DNA of 64,000 nt from Peribacillus kribbensis DSM 17871 (GTDB taxonomy: Bacteria > Bacillota > Bacilli > Bacillales > DSM-1321): contig NZ_KE387237.1 in assembly GCF_000430765.1 (NCBI RefSeq), positions 172,459 through 236,458 on the forward strand. Direction: 5' to 3'. Shown in pieces: positions 1 to 64,000 of the stretch; the stretch's first letter is position 1, and each line of letters starts with the position of its first letter. The position numbers and the translations under genes were made by a program. The notes beneath the pieces were generated by a model, which worked only from the letters and a program-made list of their open reading frames with translations, was not told where the DNA came from and did no database searches.

Positions 1-1
1 T

Positions 2-199
2 GGATCAGAAAGTTCAAGCCATATTCGCATAGTGGCCTCGATGGTCGATGATAAGATGCGTGAAATAAATGCAATGAATCCAAGGCTTGATATCAGCAAA
101 GTGGCCGTCCTTACGGCTGTGAATGTCATGCATGAGTATTTAAAGGTCAAGGATGAGCTTGAACAGCTGAAAATGGTAATTCAACGCGAAAAGGATTGA
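2..199 (+). CDS. zapA: Cell division protein ZapA, 3' part
   Basis: The window opens inside this gene; the last 65 codons are visible, ending at TGA 197-199. The visible part reads [18 protein letters not shown] and then a long charged helix ending [11 protein letters not shown], which fits the C-terminal dimerising coiled coil of ZapA, the small protein that bundles FtsZ filaments at the division site. Position just upstream of cvpA, polX and mutS2 matches the B. subtilis order. The start lies outside the window. Confidence 0.85.
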
Positions 200-206
200 A
201 AAATGA

Positions 207-749
207 ATGCTTGATTTAATAATTATTGTCATACTTCTTATGGGTTTAATCGTAGGACTCAAGCGGGGATTCATCCTTCAGCTTGTGCACCTGACCGGGT
301 TCGCCGCTGCATTTATTGCGGCGTGGGTATATTATAATGATTTGGCTCCAAAATTAAAACTGTGGATCCCGTTTCCAACCCTGGGAGATACGGATTCCAT
401 GAAGATGATCTTTCACACAGCCAGGCTGGATGACGCTTATTATAACGCAATTGCGTTTGCTATTATATTCTTTGGTGTCAAGATCATATGGCAGCTGATA
501 GGCTCGATGCTCGATTTTATCGCACACATTCCGATCATCAAGCAGTTAAACAGGCTTGGGGGCGGTATACTGGGCTTTGTAGAAGTCTATCTTCTGATAT
601 TCATCCTTTTGTATATAGCGGCCCTTGTGCCGGTAGAATCCATCCAGAATCCCCTGAATCATTCCTTCATGGCAACGGCAATGGTCAAGGATACTCCTGT
701 ATTATCCTCCATGGTAAAAGAACTCTGGTTTAAATATAACCCGATGTAA
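207..749 (+). CDS. cvpA: CvpA family membrane protein
   Basis: This 180-residue protein has four hydrophobic segments (about residues 2-20, 25-43, 80-100 and 120-142) and the CvpA-type opening LDLIIIVILLMGLIVGLKRG. The family is named for colicin V production; the Bacillus equivalent is YshB, whose exact role is not settled. It starts 7 bases after the zapA stop, so the two are probably co-transcribed. An alternative ATG at 203 is out of frame and stops after three codons. A hairpin terminator follows directly. Confidence 0.85.
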   Translation: MLDLIIIVILLMGLIVGLKRGFILQLVHLTGFAAAFIAAWVYYNDLAPKLKLWIPFPTLGDTDSMKMIFHTARLDDAYYNAIAFAIIFFGVKIIWQLIGSMLDFIAHIPIIKQLNRLGGGILGFVEVYLLIFILLYIAALVPVESIQNPLNHSFMATAMVKDTPVLSSMVKELWFKYNPM

Positions 750-778
750 CTTCTCTTTTAAAGGGAAGTTTTTCTTTA
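748..778 (+). terminator. Rho-independent terminator after cvpA
   Basis: AACTTC and GAAGTT arms flank an AT-rich loop and are followed by TTTCTTT. The next roughly 250 bases up to polX contain no gene that I can support. Confidence 0.6.
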
Positions 779-1035
779 CCCTGTTCTTCCCGGCACCGGC
801 ATCCCGGGGCCGGATTTTCCATGCTCTTTAGGCGGCGTGGGGCATTTAGACGGGTTTTGTTGCCTCTTCACTGAATAAACGTTATCTTTAAATAGGACGT
901 ATTCTTCCAGATTTCTAATTTGAAATAGAAGATGCAGGAATAAAAACGTGATGCCAGGCGGCAGTTCACTCCGCGGGCTTTTAACAGGACGGTTTTTTAG
1001 AATGAAATGCAACGCCAATATAAGAGGTGATGGTT

Positions 1036-2754
1036 ATGGGAGTTAATAAGAAGGATGTCATACATCTGCTCGAAACGATAGCTGTATTTATGGAGTTAAA
1101 GGGAGAAAATCAGTTTAAAGTGGCGGCGTTCAGGAAGGCTGCCGGCGCATTGGAAAGCGATGAGCGGAGTTTAGCTGAAATAGGGGATTATAAAGCATTG
1201 CCCGGGATCGGGAAGGGGACAGCTGCTGTCATTGAAGAATTTCTGAATGAAGGCCACTCCACTGTGCTGGAGGAGCTGCAGGATGAGGTTCCAAAAGGGC
1301 TGATTCCCCTCCTTCAGCTTCCGGGGATGGGCGGAAAGAAAATAGCCAAGCTCTATAAAGAGCTTCATATTGAAAATATGAAGGATCTTAAAGAAGCATG
1401 TGAAAAGAAGCAGGTACAGGAGCTCTCAGGCTTTGGGAAAAAAACGGAGGAAAAGATCCTTGCGGCAATCGAAGAATTTGGGACGAGGCCGGAAAGGCTC
1501 CCTCTTGCAATGATGCTTCCCATTGTGTTGGACATTGAAGCTTTTATTGAAAATATGCAGGGCATTACGAAGTTCTCAAAGGCAGGCAGCATCAGGCGGG
1601 TAAAAGAAACGATCAAGGATCTGGATTTTATTATTGCCACAACTGAACCAGGATCCGTTAAAAATCAGATTCTGGAACTGCCAAATGTAAAAAGTGTCAT
1701 TGCGGCAGGAGATACAAAGGTATCGGTAACCTTCCAATATGATTATGAAATCTCTGTGGATTTCAGGCTGGTGAAGCCGGAGGAATTCATCACCACCCTC
1801 CATCATTTTACAGGATCAAAGGAACATAATGTCCGCATGCGGCAGCTTGCCAAAGAACGCGGAGAGAAAATAAGTGAATATGGAGTGGAAAATGCAGAAA
1901 CCGGAGAAATTCTGACCTTTGAATCCGAAGAGAAGTTTTATGAGCACTTCGGACTTCCATACATTCCGCCGGAATTACGGGAAGATGGCTCGGAAGTAGA
2001 GGAGTTCTCGAAGGATTATGGGCTCTTGCAGCCTGAGGACATCCAGGGGGACCTGCATATGCATTCCACCTGGAGCGATGGGGGCTATACCATTGAAGAA
2101 ATGATTGATGCCTGCAGAGCAAAGGGATATAAATATATGGCCATCACGGACCACTCCCAATATCTTAAGGTAGCAAACGGGCTCACTCCCGAAAGGCTCC
2201 GAGAGCAAAAGGAACTGATCCGCCAGCTGAATGATAAATATGATGATATTCTGATTCTGTCAGGAATTGAGATGGATATCCTGCCGGATGGCACCCTCGA
2301 TTATGACGATGATCTCCTAAAGGAAATGGATATTGTCATAGCATCGATCCATTCGATTTTTTCACAGCCGCGGGAGAAAATCATGGAACGTCTTAGGACA
2401 GCCCTTGAAAACCCGCATGTAGACCTGATCGCCCACCCGACCGGCCGGATCATCGGCCGCAGAAAAGGATACGAAGTGGATATGGATATGCTTATTGAGC
2501 TTGCCAAAGAAACAAATACGGCGCTTGAGCTTAATGCAAACCCGAACCGTCTTGATCTTGCGGCGGAATATCTGAGAAAGGCACAGGCGGCCGGCGTAAC
2601 GATTGCTGTCAATACAGATGCCCACAATATCATTATGCTGGAGGACATGGAAATCGGTGTCTCAGCTGCGAAGAAGGGCTGGCTGAAAAAAGAAACCATA
2701 CTGAATGCCAAGAGCCCAGAGGGGCTTATTGCGTTCTTAAATAGAAATGATTAA
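1036..2754 (+). CDS. polX: DNA polymerase/3'-5' exonuclease PolX
   Basis: Family X polymerase of 572 residues with a fused PHP exonuclease domain; it fills short gaps in base-excision repair and trims 3' ends. Helix-hairpin-helix motifs (LPGIGKGTAAVI near residue 53 and LPGMGGKKIAKLY near 95) precede the nucleotidyltransferase motif AGSIRR...KDLDFII near 182-198. The PHP domain begins near 335 with GDLHMHSTWSDG and continues with ITDHS, GIEMDIL, AHPTGR and NTDAH, the usual metal ligands. ATG 1036 is chosen because AAGAGGTG at 1022-1029 is well spaced for it; upstream GTG 1027 and ATG 1030 overlap or abut that site. Length matches the family. Confidence 0.95.
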   Translation: MGVNKKDVIHLLETIAVFMELKGENQFKVAAFRKAAGALESDERSLAEIGDYKALPGIGKGTAAVIEEFLNEGHSTVLEELQDEVPKGLIPLLQLPGMGGKKIAKLYKELHIENMKDLKEACEKKQVQELSGFGKKTEEKILAAIEEFGTRPERLPLAMMLPIVLDIEAFIENMQGITKFSKAGSIRRVKETIKDLDFIIATTEPGSVKNQILELPNVKSVIAAGDTKVSVTFQYDYEISVDFRLVKPEEFITTLHHFTGSKEHNVRMRQLAKERGEKISEYGVENAETGEILTFESEEKFYEHFGLPYIPPELREDGSEVEEFSKDYGLLQPEDIQGDLHMHSTWSDGGYTIEEMIDACRAKGYKYMAITDHSQYLKVANGLTPERLREQKELIRQLNDKYDDILILSGIEMDILPDGTLDYDDDLLKEMDIVIASIHSIFSQPREKIMERLRTALENPHVDLIAHPTGRIIGRRKGYEVDMDMLIELAKETNTALELNANPNRLDLAAEYLRKAQAAGVTIAVNTDAHNIIMLEDMEIGVSAAKKGWLKKETILNAKSPEGLIAFLNRND

Positions 2755-2782
2755 AAACAACCTAAGGAGGGGCTAACACTCC

Positions 2783-5137
2783 ATGCATCATAAAGCTTTA
2801 AAAACACTGGAGTTTAATAAAATCATCGAGCAGCTTTCCACGTTTGCATCAAGCTCGCTTGGCAAAGACAAAGCGGCCAGGCTGGCACCGAGCTCTGATT
2901 TTGAGGAAGTAATCAGACTGCACGAAGAGACGGATGAAGCTGCACGAATTATCCGTCTGCGGGGAAATGTTCCTCTTGGCGGTATTTTTGATATCAAACC
3001 GCATGCGAAGCGGGCCCAGATCGGCGGGATGTTAAGTCCGTCAGAGCTGAACGAAATCGCCAGCACCATCAGGGCCGGACGCATTTTAGTAAAGTTCATT
3101 GAGGAAATGGTTGAAAATGGGACGGAAATTCCAAGGACAGCTTCTTATATGGACTCCATCATCGCTCTGCCGGAATTAGAACGGCCGATCATCCAGGCTA
3201 TCAGTGATACAGGTGAGGTCATGGATTCGGCAAGCGACAAGCTGAAGTCCCTGAGAACTCAGCTCAGGACAAATGAATCCAGGGTACGGGAAAGGCTCGA
3301 AAGTATGATCCGATCCTCCAGTGCCCAGAAGATGCTGTCAGATGCCATCATTACCATCCGGAACGACCGCTTTGTCATTCCTGTCAAACAGGAATACAGG
3401 GGAGCCTATGGAGGAATCATTCATGACCAGTCTTCATCCGGTCAGACGCTCTTTATCGAGCCGCAGTCCATCGTGGATTTAAATAATCAGCTTCATGAAA
3501 TCCGTATCAAAGAGCAGCTGGAGGTTGAAAGGATCCTGCTCGAGCTGTCAGCTCTGGCCGGAGAACATGCATCCGAGCTGATTTCTAACGTGGGAATCCT
3601 GGCCGTCTTAGATTTTATGTTTGCCAAGGCAAGATATGGCCATGCAATCAAGGGTTCCATGCCAAAGCTGAATAATGATGGAAGAATTAAATTCTTTAAA
3701 GCCCGCCATCCTTTGATCGATCCTAACGAAGTGGTTCCCAATGACATATTGCTCGGAGAGGATTTTACCTCCATTGTCATCACTGGTCCGAACACGGGAG
3801 GTAAAACCGTCACACTTAAGACTGTTGGGCTTTGTACACTTATGGCTCAGGCCGGCCTGCAGATTCCTGTTCTCGATGGATCGGAGGCTGCGGTCTTTGA
3901 TGATGTCTTTGCAGATATTGGGGATGAGCAGAGTATCGAACAGAGCTTGAGTACGTTTTCCTCCCATATGGTCAATATCGTGGAAATTCTGAAAAACGTA
4001 AATTACCGGAGCCTGGTACTGTTTGATGAGCTGGGAGCAGGGACGGATCCTCAGGAAGGAGCCGCTCTTGCGATGTCCATCCTGGATAAAGTATATGAGC
4101 GGGGTGCACGGGTCATTGCGACTACTCATTATCCGGAGCTGAAGGCCTATGGATATAACCGGGAAGGAGTCATTAATGCCAGCGTGGAATTCAATGTGGA
4201 GACATTGAGTCCAACCTATAAGCTTCTGATCGGGATACCAGGACGCAGTAATGCGTTTGAAATCTCAAGAAAGCTCGGCCTTGATGAAAAGGTTATACAT
4301 GAAGCGAAAACTTATATCGGCACAGAAACAAATAAAGTAGAAAACATGATTGCATCCCTGGAAGACAGCCGTAGAAACGCGGAAGCTGAACAAGAAGAGG
4401 CTGCTGAGCTTCTCAAGGATGCTGAAAGAATTCATAAAGATCTTCAAAAACAGATGGCGGAGTATTATACCCGCAAGGATGAATTAGCTGAAAAAGCAAG
4501 GCTGGAAGCTGCAGAGCTGGTCAATAAGGCAAAGCAGGAAGCCGAGGCTATTATTTCTGACCTAAGACAGTTGAGACTTGAAAAAAATGCAGAAGTAAAA
4601 GAGCATGAACTCATCGACGCGAGAAAACGTCTGGAGGATGCTGCTCCTCTTTCCAAGAAAACAAAGAAGGCAGCGGCACCTGCCAAGAAGAGAGAGTTTG
4701 CGGAAGGAGACGAGGTCAAGGTCTTGACCTTCGACCAAAAGGGGCATTTAATAGAGAAAGTCTCCTCCAATGAATGGCTCGTTCAAATCGGTATCATGAA
4801 AATGAAGGTAAAGGAAGCCAGCCTGGAATACCTCTCCACACCAAAGCCGGTTGAAACGAAGCCTCTTGCTGTGGTGCGGGGGAAGGATTACCACGTAAGC
4901 CTTGAGCTTGACCTTCGGGGAGAGCGCTATGAGAATGCATTGGCCAGAGTAGAAAAATACATCGATGATGCCCTTCTTGCCGGCTATCCACGCGTCTCCA
5001 TCATCCATGGAAAAGGCACAGGGGCTTTGAGGCAGGGAGTTCAAGAATATCTAAAAAATCACCGTTCTGTTAAAAAAATCAGGTTTGGTGAAGCTGGGGA
5101 AGGCGGCAGCGGGGTTACGATTGTCGAGTTCAAATAA
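2783..5137 (+). CDS. mutS2: Endonuclease MutS2
   Basis: MutS2 of 784 residues, the normal family length. Central ATPase with Walker A GPNTGGKT near residue 335 and Walker B-type [13 protein letters not shown] near 410; a long Ala/Glu/Lys coiled coil near 505-640; a C-terminal Smr nuclease domain from about 709 with [12 protein letters not shown] and [12 protein letters not shown]. It lacks the mismatch-recognition domain of MutS. In B. subtilis MutS2 acts on collided ribosomes, and other family members have been linked to suppression of recombination. AAGGAGG at 2764-2770 lies 12 bases before the ATG. It follows polX by 28 bases, probably in one operon. Confidence 0.96.
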
Positions 5138-5152
5138 CCGGGAGTAAATGAA

Positions 5153-5560
5153 ATGGACAAAATTTGGGGAAATGAGTATGTGTACCTGACTGCCTATTAC
5201 AGTGTTGTAGTACTATGCTGCATCGTGTTTTTGGCAATCTTCGAGCTGGTGACAAAATATAAAAACTGGCAGGAAATCAAAAAGGGCAATCTTTCTGTGG
5301 CAATGGCCACAGGAGGGAAAATTTTCGGGATAGCAAATATTTTTCGGCATTCCATTATGCATAATGATTCACTGCTGACGATGATTGGATGGGGAATCTT
5401 CGGATTCGCCCTCCTTCTTGCCGGCTACTTTATCTACGAATTTCTGACACCAAGCTTTAAAATTGATGAAGAGATAGCAAAGGACAACAGGGCGGTAGGC
5501 TTAATTTCGATGGTGATCTCCATAGGATTATCCTATGTAATCGGCGCTGGTATATCATAA
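5153..5560 (+). CDS. DUF350 membrane protein (YshE-like)
   Basis: A 135-residue protein with four predicted membrane segments (about residues 12-34, 48-60, 75-98 and 113-133). The pattern, with AVGLISMVISIGLSYVIGAGI at the end and a pair of repeated halves, is that of DUF350. Function is unknown. It begins 15 bases after mutS2, and position downstream of mutS2 matches yshE of B. subtilis. Confidence 0.85.
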   Translation: MDKIWGNEYVYLTAYYSVVVLCCIVFLAIFELVTKYKNWQEIKKGNLSVAMATGGKIFGIANIFRHSIMHNDSLLTMIGWGIFGFALLLAGYFIYEFLTPSFKIDEEIAKDNRAVGLISMVISIGLSYVIGAGIS

Positions 5561-5573
5561 AGGAGAGAGAAAC

Positions 5574-5654
5574 TTGGAAAAGCTGGCCAAAGTATTAATG
5601 GTACTGTGCGGAGTGTTTTTGCTGATTGGCATTATTTATATGCTGGTTAAATGA
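5574..5654 (+). CDS. Small single-pass membrane peptide, 26 residues
   Basis: A TTG-initiated frame of 26 codons begins 13 bases after the DUF350 gene. AAGGAGAGAG at 5560-5569 gives a strong, well spaced ribosome binding site. The product is MEKLAKVLMVLCGVFLLIGI followed by IYMLVK: a short basic head, one hydrophobic span and a basic tail, as in small membrane peptides. It ends before a clear terminator, so it lies within the transcript. I do not recognise a family; conservation of the frame in relatives would decide. Confidence 0.55.
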   Translation: MEKLAKVLMVLCGVFLLIGIIYMLVK

Positions 5655-5691
5655 GCTGTTTCCTTTTTTCATCTATGTTACGTTTGTTAAA

Positions 5692-5738
5692 GAGCTGCTT
5701 TGCCCGGATAAAAAAGCCGGAAGCAAAGCAGCTTTTTT
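5692..5738 (+). terminator. Rho-independent terminator of the polX-mutS2 unit
   Basis: Arms AGCTGCTTTGC (5693-5703) and GCAAAGCAGCT (5723-5733) pair perfectly and are followed by TTTTTT. Confidence 0.9.
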
Positions 5739-5776
5739 GGTCCCTTCGTCCCAAAAAGCCTGAATGGTTTTTGGGT

Positions 5777-5806
5777 TTGTCTTCAGAATTCTTTCTATAT
5801 TATAAT
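5777..5806 (+). promoter_or_regulatory. Candidate SigA promoter of lcfA
   Basis: TTGTCT (5777-5782), an 18-base spacer and TATAAT (5801-5806) lie 57 bases before the lcfA start. No good FadR operator is visible here, unlike at fadR and ysmA. Confidence 0.5.
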
Positions 5807-5862
5807 CATAACTATAAATGTTAGAATGTTTTTGATATTCACTATGAAATGGAGGGGAAGGT

Positions 5863-7554
5863 TTGGAGAAAATCTGGATAAAAAATTACCCGGAAAAAAT
5901 TCCGTCCTCATTGGAGTACATTGATCAGCCGCTGCAATTCTATTTAAGCAGCTCTGCCAGGAAGCACCCGGATAAATGTGCGATCCATTTTATGGGCCGC
6001 AAATTGAGCTTCAAACAGGTTTATGACTCAGCATTGAAGTTCGCTCATTATCTAAGGGGTCTAGGGGTAAACAAAGGAGACCGGGTTGCCATAATGCTGC
6101 CCAATACTCCGCAGTCCGTCATCGCTTATTTTGGCTCGCTGATAGCAGGTGCAGTCGTGGTCCAGACAAATCCGCTGTATATGGAAAGGGAGCTGGAGTA
6201 CCAAATGAAGGATTCCGGCGCAAAAGTCATTTTGACGCTTGACATCCTTTTTCCCAGAGCTGAAAAAGTCCTGCCTCAAACCAATCTTGAACACATCATC
6301 GTAACTGCCATCAAAGATTTCCTGCCATTTCCTAAAAATCTCATTTATCCTTTCATCCAGAAAAAACAATATAATATGGTCGTAAACGTAGAGCATGAAG
6401 GCAATTATCATTTGTTTACTGAAATTATGAAGCAGGAAGCAAAAGGAGAATGGGAGCTTGGGCTTGATGTGAATGAAGATCTCGCTTTGCTTCAATACAC
6501 AGGAGGAACCACAGGATTTCCAAAGGGAGTGATGCTGACCCATAAAAACCTGGTTTCCAATGCGCAGATGTGCTCAGCCTGGCTTTATAAGGACAGTGAT
6601 GAAAATAGAAATATATTGGGAATTCTTCCGTTCTTTCATGTGTTTGGGATGACAACTGTAATGATTTTATCGATTATGGAAGGCTGCAGAATGACACTGC
6701 TGCCCAAATTCGATGTGCTTACGGCCTTAAAGACCATTCAAAAGGAAAAGCCTACATTGTTCCCCGGAGCGCCGACCATGTATATCGGTCTTTTGAATCA
6801 CCCGAAGCTGAAAGATTATGATCTTTCTTCAATCAAGGCCTGTATAAGCGGATCGGCCCCTCTCCCCATTGAAGTCCAGGATAAATTTGAAGCTTTGACC
6901 GGGGGAAAGCTAGTGGAGGGATATGGACTGACAGAAACGTCGCCTGTCACACATGCCAACTTTTTATGGGACCGCCCCCGGGTGAAAGGGAGCATCGGTG
7001 TCCCCTGGCCCGATACAGAAGCAGCCATTTTGTCTGCTGAAAACGGAGAAGAATTGGGGCCGAAAGAAATCGGGGAGCTGGCCATAAAAGGCCCGCAGGT
7101 TATGAAGGGATACTGGAACAGACCGGAGGACACAGCGGAGACTTTTAAGAATGGCTGGCTTTTAACGGGAGATATAGGCTATTATGATGAAGACGGATAT
7201 TTTTATATTGTCGACAGGAAAAAGGATATGATTATAGCCGGCGGCTTTAATATCTATCCAAGAGAAATCGAAGAGATTCTATATGAACATGAAGCTGTCC
7301 TTGAAGCTGCTGTTGCGGGTGTGCCTGACCCATACCGCGGGGAGACCGTAAAGGCCTTCATTGTTCTAAAAGAAGGAAAAACTGTAACTGAACAGGATAT
7401 GGACGCTTTTGTCAGAAAGCATCTGGCAGCGTACAAGGTTCCCAGAATCTATGAATTCCGGAGCTCGCTCCCGAAAACAGCAGTAGGCAAAATTCTCCGC
7501 AGAATCCTGATTGAAGAGGAAAAGAAGAAGTTAGACGATCAAAAGAATGCGTAA
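5863..7554 (+). CDS. lcfA: Long-chain fatty-acid-CoA ligase
   Basis: Acyl-CoA synthetase of the ANL superfamily, 563 residues; it activates long-chain fatty acids with ATP and CoA at the membrane to feed beta-oxidation. The AMP-binding P-loop YTGGTTGFPKGV is near residue 212, GYGLTETSP near 352, the hinge region RKKDMIIAGGFNIYPREIEE near 451 and the C-terminal catalytic lysine in GKILRR near 542. It starts at TTG 5863 after GGAGGGGAAGG. It heads lcfA-fadR-fadB-etfB-etfA as in B. subtilis. Confidence 0.95.
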   Translation: MEKIWIKNYPEKIPSSLEYIDQPLQFYLSSSARKHPDKCAIHFMGRKLSFKQVYDSALKFAHYLRGLGVNKGDRVAIMLPNTPQSVIAYFGSLIAGAVVVQTNPLYMERELEYQMKDSGAKVILTLDILFPRAEKVLPQTNLEHIIVTAIKDFLPFPKNLIYPFIQKKQYNMVVNVEHEGNYHLFTEIMKQEAKGEWELGLDVNEDLALLQYTGGTTGFPKGVMLTHKNLVSNAQMCSAWLYKDSDENRNILGILPFFHVFGMTTVMILSIMEGCRMTLLPKFDVLTALKTIQKEKPTLFPGAPTMYIGLLNHPKLKDYDLSSIKACISGSAPLPIEVQDKFEALTGGKLVEGYGLTETSPVTHANFLWDRPRVKGSIGVPWPDTEAAILSAENGEELGPKEIGELAIKGPQVMKGYWNRPEDTAETFKNGWLLTGDIGYYDEDGYFYIVDRKKDMIIAGGFNIYPREIEEILYEHEAVLEAAVAGVPDPYRGETVKAFIVLKEGKTVTEQDMDAFVRKHLAAYKVPRIYEFRSSLPKTAVGKILRRILIEEEKKKLDDQKNA

Positions 7555-7566
7555 TGTATGTATTCG

Positions 7567-7592
7567 TGAGCCGATGAGGCTCATGCTCTTTT
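7567..7592 (+). terminator. Weak hairpin after lcfA
   Basis: TGAGCC (7567-7572) and GGCTCA (7578-7583) with a 5-base loop, followed by TGCTCTTTT. It may only partly stop transcription before the fadR promoter. Confidence 0.45.
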
Positions 7593-7630
7593 ATACAATG
7601 AGACAAGCTGTCTTCATGGAGTTTATATTC

Positions 7631-7659
7631 TTGACATACTGGCTCTTGCATTTTATTAT
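7631..7659 (+). promoter_or_regulatory. SigA promoter of fadR
   Basis: Consensus TTGACA at 7631-7636, a 17-base spacer and TATTAT at 7654-7659. The FadR operator begins 7 bases after the -10 element. Confidence 0.8.
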
Positions 7660-7666
7660 AGAAATA

Positions 7667-7684
7667 TGAATGATGATTCATTCA
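7667..7684 (+). promoter_or_regulatory. FadR operator at fadR
   Basis: TGAATGATGATTCATTCA is a palindrome matching the known Bacillus FadR consensus (TGAATGANTANTCATTCA) at every arm position. It covers the expected start point of fadR, so FadR should repress itself and the genes downstream until long-chain acyl-CoA releases it. Confidence 0.9.
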
Positions 7685-7709
7685 GTTTTTCTCTGAAAGG
7701 GGAACAATA

Positions 7710-8312
7710 GTGAAACGCAATAGGCCCAAATTTAAACAAATAATTGACGCAGCTGTCATTGTGATAGCTGAAAACGGCTACCATCAAGCACAGGTATCCA
7801 AAATAGCCAAACAGGCCGGGGTTGCTGATGGAACCATCTATCTTTATTTTAAAAATAAAGAAGACATTTTAATTTCCTTATTTCAGGAAAAAATGGGGCT
7901 GTTTGTGGAAACGATTGAACATGAGCTGAAGGGTGCCCATAGCGCCTCCGATAAGCTGCTGATTCTTATTGAGCAGCACTTCAGGCAGCTTTCGGATGAC
8001 CATCATCTGGCCATCGTTACACAGCTCGAGCTCCGCCAGTCCAATAAAGAATTAAGGCTGAAAATAAATGATGTTCTAAAGGGCTACCTCGAACTCATGG
8101 ATAAAATTCTCCTGGAAGGCATTGCAAATGGAGAATTTTCTGAAAACCTGGATACAAAGCTTGCCAGGCAGATGATCTTCGGTACCATTGACGAAACTGT
8201 CACCACCTGGGTCATGAATGAGCAGAAATACAGCCTGATACAGCTGGCGCGTCAGCTGCATGCCATGCTCGGCCGGGCTTGTGGAAGCCAAATTGAGGAA
8301 AAACAGGTATAA
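7710..8312 (+). CDS. fadR: TetR-family fatty-acid regulator FadR
   Basis: A 200-residue TetR-family repressor (YsiA in B. subtilis). The helix-turn-helix is about residues 27-50: QVSKIAKQAGVADGTIYLYF followed by KNKEDIL. The rest is the all-helical ligand and dimer domain, which in the B. subtilis protein binds long-chain acyl-CoA. GTG start after GAAAGGGGAAC. The matching operator lies just upstream of this gene and another lies at ysmA (20694-20711). Confidence 0.93.
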   Translation: MKRNRPKFKQIIDAAVIVIAENGYHQAQVSKIAKQAGVADGTIYLYFKNKEDILISLFQEKMGLFVETIEHELKGAHSASDKLLILIEQHFRQLSDDHHLAIVTQLELRQSNKELRLKINDVLKGYLELMDKILLEGIANGEFSENLDTKLARQMIFGTIDETVTTWVMNEQKYSLIQLARQLHAMLGRACGSQIEEKQV

Positions 8313-8320
8313 TTAACATC

Positions 8321-8355
8321 AGGATACAAAAAAGTCATGAAGACTTTTGTATCCT
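8321..8355 (+). other. Strong intra-operon hairpin between fadR and fadB
   Basis: AGGATACAAAAAAGTC and GACTTTTGTATCCT pair almost completely around ATGA. No T-run follows, so this is not a typical intrinsic terminator. It may protect RNA ends or set relative expression of fadR and fadB. Confidence 0.6.
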
Positions 8356-8388
8356 GCCTGCTATTAATACATATCTGGGGGATTGTGT

Positions 8389-9162
8389 ATGGATTATGTA
8401 ACGTATTCAATTGAAGCACATATCGCAGAAATCACGATGCTTAAGCCTCCTGCGAACGCTTTATCATCAAAAGTTCTTGCAGAGCTTTCAGGCATCCTGG
8501 ACGTGCTGGAAAATGACACGGATGTCCGGGTCATTCTCTTAAAAGGAGAAGGAAGGTTCTTTTCAGCAGGAGCAGACATAAAAGAATTTACTGGCATTGA
8601 ATCCGGAGAAGAGTTTTCCGAACTGGCAGCGAAGGGCCAGCGGCTCTTTGAACGAATCGAACAATTCTCCAAGCCTGTGATCGCAGCCATTCATGGAGCG
8701 GCGCTGGGCGGGGGACTGGAGCTGGCCATGGCCTGTCATATCAGATTGGTTTCCAAGACCGCAAAGCTTGGGCTTCCTGAACTTCAGCTGGGCCTGGTGC
8801 CGGGTTTTGCCGGGACGCAGAGGCTTCCGCGATATGTCGGTACAGCAAAGGCTGCAGAAATGCTATTGACAAGCGAGCCGATCACTGGGGCAGAGGCAGC
8901 ATCCGCTGGTCTCGCAAACTCTGCTTATGAAGAAGAGGAGCTGTTCGGCAAGGCCAGGGAGCTTGCGGCCAAGATTGCCAAAAAGAGTCCGGTTGCTGTT
9001 AAAGCGGCTATCAATCTTTTAAACTATTCGAAGCATGATAACTTTTATAAAGGTGTTGAAAAGGAAGCGGAATCCTTTGGGACCGTGTTTGTGACCGAGG
9101 ATGCAAAAGAAGGGATTTCAGCTTTTATTGATAAAAGAGAGCCTGTATTCAAAGGCAGATAA
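8389..9162 (+). CDS. fadB: Enoyl-CoA hydratase
   Basis: Crotonase-fold protein of 257 residues that hydrates trans-2-enoyl-CoA in beta-oxidation. The oxyanion segment RFFSAGADIKEF is near residue 55, AALGGGLELAMACHIRLV near 103 and the second catalytic region GLPELQLGLVPGFAGTQRLP near 128. ATG 8389 is preferred over TTG 8383 because CTGGGGGA ends at 8382. It lies in the lcfA-fadR-fadB-etfBA cluster, where the B. subtilis orthologue (YsiB) is FadR-controlled. Confidence 0.92.
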   Translation: MDYVTYSIEAHIAEITMLKPPANALSSKVLAELSGILDVLENDTDVRVILLKGEGRFFSAGADIKEFTGIESGEEFSELAAKGQRLFERIEQFSKPVIAAIHGAALGGGLELAMACHIRLVSKTAKLGLPELQLGLVPGFAGTQRLPRYVGTAKAAEMLLTSEPITGAEAASAGLANSAYEEEELFGKARELAAKIAKKSPVAVKAAINLLNYSKHDNFYKGVEKEAESFGTVFVTEDAKEGISAFIDKREPVFKGR

Positions 9163-9299
9163 TGGCTGGCTATCCGTAAAAACCATTCGTGGAGGAAGGA
9201 AGAATAAGGTTTATATCTCTATTTAGAATGATAGGAACCGGATTCTTCCGCTATAAAAATTCTTAATCTTTCAAATACATGCAAAACGGAGGTAAAGAC

Positions 9300-10073
9300 A
9301 TGAATATTTATGTATTGCTTAAGAGAACATTTGATACAGAAGAAAAGATTACCCTGTCCGGCGGGAAAATCAATGAAGATGGAGCCGAATTTATCATTAA
9401 TCCATACGATGAGTATGCTGTGGAGGAAGCGATACAGGTACGCGATGCATCAGGCGGTGAGGTAACCGTAGTGACTGTAGGCGGTGAAGAGGCAGAAAAA
9501 CAGCTTCGTACTGCTCTTGCTATGGGAGCTGATAAAGCCATCCTCATTAACATAGAAGACGATGTGGAAAATGGAGACCAATTCACCACCGCAAAAATTT
9601 TAGCGGAGTATTTAAAAGATAAGAATCCCGATTTAATCCTCGCAGGAAATGTTGCTATCGATGGAGGATCCGGACAGGTCGGCCCGCGGGTGGCTGAGCA
9701 GCTGAACATTCCTTATATCACAACCATAACCAAGCTTACAATCGATGGACAAAATGTAAGCGTTGTCCGAGATGTGGAAGGTGATTCTGAAACCATTGAA
9801 ACGTCCCTTCCTCTGCTTGTGACTGCCCAGCAGGGACTGAACGATCCAAGATATCCATCCCTTCCAGGAATCATGAAAGCAAAGAAAAAGCCGCTTGAAG
9901 AGCTTGAGCTGGATGACCTTGATCTAGAGGAAGAGGATGTGGAAGCCAAAACAAAAACCATTGAAATTTTCCTGCCTCCAAAAAAAGAAGCAGGCAAGAT
10001 CCTTCAGGGAGATCTTTCGGATCAGGTAAAAGAACTGGCAGGATTATTACGCTCAGAGGCAAAAGTGATTTAA
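9300..10073 (+). CDS. etfB: Electron transfer flavoprotein, beta subunit
   Basis: EtfB of 257 residues; with EtfA it accepts electrons from acyl-CoA dehydrogenases and passes them toward the quinone pool. The AMP-binding region reads GADKAILINIEDD and ILAGNVAIDGGSGQVGPRVA, and the C-terminal half carries the long Glu/Asp-rich loop typical of Bacillus EtfB. ATG 9300 follows GGAGGT at 9289-9294. ATG 9279 upstream is rejected because the Shine-Dalgarno site would lie inside the coding frame. Confidence 0.95.
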   Translation: MNIYVLLKRTFDTEEKITLSGGKINEDGAEFIINPYDEYAVEEAIQVRDASGGEVTVVTVGGEEAEKQLRTALAMGADKAILINIEDDVENGDQFTTAKILAEYLKDKNPDLILAGNVAIDGGSGQVGPRVAEQLNIPYITTITKLTIDGQNVSVVRDVEGDSETIETSLPLLVTAQQGLNDPRYPSLPGIMKAKKKPLEELELDDLDLEEEDVEAKTKTIEIFLPPKKEAGKILQGDLSDQVKELAGLLRSEAKVI

Positions 10074-10141
10074 TCAAGTGAAGATTAGTCTGTCCTTTTA
10101 AACCATCTGAAAAAGAAACGATCAAGTGGAGGGAATTATAC

Positions 10142-11122
10142 ATGTCTAGAAAAGTACTTGTACTAGGAGAAGTGCGTGACGGTTCATTACGGAATGTATC
10201 ATTTGAAGCAATTGCAGCTGCAAAAACCATTTCGGAAGGAGGCGAAGTTGTCGGGGTTGCACTTGGCAGCGATGTGAGCGGGTTCGGCGAGTCCTTAATT
10301 CAATATGGAGCTGACCGTGTCGTGACAGTCGCACACCCAAGCCTTGCCCAGTATACTTCCGATGGCTTTTCACAAGCCCTTCTTGGAGTCATCGATTCTG
10401 AGAAGCCCGAAGGAATTGTGCTCGGCCATACAGCTCTGGGAAAAGACCTGGCTCCCAGAATTGCCGGGAAGCTGGACTCAGGTTTAGTTTCTGATGTCAC
10501 TTCCCTGGAAGAGACTGGAGGCAACCTGGTCTTCACCCGCCCGATTTACTCAGGTAAAGCATTCGAGAAAAAGATCATTACAGATGGACTTGTTTTCGTG
10601 ACCATACGACCAAACAATATTGACGCCCTTGAAAAAGATGGGGGACGCACAGGGGATATCTCTTCATTAGATGTAGATATCAAGGACCTGCGTACGATTA
10701 TCAAGGATGTGGTCCGCAAGGCAAGTGAGGGTGTGGATTTATCTGAAGCGAAGGTCATCATCGCAGGAGGCCGCGGAGTTAAAAGTGAAGAAGGCTTTGA
10801 ACCGCTAAAAGAGCTTGCAGATGTTTTAGGAGGAGCTGTAGGAGCTTCCCGTGGAGCCTGTGACGCGGATTACTGCGATTATTCCCTGCAGATTGGCCAG
10901 ACAGGAAAAGTCGTCACTCCTGATCTTTATATTGCATGCGGCATATCAGGAGCCATCCAGCATCTTGCCGGTATGTCCAATTCTAAAGTCATCGTGGCCA
11001 TCAATAAAGACCCTGAGGCGAATATCTTTAAGGTAGCAGACTATGGAATTGTCGGAGATCTGTTTGAGGTGGTTCCGCTGTTGACAGAGGAATTCAGAAA
11101 GCTTAAGGTTGGATCGAATTAA
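10142..11122 (+). CDS. etfA: Electron transfer flavoprotein, alpha subunit
   Basis: EtfA of 326 residues, the FAD-binding partner of EtfB. The C-terminal FAD domain is plain from about residue 205, with [25 protein letters not shown] near 233, [20 protein letters not shown] and the ending [19 protein letters not shown]. Start at ATG 10142 after TGGAGGG. It is the last gene of the fatty-acid cluster and ends at a strong terminator. Confidence 0.95.
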
Positions 11123-11125
11123 AGC

Positions 11126-11164
11126 AAAAAAGCAGCTGGCAGCAAGCCGGGCTGCTTTTTTTTT
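11126..11164 (+). terminator. Rho-independent terminator after etfA
   Basis: AAAAAGCAGC and GCTGCTTTTT arms followed by a run of 9 Ts. The A-rich left side means it can also stop psiE transcripts arriving from the other strand. Confidence 0.9.
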
Positions 11165-11178
11165 CTGGCTGGTACCTC

Positions 11179-11595
11179 CTAGTGCTTTTCCTTCGCCAGA
11201 TTTAACATATAAAAACTGATCACCAGGACCAAAACCGATGAACTGAAAATAAAAGTATTCATCGGACTGTCATGATACACAACAATTAAACGAATCAGTG
11301 CCGTTATGCCAATATAAAGAAAATAACGCATCGGGAAATGATATAGTTCCTTAAAATACTTTACAATTAGGGCGGTTAATTCAAAATACAAAAAGAAAAC
11401 AAGAATCCGCTCGAGAAATTGGTAGTGGTTATGTATGGCAGTTGTCAAAAAGGCATAACGGATAAAATAGATAATCTCTTTACCGAGCAAAAAGCACAGA
11501 ACAATGCCCAGTAAAACCAAGGCAGTATTCAATGCATATTGAAAGATTAATGAAAGCTTTACATGTATTCTCTGTTCTTTTTGGTCCTTTATCAT
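11179..11595 (-). CDS. psiE: PsiE family membrane protein
   Basis: A 138-residue protein with four hydrophobic segments and the PsiE signature YHFPMRYFLYIGITALIRLI near the third. PsiE was named as phosphate-starvation-inducible in E. coli; its biochemical role is unknown. I prefer ATG 11595, since GGAGGG lies 7 bases upstream; an upstream ATG at 11628 would add 11 residues and has no good ribosome site. It is transcribed toward etfA, converging on the shared terminator, and its upstream side abuts the 123-bp repeat array. Confidence 0.82.
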   Translation of the reverse strand: MIKDQKEQRIHVKLSLIFQYALNTALVLLGIVLCFLLGKEIIYFIRYAFLTTAIHNHYQFLERILVFFLYFELTALIVKYFKELYHFPMRYFLYIGITALIRLIVVYHDSPMNTFIFSSSVLVLVISFYMLNLAKEKH

Positions 11596-11728
11596 CCTTT
11601 TGCCCTCCAGTTTTATAATTTTCTCCAAAAATCAGGATGACATTCGGAGATCAGGCTGTTTTCGTAATGTTATTAGGACGAACAAAAATAGGATGGATTT
11701 GAAGCGAAAGCCGCGGGATGCTGGGCGA

Positions 11729-12199
11729 GAGCAAAAACCGGTATAGTGTGAGCAAAAATCCAGGGAGCCCGAGCAAAAACCCTGGATTCTTGAGCAAAAA
11801 ACTGATAAGCCTGAGCAAAATCTGGGCTATGCTGAGCAAACCCAAGGTCGTGAGCAAAAACCGGTAAAGTGTGAGCAAAAATCCAGGGAGTCCGAGCAAA
11901 AAACCCGGGGTCTTGAGCAAAAATCCTCTCAGCCTGAGCAAAATCTCGGCCATGCTGAGCAAACCCAAGGTCGTGAGCAAAAACCGGTATAGTGTGAGCA
12001 AAAATCCAGGGAGTCCGAGCAAAAACCCTGGGGTCTTGAGCAAAAATCCTATCAGCCTGAGCTAAATCTCGGCCATGCTGAGCAAACCAAAGGGCGAGAG
12101 CAAAAACCGGTATAGTGTGAGCAAAAATCCAGGGAGCCCGAGCAAAAACCCTGGGGTCCTGAGCAAAAACCTCATAAGCCCGAGAAATCTGGATAATCC
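11729..12199. repeat. 123-bp higher-order tandem repeat of GAGCAAAAA units
   Basis: Twenty-three consecutive units begin with GAGCAAA or a close variant. Units are 21 bp except every sixth, which is 18 bp, giving a higher-order period of exactly 123 bp (5 x 21 + 18). Copies start at 11729, 11852, 11975 and 12098; the fourth is cut short. Copies are similar but not identical. In each copy unit 2 contains CCAGGG and unit 3 usually contains CCCTGG, so a hairpin is possible. There are no unique spacers and no cas genes, so it is not CRISPR. All unit lengths are multiples of three, which keeps several frames open on both strands. Confidence 0.95.
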
Positions 12200-12410
12200 A
12201 AAATGCTATAAAACCACTATTCACACCAGAGAACCAGCCCTTAAATTTATCTCTCTATTAAAGGTTTAAATGTAAGAGGGGAAGGGAATTATTATTATAT
12301 GACACGCGGCACTGGATGCGGGTGGCTTTTTCCTTTGTTTGGGAATATTATAGATCCTGTCAGGGTACATTACTCCTGAAACAAATTATTAACGCATCTG
12401 CGGTTATTAA

Positions 12411-12419
12411 TGATATACT
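12411..12419 (+). promoter_or_regulatory. Extended -10 element upstream of trxA
   Basis: TGATATACT has the TGn extension and a TATACT hexamer 42 bases before the trxA start. No strong -35 is seen. Confidence 0.45.
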
Positions 12420-12461
12420 GTTGGTCAGTAATTCATTAGGAATATTTAGGAGGATTTAAAG

Positions 12462-12776
12462 ATGGCAATTTCACATGCAACTGATCAAAACTTTACTGAT
12501 GAAACTAGCCAAGGGCTTGTCCTAGCTGATTTCTGGGCACCATGGTGCGGACCTTGTAAGATGATTGCGCCAGTTTTGGAAGAGTTGGATTCTGAAATGG
12601 GTGAAAAAGTTAAGATCGTTAAATTAGATGTTGACGATAATCAAGAGACTGCCGGCAAGTTCGGCGTTATGAGCATCCCTACTTTGATTCTTTTCAAAGA
12701 TGGAGAAGCAGTAGATAAAGTGGTAGGATTCCAGCCTAAAGAAGCACTTGCTGAATTAATCAGCAAACATTCCTAA
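12462..12776 (+). CDS. trxA: Thioredoxin
   Basis: A 104-residue thioredoxin. The active site [11 protein letters not shown] places the redox cysteines at residues 29 and 32; the cis-proline loop [12 protein letters not shown] is also present. It reduces protein disulfides in the cytosol, including ribonucleotide reductase and peroxidases, and is reduced by thioredoxin reductase, which is not in this window. GGAGG (12448-12452) lies ahead of the ATG. Single-gene unit with its own terminator. Confidence 0.97.
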
Positions 12777-12795
12777 TCAGCATAGGACTTATTAT

Positions 12796-12868
12796 TAAAA
12801 AAATCCCTTTTTCCAAACAGCAGCGTGCTGGCAATGCCAGCCAGTTGCCGGAAGAGGGGATTTTTTTT
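12796..12868 (+). terminator. Terminator after trxA
   Basis: AAATCCC...GGGGATTT outer arms with a nested CTGGCaatGCCAG hairpin (12828-12840) and a run of 8 Ts. Confidence 0.85.
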
Positions 12869-12916
12869 ATACTATTAGTATAGTGTTTTTTTATGATTGT
12901 ATGATTTGTGAATGAT

Positions 12917-12941
12917 CCCCGCCTGTTGATGGCGGGTTTTT
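12917..12941 (+). terminator. Second terminator between trxA and uvrC
   Basis: CCCGCC (12918-12923) and GGCGGG (12931-12936), followed by TTTTT. Confidence 0.7.
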
Positions 12942-12990
12942 ATATGCGGCGTTACCAGAGAAACTTACCATAAGAAACGAGGTGACCATA

Positions 12991-14763
12991 TTGAACCAGA
13001 TTATCCAGAATAAATTGGCGCTGCTCCCTGATCAGCCAGGCTGTTATTTGATGAAAGACAGGCAGGGCACCATTATTTACGTAGGAAAAGCGAAAATCCT
13101 GAAGAATAGGGTCCGGTCTTATTTTACCGGTTCCCATGATGGAAAGACGCTGAGGCTTGTACAGGAAATTGAGGACTTTGAATATATTGTCACTTCTTCA
13201 GACATAGAGGCCCTGATATTGGAGCTTAATCTTATTAAGAAGCATGACCCGAAATACAATGTCATGCTGAAGGATGATAAAAGCTATCCGTTCATCAAGC
13301 TTACATCAGAGCGGCATCCCCGCCTGATCACCACACGTATGGTAAAAAAGGATAAAGGTAAATACTTCGGACCGTACCCAAACGTTTTTGCGGCAAATGA
13401 AACGAAGAAGCTGCTGGACCGGCTGTATCCTCTGAGAAAATGTTCTACGCTCCCTGACAGGGTCTGTTTATATTATCATCTGGGACAGTGCCTTGCTCCC
13501 TGTGTGAATGACATCCAGGAACAGGAGTATAAAAAGATTACCGAAGAGATTACCCGTTTTCTTAACGGCGGCTATAAGGAAATCAAAAAAGAGCTTACTG
13601 AGAAAATGACAGATGCTGCCGAGGAACTGGATTTTGAACGGGCAAAAGAATACCGAGATAAAATTGCCCATATTGAAACCACCATGGAAAAGCAAAAGAT
13701 GGCTCTGAATGATTTCACGGACAGAGATATCTTCGGTTATGCCTATGATAAGGGCTGGATGTGTGTTCAGGTCTTTTTTGTCAGACAGGGTAAGCTCATT
13801 GAACGCGAAGTTTCCATGTTTCCTCTTTATAATGATCCGGACGATGAATTCCTGACGTATTTGGGACAGTTTTATTCCAAGGTCAACCACTTTAAGCCAA
13901 AAGAAATTTTGCTGCCTGATTCTGTGAATACAGAAATGGCTGAGGCGCTATTGGAAGTGAAAATTCTCCAGCCTCAAAGGGGATCGAAAAAAGATCTGTT
14001 AAAACTGGCAAATAAAAACGCGAAAATTGCCCTTACAGAAAAATTCGCATTGGTGGAAAAGGATGAAGAACGGACGATCAAAGCGATAGAAAGCCTGGGA
14101 GAACAGCTCGGCATTTATACTCCGCACCGGATCGAGGCGTTCGACAATTCCAATATCCAAGGTACCAATCCTGTTTCGGCCTTGGTGGTCTTTATTGATG
14201 GAAAGGCAGAAAAAAAGGAATACCGAAAATATAAAATCAAATCAGTCCAGGGACCGGATGACTATGAATCGATGAGAGAGGTAGTCAGGAGAAGATATTC
14301 GAGAGTCTTAAAAGAGCAGCTGCCGCTCCCGGATTTAATCATCATCGATGGAGGCAAAGGGCATGTTGAAGGAGTAAGGGATGTCCTGGAGAATGAACTG
14401 GGGCTGGAGATTCCTCTAGCGGGACTGGTGAAGGATGACAAGCACAGGACCTCTCAATTGATGATCGGCAGCCCGCTTGAAATAGTTCCGCTGGAGAAGA
14501 ACAGCCAGGAATTTTATCTGCTGCAGAGGATCCAGGATGAAGTCCACCGCTTTGCCATTACCTTCCACAGGCAGCTGAGGGGGAAAAATGCTTTCCAATC
14601 GCTGCTCGATGAAATACAGGGCATCGGGGAGAAACGGAAGAAGCTGCTTTTAAAGCAATTCGGGTCTGTTAAGAAAATGAAAGAAGCCTCAGTGGAAGAG
14701 TTCATAAATATTGGGATCCCCAAAAATGTAGCTGAAGAAATTTATAAAAAATTAAAAGACTAG
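12991..14763 (+). CDS. uvrC: Excinuclease ABC subunit C
   Basis: UvrC of 590 residues, which makes both incisions in nucleotide-excision repair after UvrA and UvrB load on damage. A GIY-YIG nuclease domain is at the N terminus ([20 protein letters not shown]), a UVR motif near residue 195-230 binds UvrB, an RNase H-like nuclease region begins near 375 ([20 protein letters not shown]), and helix-hairpin-helix motifs lie at the end ([20 protein letters not shown]). TTG 12991 is preferred over GTG 12982 because GAGGTG at 12979-12984 is the ribosome site. Confidence 0.95.
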
Positions 14764-14765
14764 CA

Positions 14766-14794
14766 TTGTTGATTATAGAGAATTGTGGTATAAT
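14766..14794 (+). promoter_or_regulatory. SigA promoter of the lysC leader
   Basis: TTGTTG (14766-14771), 17 bases, TATAAT (14789-14794) with a TGG extension. Transcription would begin near 14801, about 30 bases before the riboswitch. Confidence 0.8.
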
Positions 14795-14829
14795 CACTAA
14801 TATTCAAATTACTTTATTAAATTAAAGTG

Positions 14830-15000
14830 ATGATAGAGGTGCGATTTTCAATAGTAGAGGTCTGGAGAAGTGTGAGCTTCAGAGAAGGATCTTGAAAGGG
14901 AGTGTCGCCGAAGCGGAAGCAGGCTCATACCTGTTTTAGCTGGTCCTGCATTGAAGAAGTGCAGGATTGTCAAGATTTTATCTTGGAGAGCTATCTCACT
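14830..15000 (+). ncRNA. Lysine riboswitch (L-box)
   Basis: The conserved L-box elements appear in order: AGAGGTGCG (14835-14843), an AGTA element soon after, GGGAGTGTCGCCGAAGCG near 14898-14915, and GGAGAGCTATCTCA closing the P1 side. Lysine binding is expected to favour the terminator at 15036-15066 and so switch off lysC. The position directly before an aspartokinase gene supports the assignment. Confidence 0.93.
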
Positions 15001-15035
15001 GTGTTTACGTATTATTTTTTTAGTACGTCCTTCAC

Positions 15036-15066
15036 AGGCAATGAGATAATTCTCATTGCCTTTTTT
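15036..15066 (+). terminator. Riboswitch-controlled terminator of lysC
   Basis: AGGCAATGAGA (15036-15046) and TCTCATTGCCT (15051-15061) form a perfect stem followed by Ts. It is the expression platform of the L-box. Confidence 0.9.
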
Positions 15067-15139
15067 GTATTCTCTTCATAGCATACAGAATGAAGGTTAA
15101 ACGGTGGAAGCTTTCACGAAATCAACAGGAGGGTTCAAA

Positions 15140-16372
15140 TTGGGGAGAATCGTGCAAAAGTTCGGAGGCACTTCCGTAGGGACTGTCGAAAAAATTAAAA
15201 ATGCTGCGGATCGTGTTCTGGAAGAAGTGAATCAAGGCAATGAAGTGGTAGTTGTTGTTTCAGCTATGGGGAAGACGACCGATCATTTAGTGGATATGGC
15301 CAGAGAAATTTCTCCCTATCCGAATAAAAGAGAAATGGATATGCTTCTCACCACAGGGGAGCAGATTACGATTTCCCTGCTTTCCATGGAATTAAATGAA
15401 AGAGGACATAATACGGTATCGCTGACCGGCTGGCAGGCTGGAATCCAGACAGAAGGAGTCTTTGGCAATGCCAGGATCACCGATATTGAAACCGATAAAA
15501 TAGACAAGCTCTTATCTTCAGGGAATATTGTCGTTGTGGCAGGATTCCAGGGAGTATCCGGTGGTGAGATTACGACTCTCGGCAGGGGCGGTTCTGACAC
15601 GACTGCCGTGGCTCTTGCCGCTGCCCTTCATGCGGATAAATGCGATATCTATACAGATGTGACCGGAGTATACACAACAGATCCAAGATATGTGAATTCA
15701 GCAAGGAAATTAAAGTCTGTTTCGTATGATGAAATGCTGGAGCTTGCCAATTTGGGAGCTGGAGTCCTGCATCCGCGCGCTGTTGAATTTGCAAAAAATT
15801 ATAAGATGCCGCTTGAGGTGCGTTCCAGCACCGAAAAAGAGAACGGAACCATCATCGAGGAGGAAATTTCAATGGAACAAAATCTGGTCGTAAGAGGAAT
15901 CGCATTCGAGGACAATATTACAAGGATCTCTGTATTTGGCCTGCCACTTACAGGAGGAGGGATTTCTTCCATTTTCACTGCTCTCGCTGACAGCCATATT
16001 AATGTGGACATCATCATCCAAAGTGTGACAGGTGAAAATGAAACGAATCTTTCATTTTCAGTAAAAACAGAGGATGTAAAAGAAACATTGGAGGTTCTGG
16101 AAGCCAACCGCGATAAAATCCGCTTTGCCAGGATCGAGACTGAAAGCGACCTTGCCAAGGTCTCCATTGTCGGCTCAGGCATGGTATCAAATCCTGGTGT
16201 TGCCGCCCAGATGTTCGAAGTCCTTTCTTCAAACTCTATCAGCATCAAAATGGTCAGCACATCCGAGATCAAGGTATCCACTGTCGTGTCCCACAGCCAT
16301 ATGCTGAAGGCGGTAAATGCCCTTCATGATGCCTTTGACTTATCTGATGCCCTGGCGATTAAAAATAATTGA
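15140..16372 (+). CDS. lysC: Aspartokinase, lysine-sensitive type
   Basis: Aspartate kinase of 410 residues, the first step of the lysine, threonine, methionine and diaminopimelate pathway. KFGGTSVG opens the kinase domain, [16 protein letters not shown] and TDPR follow, and two ACT domains fill the C-terminal 160 residues. TTG 15140 is chosen because AGGAGGG lies at 15127-15133; a start further upstream would put that site inside the gene. An internal Shine-Dalgarno and ATG at 15872 suggest a separate beta subunit, as in B. subtilis aspartokinase II. Confidence 0.93.
15872..16372 (+). CDS. Probable aspartokinase beta subunit from internal start
   Basis: GAGGAGGA at 15857-15864 lies 7 bases before an in-frame ATG at 15872, giving a 166-residue product that contains only the two ACT regulatory domains. 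In B. subtilis the lysC gene encodes alpha and beta subunits in exactly this in-phase overlapping way. Residue Met245 of the long form is the start of the short form. This is inferred from the site and the family precedent. Confidence 0.65.
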
Positions 16373-16380
16373 TTTACATG

Positions 16381-16416
16381 AGAGAATGAAGTCTGTTGAT
16401 TTCATTCTCTTTTTTT
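16381..16416 (+). terminator. Rho-independent terminator of lysC
   Basis: AGAGAATGAA (16381-16390) and TTCATTCTCT (16401-16410), then a T-run. Confidence 0.9.
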
Positions 16417-16433
16417 GTTAAATCCAAATAAAG

Positions 16434-16465
16434 AAGAGGCTTGCGCTGGGCAGCCTCTTTTTCAG
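16434..16465 (-). terminator. Hairpin at the 3' end of yslB
   Basis: AGAGGCT and AGCCTCT arms with A-rich sequence on one side and TTTTT on the other; it can serve the converging lysC and yslB units. Confidence 0.6.
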
Positions 16466-16476
16466 TATGATATATT

Positions 16477-16989
16477 TCAGCCGATTACATCCTTCAGATC
16501 CCACTTCACGATGAGAGAGACTTTTTTGGATCGCTTTTTTCTTTCTTCCACCGCTTCGGAAGACACCCTTTTTTGATATTGGAACTGCTGAGCCAAAAAT
16601 CCGGCTTCCAGCTGGAAGTGGCAGTCGGTATTGATGGACAGGCGCCTTAAGACCGGCTCACCCGACAATTCGAATAAAGATTCATCTCTTGACAGTTTGA
16701 TTTGTTCCAGGCTGCCCCAGCCTGCATTCCGAAAAAATTCACATATTTCCTCTACAGAGTTTAAAGGGAATTTTCTTGCCAGCTGTTTTCCGCCCCAATA
16801 GAGGAGCTGGGGGGCGTCCTGGCCCAATATTTCATTTAAAAGATATTCACGTATCAAATCGTATCCGAAAACCGGGAGCTGCTCTATCCCGGACTGACTC
16901 TCATTCCTGGTGTCATGTCCATCCAATTCATCAAGGTTCTGTTCGGTGGTGTGATCAATGGTTGTTTCGCTTAATGTTTCTTTGCCCAA
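16477..16989 (-). CDS. yslB: DUF2507 protein YslB
   Basis: A 170-residue protein with the DUF2507 core (VFGYDLIREYLLNEILGQ, LLYWGGKQLARKF, FFRNAGWGSLEQ), preceded by about 38 variable residues rich in Thr, Asp and Glu. Function is unknown. The fold resembles small-molecule binding V4R-like domains, but I cannot show that here. TTG start at 16989 after GAGGGGAG. Its place between lysC and sdhC on the opposite strand matches B. subtilis yslB. Confidence 0.85.
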   Translation of the reverse strand: MGKETLSETTIDHTTEQNLDELDGHDTRNESQSGIEQLPVFGYDLIREYLLNEILGQDAPQLLYWGGKQLARKFPLNSVEEICEFFRNAGWGSLEQIKLSRDESLFELSGEPVLRRLSINTDCHFQLEAGFLAQQFQYQKRVSSEAVEERKKRSKKVSLIVKWDLKDVIG

Positions 16990-17195
16990 AATTCTCCCCT
17001 CTTTCTCTTAATCTATTATATACGATATTTTTCCGTTATAAAGTCTTGACCAAACTTCAAGTTGAATTTTTGTTTGCTATTTTGAAATAGTAACACAATT
17101 AAAGGGAATTCCTGAGAATGGGAGTATGAGAATTTAAATGTTTGAAATTTTATAAAAAATTTTTATATTTGGCAAGTTTTTGTGTATCCGTTTTC

Positions 17196-17224
17196 TTGAC
17201 GCTAAATGGTGGGAGGAGTAAAAT
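17196..17224 (+). promoter_or_regulatory. SigA promoter of sdhCAB
   Basis: TTGACG (17196-17201), a 17-base spacer and TAAAAT (17219-17224). This gives a leader of about 120 bases before sdhC. Confidence 0.75.
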
Positions 17225-17349
17225 GAACATGTTAATAAGATGTTACAAAACAATGATAATTGTAGTTTTGTAGCGAATATCCTATTAAAATGGGATATAT
17301 TCACATTTTGTGCATGCACAGCCAAATCTCAAGGGGGTATTACAAGCTT

Positions 17350-17958
17350 ATGGCAGGAAATCGGGAGTTTGCCAATCGAAGGCTGCATTCGTTACTGGGG
17401 GTTATTCCACTAGGTATCTTCGTTATTCAGCATTTAGTGGTGAACCACTATGCAACCAACGGAGTCGAGTCGTTTAATAAAGCGGCGAATTTTATGGGAG
17501 GACTTCCATTCAGGATTTTTCTCGAGACATTCATCATTTTTCTTCCTTTAGCTTACCATGCAATTTATGGAATTTACATAGCGTTTACAGCTAAGAATAA
17601 TGTTGGCCGTTACAGCTATTTCCGTAACTGGATGTTCATGCTTCAGCGTCTGACTGGCATCATCACGCTGATCTTCGTGGCCTGGCATCTATGGGAAACC
17701 AGAATTGCTGCTGCAAGAGGCAGTGACGTGAACTTCGATATGATGTCCAATATTCTTGATAATCCGTTTATGGTCGCTTTCTATATCATTGGGATTGTAT
17801 CGACAACTTTCCATTTTGCGAACGGTTTATGGTCTTTTGCAGTAACATGGGGATTAACTATATCACCGCGTGCTCAAAGAATCACAACCTATGTAACAAT
17901 GGTCATTTTCGTAGCCCTTTCTTATGTAGGCATCAGCGCGATCCTGGCATTTGTTTAA
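17350..17958 (+). CDS. sdhC: Succinate dehydrogenase cytochrome b558 subunit
   Basis: SdhC of 202 residues, the five-helix membrane anchor that carries two haems and passes electrons to menaquinone. Hydrophobic segments and histidines in VIQHLVVNHY, LAYHAIYGIYI, AWHLWETR and FHFANGLWSF fit the B. subtilis-type b558 anchor, whose haem ligands are histidines in these helices. ATG 17350 (MAGNREFANRRLHSLLG) is preferred: it follows AAGGGGG and matches family starts. Confidence 0.94.
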   Translation: MAGNREFANRRLHSLLGVIPLGIFVIQHLVVNHYATNGVESFNKAANFMGGLPFRIFLETFIIFLPLAYHAIYGIYIAFTAKNNVGRYSYFRNWMFMLQRLTGIITLIFVAWHLWETRIAAARGSDVNFDMMSNILDNPFMVAFYIIGIVSTTFHFANGLWSFAVTWGLTISPRAQRITTYVTMVIFVALSYVGISAILAFV

Positions 17959-18037
17959 GAGATTCGCAGTTCGAGAGAATATCGCGCAGGTCATTTTACT
18001 AGCATGCCTGCTTGAACCTTGAAAAGGAGTGACAGAC

Positions 18038-19795
18038 TTGAGTAATGGAAAAATCATTGTAGTCGGCGGCGGTCTGGCCGGCTTGATGGCAACTATAAAA
18101 ATTGCTGAGCAGGGACATCAGGTGGAACTGTTCTCGGTAGTTCCAGTAAAAAGATCCCACTCTGTTTGTGCCCAGGGCGGCATAAATGGAGCTGTTAATA
18201 CAAAAGGGGAAGGGGACTCCCCATACATCCATTTTGATGACACGATCTATGGCGGGGATTTCCTTGCAAATCAGCCGCCGGTTAAGGCGATGTGTGAAGC
18301 TGCTCCTTCCATCATCCATATGTTTGACCGTATGGGCGTAATGTTCAACCGTACAGCGGAAGGTCTGCTGGATTTCCGCCGCTTCGGAGGAACACAGCAT
18401 CACCGTACAGCGTTTGCCGGTGCTACAACTGGACAGCAGCTTCTGTATGCTTTGGATGAACAGGTCCGCCGTCATGAAGTAGCCGGCCTTGTAACGAAGT
18501 ATGAGGGCTGGGAATTTCTTGGAGCCGTTATTGATGATGAAGGAGTCTGCCGCGGTATTACTGCCCAGAACCTTAAAACGATGGAAATTAAATCCTTCGC
18601 TTCAGATGCGGTGATCATGGCATCCGGTGGACCGGGAATCATCTTTGGGAAATCCACCAACTCCATTATTAACACAGGTTCTGCTGCATCCATCGTCTAT
18701 CAGCAGGGAGCCATCTATGCGAATGGTGAGTTCATCCAGATCCACCCGACAGCACTTCCAGGTGATGACAAGCTCCGACTGATGAGTGAATCTGCACGCG
18801 GTGAAGGCGGCCGTGTATGGACCTATAAAGATGGAAAGCCTTGGTACTTCCTTGAAGAGAAATATCCTGCTTACGGAAACCTTGTTCCGCGTGATATTGC
18901 AACACGTGAGATCTTTGACGTGTGTGTGAATCAAAAGCTTGGAATCAACGGCGAAAACATGGTCTACCTTGATCTTTCCCACAAGGATCCAAAGGAACTG
19001 GATATCAAGCTTGGCGGAATTATCGAAATCTATGAAAAATTCATGGGTGAGGATCCTAGAAAAGTACCAATGAAAATCTTCCCTGCTGTTCACTATTCAA
19101 TGGGCGGCCTTTGGGTAGACTATGACCAAATGACCAATATTCCTGGACTATTTGCTGCCGGTGAGTGTGATTATTCCCAGCACGGTGCAAACAGGCTTGG
19201 GGCAAACTCCCTTCTTTCTGCAATCTATGGCGGAATGGTAGCAGGGCCGAATGCATTGAAATATGTGAATAGCCTGAATAAAAGCTCTGAAGATGTTTCT
19301 TCTTCAGTGTATGACCGCCATGTTAAAGAGGAAGAAGCGAAATGGAACAAAATCATGAGCATGAACGGTACAGAAAATGCTTATGTGATCCACAAAGAGC
19401 TTGGTGAATGGATGACGGATAACGTAACAGTGGTCCGCTATAATGACAAGCTTCTTGAAACAGATGCGAAAATCCAGGAGCTTCTGGAACGCTATAAAAA
19501 TATCAATATCAACGATACGGCTAAATGGAGCAATCAGGGAGCTTCCTTCACACGCCAGCTTCAGAACATGCTGCAGCTTGCACGAGTGATTACCCTTGGT
19601 GCCTATAACCGTAATGAAAGCCGCGGAGCTCACTATAAACCTGATTTCCCGGATCGAAATGATGATGAATTCATGAAAACAACAATGGCCAAATTTACAG
19701 GTGCCGCTTCAGCTCCTGAATTATACTATGAGGATATTGATGTATCCTTGATCAAGCCTCGTAAGCGAGACTATTCTAAGAAAAAGGAGAGTTAA
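18038..19795 (+). CDS. sdhA: Succinate dehydrogenase flavoprotein subunit
   Basis: SdhA of 585 residues; it oxidises succinate to fumarate with covalently bound FAD. The dinucleotide fold IVVGGGLAGLMATIKIAEQG opens the protein, SHSVCAQGGINGAVN holds the FAD-linking region, HPTALPG and the RGEGGRVW segment line the active site, and GLFAAGECD is near residue 375. TTG 18038 is chosen over GTG 18029 because AAGGAG at 18024-18029 is the ribosome site. It is the second gene of sdhCAB. Confidence 0.95.
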   Translation: MSNGKIIVVGGGLAGLMATIKIAEQGHQVELFSVVPVKRSHSVCAQGGINGAVNTKGEGDSPYIHFDDTIYGGDFLANQPPVKAMCEAAPSIIHMFDRMGVMFNRTAEGLLDFRRFGGTQHHRTAFAGATTGQQLLYALDEQVRRHEVAGLVTKYEGWEFLGAVIDDEGVCRGITAQNLKTMEIKSFASDAVIMASGGPGIIFGKSTNSIINTGSAASIVYQQGAIYANGEFIQIHPTALPGDDKLRLMSESARGEGGRVWTYKDGKPWYFLEEKYPAYGNLVPRDIATREIFDVCVNQKLGINGENMVYLDLSHKDPKELDIKLGGIIEIYEKFMGEDPRKVPMKIFPAVHYSMGGLWVDYDQMTNIPGLFAAGECDYSQHGANRLGANSLLSAIYGGMVAGPNALKYVNSLNKSSEDVSSSVYDRHVKEEEAKWNKIMSMNGTENAYVIHKELGEWMTDNVTVVRYNDKLLETDAKIQELLERYKNININDTAKWSNQGASFTRQLQNMLQLARVITLGAYNRNESRGAHYKPDFPDRNDDEFMKTTMAKFTGAASAPELYYEDIDVSLIKPRKRDYSKKKES

Positions 19796-19798
19796 GGA

Positions 19799-20557
19799 AT
19801 GGCTGAGAACAAAAACGTCCGTTTTATCATTACCCGTCAAGATAATCCTGATTCAGCCCCTTATCAGGTAGAATTCGTTCTTCCTTATCGTCCGAACATG
19901 AATGTGATTTCTGCTTTGATGGAAATCCGCAGAAATCCAGTACAGGCCAATGGAGATAAAACAGCCCCAATCACTTGGGATATGAACTGTCTGGAAGAGG
20001 TATGCGGTGCCTGCTCCATGGTAATCAACGGCAAACCGCGCCAGGCATGCACAGCCTTGGTTGATCAGCTTGAACAGCCGATCAGATTGGAACCAATGAG
20101 AACATTCCCGGTTATCCGTGACCTGCAGGTAGACCGCAGCAGAATGTTTGATTCCTTGAAAAAGGTAAAAGCATGGATCCCAATCGATGGGACCTATGAT
20201 CTTGGCCCTGGACCCCGCATGCCAGAGAGAAAGCGCCAATGGGCATATGAATTGTCTAAATGCATGACCTGCGGTGTGTGCCTTGAAGCATGTCCGAACG
20301 TAAACAGCAGCTCTGATTACATCGGCCCTCAGCCGCTTTCTCAGGTAAGATTGTTCAATGCGCATCCAACAGGGGCCATGAATGCTCCTGAGCGCTTAAA
20401 TGCCATCATGGGAGATGGCGGAATCGCGAGCTGCGGTATGTCACAAAACTGTGTACAATCCTGCCCTAAAGGCATTCCATTGACCACTTCCATTGCAGCA
20501 CTTAACAGAGATACCACCATCCAATCCTTCCGTAATTTCTTCGGAAGCGATCGATAA
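19799..20557 (+). CDS. sdhB: Succinate dehydrogenase iron-sulfur subunit
   Basis: SdhB of 252 residues. The 2Fe-2S ligands are in CLEEVCGACSMVINGKPRQAC near residue 62-82; a 4Fe-4S motif CMTCGVCLEACP lies near 155, and the 3Fe-4S and remaining ligands are in CGMSQNCVQSCPKGIPL. It carries electrons from FAD in SdhA to the haems of SdhC. AAAAGGAG precedes ATG 19799, 3 bases after the sdhA stop. Confidence 0.96.
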   Translation: MAENKNVRFIITRQDNPDSAPYQVEFVLPYRPNMNVISALMEIRRNPVQANGDKTAPITWDMNCLEEVCGACSMVINGKPRQACTALVDQLEQPIRLEPMRTFPVIRDLQVDRSRMFDSLKKVKAWIPIDGTYDLGPGPRMPERKRQWAYELSKCMTCGVCLEACPNVNSSSDYIGPQPLSQVRLFNAHPTGAMNAPERLNAIMGDGGIASCGMSQNCVQSCPKGIPLTTSIAALNRDTTIQSFRNFFGSDR

Positions 20558-20561
20558 TAGA

Positions 20562-20606
20562 AAGAAAGGGTTTCGGAATAAACATTCCGGAGCCCTTTCT
20601 TGTTTA
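20562..20606 (+). terminator. Terminator of sdhCAB
   Basis: AAGAAAGGG and CCCTTTCTT outer arms with an inner TTCGGAAT/ATTCCG pairing, then TGTTTACT; the T-run is poor but the stem is long. Confidence 0.75.
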
Positions 20607-20693
20607 CTATATTTTTACAAACTGCCCGACCTGCCCCCAATGAAAAAATATGAGGTTTTTATTTATTACTGAATATAAATTGATTATAATATA

Positions 20694-20711
20694 TGAATGA
20701 GTATTCATTCA
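20694..20711 (+). promoter_or_regulatory. FadR operator at ysmA
   Basis: TGAATGAGTATTCATTCA is a perfect match to the FadR consensus. A TATAAT (20685-20690) ends 3 bases upstream, so the site sits over the likely start point, as at fadR. Only the four central bases differ in part from the fadR site (GTAT versus TGAT). Confidence 0.85.
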
Positions 20712-20728
20712 ACTTTGGAGGAGAAGAG

Positions 20729-21205
20729 ATGAGGAAAAGCTCTTATATTGAAAATATGGATGAATGGAAAAATTCATTCCGGTTTTATCATAAAGTCTCT
20801 GTCCGATTTTCAGAAACGGATATGTTTGGCCATTTAAATAATACGGTACCCTTCACCTATTTTGAAGAAGCAAGGATCGAGTTCCTTAAAGAGAATGGAC
20901 TGATGGATGCGTGGCTTCAGCGGGAAAACGACAGCATTCCCGTCGTGGCAGACCTTCAATGCGATTTTCTCGCCCAGGTCTTTTTCGGGGAAGAGGTCCT
21001 GATTCATGTAAAGGTCCAATCCATTGGGAATTCTTCAGCTGATATTCATTATATGGGGAAAAAAAGAGACGGGAAAATCGTGTTTACCGGAAGGGGGGCA
21101 ATGGTTCAGATCTCTAAGAGTACAGGCAGGCCTGTTCCATGGTCCCTGATAGATAAACAAAAGCTGATTCATGGCCTCGAGAAGGAAAGCATGGCGGGGG
21201 CTTAA
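20729..21205 (+). CDS. ysmA: Acyl-CoA thioesterase of the 4HBT hot-dog family
   Basis: A 158-residue single hot-dog domain protein. VRFSETDMFGHLNNTVPFTY carries the catalytic Asp of the 4-hydroxybenzoyl-CoA thioesterase group; YFEEARIEFLKENG follows as in that group. It should hydrolyse acyl-CoA thioesters; substrate length is not readable. GGAGGAGAAGAG directly before ATG 20729 decides the start; the upstream ATG at 20693 overlaps the FadR operator and is unlikely. Position after sdhB and before gerE matches ysmA. Confidence 0.85.
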   Translation: MRKSSYIENMDEWKNSFRFYHKVSVRFSETDMFGHLNNTVPFTYFEEARIEFLKENGLMDAWLQRENDSIPVVADLQCDFLAQVFFGEEVLIHVKVQSIGNSSADIHYMGKKRDGKIVFTGRGAMVQISKSTGRPVPWSLIDKQKLIHGLEKESMAGA

Positions 21206-21292
21206 GACGCCTGATGAGCAGGCACGGGATAGCTTCATGCCCGGCAGGGAACCGATTTTACTTTTTTTTTCAGTCGTCCTTTAAGATGAGTC

Positions 21293-21320
21293 ACTTCCTT
21301 TGCAGGAGTAACATAAGATA
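21293..21320 (+). promoter_or_regulatory. SigK-type promoter of gerE
   Basis: AC at 21293-21294, 17 bases, then CATAAGATA at 21312-21320, which fits the SigK consensus AC-N16/17-CATANNNTA. It lies 64 bases before the gerE start. gerE is transcribed by SigK in B. subtilis. Confidence 0.7.
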
Positions 21321-21383
21321 TGTTGACTAAATATACACCCATTCCTAGGTGAAAGCTGGTAAAGGCAAGGAGGGTTACCATAC

Positions 21384-21608
21384 TTGAAGGAGAACGAATA
21401 TACTCATAAGCCATTGCTCACCAAAAGAGAAAGAGAAGTATTCGAGTTATTAGTACAGGATAAGACTACAAAAGAAATAGCAGGCGAACTATTTATCAGT
21501 GAGAAGACAGTCCGAAATCATATTTCCAACGCTATGCAGAAGCTTGGGGTTAAGGGCCGTTCTCAAGCCGTAGTTGAGCTCTTGCGTATGGGAGAATTGA
21601 AGCTTTAA
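21384..21608 (+). CDS. gerE: Late spore-coat regulator GerE
   Basis: A 74-residue stand-alone LuxR-type DNA-binding domain: [20 protein letters not shown], then [20 protein letters not shown] with the recognition helix. GerE works in the mother cell with SigK to turn coat genes on or off late in sporulation. TTG start after AAGGAGGG. Length matches the B. subtilis protein. Confidence 0.96.
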
Positions 21609-21671
21609 CCGTTACCCATTACTATATTGCCTCTCACAAGCTTGTCACTGGCCTCCATAAATTTGATCAGG

Positions 21672-21746
21672 CAGCAGGAATAGCAAAGCGATGAAGAAGG
21701 AACCACGGATCCTGTTTCATTCGCATGCTATCCTGCTGTTTTTTTA
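21672..21746 (+). terminator. Large terminator after gerE
   Basis: CAGCAGGA (21672-21679) pairs with TCCTGCTG (21731-21738), with further inner pairing of TAGC with GCTA and ATGAA with TTCAT, then TTTTTTTT. Confidence 0.8.
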
Positions 21747-21812
21747 TTTGGAGAGCTTTGCCTTAAAAAGATAAAGACCTTGAAATTTAAGGTTATTTAA
21801 TAGACAATAATG

Positions 21813-21831
21813 ATAAAGTATATTACTTTTA
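21813..21831 (+). promoter_or_regulatory. Palindrome upstream of the MarR gene
   Basis: AAAGTA TAT TACTTT (21815-21829) is a perfect inverted repeat 30 bases before the MarR-family gene. MarR proteins usually bind such short palindromes at their own promoters. Confidence 0.5.
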
Positions 21832-21859
21832 TGCTGTAAACTGGGAGCTGTCCATAATT

Positions 21860-22306
21860 ATGAAATTAGAAGAAATGCATGCTTCATCGATCGCTCAAAT
21901 AGAAAAGGATTTACGATATGTCGCTGCCATCATAAAGCAGAAGGGCAGAGATATATTAACGAATTATCCGATTACGCTTCCTCAATTCTATGCCTTGCAA
22001 TGGCTGCTTGAGGAAGGGGATATGACGATTGGCGAGCTGTCCAATAAATTATTTCTAGCCTTCAGCACCACTACGGATCTTGTGGACAGGATGGAGAAAA
22101 ATCAACTCGTTCTCCGTGTAAAAGATACCAATGACCGGAGAGTTGTAAGGATTCATCTGCTTCCGGAAGGAAAGCAAATCATTGACGAAGTGATTGTAAA
22201 ACGTCAGGATTATTTAAAGAATGTTTTAGAACGGTTCACTGCTGAGGAAGTGGATCATTTAAAATATAGCTTAGGAAAATTACATCAAGAAATGAAAGAC
22301 GAATGA
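21860..22306 (+). CDS. ysmB: MarR-family transcriptional regulator (YsmB-like)
   Basis: A 148-residue MarR-type protein. The winged helix-turn-helix runs about residues 55-100: [20 protein letters not shown], then [20 protein letters not shown] with the wing. Its ligand and targets are unknown. It is followed after 10 bases by racE, so the two may share a transcript. No strong ribosome site is visible before ATG 21860. Confidence 0.85.
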
Positions 22307-22316
22307 GGCGAGTTTT

Positions 22317-23114
22317 TTGAAAGAAGCAATTGGCATTATAGATTCAGGAGTGGGGGGACTTACGGTTGCAAAAGAAGTCATCAGGCAGCTGCCCCATGAA
22401 AATATTATCTATTTAGGGGATACGGCCAGATGTCCATACGGGCCGCGCCCTCTCGAAGAAGTCAAAAAGTTTACCTGGCAGATGACCAGGTTTCTGTTGA
22501 AGCGGAACATTAAAATGCTGATCATAGCCTGTAATACCGCTACAGCTGCTGTGCTCGATGAGATCCGGAATGAACTGGATATACCGGTTTTGGGAGTCAT
22601 CTATCCAGGGGCCCGGGCTGCCTTGAAGCTGACCCGCAGCCTGCATGTCGGTGTACTCGGCACAGAAGGGACCATTAAAAGCGGTGCTTATGAAACAGCT
22701 CTTAAGAATATTAATCCTCTGACAAGAGTGGAAAGCCTTGCATGCCCGAAATTTGTATCCATTGTGGAAAGCGGGGAGTTTAAGAGTCCGATTGCTAAAA
22801 AAGTGGTAGCGGAAACCTTGAAGGCCCTGAAAGGAAAAAAACTGGATACCCTTATTCTCGGGTGCACCCATTACCCTCTTTTAGGCGGCATTATCAGCAA
22901 CTATATGGGAAAAGACATTGAAGTGATTTCTTCTGGGGAAGAGACCGCCAGCGAAGCAAGCGTTATTCTCCACTTTAACAAACAAATGAATGAAAGCCAG
23001 GGAGAACCCGTATATAAATTTTACACAACAGGCTCAAAGGCTATTTTTCAAAAAATTGCTTCCGAATGGCTTGAAAGAAAAATAGACGATGTAGAAACTG
23101 TAAAAATAGATTGA
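22317..23114 (+). CDS. racE: Glutamate racemase
   Basis: A 265-residue glutamate racemase that makes D-glutamate for peptidoglycan. The two catalytic cysteines lie in [13 protein letters not shown] near residue 71 and [11 protein letters not shown] near 182; [17 protein letters not shown] opens the protein. TTG start after GAGGCGAG. Also named murI. Order before gerM matches B. subtilis. Confidence 0.95.
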
Positions 23115-23260
23115 TGAGAGAAAACGGCAGGACTTTGGATGAATATCCAGGACTTGCTGTTTTTTTATGGAGAGATGAACAGAATTAAAGCCGTTTTTGT
23201 CTAATATGGTGCCAGTGATTGAATAAGCAGTCTGTTTGTCCAAAAGTTTTTCTGGGGCGG

Positions 23261-23290
23261 TCTATTTTTTTCTGAAGGCTCGTATAGATA
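23261..23290 (+). promoter_or_regulatory. Candidate SigE-type promoter of gerM
   Basis: TCTATTT (23261-23267), 13 bases and CGTATAGATA (23281) resemble a SigE -35/-10 pair, but the -10 is a poor match. gerM is a SigE gene in B. subtilis. Confidence 0.3.
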
Positions 23291-23320
23291 GTAGTACAAA
23301 CTGTCACTGGAGGGATTCGA

Positions 23321-24382
23321 ATGTCTAAAGGTACAAAAACAGCCATTGTTTATACCGTGCTGGCATCCTCAGTCATGTTATCCGGATGCAGCCTGTTTGG
23401 CGGGGGAGAAAAAGAGATCGACCCGCCAAAGGATGTATCTTATTTAAAGGATGCATCTGAGCTGAAAGATAAAACAGTAACGAAAACCAAAGAAACGGCA
23501 AAAGCTAAGGCGGAAGTCAAAACGGAACTCTATCTGATTGACAAGAACGGGTACGTGGTCCCGCAGACCCTCAATCTTCCTGCATCCGAGGGGGTAGCCA
23601 AACAGGCTCTTGAATATCTGGTAGCTGCAGGGCCGGTGGAGGAGCTCCTTCCAAATGGATTTAAAGCCGTGCTTCCGGCAGATACAAAGGTGGACCTCGA
23701 TGTTAATAAGAATGGTGTCGCCACCGCTGATTTCTCAAAGGAGTTTAAAAACTACAAAAAGGAGGATGAACTGAAAATCCTCCAGGCCGTGACATGGACG
23801 CTGACTCAGTTTGACTCCATCAAAAAGGTGAATATCAGAATGGAAGGCAGGGAGCTGACCCGCATGCCTGTCAATAATACCCCGGTTTCCAAAGGATTGA
23901 CGAGGTCTATTGGCATCAATGCTGATACCTCAGGCATTACCGATATTTCCAATACAAGGCCAGTGACCGTATATTATATGGGAGGCAAGGAAGGCAGCTA
24001 TTATTATGTGCCGGTCACCCGGCGTGTCAGCGATCAAGATAATGACCTTGTGACTGCTGCCTTAAACGAGCTGGTTAAGGGTCCTGCATACAGCTCAGGA
24101 TTATTATCAGACTTTGTCCCGGAAGTGGCCCTTCTTGATCCGCCAAAAAATAAGGATGGCAGGGTTACGCTTAATTTCAATAAATCCGTCCTGAATTCCA
24201 CCAAAAATAATCAAGTCTCCAGCTATCTTCTCAATTCATTGGTGCTGTCTTTAACAGAGCAGAAGGGAATCGAAAGCGTAGAGGTCCTGGTGGATGGGAA
24301 GCCTAAGATCACCACCGAAAATGGAAAAGCTGTTACAGAACCAGTGACAAGACCGGAAAAAGTCAATACAGGAAGTTTTTAA
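23321..24382 (+). CDS. gerM: Spore lipoprotein GerM
   Basis: A 353-residue lipoprotein: hydrophobic signal VYTVLASSVML and lipobox LSGC with Cys23. Two GerMN domains follow (about residues 70-185 and 210-330), each with a similar pattern of LV..GP....LL....V. It is needed in B. subtilis for proper septal peptidoglycan remodelling during engulfment and for germination. ATG 23321 follows GGAGGG. Confidence 0.92.
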   Translation: MSKGTKTAIVYTVLASSVMLSGCSLFGGGEKEIDPPKDVSYLKDASELKDKTVTKTKETAKAKAEVKTELYLIDKNGYVVPQTLNLPASEGVAKQALEYLVAAGPVEELLPNGFKAVLPADTKVDLDVNKNGVATADFSKEFKNYKKEDELKILQAVTWTLTQFDSIKKVNIRMEGRELTRMPVNNTPVSKGLTRSIGINADTSGITDISNTRPVTVYYMGGKEGSYYYVPVTRRVSDQDNDLVTAALNELVKGPAYSSGLLSDFVPEVALLDPPKNKDGRVTLNFNKSVLNSTKNNQVSSYLLNSLVLSLTEQKGIESVEVLVDGKPKITTENGKAVTEPVTRPEKVNTGSF

Positions 24383-24492
24383 TGGGCGGTTTTTGATATA
24401 CTATAGCTATAAGGGCGTGAGGCGGGAGATTCCGCCTCTTATTTTGTTATAGCCTAAAATAACTAAGAAAATGACCTAAAGGAGATCCTGCT

Positions 24493-25236
24493 TTGAGAAA
24501 TGACGGAAGAAAATATAATGAATTAAGAAGTGTACATATCGAAAAAGATTATCTTATGCACCCGGAAGGCTCTGTCCTGATATCTACGGGAAATACTAAG
24601 GTAATCTGCACAGCCAGTATAGAAGAGCGCATCCCTCCGTTTTTGCGAGGTCAGGGAAAGGGCTGGATCAATGCGGAATATTCTATGCTGCCGCGTGCCA
24701 CACAGCAGCGGACCATAAGAGAATCTTCCAGAGGCAAGGTTACAGGAAGAACTATGGAAATTCAAAGGCTGATCGGCAGGGCGCTGCGGGCTGTCGTAAA
24801 TTTAGAAGCTTTGGGAGAGAGGACCATCTGGATTGACTGTGATGTTATCCAGGCGGATGGCGGGACCAGAACGGCTTCTATTACAGGTGCATTCACTGCG
24901 CTCTGTCTTGCTGTTCATAAGCTTTATGCGGAGAAAAAGCTGTCTGTGTTTCCGATTAAAGATTTCCTTGCCGCTACAAGTGCGGGAATTATCGAAGGAA
25001 ATCAAATTGTGTTAGACTTGAATTATCAGGAAGATTCTAATGCGCTCGTCGATATGAATATTGTGATGACAGGAAACGGGGAATTTGTCGAGCTCCAGGG
25101 AACAGGGGAAGAAGCTGTTTTTACTTATGACCAGCTCCAGGAAATCCTTGGGAGCGCCCGTAATGGCATCGATGAGTTAATATCGCTTCAAAAAGAAGTA
25201 TTGGGAGAGGCAGCAGAACTTATCAGCAAGGAGTGA
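24493..25236 (+). CDS. rph: Ribonuclease PH
   Basis: RNase PH of 247 residues; a phosphate-dependent 3'-5' exoribonuclease that trims tRNA 3' ends. [20 protein letters not shown] opens it, [19 protein letters not shown] and [19 protein letters not shown] hold the phosphate and metal site residues. TTG start at 24493 after AAAGGAGAT. Leads an overlapping rph-rdgB-ysnB unit. Confidence 0.96.
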
Positions 25237-25241
25237 AAAAG

Positions 25242-25850
25242 GTGAAGAGTGTTCTCATTGCAACAAAAAATAAAGGAAAGGCAGCCGAATTTGCCAGCCT
25301 CTTTGAATCAAGGGGCTATAAGGTGCTGACCCTTCTTGATATCCCGGATTCTCCTGACGTGGAGGAGACCGGGACCACATTTGAAGAGAATGCTGTAATC
25401 AAAGCGGAGGCCATCGCGGCTATTGCCGGCCACTTTGTGGTAGCGGATGATTCTGGCCTGGCTGTCGATGCTTTAGACGGAAGACCAGGCGTATATTCAG
25501 CCAGATACGCCGGCGAACAGAAGGATGATCAAGCCAATCTTGAAAAGGTGCTTGGCGAATTGAAGGGGATAGAAGCGGAAAAAAGGACGGCAAGATTTTA
25601 TTGTGCCTTGGCACTTGCTGTTCCTTCAAAGGAAACCCTGACCGTTTCAGGCACGGTGGAAGGATCCATTACTGAAGCTCCAAGAGGGGAAAATGGATTT
25701 GGCTATGATCCCATCTTTGAAGTAAATGGGCTTGGCAAAACGATGGCTGAGCTTAAGTCCCATGAAAAAAATCAAATTAGCCACCGTGCGAATGCTTTGA
25801 GCAAGCTTGCAAGTCTGCTGGATCAATTCTTGGAGAGGGAAGCAGAATGA
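25242..25850 (+). CDS. rdgB: XTP/dITP pyrophosphatase
   Basis: A Ham1-family pyrophosphatase of 202 residues that removes non-canonical purine nucleotides (XTP, dITP, ITP). LIATKNKGKAAEF binds the nucleotide; VVADDSGLAVDALDGRPGVY and FGYDPIF complete the active site. GTG 25242 is preferred because AAGGAG at 25228-25233 stands 8 bases away; GTG 25233 overlaps that site. The B. subtilis equivalent is YsnA. Confidence 0.92.
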   Translation: MKSVLIATKNKGKAAEFASLFESRGYKVLTLLDIPDSPDVEETGTTFEENAVIKAEAIAAIAGHFVVADDSGLAVDALDGRPGVYSARYAGEQKDDQANLEKVLGELKGIEAEKRTARFYCALALAVPSKETLTVSGTVEGSITEAPRGENGFGYDPIFEVNGLGKTMAELKSHEKNQISHRANALSKLASLLDQFLEREAE

Positions 25851-26356
25851 AGGCACTGATTATGAGTGACAGCCATGGCCTGGAAGATGAGGTCATCCTG
25901 CTCAAAGAGCGTCATCAGGATGCAGATCTATTCATCCACTGCGGAGATTCCGAGCTGGACTTTGGGCATGAGGCGCTGAAATCCTTGGAATATGTAAAAG
26001 GCAACTGCGACTTCGATTCAAGGTTTCCAGAAGTGATCAGCCATAAATTTGGCGATTATCAATTTCTCATTACGCATGGCCATCTTTTCAATGTGAAAAT
26101 GACTTTGATGAACCTGCAGTATAAGGCGGAGGAAGAGGAAGCAGACATCATCTGCTTCGGGCATTCCCATATTGCCGGCTCTGAGCTCATAGACGGAAGG
26201 CTCTTCATCAATCCCGGCAGCATAAGGCTCCCGAAAGGCATCCGTGAAAAAACCTATGTACTGCTTGAGGCTGAAAACCGGGATGTGTCCGTATCCTTTT
26301 ATACCTTGGAAGGAAAACCACTAGAAACCCTAAGTCAAACTTATCATTTAGGCTGA
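25847..26356 (+). CDS. ysnB: Metallophosphoesterase YsnB
   Basis: A YfcE/MJ0936-type phosphodiesterase of 169 residues. The metal ligands stand in MSDSHG, FIHCGDSEL, KGNCD, LITHGHLF and CFGHSHIAG in the usual order. The natural substrate is not known. ATG 25847 overlaps the rdgB stop by 3 bases, so the pair is translationally coupled. Confidence 0.9.
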   Translation: MKALIMSDSHGLEDEVILLKERHQDADLFIHCGDSELDFGHEALKSLEYVKGNCDFDSRFPEVISHKFGDYQFLITHGHLFNVKMTLMNLQYKAEEEEADIICFGHSHIAGSELIDGRLFINPGSIRLPKGIREKTYVLLEAENRDVSVSFYTLEGKPLETLSQTYHLG

Positions 26357-26369
26357 AGTTGTGTATAAT

Positions 26370-26425
26370 AAATCAGGGAGAAGCAGGAAGAAACAAACGG
26401 CTCAACATTTCTCCCTGATTTTTTT
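26370..26425 (+). terminator. Terminator of rph-rdgB-ysnB
   Basis: AAATCAGGGAGAA and TTCTCCCTGATTT pair perfectly across a 26-base loop and are followed by Ts. Confidence 0.9.
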
Positions 26426-26436
26426 GAAAAATAGTG

Positions 26437-26465
26437 TTGACTTTTGATTGCTATGCCACTATAAT
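26437..26465 (+). promoter_or_regulatory. SigA promoter of the first tRNA-Arg
   Basis: TTGACT (26437-26442), exactly 17 bases, TATAAT (26460-26465), 34 bases before the tRNA. Confidence 0.85.
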
Positions 26466-26498
26466 AAAAAATGTCGTCAGGGAAACACTTTAAAACAT

Positions 26499-26572
<74 letters not shown>

Positions 26573-26604
26573 CTAACTAATCGGGTGCTAAAGCCCGTCA
26601 AATC

Positions 26605-26701
26605 AACCTCTTATATCGTTTGGCCAAACGTTCAGAAACGGTCTTGTAAGAAATTACAACGGATCTTGACTTACTAACCAACCGATATGGGAGGTTTTTT
26701 T
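26605..26701 (+). terminator. Nested-hairpin terminator after the first tRNA-Arg
   Basis: AACCTCTTATATCG (26605-26618) pairs with CGATATGGGAGGTT (26683-26696) with G-U pairs, then a T-run. The loop holds a perfect palindrome CGTTTGGCCAAACG (26617-26630, sharing two bases with the outer arm) and GTAAgaaaTTAC. The multi-branched fold is larger than a usual intrinsic terminator. Confidence 0.6.
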
Positions 26702-26787
26702 GTATGGCCAATATTGGATGTGAATATTAATGCGGGAAGGTTATGGAGGAGCTGCCAATTCTAATTTAACCTCATTTAAAAGATTAT

Positions 26788-26825
26788 TATAGGACTTATA
26801 TAAAAAGACAAAGTATTTTTAAACA
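26788..26825 (-). terminator. Terminator of the small minus-strand gene
   Basis: Perfect inverted repeat GACAAAGTATTTTT / AAAAATACTTTGTC; on the minus strand it is followed by TTTTTATATAAG. Confidence 0.85.
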
Positions 26826-26851
26826 AAAATACTTTGTCCGGTAATTATTTA

Positions 26852-27091
26852 CTAAAATACTCGGATGAACACAGCAACCCCAGTTAGCCCTGAGTCAAGG
26901 TTCAATACTTGTACAAATCTATTTTCAAGTAAACAAGTTACAGCAGCTCTGTATAGATCCCCCCGACCTAAAGTGTTAGCGCAAGGAGCAGCACTCCCAA
27001 TCACGGAAGCTTGTACAATTCTGCGCTGAGTTAAAGGTATTAACGAAGTTCTTTCCCAAAGGATTGTTACTACATCAACAGAACCAGTCAT
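26852..27091 (-). CDS. Small orphan protein, 79 residues
   Basis: A stand-alone minus-strand gene. AAGAGGTGATTCA precedes the ATG at 27091, and a perfect terminator follows the stop by about 27 bases, so it has the hallmarks of a real transcription unit. The product is strand-like in composition with many Val, Leu and Thr (VDVVTILWERTSLIPLTQRR, and ending LTGVAVFIRVF), two cysteines and no signal peptide or membrane span. I recognise no family. It stands inside the patch bounded by the two tRNA-Arg genes and is less GC-rich than core genes. Confidence 0.65.
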   Translation of the reverse strand: MTGSVDVVTILWERTSLIPLTQRRIVQASVIGSAAPCANTLGRGDLYRAAVTCLLENRFVQVLNLDSGLTGVAVFIRVF

Positions 27092-27252
27092 TGAATCACC
27101 TCTTTTCGTTGTTAATATATTTAATGCAATTTGAGACAGCTTGGTTCAGTCTTTTATCATGCATCATAAAAAAAGGCAAATCTATTATATGAGAAGCCAT
27201 TTCGGTCTAAGTTCAAAAAATGACTGTTGTCTGAGAGGAAGAAAAGCGATAT

Positions 27253-27326
27253 GTCCCAGTAGCTCAGCTGGATAGAGCAACGGCCATCTAGGCCGTCAGT
27301 CGGGAGTTCGTATCTCTCCTGTGACG
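27253..27326 (+). pseudogene. Decayed tRNA-Arg copy
   Basis: The same 74 bases as the two intact tRNA-Arg genes with about six changes. U33 is replaced by A (loop CATCTAG), A58 in the T-loop by T (TTCGTAT), and the acceptor has CTGTGAC opposite GTCCCAG, which breaks a pair. No clear promoter is upstream. Loss of U33 and A58 makes function unlikely. Confidence 0.85.
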
Positions 27327-27334
27327 CTACAGTA

Positions 27335-27404
27335 TAAAAAAGGCTGGTATATAAGGGTTTTACGATTAGATATAATCGTTGTCCGATGTATATCAGCCTT
27401 TTTT
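27335..27404 (+). terminator. Nested-hairpin terminator after the tRNA remnant
   Basis: AAAAAAGGCTGGTATATA (27335-27352) pairs with TGTATATCAGCCTTTTTT (27388 onward); ACGATTA-gata-TAATCGT forms an inner hairpin. This parallels the branched terminator after the first tRNA copy. From here to 27617 no other feature is seen. Confidence 0.75.
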
Positions 27405-27617
27405 GTTGTCAGGTTTTTTTTGTACTGCTGAGTCAATCACCTGCAGTAGATTTTTGAGAAAGTTGGAAAGGCTATGACTCTGGATGATATGGTATGATAA
27501 TTGATAGGCTTTAGCAGGCGGAGCTTAAGATCAAAATGCCGGCTCCAGTCAGACGGAGAGATGAACCTACTTAAAGGCTGGGAATAAGACTTAAGCCAAA
27601 GAAATGAGGGAACTTCA

Positions 27618-28583
27618 ATGAAACCAAAAGCGATTGTGTATAAAAAAGTTGATCAAGCAGTATTGGATTTTCTTCAAGAAACATTGGATGTTACCTATTT
27701 TGAAAAATTAGATGCACAAACCTATCCAGTTTTTCTTGAAGAACTGAAAGATGCAGAAGGCATATTGGGATCCGGGCTTAAAGTAGGGCAAGAATTGTTA
27801 GGACAAGCCCCCAACTTAAAAATAGTGTGCAATACTTCTGTTGGATATGACAATCTTGATCTATCCGCACTGGCTGAGCATGGAGTGATGGCAACTAATA
27901 CCCCGGATATCCTGAATGATACAGTAGCAGATACTATTTTTGGATTAATTTTAGCTGCGGCAAGAAGGATTCCGGAGTTAGATCAATGGGTAAAAACAGG
28001 GCAATGGAATTCCAGCCTGCAGGAGAGATGGTTTGGAGTTGATGTGCACCACAAAATATTAGGAATTATCGGTATGGGAAGAGTAGGGGCAGCCATAGCA
28101 AAAAGAGCATACTGCGGATTTGATATGGAAATTTTATATCACAATCGTTCGCGCAACGAGGAAGCGGAGCAGAACTACCATGCAGTCTATTGTTCATTGG
28201 AAGATCTCTTGAAACAATCTGATATTGTTTGTTTAATGACGCCTTTAACTCTCGAGACTGAAAAATTAATGGGGAAAAGGGAATTCGAGCTGATGAAAGA
28301 GACGGCCATCTTTATTAATGGATCAAGAGGAAAAACCGTTGATGAACAGGCTTTAATCGAGGCATTGAAAACAAAGGAGATTCTTGGCGCGGGTCTTGAT
28401 GTGTTTGTTCAGGAACCGGTTCAGAAGGATCATCCCCTGCTCACTATGAATAACGTTGTTACACTTCCCCATATTGGCTCAGCCACTCATGAAACACGGT
28501 TTAAAATGGCCATGTTGGGAGCGGTTAACTTAGCTGCCGGGCTGCAGGGCGATGTGCCGCCTACCTTAATAAACGTAAAGTGA
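27618..28583 (+). CDS. D-2-hydroxyacid dehydrogenase (glyoxylate/hydroxypyruvate reductase type)
   Basis: A 321-residue NAD(P)-dependent D-isomer 2-hydroxyacid dehydrogenase. Rossmann motif IIGMGRVGAAIAKRA near residue 155; the catalytic Arg in INGSRGKTVDEQALI near 235, Glu in DVFVQEPVQ near 264 and His in LPHIGSAT near 285. Closest in type to YvcT-like glyoxylate or 2-ketogluconate reductases; the substrate is not readable. ATG 27618 follows GAGGG. It lies in the tRNA-bounded patch with an AEC transporter downstream, which suggests use or export of an organic acid. Confidence 0.85.
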   Translation: MKPKAIVYKKVDQAVLDFLQETLDVTYFEKLDAQTYPVFLEELKDAEGILGSGLKVGQELLGQAPNLKIVCNTSVGYDNLDLSALAEHGVMATNTPDILNDTVADTIFGLILAAARRIPELDQWVKTGQWNSSLQERWFGVDVHHKILGIIGMGRVGAAIAKRAYCGFDMEILYHNRSRNEEAEQNYHAVYCSLEDLLKQSDIVCLMTPLTLETEKLMGKREFELMKETAIFINGSRGKTVDEQALIEALKTKEILGAGLDVFVQEPVQKDHPLLTMNNVVTLPHIGSATHETRFKMAMLGAVNLAAGLQGDVPPTLINVK

Positions 28584-28632
28584 ATGAACTTCTGGAACCA
28601 TACATAACGATTCTATCAAAGTAGCAAAATAA

Positions 28633-28657
28633 AGAGACCGTCGATAGGCGGTCTTTG
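28633..28657 (+). terminator. Terminator after the dehydrogenase
   Basis: AGACCG (28635-28640) and CGGTCT (28649-28654), followed by TT only; moderate strength, so read-through into the transporter is possible. Confidence 0.55.
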
Positions 28658-28676
28658 CATAATTGAGAGGGAAGCG

Positions 28677-29600
28677 ATGATTCATGAAATTTTAGCAACG
28701 CTATTTCATGTAATTGTTCCGCTCGTTATACCGGTTCTGTCCGGGGGCATTCTCACTAGATTCAATAAGTTGGAAATAAAGCCAATCTTGAACTTTGTTT
28801 TATATTATTTCACTCCGTTTTTGATATTCAATACCTTAATCCAATCCGAGGTATCGAGTGAGAATATTTATTTGACTCTGGCATTTTCCCTATTAAGTTT
28901 ACTATTGCTTTGGGCGGTATCCAATCTATTAGGAAAACTTTTTAAACTGCCATCAAATGATATAGCGGGATTGTCCTTGATTTCTGCTTTTACAAATGCG
29001 GTTAACTACGGGATTCCTCTTATATTGCTTGCTTTTGGACAGAATGGACTTGAAAAGGCATCCATTTATATTGTTTTTCAAATGATCTTGATGAATACGC
29101 TGGGAGTCTATTTTGCGGCACGTTCCCATTTTACGGTGAAAAATGCACTAAAATCCATATTTTCGCTGCCGGCTATTTATGCAGCTGTTCTGGCGATCTT
29201 ATGTAAAGTCTTTCACTTATCTCTGCCAAATGGTGTCTCTACAGGTGTGTCCATGATTGCCGATGCCTATCCGCCCATTGTTCTGGCTATTTTAGGAGCG
29301 CAGATTGCTAATGTCAAAATAGGGAGTACCAGCAGGGAAATAAAGATCACCTTTTGGATAGGCTTAGGAATTCGATTGTTTATTGGTCCTCTCATTTCTT
29401 TATTATGTTTATATCTCTTAGGTATTGATGGCATCATGTTTTCAGTCCTCTTTATTTTATCGTGTATGCCAGTAGCGATAAATGCTGGAATTCTCGCAGA
29501 AAAATTTGATGCATCTCCTAAGGTTGTCACCAAGACCATTCTCTGGACTACCCTATTGTCCTTTATCGTAATGCCGGTTTTGATTGTGCTCGTTAAATAG
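28677..29600 (+). CDS. AEC family transporter
   Basis: A 307-residue protein with about ten membrane segments in two repeated halves: VIPLVIPVLSGGILTRF at the start, ISAFTNAVNYGIPLILLAFG in the middle and SCMPVAINAGILAEKFDASP near the end, the pattern of the auxin efflux carrier (AEC/MleP) family. Bacterial members move malate, malonate and similar acids. ATG 28677 follows GAGAGGGAAG. The neighbour dehydrogenase suggests a 2-oxo or 2-hydroxy acid as substrate; this is inference. Confidence 0.85.
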   Translation: MIHEILATLFHVIVPLVIPVLSGGILTRFNKLEIKPILNFVLYYFTPFLIFNTLIQSEVSSENIYLTLAFSLLSLLLLWAVSNLLGKLFKLPSNDIAGLSLISAFTNAVNYGIPLILLAFGQNGLEKASIYIVFQMILMNTLGVYFAARSHFTVKNALKSIFSLPAIYAAVLAILCKVFHLSLPNGVSTGVSMIADAYPPIVLAILGAQIANVKIGSTSREIKITFWIGLGIRLFIGPLISLLCLYLLGIDGIMFSVLFILSCMPVAINAGILAEKFDASPKVVTKTILWTTLLSFIVMPVLIVLVK

Positions 29601-29656
29601 GCAATTTGGTCTCTTTTTTTTGCAGACTTTAAAAAAGTTTAATCGTTTTGTTTTAT

Positions 29657-29685
29657 TTGCATTGCCCATTCCCGGAACTTATAGT
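29657..29685 (+). promoter_or_regulatory. SigA promoter of the second intact tRNA-Arg
   Basis: TTGCAT (29657-29662), 17 bases, TATAGT (29680-29685). Confidence 0.7.
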
Positions 29686-29750
29686 AAGATAGAAGACGGT
29701 CAAAGTTAGAAAAATGGCCATATACATAAGAGCAGTCTTAATCGTGTCAC

Positions 29751-29824
<74 letters not shown>

Positions 29825-29828
29825 CTAA

Positions 29829-29875
29829 CAAAAAACACATTGCTTAGTTTTCTGAGTAATGTGTTTTTTTTTGTT
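29829..29875 (+). terminator. Terminator of the second tRNA-Arg
   Basis: AAAAAACACATTGCTTAG pairs with CTGAGTAATGTGTTTTTT, with a G-U pair and a T-run. Confidence 0.85.
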
Positions 29876-29954
29876 GTTTTTTCAATAGTGCTCTTTGGGC
29901 TCCCGAAAGTCAGTAAAACCGATAAAGTCTTGTCCTAAATCAAGGAACCGAAAA

Positions 29955-30145
29955 AAATAAGGGGAGATTTTCCGGCTAAATGTAAAATGAAACTTGTTTC
30001 AGGGGAAATAAGGTGAGGTTTTCCCCTTATAGGAGTAAAATGGCTCCATTTTTTAATTTTTTGAATCAATAGAGGGAATTTCTCCCTTTAATTAAGCACT
30101 TTTTACCCATTTTTACAAATTAAGGGGAATTCCTCCCTCTATATC
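29955..30145. repeat. Intergenic repeat island with AGGGGAATTTCTCCCTT palindromes
   Basis: Four imperfect copies of a GGGGA-AT-rich-TCCCC palindrome stand at about 29959, 30010, 30071 and 30121, 50-60 bp apart. Examples are ATAAGGTGAGGTTTTCCCCT and AGAGGGAATTTCTCCCTTTA. Spacers are AT-rich and partly alike. No unique spacers or cas genes. Function unknown. Confidence 0.8.
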
Positions 30146-30268
30146 TACGATGGAATCTTTCTGAGCGGGAAATCGCGTCTCATACTGAGTATTGTAGTGA
30201 TTATACGATATTTCCTCCAAAGGCATCCCGCTTGCCCGCCAATTAATTCAACAGACGCAGCAGAGCAA

Positions 30269-30489
30269 TCAAAGTATATGCAGATGCTTGTCAAGAACAG
30301 CTGAACGCTCAAGTGCTTCAGCATATGTCAGCCCGCGAAGAGCAGGCAGTACGTACCATTCAGCAGTCACTTCAGGGACATCAGGTTTGCCATCCCAATC
30401 TTATGTGCAGCATGCTTAAGCGTTAAATCAATGGACAGTCTGCCATGATGGGAATGTGAAATCAGACATCCAAAACTTTTTCCCCATTT
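30269..30489 (-). pseudogene. Frameshifted gene remnant, family not recognised
   Basis: On the minus strand one frame reads GKSFGCLISHSHHGRLSIDL then TLKHAAHK; near 30400 the protein-like reading moves to another frame, DWDGKPDVPEVTAEWYVLPA then LRGLTYAEALERSAVLDKHL, ending in TGA at 30269. Each part looks like real protein but neither has a start, and together they need a frameshift. I take this as the tail of a decayed gene. A further 37-codon frame at 30226-30113 (minus, MPLEEISYNHY...) runs into the repeat island and is not convincing. Confidence 0.45.
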
Positions 30490-30800
30490 TCAGAATACCA
30501 GTAATAAAAACGAAAAAATCCAGCTTTTTCCATTGGAAGTCAGTTTGGACTCTATAAATTTTTCTAGAAAAAGAAGACTACCGACAATCGGGAGGGTTTT
30601 TGACAGTCCTTCATATTGTTTAAAGCGTTAAAGCGAAGAATCAGAAGGGTTTTCAAGAGCTAGGTGTGAGATTTCTCGAAGGGATAATTGTTATAGTAAA
30701 CAAATATTTGCCGGCATGTTTTAATGAATTACCCAATATACCCCAGTGGAATCACTATCTTAATAAATAAAAAAATTTCTTTTTTAAAAAATCCTATTAT
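30490..30800. other. Non-coding stretch, no gene seen
   Basis: AT-rich sequence without a supported reading frame. The only structure noticed is a short CCGA-caa-TCGG hairpin followed by GAGGGTTTTT near 30570-30600, which could be a weak terminator. Confidence 0.6.
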
Positions 30801-30807
30801 AACGCCA

Positions 30808-30822
30808 TTGTAAGCGGATACA
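30808..30822 (+). promoter_or_regulatory. CcpA cre site upstream of ilvB
   Basis: TTGTAAGCGGATACA fits the cre consensus WTGNAANCGNWNNCW at every fixed position. Its centre is about 88 bases before the start point expected from the promoter at 30868. In B. subtilis CcpA activates ilv-leu from a similar upstream position. Confidence 0.75.
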
Positions 30823-30867
30823 TGTTACTTCAATAATCTAAATAATCTAAAAATTGTAAAAATAGGA

Positions 30868-30896
30868 TTGACTATGTCCGTGAGAGGGCGTAATAT
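30868..30896 (+). promoter_or_regulatory. SigA promoter of the ilv-leu operon
   Basis: TTGACT (30868-30873), 17 bases, TAATAT (30891-30896). It gives a leader of about 395 bases. A second TATAAT at 30966-30971 has no convincing -35 and lies next to the T-box start. Confidence 0.7.
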
Positions 30897-30918
30897 AGTC
30901 CACAAATAAGAGTTAAAT

Positions 30919-30933
30919 GGTTGTCAGAAAATA
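30919..30933 (+). promoter_or_regulatory. CodY-like box in the ilvB leader
   Basis: GGTTGTCAGAAAATA matches 11 of 15 positions of the CodY motif AATTTTCWGAAAATT. It lies just downstream of the predicted start point, where CodY could block transcription when branched-chain amino acids and GTP are high. Confidence 0.45.
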
Positions 30934-30974
30934 TTTCAAACTGCTTTCATTTTTTTGAAATTTACTATAATAGC

Positions 30975-31270
30975 GAAAGCGCGGATGAGGATAAGTAGTC
31001 TAGAGACAGGCAGGATCAGAGAGCCGGGAAAGCTGGGAGCCGGCACTGCCCCTTTGGGTGAACTCACCTCAGAGCTCCAGCTTGAAAGGTCTCCGATTAG
31101 AGCTGGACGGGTAAGTCATTACCCGTTATCAAAGCGGAAGCTATTTGCTTCCATAAGTGCGCACGAGACGTGCGAATCAGGGTGGTACCGTGGAAAGGGA
31201 ATTATGCCTTTTCACCCCTTTACTTCTGTATAAGTTACAGGAGCAGAGTGGGTGAAAAGGCTTTTTATTT
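30975..31270 (+). ncRNA. T-box leader, leucine-specific
   Basis: Conserved T-box features: stem I opening GCGGATGAGGATAAGTAG, specifier loop GAA-CTC-ACC with Leu codon CTC at 31063-31065, and the T-box AGGGTGGTACCG at 31179-31190. The terminator arms are GCCTTTTCACCC (31206-31217) and GGGTGAAAAGGC (31250-31261), then Ts. Uncharged tRNA-Leu should favour the antiterminator and allow ilvB-leuD expression. Confidence 0.93.
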
Positions 31271-31296
31271 TTATTTGATAGGAGGAAGGAGAAGGA

Positions 31297-33006
31297 ATGC
31301 AAAAATCAGCTCTTGCGGAATGTAAAGACGAGGTACTGTTGAAAAGCGGTGCAGACATATTATTGGAAAGCTTGAAGAAGGAAGAGGTTGAATTGATCTT
31401 CGGTTATCCCGGAGGGGCTGTTCTTCCCATTTACGATAGTCTTTACGATGCCGGCATTCCCCATATTTTAGCCAGACATGAGCAGGGAGCCATTCATGCA
31501 GCCGAAGGATACGCGAGGATTACCGGAAAACCCGGAGTAGTCATTGCAACATCGGGCCCCGGGGCAACCAACATTGTGACTGGATTGGCGGATGCCCTGA
31601 TTGATTCCATTCCGCTCGTTGTTTTTACAGGCCAGGTGGCAACAGGTGTCATCGGGTCTGATGCCTTTCAGGAGGCAGATGTTTTGGGGATTACCACACC
31701 GATTACCAAGCATAATTACCAGGTCAGGGATCCAAAGGATTTTCCAAGGATCATTAAAGAAGCATTCTATATTGCTTCAAGCGGCAGGCCGGGACCGGTG
31801 CTGATCGATGTACCGAAGGATATGGCTGTCCTGCCGGCACAGGCAGAGGAGGAGCCAGTCATTAATCTTCCAGGCTATCAGCCTACCACAACACCAAATT
31901 ATCTGCAGATCAAAAAGCTGTCAGAGGCCTTATCACAAGCGAAAAAGCCTTTAATATTGGCAGGTGCCGGCATCCTCTTTGCCAAAGCGCATGATTCATT
32001 GAGGGCCTTTGCGGAGCAGCAGAATATCCCGGTAGTCCATACCCTGCTGGGGCTTGGCGGGTTTCCTGCCGATCATTCGTTATTTATCGGGATGGCAGGG
32101 ATGCACGGCTGTTATGCAGCCAATATGGGGCTGACGGACTGTGATCTGCTCATTAATATTGGGGCAAGATTCGATGACAGGCTGACAGGCAATCTCAAGC
32201 ATTTTGCCCCGAATGCAGCAGTGGCCCATATCGACATTGATCCGGCAGAGATCGGAAAAAATGTCCCGACGCAGATTCCGATTGTAGGAGATGCCAAGGA
32301 GGCGCTGGACCTGCTGATTGCCCAGGAAGGCGGGAAGCCAGAGTCCTCGGCTTGGATCACTCAATTGCATGAATGGAATGAAGCACATCCGTACCGTTAT
32401 AAAAGAACCAGCGGCAAACTTCTGCCGCAATATGTCCTGCAGCTTCTTCACAGCCAGACCGGGGGAGAGGCAATTGTTACGACGGACGTGGGACAGCACC
32501 AAATGTGGGCAGCCCAATATTACGGCTTCAATAAACCGCATGCCTGGGTGACTTCCGGGGGGCTTGGGACTATGGGATTCGGCCTTCCTGCTGCCATTGG
32601 AGCTCAGCTTGCCCAGCCGGACGCCACAGTTGCAGCTGTACTTGGTGACGGGGGCTTCCAGATGACTCTGCAGGAGCTTGGGGTTATTGCAGAGCATAAG
32701 CTTCCGATCAAGATCATCGTCATCAACAATCATGCTCTTGGAATGGTAAGACAGTGGCAGGAGACGTTCTACAATGAAAGATATTCACACAGCATTTTCA
32801 CCTCGCAGCCTTCGTTTGTGAAGCTTGCTGAGGCATATGGGATTAAAGCCTATGAAATTAAGACAGAAAAGGAAGCCGAAGAAAGAATGGCCGAGGCCTT
32901 AAGCCTGAAGGAGCCCGTTCTGCTCGATTTCCATGTAGAACAGATGGAAAAAGTATATCCGATGGTTGCACCAGGAAAAGGGCTTCATGAAATGGAGGGT
33001 GTGTAA
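31297..33006 (+). CDS. ilvB: Acetolactate synthase, large subunit
   Basis: Thiamine-diphosphate enzyme of 569 residues; it condenses two pyruvates, or pyruvate and 2-oxobutyrate, in valine, leucine and isoleucine synthesis. The catalytic Glu region [20 protein letters not shown] lies near residue 60, and the ThDP/Mg motif [20 protein letters not shown] then PIKIIVINN near 449-478. AGGAGGAAGGAGAAGG precedes ATG 31297. First gene of ilvBHC-leuABCD. Confidence 0.96.
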
Positions 33007-33009
33007 AAG

Positions 33010-36119
<3,110 letters not shown>

Positions 36120-36142
36120 ACAACAGAAAGGGGCTGGCATTG

Positions 36143-37252
36143 ATGAAAAAGAAGATTGCCGTATTGCCTGGTGATGGCATTGGTACCGAGGTTACAAAGG
36201 GTGCAGTGGATATTTTAAAGGCAGCAGCAGAGCGGTTCGGCCATGAATTTGAGTTTGAATACGGACAGATAGGCGGATGTGCCATTGATGCCTGCGGAAG
36301 TCCGCTGCCGGACGAGACGCTTGCGCTTTGTAAACGAAGTGATGCTGTTCTTCTGGGAGCGGTTGGGGGACCGAAATGGGACAGCAATCCTCCTGAAATG
36401 CGGCCAGAAAAAGGACTGTTGGCAATAAGGAAGCATTTGAACCTCTTCGCGAACCTGCGGCCGATCTCTTTTTATGCCAGCTTAAGCGAAGCTTCTCCTT
36501 TGCGCACAGAAATCATAGAAGGCGCAGATTTCCTCATTGTCAGGGAGCTGACAGGAGGGCTTTATTTCGGAAAACCAAGCGGCAGGACAGTGATTGATGG
36601 CGAGGAAGCGGTAGTCGATACACTACAGTATCATAAATATGAAATGAAGAGAATCATAGAGCTGGCCTTTCAGCTGGCACAGAAAAGAAAAAGGAAGGTT
36701 ACTTCGGTGGATAAGGCCAATGTCCTGGAATCGAGCAGGATGTGGAGAGAAACAGCTGAAGAAGTGGCAGCAGAATACAAGGATGTGACACTGGAGCATA
36801 TGCTTGTAGACAATGCAGCCATGCAGCTGATCCGTAATCCGAAACAGTTTGACGTTGTGGTCACTGAAAATATGTTTGGAGACATACTTAGTGATGAGGC
36901 GTCTGTTCTGACAGGATCCCTAGGAATGCTTCCTTCTGCAAGCATATCTGCCGGCGGCCCAAGTCTTTACGAGCCGATCCATGGATCGGCACCAGATATT
37001 GCCGGTCAGAATAAAGCGAATCCAATTGCTTCTATTTTATCTGCAGCTTCCCTGCTCCGGAACTCCTTTGGCTTGAATGAGGAAGCAGAAGCGGTGGAGC
37101 TGGCAGTAGAAAAGGTGCTTGAGGAGGGATTCAGGACAGCAGACCTGGCCTCAGGTTCAAAGGCGGTAACCACAGAAGAAATGGTAGAGGAAATTAAAAC
37201 GGCCCTGCTTGGCCAGGAAGCGATATCCCAAATCATGGGGGCATACTCCTGA
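36143..37252 (+). CDS. leuB: 3-isopropylmalate dehydrogenase
   Basis: LeuB of 369 residues; it oxidatively decarboxylates 3-isopropylmalate with NAD. IAVLPGDGIGTEVTKGAVDI opens the fold, LLAIRKHLNLFANLRP is the isopropylmalate-recognition helix, and GSAPDIAGQNKANPIA the NAD site. ATG 36143 stands 8 bases after AAAGGGG; TTG 36140 is the in-frame alternative. Confidence 0.95.
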   Translation: MKKKIAVLPGDGIGTEVTKGAVDILKAAAERFGHEFEFEYGQIGGCAIDACGSPLPDETLALCKRSDAVLLGAVGGPKWDSNPPEMRPEKGLLAIRKHLNLFANLRPISFYASLSEASPLRTEIIEGADFLIVRELTGGLYFGKPSGRTVIDGEEAVVDTLQYHKYEMKRIIELAFQLAQKRKRKVTSVDKANVLESSRMWRETAEEVAAEYKDVTLEHMLVDNAAMQLIRNPKQFDVVVTENMFGDILSDEASVLTGSLGMLPSASISAGGPSLYEPIHGSAPDIAGQNKANPIASILSAASLLRNSFGLNEEAEAVELAVEKVLEEGFRTADLASGSKAVTTEEMVEEIKTALLGQEAISQIMGAYS

Positions 37253-37347
37253 CTGATAATGTGGGCACATGCCACGAGTTAGTCGATTATATTCTATTAA
37301 ATAGGCGGAAGATGATAGTGCTGCAGGCATAGAAAGGCGGGAGAATT

Positions 37348-38775
37348 ATGGGCAGATCAATCATAGAAAAAATATGGGAAGCACATCAGGTTGTCCAGGA
37401 AGAGAATAAGCCGGATTTACTGTATATAGATTTGCATTATATTCATGAGGTCACTTCTCCTCAGGCTTTTGAGGGCCTTCGGCATAATGGCAGGAAGGTA
37501 AGAAGGCCGGATAGGACCTTTGCGACCATGGACCATAATGTACCTACCTATAACAGGTATTTCATTCAGGATGAAATCGCACGGAACCAGCTGGATGCAC
37601 TGGCGGCAAACTGCCGGGAATTTGGGATCCAGCTTGCAGATCTAAACAGCCAGGACCAAGGAATCGTCCATGTGATCGGACCTGAACTGGGGCTGACCAA
37701 GCCCGGAATGACCATTGTCTGCGGCGACAGCCACACCTCCACTCACGGTGCATTTGGAGCGCTTGCTTTTGGCATCGGGACAAGTGAAGTGGAGCACGTA
37801 CTGGCCACTCAGACCCTGTGGCAGACCAAACCGAAGACGTTAAAATTGGAAGTGAGAGGCAGTCTCGGGGAAGGAGTAACGGCGAAAGACGTCATTTTAT
37901 ACATCATTTCTAAATATGGAGTCACGTTCGGTACAGGCCATGTGATCGAATATTGCGGCGAAGTCATTTCTGCCATGTCGATGGAGGAGAGAATGACAGT
38001 CTGCAATATGTCGATTGAAGGCGGTGCGAGGGCAGGTCTGGTCAGCCCTGATGAAACCACTTTTTCCTATTTGAGAGGAAGGAAGTGTGTACCGGCCGGC
38101 TCTGAATTCGAAGCTGAGGTCCGCAGGTGGCAGAGCTTTGCGAGTGACCCGGATGCAGAATATGATAAAAAATTGGTGATAGACGGATCTGAAATTCCCC
38201 CGATGGTCAGCTGGGGAACAAACCCTGGAATGAGCAGCGGCGTTGATGCCAAGATCCCCGTCTATGAGGAAACCGCTTCACCTGAAGAAGAGAAGGCTCT
38301 AAGAGGGGCGCTTGAATATATGGGATTAAATGAAGGGCTCGAGATACAGTCGATTCCGGTTCAGCATGTGTTCATCGGATCCTGCACGAATTCCAGATTG
38401 GAAGACCTGCGTGCCGCAGCCGGCTGGGTCAAAGGCAGGAAAGTGAAAGATGGAGTCAGGGCCCTTGTTGTTCCAGGCTCACAAAATGTAAAGAGACTCG
38501 CAGAAGAGGAGCAGCTGCATGAGATTTTCCTGGAGGCCGGCTTTGAATGGCGGGATTCAGGATGCAGCATGTGTCTCAGCATGAATCCTGACGTCGTACC
38601 TGCAGGTGAACATTGCGCCTCAACCTCCAACCGTAACTTTGAAGGAAGGCAGGGGACAGGGGCAAGGACGCATCTGGTCAGTCCTGTAATGGCAGCAGCT
38701 GCAGCCGTTTATGGAAGATTTGTAGATATCCGGAAAGAAGAATACTCACGGAATGCCGAGAAAGTGAGTTCATAA
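37348..38775 (+). CDS. leuC: 3-isopropylmalate dehydratase, large subunit
   Basis: LeuC of 475 residues, an aconitase-type 4Fe-4S isomerase half. The cluster cysteines lie in [16 protein letters not shown] near residue 350 and [12 protein letters not shown] near 410. [20 protein letters not shown] is the substrate segment. It starts 95 bases after leuB; that gap has no gene or terminator visible. Confidence 0.95.
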
Positions 38776-38802
38776 GATTAGTCTGAAATAGGGAGGCATA
38801 TT

Positions 38803-39387
38803 ATGGAACCTATCACACTATTAACTGGAAAGGCAGCCGTTCTGGACAGGGCGAATGTCGATACGGACCAGATTATACCCAAGCAGTTTCTAAAGCGAAT
38901 CGAACGATCCGGATTCGGTCAGTTCTTATTTTACAATTGGCGGTTTGATGAAACGGGGCGTGAAAGAGAAGATTTCGAGCTGAACCGCCCGGAATACGAG
39001 GGAGCCAGCATTTTAATTGCAGGAGAAAACTTTGGGTGCGGTTCTTCCAGGGAACACGCTCCCTGGTCTCTGCTGGATTATGGATTCAAAGTGGTGATCG
39101 CCCCGTCCTTCGCAGATATTTTTCATCAAAATTGCTTGAAGAATGGAATTCTTCCTATTACATTATCTCATTCTGATATCCAATCATTGGTCCGGCAGAC
39201 AGAGATCCAAAATCAGGTAACCGTAAATCTTCCTGAACAGACGGTTATAGGGGAGAGCGGCAGGCCCGCAGCGTTTGATATCCACCCTTATTGGAAGGAA
39301 ATGCTCATCAATGGCTGGGATGAAATATCTATTACACTCCGCTATGATTCAGAGATTCAGGCTTTTGAAGAAGCTTCAGCCATATAG
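38803..39387 (+). CDS. leuD: 3-isopropylmalate dehydratase, small subunit
   Basis: LeuD of 194 residues, the swivel-domain partner of LeuC. RANVDTDQIIPKQFLKRI and NFGCGSSREHAPWSLLDYGF are the family motifs. GGGAGG precedes ATG 38803. Last gene of the ilv-leu operon, followed by a strong terminator. Confidence 0.95.
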   Translation: MEPITLLTGKAAVLDRANVDTDQIIPKQFLKRIERSGFGQFLFYNWRFDETGREREDFELNRPEYEGASILIAGENFGCGSSREHAPWSLLDYGFKVVIAPSFADIFHQNCLKNGILPITLSHSDIQSLVRQTEIQNQVTVNLPEQTVIGESGRPAAFDIHPYWKEMLINGWDEISITLRYDSEIQAFEEASAI

Positions 39388-39396
39388 AACCTGCAG

Positions 39397-39422
39397 GGGA
39401 CCGAGCCGCTCGGTCCCTTTTC
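39397..39422 (+). terminator. Terminator of the ilv-leu operon
   Basis: GGGACCGAG (39397-39405) and CTCGGTCCC (39409-39417) with a short loop, then TTTTCC. Confidence 0.92.
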
Positions 39423-39511
39423 CAATTTACAAAGGGTTCTTTTTGTTTTTCCCTACATTCCATGCTAAACTGTTTCACAATAACCCATAAACGTCTAAGG
39501 CGGTTTCATTT

Positions 39512-40543
39512 ATGAGAGGAAATAAGAAAAAGATTGACAGAGATAGAAAGGTGATCCCTTTTCCCGGCCTGTCCGATCGGCTGATTGAACGGGGGCTGGA
39601 TGCTCTCCGGGAAAAGAAATATAAAGAAGCCGCAGCTTTATTCAGCCAGGCAAAAGAAATGGATGCTGAGAATCCGGAGCTTAATATCGGGCTTGTCGTC
39701 TCTCTGGTGGAGCTCGGCAATTACTTGGAAGCAAAGGAACTATGCAGGGAACTGCTTCATAAGGGAATCGGGGACTATTTTCAGGTTGTAAATATCTACT
39801 TGATGATTCTGCTGAATTTAAATGAACACCAAGAAATGATTGTCACGTTAAAAGCGCTGCTTGAAGAGAAACAGGTTCCGCCTGATAAGGAAGAGCACTT
39901 TTACAAGATGCTAGAGTTTTGTGAAAGATCCATGGAAGAAATTGAATACAGCGGCAAGGGTCTTGATGAAGATGAATTGAGCCTGAAAGAAGATATGGCC
40001 CTGCTGAGCGATAAAAGCGAAGAAGAGCAGTTTCTATTAATTTCACAGCTTGCCCATGCGAACATCCGGCCCTACTTACAACAAATCCGGCAATTCTTAA
40101 AAGAGGAAACGGGCCACGCCTTTTTGAAAACCCTGCTGATAAATATCTTAAAAGAACAGGAACTGCAGGAAGAGATCGAAATCGTGAAGTTCGGGAGAAG
40201 CTCAACCGTAACTCCCGCGGATTTACCCGACATTCAGGAAGCGGATTTTCTGGTACAAACAGCAGGGGAACTGGAGGCAAGGATTGCCCATGAAGACCCC
40301 ACATTAATGGAGTTTGCGCGGAGCCTGGTGGAAAGGCATAACTTTCTCCTCTATCCTCTCGAACCGCTTGAGAGGGACTTTTCAGTCTGGGCGGCTGCCT
40401 ATCATTTCGTATCGCGGGAATATCAGGGAATGCCTGCACGCCTGTCCGAAACGGCCGATCTTTATAATAGAAACGGGGAGGCACTTGAGGAGGTTTTGCC
40501 CGTGATCCGAGAATTTGAAGAAATTTCTTATCCTATTATTTGA
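39512..40543 (+). CDS. ysoA: TPR-repeat protein YsoA
   Basis: A 343-residue cytosolic protein. Two to three tetratricopeptide repeats are clear in residues 22-125 (ERGLDALREKKYKEAAALFS, NPELNIGLVVSLVELGNYLE). The C-terminal 200 residues are acidic and helical, with no catalytic motif that I see. Position between leuD and tig matches ysoA. Function is unknown; TPR repeats suggest protein binding. Confidence 0.82.
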   Translation: MRGNKKKIDRDRKVIPFPGLSDRLIERGLDALREKKYKEAAALFSQAKEMDAENPELNIGLVVSLVELGNYLEAKELCRELLHKGIGDYFQVVNIYLMILLNLNEHQEMIVTLKALLEEKQVPPDKEEHFYKMLEFCERSMEEIEYSGKGLDEDELSLKEDMALLSDKSEEEQFLLISQLAHANIRPYLQQIRQFLKEETGHAFLKTLLINILKEQELQEEIEIVKFGRSSTVTPADLPDIQEADFLVQTAGELEARIAHEDPTLMEFARSLVERHNFLLYPLEPLERDFSVWAAAYHFVSREYQGMPARLSETADLYNRNGEALEEVLPVIREFEEISYPII

Positions 40544-40553
40544 ACTCCTGCTG

Positions 40554-40581
40554 TTGAAAGAAAGAGAACCTATGTTATAAT
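40554..40581 (+). promoter_or_regulatory. SigA promoter of tig
   Basis: TTGAAA (40554-40559), 16 bases, TATAAT (40576-40581), leaving a leader of about 115 bases. Confidence 0.7.
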
Positions 40582-40700
40582 GTAATGGTTGTAAACTATG
40601 CCTCATTAGGCAATATACTTAGGATGACTTGTATAAACGAGATTTTATATTCATCCAGATGTTAATAAAGATAGTAATATAGATTTTTGGAGGGAACTGC

Positions 40701-41984
40701 ATGTCTGTAAAATGGGAAAAATTAGACGGGAACCGCGGCGTTCTTACTGTTGAAGTTGAAGCAGAAAAGGTAAATGAAGGACTTGACGCTGCATTCAAAA
40801 AGGTAGTTAAACAAATTAACGTTCCAGGATTCCGTAAAGGAAAAATGCCTCGCGGTATGTTTGAAAAGCGCTTTGGCGTAGAAGCTTTATACCAGGATGC
40901 AATTGATTATCTTCTTCCTGAAGCATACAGCAGCGCTGTAGATGAAGCAGGAATCGACCCGGTTGATCGCCCTGAAATTGATGTAGATCAATTTGAAAAG
41001 GGCAAAGAATTCATCTTCAAAGCTACTGTAACCGTGAAGCCTGAAGTGAAGCTTGGCGACTACAAAGGCCTGGAAATCGAAAAATTCGACACTGATGTTA
41101 CAGATGAAGATGTTGAAAATGAAATTAAAACTCTTCAAAGCCGTCAAGCTGAATTGACTGTTAAAGAAGAAGGCGCAGCTGAGAATGGCGACACTGTCGT
41201 AATCGATTTCGAAGGATTTGTTGATAACGAAGCTTTCGAAGGCGGAAAAGGCGAAAACTATTCACTTGAAATAGGTTCAGGTTCTTTCATTCCTGGATTC
41301 GAAGAGAAGCTTGTAGGTGTTCAAACAGGAGAAGAGAAAGACGTTGAAGTTACTTTCCCTGAAGAATACCATGCAGCTGAGCTTGCGGGAAAACCTGCTG
41401 TATTCAAGGTGAAAGTTCACGAAATCAAAGCTAAGCAGCTTCCTGAACTTGATGATGAATTTGCTAAAGACGTTGACGATGAAGTTGAAACTTTAGATGC
41501 ACTTAAAGAAAAAATCAAAAATCGTCTTGTAGACAGCAAAAACCACGATGCTGAGCATCATGTACGTGACTCTGTAGTGGAAAAAGCAGCTGAAAATGCT
41601 GAAGTTGAAATCCCGCAGGCTATGATCGACACTGAAGTGGACCGTATGATGACTGAGTTCGATCAGCGTCTTCAAATGCAAGGTATGAACCTTGATATGT
41701 ACTTCCAGTTCTCTGGCCAGGACAGAGATGCCCTTCGCGCTCAGATGACGGAAGAAGCAGAAAAGCGTGTGCGCGTAAGCTTGACTCTTGAAGCAATCAG
41801 CAAAGTGGAAAACTTCGAAATTTCTGAAGAAGAAGTGAACGAAGAGCTTTCTAAAATGGCTGAAATGTACAATATGGATGTTGAGAGCATCAAAGCAGCG
41901 CTTGGAAGCACTGAAGGCATTACGGCAGATCTTAAGAACCGCAAAGCGATCGACTTCCTTGTAGAAAACAGCAAAACAGTTTAA
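40701..41984 (+). CDS. tig: Trigger factor
   Basis: Ribosome-bound chaperone and prolyl isomerase of 427 residues. The ribosome-binding loop [17 protein letters not shown] is near residue 44; the FKBP-type PPIase domain spans about 150-245 ([20 protein letters not shown]); the remainder forms the chaperone arms. Codon use is more biased than in the neighbours (GAA, AAA and CTT-rich), as expected for a highly expressed gene. GGAGGG precedes ATG. Confidence 0.96.
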
Positions 41985-41996
41985 TGATATCATAGA

Positions 41997-42025
41997 CAAG
42001 GCACGACTTTCTCGTGCCTTGTTTT
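41997..42025 (+). terminator. Terminator of tig
   Basis: CAAGGCACGA and TCGTGCCTTG perfect arms with a 5-base loop, then TTTT. Confidence 0.92.
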
Positions 42026-42394
42026 ATACTATTTTCGGCATCGATACATATAGATAGGCTTCTGATTGGAAAGTTCACTTCATAAGGCCTCAGGCATTGA
42101 TTTTTTGCTGGATTCAGTGTAGATTAATTCTAATAATGCATATACATACTCCAAGCTTCCTTTTTCTGTTTTGAAAAATGTCTAGTTTGGAAATGCTTGT
42201 AAAGGGCAATATACATATTAAGTTAACCAGGCTGTATTCGGGAATCAGGGATAAGCATTTTAATTCTTTTTTTGAGGCTAGTTGTGTTAAAATCAACTTT
42301 ACATAGAGAAAATGCTTTATGGTATAGACCCTTTCCTGAGTAATTTTTGCATCCAAGCTTTTGAGGGATAGTATTTAAAGGGGTGAAATTTTTA
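42026..42394 (+). other. tig-clpX intergenic region
   Basis: No gene is supported in these roughly 370 bases. Near the 3' part an extended -10 TGTTAAAAT (42285-42293) without a clear -35 is the best clpX promoter candidate; AAAGGGG stands before the clpX start. Confidence 0.5.
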
Positions 42395-43660
42395 ATGTTC
42401 AAATTTAATGATGAAAAAGGGCAGCTGAAATGTTCTTTTTGCGGAAAAACCCAAGAACAGGTCCGCAAACTGGTTGCGGGTCCTGGTGTATATATCTGTG
42501 ATGAATGTATTGAGCTTTGCACGGAAATCGTGGAAGAGGAGCTGGGTACAGAAGAGGAAGTTGAATTCAAGGATGTTCCAAAGCCAATGGAAATCCGTGA
42601 AATACTCGACGAATATGTAATTGGACAAGAGCAGGCAAAGAAATCGCTTGCAGTCGCTGTTTATAACCACTATAAACGCATCAATTCAAACAGCAAGATT
42701 GATGATGTAGAGCTTTCAAAGAGTAATATCTGTCTTATAGGGCCTACAGGAAGCGGGAAAACCCTGCTTGCCCAGACTCTTGCCAGACTGCTTAATGTAC
42801 CTTTCGCCATTGCGGATGCTACCTCTTTGACAGAGGCTGGATATGTCGGTGAAGACGTAGAGAATATTCTGCTAAAGCTGATCCAGGCCGCAGATTATGA
42901 TGTGGAAAAAGCAGAAAAAGGAATCATTTACATCGATGAAATCGATAAGGTTGCCAGAAAATCTGAAAACCCTTCTATTACACGTGATGTATCCGGTGAA
43001 GGTGTGCAGCAGGCACTTCTTAAGATTCTTGAGGGAACAACTGCAAGTGTACCGCCTCAAGGAGGAAGAAAGCATCCTCATCAGGAATTCATCCAAATCG
43101 ATACAACCAACATTTTGTTCATCTGCGGCGGTGCCTTTGACGGCATTGAACCGATCATTAAGCGCAGGCTTGGACAAAAAGTGATTGGCTTTGGCGGGGA
43201 ACAGAAGAAGGAAGTAGACCAGAAGTCTCTTCTTACAAGGGTTCTTCCTGAGGATATGCTGAAGTTCGGTCTTATTCCGGAATTTATCGGCCGTCTTCCA
43301 GTCATTGCCACACTTGAGCAGCTGGATGAAGCAGCCTTAATTGAAATTCTCACAAAGCCGAAGAATGCTTTGGTGAAACAATACCAAAAAATGCTTGAGC
43401 TTGATAATGTAGACTTAGAATTCGAGCCTGACGCATTGAGTGAAATCTCGAAAAAAGCAATCGAACGTAAAACAGGAGCCCGCGGTCTTCGCTCCATCAT
43501 TGAAGGCATTATGCTGGATGTTATGTTTGACCTGCCGTCCCGCGATGATATTGACAAGTGCATCATCACTGCGGAGACTGTTACGGAGAACAAACCTCCA
43601 AAATTGCTTCTGACTGATGGAACGATGGTTACAGGTAAAGAAAAGAAAACTTCTGCATAA
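42395..43660 (+). CDS. clpX: ATP-dependent Clp protease ATP-binding subunit ClpX
   Basis: ClpX of 421 residues; AAA+ unfoldase that feeds substrates to ClpP. The N-terminal zinc domain has Cys13, Cys16, Cys35 and Cys38. Walker [16 protein letters not shown] is near residue 115, Walker [11 protein letters not shown] near 177, and the sensor/arginine region [11 protein letters not shown] near 295. ATG 42395 ([18 protein letters not shown]) fits the family start; GTG 42383 overlaps the ribosome site. Confidence 0.97.
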
Positions 43661-43679
43661 AACTTTTCAGGGTCTAATA

Positions 43680-43710
43680 AGCTGACGGCGAATATGCCGT
43701 CGGCTTTTTT
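43680..43710 (+). terminator. Terminator of clpX
   Basis: AGCTGACGGC and GCCGTCGGCT arms around GAATAT, then TTTTTT. Confidence 0.93.
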
Positions 43711-43796
43711 TATTCTTTTTAAGATAATCTTTGCAATTTTCTAAAATAAAAAGATAATAGAAAGAGGAAAAAGAACCCAAGGAGGACATCCCTCAC

Positions 43797-44924
43797 ATGG
43801 AACAGCCCCTTACTACCCTAAAGATACTCAAGGAAATTGCTGAACAATTAAACGAAGGAACGGAATTGGGCACAGTATTGCAGGATGTATTAAAAATGCT
43901 GCTCCGTATCACAGGCTTTAAAACCGGCTGGATTTTCCTTATGGACAGCAGCGGCAATAATCAGCTCGCTGCCTATGAAAATCTTCCCCCCGCCCTTTCG
44001 AGGGATGGCTGTGCACCGATGTGTACGAGCGATTGCTGGTGTGTGGATAAGTACGCCAGAGGGCTTTTAAGGAAAGCGACAAATATTATGGAATGCAAGA
44101 GGCTGGAGGATGCTGTACTTCACCATACAGGAGAAACACAAAATTTGACCCATCATGCGACCGTTCCGCTAAGAGCGGGAGAGGAGCATTTCGGCCTTCT
44201 GAATGTGGCATCTCCGCATAAAACCCGTTTTGATCAAACAGACCTGAATCTTTTGGAGGCTGTGGCCTTTCAAATCGGTACGGCCGTAAAAAGGATCCGG
44301 CTCACGGCTGCCGAGCAGGAGACAGCTCTTGCGGCAGAACGGAACAGGCTGGCAAGAGATCTTCACGATTCTGTCAATCAGCTTTTGTTCTCGGTTTCCC
44401 TTACGGCAAGGGCAGGGAAGGAAATGAAGGATCATGACGCGATACGGGGAGCGTTCAAAGATATCCAGGAAATGTCTCAAAGTGCGCTGGCTGAGATGAA
44501 GGCGCTCATCTGGCAGCTCCGGCCAAGAGGCTTGGAGGACGGCGTAGTCAATGCCCTAAAGACATATGGAGAAATGATTGGATTACACATACATAGTGAG
44601 ATACAGGGGCTCTTATGCCTGCCTTCTTCAGTCGAGGAAGCTCTATGGCGCATTGGCCAGGAGGCCTTTAATAATTGCAAAAAGCATTCCGGGCAGGATT
44701 CCGTCTATTTAAAGGCGGTCAGCAGCAAGCGGAACGTCCATCTGGAAATCTGGGATCATGGAAAGGGCTGCCTAATACTGGATAACAGCGAGCTTCCTTC
44801 TCTTGGTCTATTAAGCATGCAGGAAAGAGTCAAAATCCTCAATGGAACGATCACCATAGACAGCAGGGAAGGAAAGGGCACATATATTGTCATCGACATA
44901 CCGCTCCGGGAGGGAAAAGAATGA
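43797..44924 (+). CDS. GAF-domain sensor histidine kinase, YhcY-like
   Basis: A cytosolic NarL-group kinase of 375 residues without membrane spans. A GAF domain (about residues 20-175) carries a cysteine cluster at 72, 76, 80, 82 and 100, which could bind a metal or Fe-S cluster. The HisKA_3 phosphorylation site is His190 in RLARDLHDSVNQLLFSVS, and the HATPase has IGQEAFNNCKKHSG and GLLSMQERV. Length and partner match B. subtilis YhcY. The stop overlaps the regulator start by 4 bases. The signal is not known. Confidence 0.88.
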   Translation: MEQPLTTLKILKEIAEQLNEGTELGTVLQDVLKMLLRITGFKTGWIFLMDSSGNNQLAAYENLPPALSRDGCAPMCTSDCWCVDKYARGLLRKATNIMECKRLEDAVLHHTGETQNLTHHATVPLRAGEEHFGLLNVASPHKTRFDQTDLNLLEAVAFQIGTAVKRIRLTAAEQETALAAERNRLARDLHDSVNQLLFSVSLTARAGKEMKDHDAIRGAFKDIQEMSQSALAEMKALIWQLRPRGLEDGVVNALKTYGEMIGLHIHSEIQGLLCLPSSVEEALWRIGQEAFNNCKKHSGQDSVYLKAVSSKRNVHLEIWDHGKGCLILDNSELPSLGLLSMQERVKILNGTITIDSREGKGTYIVIDIPLREGKE

Positions 44925-45565
44925 GCATTAAAGTATTAATTGCCGACGATCATCATGTGGTCAGAAAGGGTCTGGCCCTATTTCTTCAAACGCAGCCAGA
45001 TATTGAGGTGGCCGGAGAAGCGAAGGACGGGGCTGTGGCTATTCAAATGTGTGCGGAGATAAAGCCTGATCTCGTTTTGATGGATCTGGATATGCCGGTG
45101 TTAAATGGAATAGATGCGACAAAAAGGATCAAACGAGAGCATCCAGAAATAAAAATCTTGATTCTTACCAGCTTTTCTGATCAGGATCATGTACTTCCTG
45201 CCCTCGAAGCGGGGGCATCAGGCTATCAGCTCAAGGATATTGAACCGGATGAGCTTGTCAAAGTTATGAAAAAGGTGATGAATGGAGAGAACCAGGTTCA
45301 TCCTAAAGCGACAAGCCATTTGTTATCCGCCCTGTCGGGAACTCATTCCCGTGAAAAATCCCTCTTACAGGAGCTGACGCGCAGGGAACAGGAGGTTTTA
45401 ATAGAAATTTCCAGCGGCAAAAGCAATAAGGAAATTTCCTCTGCCCTTTTCATCACAGAAAAAACCGTAAAGACTCATGTTTCCAATATTCTATCAAAGC
45501 TTGGACTGGCGGACCGGACGCAGGCAGCCCTCTATGCCGTCCGGAACGGGCTGATCAAGCCCTGA
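44921..45565 (+). CDS. NarL/LuxR-type response regulator, YhcZ-like
   Basis: A 214-residue regulator. The receiver has IADDHH and the phosphoacceptor Asp55 in LVLMDLDMP; the C-terminal LuxR helix-turn-helix is LTRREQEVLIEISSGKSNKE followed by ISSALFITEKTVKTHVSNIL. It overlaps the kinase gene (ATGA), so the two are made together. Targets are unknown. Confidence 0.9.
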   Translation: MSIKVLIADDHHVVRKGLALFLQTQPDIEVAGEAKDGAVAIQMCAEIKPDLVLMDLDMPVLNGIDATKRIKREHPEIKILILTSFSDQDHVLPALEAGASGYQLKDIEPDELVKVMKKVMNGENQVHPKATSHLLSALSGTHSREKSLLQELTRREQEVLIEISSGKSNKEISSALFITEKTVKTHVSNILSKLGLADRTQAALYAVRNGLIKP

Positions 45566-45567
45566 CT

Positions 45568-45595
45568 CCCTCTTTTTAGAGGGTTTCTCTTTTTT
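45568..45595 (+). terminator. Terminator of the two-component pair
   Basis: CCCTCT (45568-45573) and AGAGGG (45578-45583) followed by TTTCTCTTTTTT. About 30 bases on there is a short direct repeat, ATAGAGGAATTCAA twice in tandem. Confidence 0.7.
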
Positions 45596-45678
45596 AGGTG
45601 CTCACATAGAGGAATTCAAGATAGAGGAATTCAATAAAATCACCGCGTCGGCAAGGCTGCGGTTTAACTGAATTCTTT

Positions 45679-45715
45679 AAAAAGCCAGACCCTGCGATAG
45701 CGGGCTGGCTTTTTG
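45679..45715 (+). terminator. Second terminator upstream of lonB
   Basis: AAAAAGCCAG and CTGGCTTTTT arms with inner CC/GG pairing. Confidence 0.85.
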
Positions 45716-45790
45716 TTCTGCACTTCAGTTTATGATCTTAGCATCCACCTTCCGAGATCCATTGGCCCATTTGATATCTTGAAAGTTTTT

Positions 45791-45820
45791 GTTTATTCCT
45801 AACCTTTCAGGGAGATACTA
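45791..45820 (+). promoter_or_regulatory. SigF-type promoter of lonB
   Basis: GTTTA (45791-45795), exactly 15 bases, GGAGATACTA (45811-45820). This fits GYWTA-N15-GGHRANANTW at every position. It ends 39 bases before the lonB start, and lonB is a forespore SigF gene in B. subtilis. Confidence 0.8.
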
Positions 45821-45859
45821 GCAAATACAAAACAGCAAGCTATTGCGGGAGGGAAAAGG

Positions 45860-47524
45860 ATGAGTTGGACAGGTATCGCGTTATTTATCCAATTGTTTTT
45901 TGGGATCATCATCGGAATGTATTTTTTGAACCTTTTAAAGGGGCAGAGGACCCAAAAGGTCTCCATAGACAGGGAATCGAAGAAGGAAATGGACCAGCTC
46001 AGGAAGATGAGGTCCATCAAGCTTACCGAGCCGCTGGCGGAAAAGGTGAGGCCGTCAAGCTTCAGTGATATTGTCGGCCAGGAGGATGGAATTAAGTCAC
46101 TGAAGGCCGCGCTCTGCGGGCCGAATCCTCAGCATGTGATCATCTATGGCCCTCCCGGAGTAGGAAAGACGGCTGCGGCACGGCTTGTATTAGATGATGC
46201 GAAAAGAAATCAAAAGTCCCCCTTTCAGTTTCATTCGGTTTTTGTGGAGCTTGATGCGACAACGGCGCGGTTTGATGAAAGAGGGATCGCCGACCCGCTG
46301 ATAGGTTCTGTGCACGATCCCATCTATCAGGGAGCAGGCTCCATGGGCCAGGCAGGCATCCCGCAGCCCAAGCAAGGAGCGGTCACGAATGCCCATGGCG
46401 GGGTTTTGTTTATCGATGAAATAGGAGAGCTCCATTCTATCCAGATGAATAAACTTCTTAAGGTGTTGGAAGACAGGAAGGTTCATTTGGAAAGTGCTTA
46501 TTATCAGGAAGAAAATACTCAAATTCCTGCCCATATCCATGATATTTTTAAGAATGGCCTGCCGGCAGATTTTCGCTTAATCGGTGCTACCACCCGGACG
46601 CCAAGTGAAATCCCTCCGGCTATCCGCTCACGCTGTATGGAAGTTTTCTTCAGGGAGCTGGATGAAGAGGAGATTTCGGCTGTAGCCAAAAATGCGGCTG
46701 ATAAGGTGAACTTGAAAATAAGTGATTATGCTCTTTCCACGCTTGCCAATTATGCACGGAACGGCAGGGAAGCAGTGAATTTAATTCAGATTGCGGCCGG
46801 CCTTGCCATAACAGGGGACAGAGACTACATAAAGGATGAAGACATGGAGTGGGTCATTCACTCCAGCCAGCTGACCCCAAGGCTTGAGAGAAAGATCTCT
46901 GAAAAGCCCAAGGTAGGAATAGTCAACGGATTGGCCGTCCACGGACCCAACAGCGGGGCATTGCTCGAGATTGAGGTGACCGTGCTTCCAGCAGTGGAAA
47001 AGGGTACTGTCAATATCACCGGTATTGTGGAAGAAGAATCAATCGGCGGTTCGGGTAAATCCATCCGCAGAAAAAGCATGGCGAAGGGATCGGTGGAAAA
47101 TGTCATAACCGTGCTGCGTTCCATGGGCGTTCCGGCTGATCAATATGACATTCACATTAATTTTCCCGGCGGCGTCCCGATTGATGGCCCTTCCGCCGGA
47201 ATCGCGATGGCTTCGGCCATTTACTCCGCCATTTATAAAATCCCAATTGATCATGAAACAGCCATGACCGGAGAAATCAGCATCCACGGAAATGTAAAAG
47301 CGATCGGCGGGGTGCTGCCGAAAATCAAGGCGGCGAAAAAAGCGGGAGCCAAGAAAGTGGTCATCCCAGAAGAGAATATGCAGGGAATTCTGCGGGAAGT
47401 AAAGGATATTGAAATTGTGCCTGTCCGGCATTTATCGCAGGTGTTTGATCAGGTTCTGCTCAAAAATTTGATCCCGGAAGATATCTTGAAATCCCATAAT
47501 ATCAATAAGAAGGAAAGTGTTTAA
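45860..47524 (+). CDS. lonB: Forespore ATP-dependent protease LonB
   Basis: LonB of 554 residues. An N-terminal membrane helix (about residues 5-24) replaces the large N domain of LonA. The AAA part has Walker [15 protein letters not shown] near residue 95 and VLFIDEIGELHSIQMNKLL near 183. The protease part has Ser445 in DGPSAGIAMASA and Lys488 in AIGGVLPKIKAAKKAG, the usual 43-residue spacing of the Lon dyad. ATG 45860 follows GGAGGG. Confidence 0.95.
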   Translation: MSWTGIALFIQLFFGIIIGMYFLNLLKGQRTQKVSIDRESKKEMDQLRKMRSIKLTEPLAEKVRPSSFSDIVGQEDGIKSLKAALCGPNPQHVIIYGPPGVGKTAAARLVLDDAKRNQKSPFQFHSVFVELDATTARFDERGIADPLIGSVHDPIYQGAGSMGQAGIPQPKQGAVTNAHGGVLFIDEIGELHSIQMNKLLKVLEDRKVHLESAYYQEENTQIPAHIHDIFKNGLPADFRLIGATTRTPSEIPPAIRSRCMEVFFRELDEEEISAVAKNAADKVNLKISDYALSTLANYARNGREAVNLIQIAAGLAITGDRDYIKDEDMEWVIHSSQLTPRLERKISEKPKVGIVNGLAVHGPNSGALLEIEVTVLPAVEKGTVNITGIVEEESIGGSGKSIRRKSMAKGSVENVITVLRSMGVPADQYDIHINFPGGVPIDGPSAGIAMASAIYSAIYKIPIDHETAMTGEISIHGNVKAIGGVLPKIKAAKKAGAKKVVIPEENMQGILREVKDIEIVPVRHLSQVFDQVLLKNLIPEDILKSHNINKKESV

Positions 47525-47826
47525 GGAATCGGCTGTTTTATACAGCCGATTTTTTCGTGAAAAAATAGCTTAATGGTTCTCCCGGCAGGGAAAGGAAATA
47601 ACAGGCTCATCATTAGGCTGTCCCGTGACGGAATCTTTTTTGCAAAATAAAGTATACTCTTTCTCGTGCGCAGGAAAAATAACCAATATGTGAAGAGCCG
47701 AATCTTTTGGAAGCAAAACGCTTTTCCTAAATAGACACAGCTATTTAAATAAGATAAAATTGTGGGAAGGCTTTACTTCAAAGTATTTTTAGGCTATTTA
47801 ATTTAAACAGGAGGTGTCAGAACAAA
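47525..47826 (+). other. lonB-lonA intergenic region with terminator and promoter
   Basis: AATCGGCTG and CAGCCGATTTTTT (about 47526-47555) form the lonB terminator. A likely lonA SigA promoter is TAGACA (47732-47737), 17 bases, TAAAAT (47755-47760). I see no CtsR-type tandem heptanucleotide and no gene here. Confidence 0.7.
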
Positions 47827-50154
47827 ATGGCGAATAACAATGAACTTCTCGTCCCCCTCCTTCCGCTAAGAGGATTGCTCGTTTACCCTACAATGGTTCT
47901 GCATCTAGACGTAGGCCGGGATAAATCCGTTCATGCGCTGGAAAAAGCAATGGTGGATGACCACTTAATCTTTTTAAGTACTCAAAAGGATGTTTCCATA
48001 GATGAACCTTCCGAACAGGATATTTACCAGATGGGGACCCTGACGAAGGTCAAGCAGATGCTGAAGCTCCCAAATGGAACGATCCGTGTTCTGGTCGAAG
48101 GATTAAAGCGTGCAAGGATCGTAGAATTCTTTGATGAAGAAACGCATTTTTCAGCGAAGCTTGAGACGTTTGAAGACAGCAGTGAAAAAGATGTGGAGCA
48201 TGAAGCCTTAATGAGATCCCTTCTTGAATATTTTGAGCAGTACATAAAAATGTCCAAGAAAATTTCCTCCGAAACATTCTCTTCAGCAGCCGATATAGAG
48301 GAACCGGGCAGGATGGCGGATATCATCGCTTCCAACCTTCCGCTGAAGCTGAAGGAAAAGCAGGAAATCCTTGAAACGATTGATGTGAAAGAGCGCCTGG
48401 TAAAGGTCCTTGAGACGATCAATAATGAAAAGGAAGTCCTTAATCTTGAGAAAAAAATTGGCCAGCGTGTGAAAAGGTCAATGGAAAGAACGCAGAAGGA
48501 ATATTATCTCCGTGAGCAGATGAAGGCGATCCAAAAGGAACTTGGCGATAAGGAAGGCAAGACAAGTGAAGTAGCAGCTCTTGCTGAAAAAATCGAGAGT
48601 GCCGGCATGCCTGATCATGTGAAAGAAACCGCGAACAAAGAGCTGGACCGGTATGAAAAGATTCCTGCAAGCTCTGCGGAAAGCGCGGTCATCCGGAATT
48701 ATATCGAATGGCTGGTCGCTCTTCCTTGGACCAATGCTACTAAGGACGATCTCGACATCAATAAGGCGGAGAAAATTCTTCACCGCGATCATTACGGTCT
48801 TGAAAAGGTCAAGGAAAGGGTTCTTGAATACCTGGCAGTCCAGCAGCTTACCAACTCCCTAAGAGGACCGATCCTCTGTCTGGCAGGACCTCCGGGTGTA
48901 GGGAAAACGAGCCTGGCAAAATCGATCGCCACATCCCTGAACCGGAATTTTGTCCGCGTATCCCTTGGGGGAGTGCGTGACGAATCTGAAATACGGGGAC
49001 ATCGCAGGACATATGTAGGCGCTATGCCTGGGCGGGTTATACAGGGAATGAAGAAGGCAGCTACCATTAATCCTGTGTTCCTTCTTGATGAAATTGATAA
49101 AATGTCCAATGATTTCAGAGGAGATCCCTCAGCTGCCATGCTTGAGGTTCTGGATCCAGAGCAAAATCATAATTTCAGCGACCATTATATCGAAGAGGCA
49201 TACGATCTATCAAAGGTCATGTTCATCGCGACTGCAAATAATCTTGCCACGATCCCTGGCCCGCTGAGAGACAGGATGGAAATCATCTCGATCGCAGGAT
49301 ATACGGAGCTTGAAAAGCTGAATATCGCTAAGGAACATCTTTTGCAGAAGCAGCTGGAAGAGCATGGACTAAAGAAAACCCAGCTGCAGGTGAAAGATGA
49401 TGCCCTGATGAACATCATCCGCTATTACACACGCGAAGCGGGTGTCAGAAGCCTTGAGCGCCAGCTGGCGACCATTTGCAGAAAAACCGCAAGAATCATT
49501 GTTTCCGGTGAAAAGAAAAAAGTCATTCTCACTGAAAAGAATGTAGAAGAATTCCTGGGCAAGAAAAAATTCCATTATGGCCAGGCGGAACTGGAGGATC
49601 AGGTGGGTGTTGCAACGGGTCTTGCATATACAACCGTAGGCGGAGATACCCTTCAAATTGAAGTAAGTCTTGCGCCGGGCAAAGGAAAGCTTGTTTTGAC
49701 AGGAAAGCTTGGAGATGTCATGAAGGAATCCGCGCAGGCGGCGTTCAGCTATGTACGCTCGAAAGCCCGGGAGCTATCGATCGATGAGAATTTCCATGAA
49801 AAGAATGACATTCATATTCACGTTCCTGAGGGAGCCGTACCGAAAGACGGACCTTCCGCAGGGATTACCATTGCGACCGCCCTTGTTTCAGCCCTGACCG
49901 GCAGACCGATCAGAAGGGAAGTCGGAATGACAGGAGAAATTACCCTCCGCGGACGGGTCTTGCCAATAGGCGGAGTAAAAGAAAAAACATTAAGTGCACA
50001 TCGTGCAGGTCTGACTAAGATTATTCTTCCTAAGGATAATGAAAAAGATATTGACGATATACCGGAAAGTGTCCGCAACGAACTGGAATTTGTTCTCGTT
50101 TCCCATGTGGATGAGGTTTTAAAGCATGCACTAACAGGGAGTGGAGAATCTTGA
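47827..50154 (+). CDS. lonA: ATP-dependent protease LonA
   Basis: Full-length Lon of 775 residues: N-terminal substrate domain ([20 protein letters not shown]), coiled coil, AAA domain with Walker [17 protein letters not shown] near residue 355, and protease domain with Ser677 in [13 protein letters not shown] and Lys720 in [14 protein letters not shown]. It degrades misfolded and regulatory proteins in the cytosol. AGGAGGTGTCAG precedes ATG 47827. The stop overlaps the engB start. Confidence 0.97.
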
Positions 50155-50732
50155 AAATAACATCCTCGGAAATCGTCATCAGCGCGGTTAAACCCGAGCA
50201 GTATCCTGAAGGCGATTTGCCGGAGTTTGCACTGGCGGGAAGGTCCAATGTCGGGAAATCTTCGTTTATTAATAAAATGATTAACCGAAAAGCGCTCGCC
50301 AGGATTTCTTCAAAGCCTGGAAAAACGCAAACCTTGAATTTTTATATATTAAATGAAGCTCTTCATTTTGTAGATGTTCCAGGATACGGATATGCAAAGG
50401 TATCTAAATCCGAACGGGAAGCATGGGGGAAAATGATTGAGACCTACATTACCACAAGGGAACAGCTAAGAGCAGTCATCTTAATCGTCGACCTAAGGCA
50501 TCCGCCGTCAAGCGATGACGTGATGATGTATAACTTTCTGAAGTATCACGAAATTCCCTGTGTGGTAATCGCGACCAAAGCCGACAAAATTCCTAAAGGG
50601 AAATGGCAGAAGCATCTCAAAATCACGAAGGAAACCCTGGATTTTGACCCGAACGATGACATTGTCCTCTTCTCATCGGAAACAGGCCTCGGCAAAGAAG
50701 AAGCCTGGAAGGTGCTTGAATCCAAAATGTAA
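50151..50732 (+). CDS. engB: Ribosome biogenesis GTPase EngB (YsxC)
   Basis: A TRAFAC GTPase of 193 residues needed for 50S assembly. G1 is [12 protein letters not shown] near residue 31, G3 is [10 protein letters not shown] near 75, and G4 is TKADK near 143; the EngB-type insert [14 protein letters not shown] is the switch I region. TTG 50151 overlaps the lonA TGA by 3 bases (TTGA), with GGAGTGGAG upstream. This coupling is as in B. subtilis lonA-ysxC. Confidence 0.95.
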
Positions 50733-50738
50733 GCAGCG

Positions 50739-50768
50739 GCAGCATAGATGTTTCTATGCTGCTTTTTT
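50739..50768 (+). terminator. Terminator of lonA-engB
   Basis: GCAGCATAGA (50739-50748) and TCTATGCTGC (50753-50762), then TTTTTT. Confidence 0.92.
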
Positions 50769-50819
50769 GAAGTATTACATATATGAATTTACCAGCGGGC
50801 TGGGGGGGACCGCTTGTTA

Positions 50820-51025
50820 AGGGTTCGCGCGGGATGCCCGGTGGATCATATCGGTGGGATTCCGGCCATAAAACGGCAGGTGGATTATAAAATTTAAAGT
50901 CAGTTTGGGGTATTCGGCGGGATTGCCGATCATAAAACGGGTGCCCGGATCATGACGTCAATTCCCGGATCATATAACGCCAGTTGGGTGTATTTCAGCG
51001 GGATTCCAATCATAAAATAGAAGTG
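50820..51025. repeat. Intergenic repeat island with GGCGGGATTCCGATCATAAA units
   Basis: Three copies of a GCGGGATTnCnnnCATAAAAnG unit begin near 50852, 50917 and 50998. Two of them carry an upstream extension like GTCAGTTTGGGGTATT (50899) and GCCAGTTGGGTGTATT (about 50980), an 81-82 bp period. Related pieces such as CCCGGATCAT (twice) and GGTGGAT lie between. GC-rich for an intergenic region. No coding capacity. Confidence 0.75.
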
Positions 51026-51052
51026 GTTCAAGAAACGGCACATTGCACAACA

Positions 51053-51096
51053 AAAAGACCGGCCCCAGGGAGAAGCTCCCCTAAAGCCGGCTTTTG
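51053..51096. terminator. Bidirectional terminator between engB and ysxD
   Basis: AAAAGACCGGC pairs with GCCGGCTTTT, enclosing GGGAG-aag-CTCCC. The A-run on one side and T-run on the other allow use on both strands. Confidence 0.8.
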
Positions 51097-51201
51097 TTTC
51101 CCTGGTTCATCGTAAGCATATCACTGTATGTTTTGCTTGAGATTACATATATTTATGTATGTGGAATGGAATGAAATTTTTAGGGAATCATAGGTATGGT
51201 A

Positions 51202-51690
51202 TTATTTTTTCTTTTTTTGGAAGATGAAAAAAAGCCCGATGGCAATCAGGATGAAGGGCCAGAATTTCCAGGCTGTGAATACTCCGTTCTCAAGCAGTCC
51301 AAGCCAGCTCATGATCTTATCATAAAATAGGAGCATGACAGACACGAGAATGAGCAGGAAGCCATGGAACATGCCTGAGCGGGTTTCTTTTGCCCTTAGG
51401 ACAAATCCCAGTCCGATGATCAAGATAAAGATTCCGATATGGTCTGGCCAGATTTTCAGTTTATTGACCACATGAAAATGAATGCCAAACCCTGTGAGAA
51501 TCACCCCTGGCAGGATCGCTTCGTAATCTCTGGCACCGTAGCCCTGTACCAGGAAGGCGATGCCAACGATCATAAGAAGGGTAGGCCAGGTGAAAAAGCC
51601 CTGGAAGACCTCTATCCCGGATTTTTCTAAGAAAAAGTACAGCCCGAAGCCAATCAAGATCACTCCAGGAAATAAACGCTGTGATTTCAT
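51202..51690 (-). CDS. ysxD: YsxD-like polytopic membrane protein
   Basis: A 162-residue protein with about six hydrophobic segments and a lysine-rich tail (QKKKK). It is built from repeated units of the form LFPGVILIGFGLYFFLEK, GFFTWPTLLMIVGIAFLVQG and FWPFILIAIGLFFIFQKKKK, which resemble the LiaI/LiaF transmembrane (DUF5668) module. Upstream of hemA, as is ysxD in B. subtilis, so the symbol rests on position. Reverse-strand AGAGGAGGAAACC precedes the ATG. Confidence 0.7.
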   Translation of the reverse strand: MKSQRLFPGVILIGFGLYFFLEKSGIEVFQGFFTWPTLLMIVGIAFLVQGYGARDYEAILPGVILTGFGIHFHVVNKLKIWPDHIGIFILIIGLGFVLRAKETRSGMFHGFLLILVSVMLLFYDKIMSWLGLLENGVFTAWKFWPFILIAIGLFFIFQKKKK

Positions 51691-51792
51691 GGTTTCCTCC
51701 TCTAATTAAAGCCAGCCTTTAGCATATGAACTATGGTACCATACGATTTCATCATCTGTTCATATTTATTTCGCAATATAGGGCGAAATACA

Positions 51793-51801
51793 TGGTATAA
51801 T
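51793..51801 (+). promoter_or_regulatory. Extended -10 element upstream of hemA
   Basis: TGGTATAAT (51793-51801) lies 83 bases before the hemA start; -35 is not clear. The sequence around it is only a poor match to a PerR box, so I do not call one. Confidence 0.5.
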
Positions 51802-51884
51802 GTCTAATGTTGCTTAGTGAGTGGGCTGTATGTAAAAGCCATCATGTTAAGTATAAATGTAAATTAGTTAGGGGTGCACAGGAT

Positions 51885-53225
51885 ATGCATATTTTAGCAG
51901 TCGGTTTAAACTTTAGAACTGCCCCTGTCGAGATAAGAGAAAGACTTTCATTTAATGAAGCGGACCTTGCTTCTGCCATGAAAGCACTTAGTACTAAGAA
52001 GAGCATCTTGGAAAATGTGATCGTGTCCACATGCAATCGGACCGAAATATATGCAGTTGTCGATCAGGTTCATACCGGTCGTTATTATATTAAAGAATTT
52101 TTATCAGAATGGTTTCAAATAGATAAGGAAGAGTTCACTCCTTTCTTGTTCATTTATGAGCAGGAGGGAGCGATCGAGCATCTATTCAAGGTTGCATGCG
52201 GACTTGATTCCATGGTTCTTGGCGAAACCCAGATTCTTGGGCAGGTACGCGGAAGTTTCTTACTCGCACAGGAAGAGAAAACCATTGGTTCCATTTTTAA
52301 CAGAGTCTTTAAACAGACTCTTACACTCGCGAAGAAAGCTCATTCAGAAACCGAAATTAACACCAATGCCGTTTCTGTCAGCTATGCGGCTGTAGAGCTT
52401 GCGAAAAAAATCTTTGGCTCATTGAAGGACAAGCACGTGCTGATCCTCGGTGCAGGCAAAATGGGCGAGCTTGCCATCCAGAACCTTTATTCTAATGGTG
52501 CTTCCCAAATCACAGTCATTAACCGTACCTTTGAAAAGGCTGTGGCTCTTGCCGGCAAATTCAGCGGTAAAGCCAAACAGCTTCAGGAACTGCAAGATGC
52601 CTTAACAGAAGCAGATATCCTGATTAGTTCAACAGGCGCCAAAGACTTTGTCATTACAAAAGCGATGATGGATCAGGTGGTTAAAATGCGTAAAGGCCGT
52701 CCGATTTTCATGGTCGATATTGCCGTACCGCGTGATTTAGAGCCTTCGCTTGCTGAATTCGATAGTGTATTCTTATACGATATTGACGATCTTGAAGGAA
52801 TTGTAGAGGCTAACCTGCAGGAAAGAAAGCAGGCTGCTGAAGCGATCATGCTGATGATTGAACAGGAAATCTCCGAATTCAATCAATGGCTGGGCATGCA
52901 GGGCGTGGTTCCTGTCATTTCTGCTTTGCGTGATAAGGCTCTTGCTATCCAGGCAGAAACCATGGACAGCATCCAGCGGAAACTTCCAGGACTGACCGAG
53001 AGAGAAGTCAAACTTCTTAATAAGCATACGAAAAGCATCATCAACCAGATGCTGAAGGATCCTATTTCTTATGCGAAGGAACTGGCTGGCAGCAGGAAAT
53101 CCTCAGAGGCTCTCGACAGCTTCATTAAGATCTTTAATATTGGGGAAGAAATTGAAAAGCAGGCTCCAAAAGAAGAGAGCGCCCAACCCCTGAAAGAGCT
53201 TAAACCGGCAGCGGTTCAAGGGTAA
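51885..53225 (+). CDS. hemA: Glutamyl-tRNA reductase
   Basis: HemA of 446 residues; it reduces glutamyl-tRNA to glutamate-1-semialdehyde, the entry step of haem synthesis. The catalytic cysteine is Cys50 in [14 protein letters not shown]; the NADPH fold [20 protein letters not shown] lies near 185; a C-terminal dimerisation helix follows. ATG 51885 ([20 protein letters not shown]) fits family starts and follows GGGGTG. First gene of hemAXCDBL. Confidence 0.96.
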
Positions 53226-53237
53226 GCGGGGGCCAGG

Positions 53238-54071
53238 ATGCTTGAATTAACGATGACGAGGGTTCATGAAGCCACAGTCCTTTTATATGCATTAAGCGTA
53301 TTGCTATACTTCATAGACTTTCTTAATAATAACCGGAAGGCAAATCGGATTGCCTTCTGGCTGCTTGCAATTGTTTGGTCTCTTCAAACAATTTTTTTAT
53401 TTCTGTACGTAATCAAAACGGGAAGATTCCCGGTTCTCACGATTTTTGAAGGACTTTATTTCTACGCCTGGGTGCTGATCACCCTGTCTTTGGTGCTGAA
53501 TAAACTTCTGCGTGTAGATTTTATTGTATTTTTTACGAATGTGCTCGGGTTCATCGTGATGGCTGTCCATACCTTTGCGCCTGTGCAGATTGAATCCCAT
53601 GCACTCGCTCAAAAATTGGTGTCAGAATTATTGCTTATTCATATCACCATGGCGATACTCTCATATGGGGCCTTTACGCTGTCGTTTGTTTTTTCCCTGT
53701 TATATTTGATTCAATATGATCTCTTGAAGAGAAAAAAATGGGGAAAAAGATTGATCCGGCTGGGGGATTTATCCAAGCTTGAGAGTACATCCTATATATT
53801 GAATGTAATTGGCGTCCCGCTGCTGCTTTTATCTGTCATCCTTGGTCTTCAATGGGCCCATATCAAGCTGCCGCAAATCCCTTGGAGTGATACGAAAATC
53901 ATCGGTTCCTTTATCGTGCTGATTGTTTACAGCATTTTCTTATATTGTAAGGTTAGAAGGCAGGTTTACGGGAAAACCCTTGCACTGTGGAATGCAGGAT
54001 CCTTCCTGGTACTGCTTGTTAATTTTTTATTTTTCGGAAGTTTATCAGAATTTCATTTTTGGTATTCATAA
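53238..54071 (+). CDS. hemX: HemX, cytochrome c assembly-type membrane protein
   Basis: A 277-residue protein with eight predicted membrane helices, related to CcsA/ResC-type proteins. In B. subtilis HemX lowers the amount of HemA. Conserved stretches include TIFEGLYFYAWVLI, LLIHITMAILSYGAFTLSFV and LQWAHIKLPQIPWSDTKII, with histidines of the CcsA type. It starts 13 bases after hemA. Confidence 0.9.
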   Translation: MLELTMTRVHEATVLLYALSVLLYFIDFLNNNRKANRIAFWLLAIVWSLQTIFLFLYVIKTGRFPVLTIFEGLYFYAWVLITLSLVLNKLLRVDFIVFFTNVLGFIVMAVHTFAPVQIESHALAQKLVSELLLIHITMAILSYGAFTLSFVFSLLYLIQYDLLKRKKWGKRLIRLGDLSKLESTSYILNVIGVPLLLLSVILGLQWAHIKLPQIPWSDTKIIGSFIVLIVYSIFLYCKVRRQVYGKTLALWNAGSFLVLLVNFLFFGSLSEFHFWYS

Positions 54072-54083
54072 CAGGAGGCTATT

Positions 54084-55016
54084 ATGCGAAAAATCATTGT
54101 CGGATCCAGAAGAAGTAAACTAGCTCTAACCCAGACGAATTGGGTGATCAGCCAGCTGAAGTCCCTGGGTCTTCCTTTTGAATTCGAAGTGAAGGAAATT
54201 GTTACGAAAGGCGATAAAATCCAGGACGTCACGCTTTCCAAGGTAGGGGGAAAAGGCCTGTTTGTAAAAGAAATTGAACAGGCAATGCTTGATAAAGAGA
54301 TTGATATGGCTGTACATAGTATGAAGGATATGCCGGCAATGCTTCCGGATGGACTGACGATTGGCTGTGTCCCGCCGAGGGAAGACCACCGGGATGTTCT
54401 GATCTCAAAAGGCAGCAGGCCCTTGAGCGATCTGCCTGAAGGCGCCGTCATCGGCACGAGCAGTCTTCGCAGGAGCGCCCAGCTTCTAAAGGCAAGGCCG
54501 GATCTTAAGATTAAGTGGATAAGAGGAAACATCGATACCAGGCTGCAAAAGCTGCAGGATGAGGATTATGACGCCATTATCCTTGCGGCGGCAGGTCTTG
54601 CCAGGATGGGCTGGAAGTCGGAGGTCGTTACGGAATTCCTGGAGCCTGAGCTGTGCCTTCCTGCAGTCGGCCAAGGTGCTTTATCCATAGAGTGCCGTGA
54701 AGATGATTATGAATTGCTTGAAGGATTACGAAAGCTTACATGTGAAAAAACGGAGCGTGCAGTCATCGCTGAAAGAGCGTTTTTGAATAAAATGGAGGGC
54801 GGCTGCCAGGTTCCGATTGCAGGGTATGCCACGGTCGGAGAAGACAGCCGTGTAACACTGACCGCCCTGGTTGCCGATCCGGATGGATCCCTTGTCCTTA
54901 AAGAAAGTCTGACAGGCGATGATCCCGCTTCTATAGGGCTTGAAGCAGCAGCCCTTCTTTCTGAAAAGGGAGGAAAAGACCTGATTGACTCAGTAAAAAA
55001 GGAGCTGGACAAGTAG
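54084..55016 (+). CDS. hemC: Porphobilinogen deaminase
   Basis: HemC of 310 residues; it links four porphobilinogens into hydroxymethylbilane. The dipyrromethane cofactor is held by Cys241 in [29 protein letters not shown] opens the protein and [17 protein letters not shown] lies in domain 1. AGGAGG precedes ATG 54084. The stop TAG shares one base with the hemD start. Confidence 0.96.
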
Positions 55017-55777
55017 TGGTTCCAGCTTCCCCGCTTGCCGGCCGCACTGTATTGATTACAAGAGAACGGAACCAGGCAGAGTCATTCATCCAAAAAGTGA
55101 GGAAGCTGGGGGGAGTCCCGGTTTCGATCCCGATGATTTCCTTTCAGAAACGGGGATTTCACATCAAGCCCGGTGCGTATGACTGGCTGGTTTTTACCAG
55201 TGTGAATGCCGTCCGCTATTTCGGGCTGACAGAGGAGCTGTATGCAGCCCTCGGCATGCCGAAAATTGCGGCAATCGGCAGGAAAACGAAGGATTGCATC
55301 GAGAAGAAAGGTTTTTCCATCAGCTTTATGCCGGGGAAGTTTGTTGCAGAAGGGTTTCTGGATGAATTTCTGCCTCTTTTAACCTCGCCCTCTTCTGTCC
55401 TGATCCCAAAAGGAAATCTTGCCAGAAGCTTGATTGCAGAAAGGCTGGCAGGAGTTGGCCATACCTGCAGCGAGTTGATTGTCTATGAAAATGTCAGGCC
55501 GCCTGAGAGTGAGGAAGATCTGGTAAAAGTCCTGACAAAGTCAGGAGTGGATATCCTGACCTTTACAAGTTCTTCTACCGTCGTCCAAGCCGTGAACATC
55601 ATCGAAAAGCATCATTTATGGCATACTATAAAAGAAAGCATCGTGGTATGTATCGGGCCTGCATCCAGGAAAACAGCTGAACAGCTGGGACTTACGGTCG
55701 ATGTATGTCCTGGAACTTATACCGTTGAGCAGATGCTGGACGAGCTTATAGAATACATGAAGAGAAACGTTGATTAG
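55016..55777 (+). CDS. hemD: Uroporphyrinogen-III synthase
   Basis: HemD of 253 residues; it closes and inverts ring D of hydroxymethylbilane. The sequence family is weakly conserved, but LAGRTVLITRERNQAESFIQ, YDWLVFTSVNAVRYF, LTFTSSSTVVQAVNI and CIGPASRKTAEQLG are typical. GTG 55016 overlaps the hemC stop by one base, so it depends on coupled translation. GGAG of hemC lies just upstream. Confidence 0.93.
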   Translation: MVPASPLAGRTVLITRERNQAESFIQKVRKLGGVPVSIPMISFQKRGFHIKPGAYDWLVFTSVNAVRYFGLTEELYAALGMPKIAAIGRKTKDCIEKKGFSISFMPGKFVAEGFLDEFLPLLTSPSSVLIPKGNLARSLIAERLAGVGHTCSELIVYENVRPPESEEDLVKVLTKSGVDILTFTSSSTVVQAVNIIEKHHLWHTIKESIVVCIGPASRKTAEQLGLTVDVCPGTYTVEQMLDELIEYMKRNVD

Positions 55778-55789
55778 GAGGAAATAATT

Positions 55790-56779
55790 ATGAATGAACT
55801 ACACTTCCACAGACACCGCCGTCTGCGTGCAAGTACAAATATGAGAGCCCTTGTAAGGGAGACATTTTTGCGCACAGAGGATTTCATTTATCCGATTTTT
55901 GTTGCGGAAGGTGAAGGAGTGCGGAAGGAGATCTCCTCCATGCCTGGCGTTTTCCAGCTTTCGATGGATCATCTGGCACAGGAGATGGAAGAGGTGGTAA
56001 GCCTCGGAATTAAATCGGTTATTCTGTTTGGTGTTCCTCACGAGGAGCATAAAGATGAATGCGGAACAGGCGCATTCTCTCATAATGGAATTGTCCAGGA
56101 GGCCACCCGCCTCGTGAAAAAGCTATATCCTGAAATTCTAGTAGTAGCAGATACCTGCCTGTGCGAGTATACAAGCCATGGACACTGCGGTGTGGTAGAA
56201 GACGGACGGGTATTGAATGATGAATCCCTTGAGCTTCTGGCCAAAACAGCTGTCAGCCAGGCTGAGGCAGGCGCAGATATCATCGCCCCATCCAATATGA
56301 TGGATGGATTTGTTGCTGCGATCCGCGCTGCGCTGGATGAAGCAGGCTATCTGGATATCCCGATCATGTCTTATGCTGTAAAATATTCTTCTGCTTATTA
56401 TGGTCCGTTCAGGGACGCAGCGAATTCTGCTCCGCAATTCGGGGACAGGAAATCGTATCAGATGGACCCTGCGAACCGCATGGAAGCGATCCGTGAAGCA
56501 GAGTCAGATGTTGCAGAGGGAGCAGATTTCCTCATTGTAAAACCATCCCTCAGCTATATGGATATCATGCGCGATGTGAAGAACCACTTCAATCTTCCGC
56601 TGGTTGCCTATAATGTCTCTGGTGAATACTCCATGATCAAAGCAGCAGCGCTGAATGGCTGGATCGATGAAAAAGCTATTGTGATGGAGACTCTGACCAG
56701 CATGAAAAGAGCAGGCGCCGATTTAATCATCACGTATTTCGCCAAGGATGCCGCACGCTGGATCAAAGAGGAAGTCTAA
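55790..56779 (+). CDS. hemB: Delta-aminolevulinic acid dehydratase
   Basis: Porphobilinogen synthase of 329 residues. A cysteine-rich metal loop [16 protein letters not shown] lies near residue 118-133, which indicates a zinc-type enzyme. Schiff-base lysines are in [17 protein letters not shown] and [15 protein letters not shown]. It condenses two aminolevulinates. AGGAGGAAAT precedes ATG 55790. Confidence 0.96.
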
Positions 56780-56802
56780 TCTAAAGATCGGGGGATGTTA
56801 CT

Positions 56803-58092
56803 ATGCGTTCATATGAAAAATCAAAAGAAGCCTTCAAAAAGGCCGAAGGATTAATGCCTGGCGGTGTGAACAGCCCTGTCCGCGCTTTTAAATCTGTCAG
56901 CATGGATCCGATATTCATGGAAAAAGGAAAAGGCTCCAAGATTTATGATATAGACGGAAACGAATATATCGATTACGTCCTTTCCTGGGGTCCGCTGATT
57001 CTTGGCCATACAAATGACCGGGTAGTCGAAGCCATCAAAAAGACAGCTGAAACCGGTACAAGCTTCGGGGCGCCGACTCTTTTGGAAAATAAGCTTGCGG
57101 AACTCGTGATTGAGAGAGTCCCTTCGATGGAGATTGTGAGAATGGTTTCCTCCGGTACAGAAGCGACCATGAGCGCTCTGCGGCTTGCCAGGGGATATAC
57201 AGGCAAAAATAAAATCCTTAAGTTTGAAGGCTCCTACCATGGGCATGGAGATTCGCTTCTGATCAAAGCGGGCTCCGGCGTAGCGACCCTTGGGCTTCCG
57301 GACAGCCCGGGCGTCCCTGAGGGAATTGCCAAGAATACGATCACGGTTCCCTATAATGACCTTGACAGCGTAAATGTGGCGTTTGAACAATATGGGGACG
57401 ACCTTGCCGGTGTGATTGTAGAGCCTGTAGCGGGAAACATGGGCGTTGTGCCTCCTCTTCCAGGCTTTTTAGAAGGCCTGCGTGAGATCACAGAGCGTTA
57501 CAAATCCCTGCTCATATTTGATGAGGTCATGACAGGCTTCCGTGTTGGCTATAACTGTGCTCAGGGCTATTATGGCATCACCCCAGACCTTACCTGCCTT
57601 GGTAAAGTCATCGGCGGCGGCCTGCCTGTCGGCGCCTATGGCGGTAAAGCGGAAATCATGAAACAGATTGCACCGAGCGGCCCTGTCTATCAGGCCGGCA
57701 CTCTTTCAGGGAATCCGCTGGCCATGGCTGCAGGCTATGAAACCCTCAGCCAGCTGACACCCGAGGATTATGAGGAATTCAGCCGCAAAGGGGATATTCT
57801 TGAAAAAGGTATCAGCAAAGCGGCAGAAAAGTATGGAGTGCCTCTGACATTCAATCGTGCAGGCTCCATGATCGGCTTCTTCTTCACAAATGAAGATGTC
57901 ATCAATTATGATAAAGCTAAAACGTCTGATCTTCAGTTTTTTGCGGATTATTACCGTGAGATGGCAGAACAGGGAATCTTCCTGCCTCCATCCCAGTTTG
58001 AAGGATTGTTCCTTTCCACTGCTCATACAGATGAGGATATCGCCAAAACCGTTTCAGCTGTGGAAAAAGCATTTACTAAACTGAAAAAATAA
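56803..58092 (+). CDS. hemL: Glutamate-1-semialdehyde 2,1-aminomutase
   Basis: HemL of 429 residues, a PLP enzyme that makes 5-aminolevulinate from the HemA product. The PLP lysine is Lys268 in [33 protein letters not shown] opens the protein and [17 protein letters not shown] binds the cofactor phosphate. Last gene of the haem operon. Confidence 0.96.
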
Positions 58093-58200
58093 GTATAAAA
58101 AGCAGCTGCCACGAAGAGTCCTGCCTCGTTTTCTTTGCCTGACCAGGTAAGAGATCGAGGCATACCCTTGAAGGGACCCGTTCCTGAGGTGCTCATACGT

Positions 58201-58254
58201 ATATAAAATAGAGGAACCCGCCTTAGTAATTGGCGGGTATCTTTATTTTATATA
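58201..58254 (+). terminator. Terminator after hemL
   Basis: ACCCGCC (58216-58222) and GGCGGGT (58232-58238), extended by ATATAAAATA and TATTTTATAT arms, with ATCTTTATTTT after the core stem. Confidence 0.75.
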
Positions 58255-58268
58255 TGGTTCATTTTAAA

Positions 58269-58296
58269 CATAATTCCCTTTTTGAACTCATATGCT
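58269..58296 (+). promoter_or_regulatory. Candidate SigE-type promoter of spoVID
   Basis: CATAATT (58269-58275), 13 bases and CATATGCT (58289-58296) resemble a SigE pair, 45 bases before the ATG. The match is partial. Confidence 0.35.
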
Positions 58297-58341
58297 GTAC
58301 GGATATGGGCGTATGCTTTGTATATTTTGAAGGGGGGAAGT

Positions 58342-59610
58342 ATGGTGGCCAGTGAAAACCAGTCGTTATTGAGATTTTCAGTGGAGGAATCCATATGGTT
58401 CCAAAAAGGACAGGAGGTTAATGAGCTTTATTCGCTCTCGCTCGATCCTCATGTCACTGTCCAGGATATGGAACAATATGTGGTGATAAAAGGGGAACTG
58501 CATCTGGCAGGAGAGTATAAAAGAGAGCAGCCGGGTGCGGCGGACACTGAGAATGAAAGCTTCTCGTTTGTTTCCCCAAGGACGATTTCTTATTTTGAAG
58601 AGCGTGAGGATGGCTTATATGAATTTCAGCATAGATTTCCTGTGGATATAACGATTCCAGCCAATCGGATTTCTTCCCTGGAAGAAGTGAATGTAGCGAT
58701 AGCTTCCTTTGATTATTCCATGCCGGAGAAGAATTGTCTTACTCTCTGTGCGGAGCTGATGATTTCGGGGATTTACGGTGATCAGCAGAGTATGCCGGGG
58801 TATGCGGAAGAGGGCATCGAAGAGGTTGAAGAGATGGAAGAAGAGATTCTGTATCGTTCTGCTTCTCCGGAGGCGGCCGAGGTGGAAACAGAAGAAGAGG
58901 AAAGTCCAGTCTATAGCTCTGACTTCTTGAGCACTCCCGAACGTTCAATTTTTGTCCCATTTGAAGCAGAAGCGAAACGGACTCCGGAGGCTGAAGAACC
59001 TGAGGAGCCAGCACAAACTTATCCTTCTCTTGATGCCATTCCGAGCTACGAGGAGCTTCCGCTTTTAGCAGCTGAAGACGAGCGGGAGGATGTACAGGAT
59101 CAAGACACAAATCCTTTTCAGCCGGTATTTACTCAGGAAGAAAGCTCGATTATAGAGGCAGAAGAGCGGGAAGAAGTGAAACTGGAGACAGAGGAGAAGC
59201 AGGAAGAACCTGTTGTCAAAGCAGAGGAAATGCCTGTTATAGAAGAACCTGTTCAGGAGTATGTCCACTACGAAGAGGCGTCATTTTCAAGAAAAACCTT
59301 TTCTTCTTCGCGCCGCAGCAAAGAGGCAGAAGAGGAAGCAGGCGGCACTGAGAGTGGGAAAAATGAAGGAAGTGCAAGGGAGAAGCAGGGAGTTTCCCTG
59401 ACCGATTTCTTTGCAAGAAAAGAAGAACAGGCTCATACAAAAGTAAAAGTTTGCCTTGTCCAGCAGGGAGATACCTTAAACTCACTGGCAAGCAGGTATG
59501 AAATTAATGCTAATGCCATACTGGCACTAAATGAATTGGATTCTGCCAATGAAATTACCCAGGGACAGGTCCTGTATATTCCAGTTAAGCAGGTATCCCA
59601 GAAGAGATAG
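58342..59610 (+). CDS. spoVID: Stage VI sporulation protein D
   Basis: SpoVID of 422 residues, a mother-cell protein that directs encasement of the spore by the coat. An N-terminal SpoVID domain (LLRFSVEESIWFQKGQEVNE, VDITIPANRIS) covers about 1-150; a Glu-rich low-complexity stretch (about 165-330) follows; a LysM domain closes the protein (VQQGDTLNSLASRYEINANA, LNELDSANEITQGQVLYIP). ATG 58342 after GGGGGGAAG is chosen; an upstream ATG at 58282 has no ribosome site. Confidence 0.93.
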   Translation: MVASENQSLLRFSVEESIWFQKGQEVNELYSLSLDPHVTVQDMEQYVVIKGELHLAGEYKREQPGAADTENESFSFVSPRTISYFEEREDGLYEFQHRFPVDITIPANRISSLEEVNVAIASFDYSMPEKNCLTLCAELMISGIYGDQQSMPGYAEEGIEEVEEMEEEILYRSASPEAAEVETEEEESPVYSSDFLSTPERSIFVPFEAEAKRTPEAEEPEEPAQTYPSLDAIPSYEELPLLAAEDEREDVQDQDTNPFQPVFTQEESSIIEAEEREEVKLETEEKQEEPVVKAEEMPVIEEPVQEYVHYEEASFSRKTFSSSRRSKEAEEEAGGTESGKNEGSAREKQGVSLTDFFARKEEQAHTKVKVCLVQQGDTLNSLASRYEINANAILALNELDSANEITQGQVLYIPVKQVSQKR

Positions 59611-59705
59611 TTGATATCCGGCAGGTGCAGTGTTTTTCTGCCCTGCTTTATTTTTAGGGCACGCCTTTTGACCGTGGCGGCCAGCTTCTGGTGAAGGGAC
59701 AAAAA

Positions 59706-60788
59706 ATGAGCATTAAAGGAATGCAGGTGAGGAAGGGTGTGATTTCCGTGGACGAAAGCGGAAATTCCAACAAAGATATAGAAGAGATTATGAGCCACTA
59801 TCTTTTAAAAGTGAATTACTGTGAAAAATATGGAAACCTCTGGCGTGTTTATACGAATAACGGTGTTTTTGCATTAAAGGCGATCCCGCCGCAGCCCGGT
59901 ATGGCTTTTATCCGGCATATGCACCGCATCTACCAGAGAGGCTATAACCGGATCGTTCCCATCTTTCCTGCCAATGACGGCAGATATGCTGTCCTGCACA
60001 AGAACCGGCTGTATTATCTCATGCCATGGCTGCCCAATGATGAAATCAGTGAAAGAAGCGAAAAGCATAAACAGATGTTCCGTGAGCTGGCCAGAATTCA
60101 TTCTCTTTCTGTGAAGGAAATAGAAGTGAACAAGGAAGAAAGAAAAGATCATTACGAACAGACCCTGGACGAATGGAAAAAGAACAAGGAGTTTTCTGAA
60201 GAGTTCCTGCAGTCCTGTGAGCGAAAGACTTATATGTCACCTTTTGAGCTGATGTACTGTATGTATTACTTTGATGTCTCACAGGCACTGGATTTTTCCA
60301 TTAAAAAATTCGAGGAGTGGTACGAAGCCACAAAGGAAAAAGACAAGGTCAGGACCGTCATCGTTCATGGTAAGCTTTCCAGCAGGCATTTTGTTTATGA
60401 TGACAGGGGATATGGATATTTTCTCAATATGGAAAACTCAAGGGTTGCCCCTCCGCACACCGATCTTCTTCCCTTTCTGGTAAGATCCATGAAAACGTAT
60501 CCTGTCGTGAACACAGATATCATGGAGTGGCTGTACACATACTTTAAATATTTTTCGTTCCGAGATGGAGAAATGGAGCTTTTTATGGCATATTTGGCTC
60601 ATCCCGGATATTTTATTTCAGCCCTCAGGCATTTCCAGGAAAAAAAGGGCACCAAGACGGAGCTGTGGCTGCTTAAAAATCTTCAGTTTCACTATTGGCA
60701 GCTAAAGAATACCGAATATGTCGTGATGAAATTGGAGGAGCTTGAACAGCAGAAAAAGGCCGCTGCCCAGCAGCAAGCCCAAGCATAA
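59706..60788 (+). CDS. ysxE: Spore coat protein YsxE (CotS-like kinase fold)
   Basis: A 360-residue member of the CotS/YsxE group, which has an aminoglycoside phosphotransferase-like fold. FALKAIPPQPGMAFIRHMHR is the N-lobe, LYYLMPWLPN the hinge, and VIVHGKLSSRHFVYDD the catalytic-loop region, where the usual HGD is HGK, so kinase activity is doubtful. GAAGGG stands 7 bases before ATG 59706. It follows spoVID as in B. subtilis. Confidence 0.88.
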   Translation: MSIKGMQVRKGVISVDESGNSNKDIEEIMSHYLLKVNYCEKYGNLWRVYTNNGVFALKAIPPQPGMAFIRHMHRIYQRGYNRIVPIFPANDGRYAVLHKNRLYYLMPWLPNDEISERSEKHKQMFRELARIHSLSVKEIEVNKEERKDHYEQTLDEWKKNKEFSEEFLQSCERKTYMSPFELMYCMYYFDVSQALDFSIKKFEEWYEATKEKDKVRTVIVHGKLSSRHFVYDDRGYGYFLNMENSRVAPPHTDLLPFLVRSMKTYPVVNTDIMEWLYTYFKYFSFRDGEMELFMAYLAHPGYFISALRHFQEKKGTKTELWLLKNLQFHYWQLKNTEYVVMKLEELEQQKKAAAQQQAQA

Positions 60789-60822
60789 GTCCCGCACATC
60801 CGTGAATGTGCGGGACTTAATT
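60787..60822 (+). terminator. Terminator of spoVID-ysxE
   Basis: AAGTCCCGCACAT and ATGTGCGGGACTT perfect arms with a 6-base loop; the following TAATTATT is a weak T-tract. Confidence 0.85.
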
Positions 60823-60847
60823 ATTCAGGGACTTTCCATGTCCCTCT

Positions 60848-61039
60848 TCAAATCCATTCAAGTCTAAGAGCAATCGCCAATACAACCAGCAGGGCTAAAA
60901 AAAGGACATCAAACGTAGTCGGAATCAGAAAGGTGCGAATCCCTTGGAAGACACAAAAAGGAATGATCAATTGGCTGCAGCCAGCCCTCAGGCTCCTGAG
61001 CCATGGAGGAAGAGAATAGGGACTATATTTCTTTTTCAC
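60848..61039 (-). CDS. Small membrane protein, 63 residues
   Basis: A minus-strand gene starting at GTG 61039 with GGAGGG 7 bases upstream. The product has a basic N terminus (KKKYSPYSLPPWLRSLRAG) and two hydrophobic spans (CSQLIIPFCVFQGIRTFLI and FDVLFLALLVVLAIALRLEW). No family recognised. ATG 61054 would put the ribosome site inside the gene. It belongs to a stretch absent between ysxE and valS in B. subtilis as I know it. Confidence 0.65.
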   Translation of the reverse strand: MKKKYSPYSLPPWLRSLRAGCSQLIIPFCVFQGIRTFLIPTTFDVLFLALLVVLAIALRLEWI

Positions 61040-61149
61040 AGTGCATCCCTCCAAGCTGGATGATAAAAAGAGCTTATTATAATCCTATAAGGTTTTGCCT
61101 TTTTTTATGACTATGAGTTTGTTTTACAGTGTTTCTTAACAAAGTTTTC

Positions 61150-61239
61150 TTAGGTGTTTTTTCAAAACTTTATTGCTTTGTATATATTAGGGTAAGTTTT
61201 TCACCTAATAAAATATTTTTATATTTTTTTAGGTGAAAA
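61150..61239 (+). promoter_or_regulatory. Cluster of TTAGGTG boxes upstream of the glycosyltransferase
   Basis: TTAGGTG (61150-61156), TTAGGGT (61187-61193), CACCTAA (61202-61208) and TTAGGTG (61229-61235) stand within 86 bases. The last two form an 11-base inverted repeat TTTTCACCTAA/TTAGGTGAAAA. AAAGTTTT/AAAACTTT flanks the first. This looks like a multi-site operator; the regulator is unknown. Confidence 0.5.
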
Positions 61240-61370
61240 TAACTAAATGTATTGCCGAACTGCCTTTTGAACAATTAGAATAATAGGTAAATGGACTGTG
61301 TATTAGCTGATGTTAAATGAATAATCTGCTTCGTACACCGGAACAATTACCTGAAAAATGGAAGGTTGAA

Positions 61371-62723
61371 ATGAAACCGAATTTATCTCCTGTTAAACAA
61401 AGAAATCTGTGGATGAATAACAGATTCTACACAAGTGTAAATATGAAGTTTTGGATCAGCCACGTCATTTCTATAGGGTGGCTGGGAATATCTATATATA
61501 TATCATTGTCTTGGCTGACAGATTTGGCTGAAATAGTTACTTACCCGCTGGCTATTCTGATCATCAGTGGCATTGCTTATATACCAGGATATATGAATTC
61601 TTTCCTGGTACTTAGCCTTCTATTTGATAAACAGCCTTCCTTTAAAGAGGAATTTCCTTCTGACCCGGTAACCTTGCTTATCGCGGCCTACAATGAAGAA
61701 GCTTCTATATTTGATACTTTAAAATATGTAGCTGAGCAAGATTTTACTGGGAAAATAGAAGTAATTGTCATTGATAACAATTCCCAGGACAATACCACTG
61801 CTGAAGCGCTAAGAGTAGGACAGGAGTTGTCCTTACATATAACCGTGCTGCATGAAAGCAAACCAGGCAAGTTCCATGCCTTGAATCAGGGGCTTACAGA
61901 GGTGGAAACTCCATATGTAATAACGCTGGATGCTGATACACTTCTGCACCCATCCGCTGTCAGGTATCTAGTATCCAGAATTAAGAGCAGCCCTGATGAA
62001 GTATGCGCAGTGGCTGGCTCCATGCTTGCCAGAAACAGCCGTGAGACGATCTGGACCCGAGTCCAAGAGTGGGATTACTTTCTTGGAATTGCGTCCATTA
62101 AAAGGCTGCAGGGGTTGTATCAAGGGACTTTGGTAGCACAAGGCGCTTTTAGCCTATACAAGACAGAGGCTGTCCGTGGGGTTGCGGGATGGCCGGACGC
62201 AATCGGAGAGGACATCGTGTTGACCTGGAGGCTCCTAAGTAAAGGCTGGAAGGTCTTTTTTGAACCTCTAGCTGTTGCTTTTACGGATGTTCCGGCAACT
62301 CTTTCCCATTTTACAAAACAGAGGTCCCGGTGGGCCAGGGGAATGATTGAAGGGCTTCAGGAAATAAAGCCATGGAACCAGCCGCAGATATATATCAAAT
62401 ATCTAACGGGAATTAATCTCATTATGCCGTACTTGGACTTTGTATATACTACGTGCTGGCTGCCTGGCCTGGTTCTCTCTTGTTTTGGATACTATTGGAT
62501 AGTCGGACCTATGACTCTGCTGGTATTGCCTTTGACGGCCATCAGTTATGGAATTCTTTATATCTATCAAAGAGACTATGTTTTTCGTAATCTTGATCTG
62601 AGAGTAAGGAAAAATAAACGAGGGTTCATTTTATTTTTAATAGCATATCAGATGATTATGTCTCCAGTGTCTTTATGGGGCTATTTGCAAGAGTTATTTA
62701 AGTCGAGACGAGTATGGGAATAA
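61371..62723 (+). CDS. Processive family 2 glycosyltransferase, membrane-bound
   Basis: A GT2 synthase of 450 residues (468 if the weakly supported ATG 61317 is used; GGAAGG favours 61371). Two membrane spans precede the catalytic part: LLIAAYNEEASI, VIVIDNNSQDNT, ITLDADTLLHP with the DxD, AIGEDIVLTW and KQRSRWARGM, the QxxRW mark of processive enzymes. Three or more helices follow. It resembles PgaC/IcaA and hyaluronan synthases, so an extracellular polysaccharide is likely; the sugar is not readable. No ica-type partner genes lie beside it. AT-richer than its neighbours. Confidence 0.85.
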   Translation: MKPNLSPVKQRNLWMNNRFYTSVNMKFWISHVISIGWLGISIYISLSWLTDLAEIVTYPLAILIISGIAYIPGYMNSFLVLSLLFDKQPSFKEEFPSDPVTLLIAAYNEEASIFDTLKYVAEQDFTGKIEVIVIDNNSQDNTTAEALRVGQELSLHITVLHESKPGKFHALNQGLTEVETPYVITLDADTLLHPSAVRYLVSRIKSSPDEVCAVAGSMLARNSRETIWTRVQEWDYFLGIASIKRLQGLYQGTLVAQGAFSLYKTEAVRGVAGWPDAIGEDIVLTWRLLSKGWKVFFEPLAVAFTDVPATLSHFTKQRSRWARGMIEGLQEIKPWNQPQIYIKYLTGINLIMPYLDFVYTTCWLPGLVLSCFGYYWIVGPMTLLVLPLTAISYGILYIYQRDYVFRNLDLRVRKNKRGFILFLIAYQMIMSPVSLWGYLQELFKSRRVWE

Positions 62724-62761
62724 AAAATATAACAGACATTTCTCAACTTAATTCATTGGCC

Positions 62762-62804
62762 CATTTGAACAAATCGGAGTGCTGATCTGTTCAAATGTTG
62801 TTTA
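62762..62804 (+). terminator. Terminator of the glycosyltransferase gene
   Basis: CATTTGAACA (62762-62771) and TGTTCAAATG (62789-62798) perfect arms, then TTGTTT. Confidence 0.75.
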
Positions 62805-62918
62805 AAGTATTTATTCTAGTCACTACATCAATTAGACAATTTGGCAAGGTATTTTTTTTAAAATCTTTATGACTATTAGGGTGAAGGGTATAAAATTGAT
62901 TCCAATAGGAAATTAATA

Positions 62919-62953
62919 TTGACTATATATATCAATATTTTGTAACATATAAT
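62919..62953 (+). promoter_or_regulatory. Promoter region of the valS leader
   Basis: TTGACT (62919-62924) and TATAAT (62948-62953) are present but 23 bases apart; TAACAT (62943-62948) at 18 bases is the better-spaced -10. The exact pairing is uncertain. Confidence 0.45.
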
Positions 62954-62974
62954 TTAAACATATAAAAGAAGAAG

Positions 62975-63220
62975 CGCAGACAGGGAAAAGTACAGAAATA
63001 ACTGCTTTTAGAGAGAGGGGCTGACACGCTGAAAGGCTCCTTAAGCAAGTGTTTGCTGGAAGTCACCCTTGAGCTGTTTCCGTGAACGTATATAGTAGCG
63101 GAAACCGGTGCAGAGCCGTTATCTAACTTCAAGTGCCGGATTTGGCTTGTTCAGTCCGGAAAAAAGGTGGTACCGCGAAATCAGCTCCTTTCGTCCTTTT
63201 AAGGCGAGAGGAGTTTTTAT
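62975..63220 (+). ncRNA. T-box leader, valine-specific
   Basis: The specifier loop GGAA-GTC-ACC shows the Val codon GTC at 63062-63064; the T-box AGGTGGTACCGCG is at 63165-63177. The terminator pairs CTCCTTTCGTCCTT with AAGGCGAGAGGAG (ending 63213), then TTTTT. Uncharged tRNA-Val should promote read-through into valS. Confidence 0.93.
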
Positions 63221-63251
63221 TTTGTCCAAAAGTGTACAAGGAGGAATCGAA

Positions 63252-64000
63252 ATGGAAGAAAATCAGATATCGATGCCAACCAAATATGATCCGCAGTCGA
63301 TTGAAAAAGGAAGATATGAATGGTGGCTGAAAGGGAAATTCTTTGAGGCGGTGCCTAATGAAGAGAAGGAACCATATACCATCGTGATCCCGCCGCCGAA
63401 TGTAACCGGAAAACTGCATCTGGGCCATGCGTGGGATACAACCCTTCAGGACATCCTGACTCGAATGAAAAGGATGCAGGGCTATGATGTTCTCTGGCTT
63501 CCAGGTATGGACCATGCCGGCATTGCGACACAGGCAAAAGTGGATCAGAAAATCCGCGAACAGGGTAAATCCCGCTATGAGCTGGGAAGAGAGAAATTCC
63601 TTGAAGAGTCCTGGAAATGGAAGGAAGAATATGCGGGGCATATCAGAGATCAATGGGCCAAGCTGGGCCTTGGGCTGGATTACTCCCGTGAGCGCTTCAC
63701 ACTGGACGAGGGTCTCTCAAAGGCAGTCCGGAAAGTATTTGTATCCCTGTATAAAAAAGGACTGATTTACAGAGGAGAATACATCATTAATTGGGATCCC
63801 GCAGCCAAGACGGCTCTATCCGATATTGAGGTTATCCACCAGGACGTCCAGGGTGCTTTCTATCATATGAAATACCCGCTAAGCGATGGATCAGGCACCA
63901 TTGAAATTGCCACTACAAGACCGGAAACCATGCTTGGGGATACGGCAGTGGCAGTTCATCCGAAAGATGACCGATATAAGCATTTGATCGGAAAAACGGT
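63252..64000 (+). CDS. valS: Valyl-tRNA synthetase, 5' part
   Basis: The first 249 codons of a class Ia synthetase, running off the window end. The HIGH-type motif is KLHLGHAW near residues 54-61 within [20 protein letters not shown], and the editing domain begins near 215 with [26 protein letters not shown] precedes ATG 63252. The valine T-box upstream agrees with the product. Confidence 0.96.

Follow-up and report, generated by a model that had tools for sequence, protein, structure and literature searches.

Intergenic arrays of a short conserved core, candidate protein-binding sites about two helical turns apart, in Peribacillus kribbensis DSM 17871 and related Bacillaceae

The STAR elements of staphylococci are dispersed intergenic direct repeats with a short conserved core, and their function is unknown (PMC3532100). 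Their core of 14 bp, T(G/A/T)TGTTG(G/T)GGCCC(C/A), is combined with spacers of at least 40 bp (40-44 bp) (PMC3532100). Here, we analyzed a window of 64,000 nucleotides, which is the whole stretch of DNA presented from P. kribbensis DSM 17871. It contains an array that departs from the STAR elements, as far as the same source describes them, in its 9-bp core, its 9-12-bp spacer, a core that varies between close species, and its multi-unit blocks (PMC3532100). Among the matches listed, the open-licence literature gave no account of such arrays in Bacillaceae.

The array in the window and its counterparts

The array occupies positions 11729-12199 of the window (plus strand). It consists of 22 units with the core GAGCAAA(AA) and one decayed unit, arranged in five steps of 21 bp followed by one of 18 bp. 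A sequence-only reading had described it as an exact 123-bp repeat, made of 23 uninterrupted units of one motif, in four copies starting at 11729, 11852, 11975, and 12098. These starts and the step pattern 21-21-21-21-21-18 are exact, as was found by direct reading, Tandem Repeats Finder, and unit parsing. Tandem Repeats Finder reported the range 11729-12184 with a period of 123, 3.7 copies, 91% matches, and 0% indels. The sequence itself is inexact, and the blocks are 87-94% alike. The three full blocks (11729-11851, 11852-11974, and 11975-12097, all on the plus strand) were pairwise identical at 110/123, 110/123, and 115/123 positions. The fourth (12098-12199, plus strand) is incomplete, with its last unit decayed, and was identical to the other three at 80/86, 75/86, and 79/86 positions. 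Units matching GAGCAAA with at most one mismatch numbered 22 and reached position 12181, while the 23rd had decayed to GAGAAAT. The core word is not uniform either: it is mostly GAGCAAAAA, in the fifth unit of the block GAGCAAAAT (once GAGCTAAAT), and in the 18-mer GAGCAAACC. The likeness of the same unit position across copies was confirmed, since units, core included, were 90.6% alike at the same block position and 58.5% at different positions; this supports the proposed growth of the array through duplication of the 123-bp block. Among 100 order-1 Markov windows, GAGCAAA chains reached a length of 1 in 98 and of 2 in the other two, and a chance origin of the array is excluded. The block count could be an assembly effect in this 38-contig draft.

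The array sits in a divergent gap. On its left side lies a PsiE family gene (11179-11628, minus strand; PF06146, E 3e-19), which points away from the array across a gap of 101 bp. On its right side, an open reading frame (12462-12776, plus strand) starts 263 bp past the array and presumably codes for a thioredoxin-like protein, judging by its WCGPC motif. Elsewhere in the window, a lysine riboswitch was located at 14826-15001, upstream of a gene at 15104 that we take to be aspartokinase-like, and two T-box leaders were located at 30973-31222 and 62968-63201.

A search for similar arrays in the same genome and in relatives had been set beforehand as the test of the sequence-only reading, and arrays were found in both. 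In the 5.05-Mb draft genome, the 9-bp core formed 42 exact pairs with a step of 18-21 bp and the 7-bp core 97 pairs; the reversed control gave 0 in each case. The core GAGCAAAAA forms eight arrays (in the window, on C5, two on C7, and on C10, C13, C14, and C24) and an isolated pair on C2. The spacers are specific to each array, and an 18-bp step occurs at least once in all eight. A second core, CGAGCATGATT, forms arrays with the same step at at least five further places (L222:5257-5879, L223:4500-4890, L224:5659-5924, L225:4656-4778, and L014:2786-2911). The L222 array contains a repeated 173-bp block, and the array of L014, on C14, directly adjoins a GAGCAAAAA array. Descent of all arrays in this genome from one ancestral block was considered and found unsupported, as spacer likeness between arrays was 0.369 at the same block position versus 0.362 at different positions; a permutation test (75/2000) gave a weak hint.

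The arrays of relatives use other cores (GCGAGCAA, TACTCGTGA, and TTYAAACGAAAA), with mean steps of 20.2-20.9 bp. Within the same genus, G001 carries arrays of a core around CGAGCA (consensus TTGCGAGCAA; 88 exact pairs versus 4 in the control), and G002 gave one pair with a control of 1. The unit CAAAYACTCGTGARTTTGGAG, at no more than two mismatches, was found in at least 16 of 43 family genomes, all of one genus among the matches listed, and 13 of the carriers have three or more cores at one of two sites examined. Arrays of TTYAAACGAAAA with at least two units were present in 12/13 and 14/15 of the stretches fetched at pattern hits in G034 and G042, respectively. The family search with the window-type pattern gave matches in 10/43 genomes, seven of them with a single match, and its reversed control matched G020, G034, and G042. 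Of the 397 genomes searched in the order, 13, spread over 11 of 136 genera, matched the triple GAGCAAA pattern, and four (G034, G095, G340, and G360) matched its reversed control. The reversed-control matches in G034 and G020 turned out to be real arrays of other cores. With the short pattern, matches came from all 7 genomes; since the controls also gave 7-16 per genome, arrays were counted from runs of matches only. An array of some core is present in at least 17 of the 43 family genomes.

The regions surrounding etfA at 80 loci, most of them from named Bacillaceae and picked regardless of repeats, were covered by a core-blind scan, which recorded words repeated at least five times at lags of 10-60. 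The matches had lags of 20-22 (L038 and L083), 10-11 (L038, half), and 40-42 (L083 and L088, double), the last of which in L088 equals two units; no other period was found. All three arrays lie within etfA-trxA-uvrC gaps, and their cores differ again. L054 has a shorter array. The trxA-uvrC gap of L016 (about 5950-6100) holds a G+C-rich repeat-like element, CTGCAGGCGCGAGACTCCTGCGGG..., which we take to be a common Bacillaceae intergenic repeat and which is absent from the window at up to three mismatches. Two further tandem arrays were seen in passing. A nearly perfect 20-bp one, AAACGAGCACAAATTCAGAT, is located at G034:C66:19233-19398 and G034:C112:36135-36200 and is unlike the other arrays of that genome; a perfect 21-bp one, AAACGACCGGAATTGGCGAGT, with another core again, is located at G020:C1:3656080-3656148.

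Core, spacer, and step

As the blocks were copied whole, core and spacer should be equally old. With units recognized by their core, which favors the core in such counts, mismatches between the block copies of the window amounted to 1/144 in the core and 27/186 in the spacer (p about 1e-6). This result supports the selection that the sequence-only reading had suggested. The same comparison gave 14/297 versus 91/383 for three arrays of the genome of the window, 19/198 versus 54/248 for four arrays of G001, and 26/396 versus 135/527 for nine arrays of G012/G031; the last are not independent, because some occupy the same sites in both genomes, and their best block period is often two units. The G001 array L098 showed no contrast (5/54 versus 7/68). 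Half of the arrays (16/32, including all eight of G042) lacked a clear block period and gave no value. For ten orthologous array pairs of G034/G042, some of them poorly aligned, the differences were 51/539 in the core, 58/326 in the spacer, and 568/3803 in the flank, with p about 5e-4 for the core against either of the others. Since conservation is much stronger in the core than in the spacer, the core looks selected or needed for copying. The simplest reading of these sequences would be long-standing selection on the core and the step, with a freely drifting spacer; core-dependent copying would also fit. A core that is kept while the letters between vary points to a DNA signal read by some factor. 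The contrast might also be a mutational effect, in which an A-tract or similar sequence context mutates less without selection, and the core in the genome of the window is indeed A-rich. The contrast holds for TACTCGTGA too, which is not an A-tract, and we consider this explanation quite improbable.

The mean single steps in four core families were 20.47 (n = 134), 20.19 (n = 70), 20.88 (n = 83), and 20.75 bp (n = 32), and whole steps spanned 17-23 bp, mostly 18-21. The slots in the genome of the window are nearly all filled, with 134 single steps, one double, and one other. Two helical turns of DNA correspond to about 20.5-21 bp, and the parC site of pSK41 has a period of 20 bp. With two turns at about 21 bp, the arrays lie near helical register, and this register may matter for them. 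At 10.5 bp per turn, a step of 18 bp falls out of phase, which counts against the helical-phase reading.

The best reading, which we hold tentatively, is that of dispersed intergenic arrays of putative protein-binding sites two helical turns apart. Most likely, the 9-bp core would be the site of a cooperatively binding, possibly oligomerizing protein, with one complex per two helical turns (about 20.5 bp). Selection would act on the core and its spacing and leave the spacer to drift, and the arrays would grow and shrink through duplication or loss of single units and blocks. Some observations count against binding sites. Inside G031 arrays, some cores have decayed, as judged by eye, and cores differ between close species, so that the putative factor would need a changed specificity.

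Unit number changes at conserved sites. At a site between convergent genes, at least one core (no more than one mismatch) was present in 16/26 genomes and at least two in 14/26, with up to 23, and at a second site 12 of the 30 genomes given (32 matched) had three or more; the more distant genomes had none or one. Arrays of G034 and G042 at the same site differ by whole units. The sequence-only reading had set the order of the array against random slippage. That contrast was not supported, since the conserved sites of relatives gain and lose whole 21-bp units, a change expected from ordinary slippage or from unequal recombination.

The main rival, which we rate as rather unlikely, is a selfish minisatellite. 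Its core would be needed for copying, for example as a nick, pairing, or recombination site, so that units would propagate only with their core intact; there would be no gain for the host, and arrays would persist where they are harmless, away from promoters. The number of cores at one site, which ranges from 1 to 23 among species, agrees with this. So does the result of a blastn search for window 11123-12328 (psiE and the array) in two P. deserti loci (L016 and L017), which found nothing like it at the same place. In a selfish repeat, there is no obvious reason why most steps should stay within 18-21 bp when the spacers are unrelated, and the smaller change of the core than of the flank in orthologous arrays is explained less simply by drive alone.

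Siting, strand, transcripts, and reading frames

A rough gene caller placed 42 of 44 arrays, including those of G012, G031, and G042. The arrays lie between genes, in 18 convergent, 20 tandem, and 4 divergent gaps, a siting that resembles that of REPs. For background, 128 gaps with lengths of 150-1500 bp were taken from the window and from 20-kb stretches of G000 and G001; 18 of these gaps were convergent, 81 tandem, and 29 divergent. The excess of convergent gaps among the pooled arrays (18/42 versus 18/128) had p about 2e-4 and was not seen in the genome of the window alone (3/12 arrays). The rarity of divergent gaps (4/42 versus 29/128, p 0.07) speaks for the selfish minisatellite, and the divergent siting of the window array counts against binding sites. 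Many arrays lie near gene 3' ends. Of the 18 convergent arrays, 14 were tested for intrinsic terminators, and 13 had one between a gene end and the array, 3 of them on both sides. These counts are for arrays alone, and a few of the terminators overlap the array edge by some bases. No shared theme or target gene was present among the flanking genes examined, which is also what a selfish repeat would give. Ten flanking proteins, one from each of ten of the twelve loci with fetched flanks, belonged to families other than ParR. As there is no common gene theme and the position beyond a terminator is frequent, the arrays that we read as binding sites would probably act at the level of the chromosome, in local structure or by insulating the gaps between transcription units, and not in the regulation of single genes.

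The core is on the G-rich strand in 8/8 GAGCAAAAA arrays and on the other strand in 4/4 CGAGCATGATT arrays, and the fifth (L014) shares the strand of its neighbor. A leading-strand or replication rule was rejected as a general one, because other genomes show none (6/10, 7/11, 5/15, and 3/11 on the G-rich strand). An origin from mobile elements was also set aside, as plasmid and phage records had no match with the low-complexity filter of BLAST on. Among 2.9 million viral contigs, 25 matched the triple GAGCAAA pattern and 0 the G012-type unit. One viral contig (L239:10003-10180) has GAGCAAA triples on both strands within 180 bases.

If the arrays acted at the RNA level, such as by folding or by binding proteins within the 3' untranslated regions of transcripts, their frequent position near gene 3' ends would be accounted for. 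In a fold test with 40 shuffles of the spacers each and at most 12 units, the strand opposite the core folded better than the shuffles (z <= -2) in 10/32 arrays, down to -4.25, and the core strand in 1/32. The orientation in tandem gene pairs was also consistent per family, being opposite to the genes in 6/7 cases in G042 and with the genes in 3/3 cases in the genome of the window. Against this stand the arrays with no such fold (22/32 on the opposite strand and 31/32 on the core strand), the terminators that separate a gene end from most of the convergent arrays tested, and the window array, which matched no Rfam family at the gathering score. The fold signal is uneven between arrays but not nothing, and it leaves room for an RNA role; we consider an RNA-level element improbable.

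A protein-coding repeat is hardly credible. A minus-strand frame of 183 aa is open across the window array, and a stop-free frame exists in 4 of 12 arrays. The remaining 8/12 are stopped in every frame, and elsewhere the frame is lost at steps of 20, 19, and 22, so this explanation was set aside.

Significance and comparison with known systems

We know of no explanation for a near-constant period combined with an apparently selected core that differs from one close species to the next. Should the arrays have a binding protein, this factor would be new, associated with the chromosome, and quick to change its specificity. Otherwise, they would represent a bacterial satellite whose spread is driven by its core. 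The presence of arrays in so many genomes of the family makes either view testable immediately. These loci, whose unit number varies between species, might be of use in strain typing. As a speculative extension, which we judge unlikely, the arrays may belong to a chromosome-organizing system of Bacillales. Its sites, two turns apart, would be read by a protein that forms filaments or arrays, this protein and the core word would change together across species, and one genome could carry two such systems. Fast-evolving satellite DNA of eukaryotes and its binding proteins offer an analogy for such joint change.

Among the described systems, the parC iterons of type II plasmid partition, which are bound by ParR, are similar in having tandem sites, with parC bound by a protein superhelix, and differ, in the account given by this source, in forming a single locus upstream of the par operon, while the arrays here are spread over many chromosomal loci (PMC5016525). 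A search with PF10784 (ParR) gave nothing in the genome of the window and likewise nothing in 14 control genomes. The TAACTGA heptamer repeats of Beggiatoaceae, Cyanobacteria, and Bacteroidetes share the character of short-word intergenic direct repeats, with up to 43 copies; they have another core, a single one across distant phyla, and in the Guaymas Beggiatoaceae they lie mostly just upstream of start codons (PMC4679880). REPs and BIMEs are likewise extragenic, clustered, and regularly spaced, and they differ in that REPs are palindromic, alternate in orientation in BIMEs, and flank a transposase (RAYT) gene (PMC2817692). When both strands were searched, the matches within each array of the genome of the window were on one strand. 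The core GAGCAAAAA is not palindromic, and the G001 consensus has arms TTGC and GCAA that flank GA.

STAR elements have a start signature, GTGGGACAGAAATGAT (PMC3532100). The arrays of the genome of the window share no edge by eye. The STAR core TNTGTTGNGGCCC occurred 0 times in this genome, 1 time in G001, and 0 times in G002, with 0, 0, and 2 in the reversed control. Since the core is absent from the genome of the window and the period differs, the arrays are not STAR elements. The likeness, to the extent that the source sets it out, lies in locus-specific spacers, a unit number that varies at stable sites, and sites that differ by species (PMC3532100). Among the systems compared, STAR elements are the closest in style to the arrays described here.
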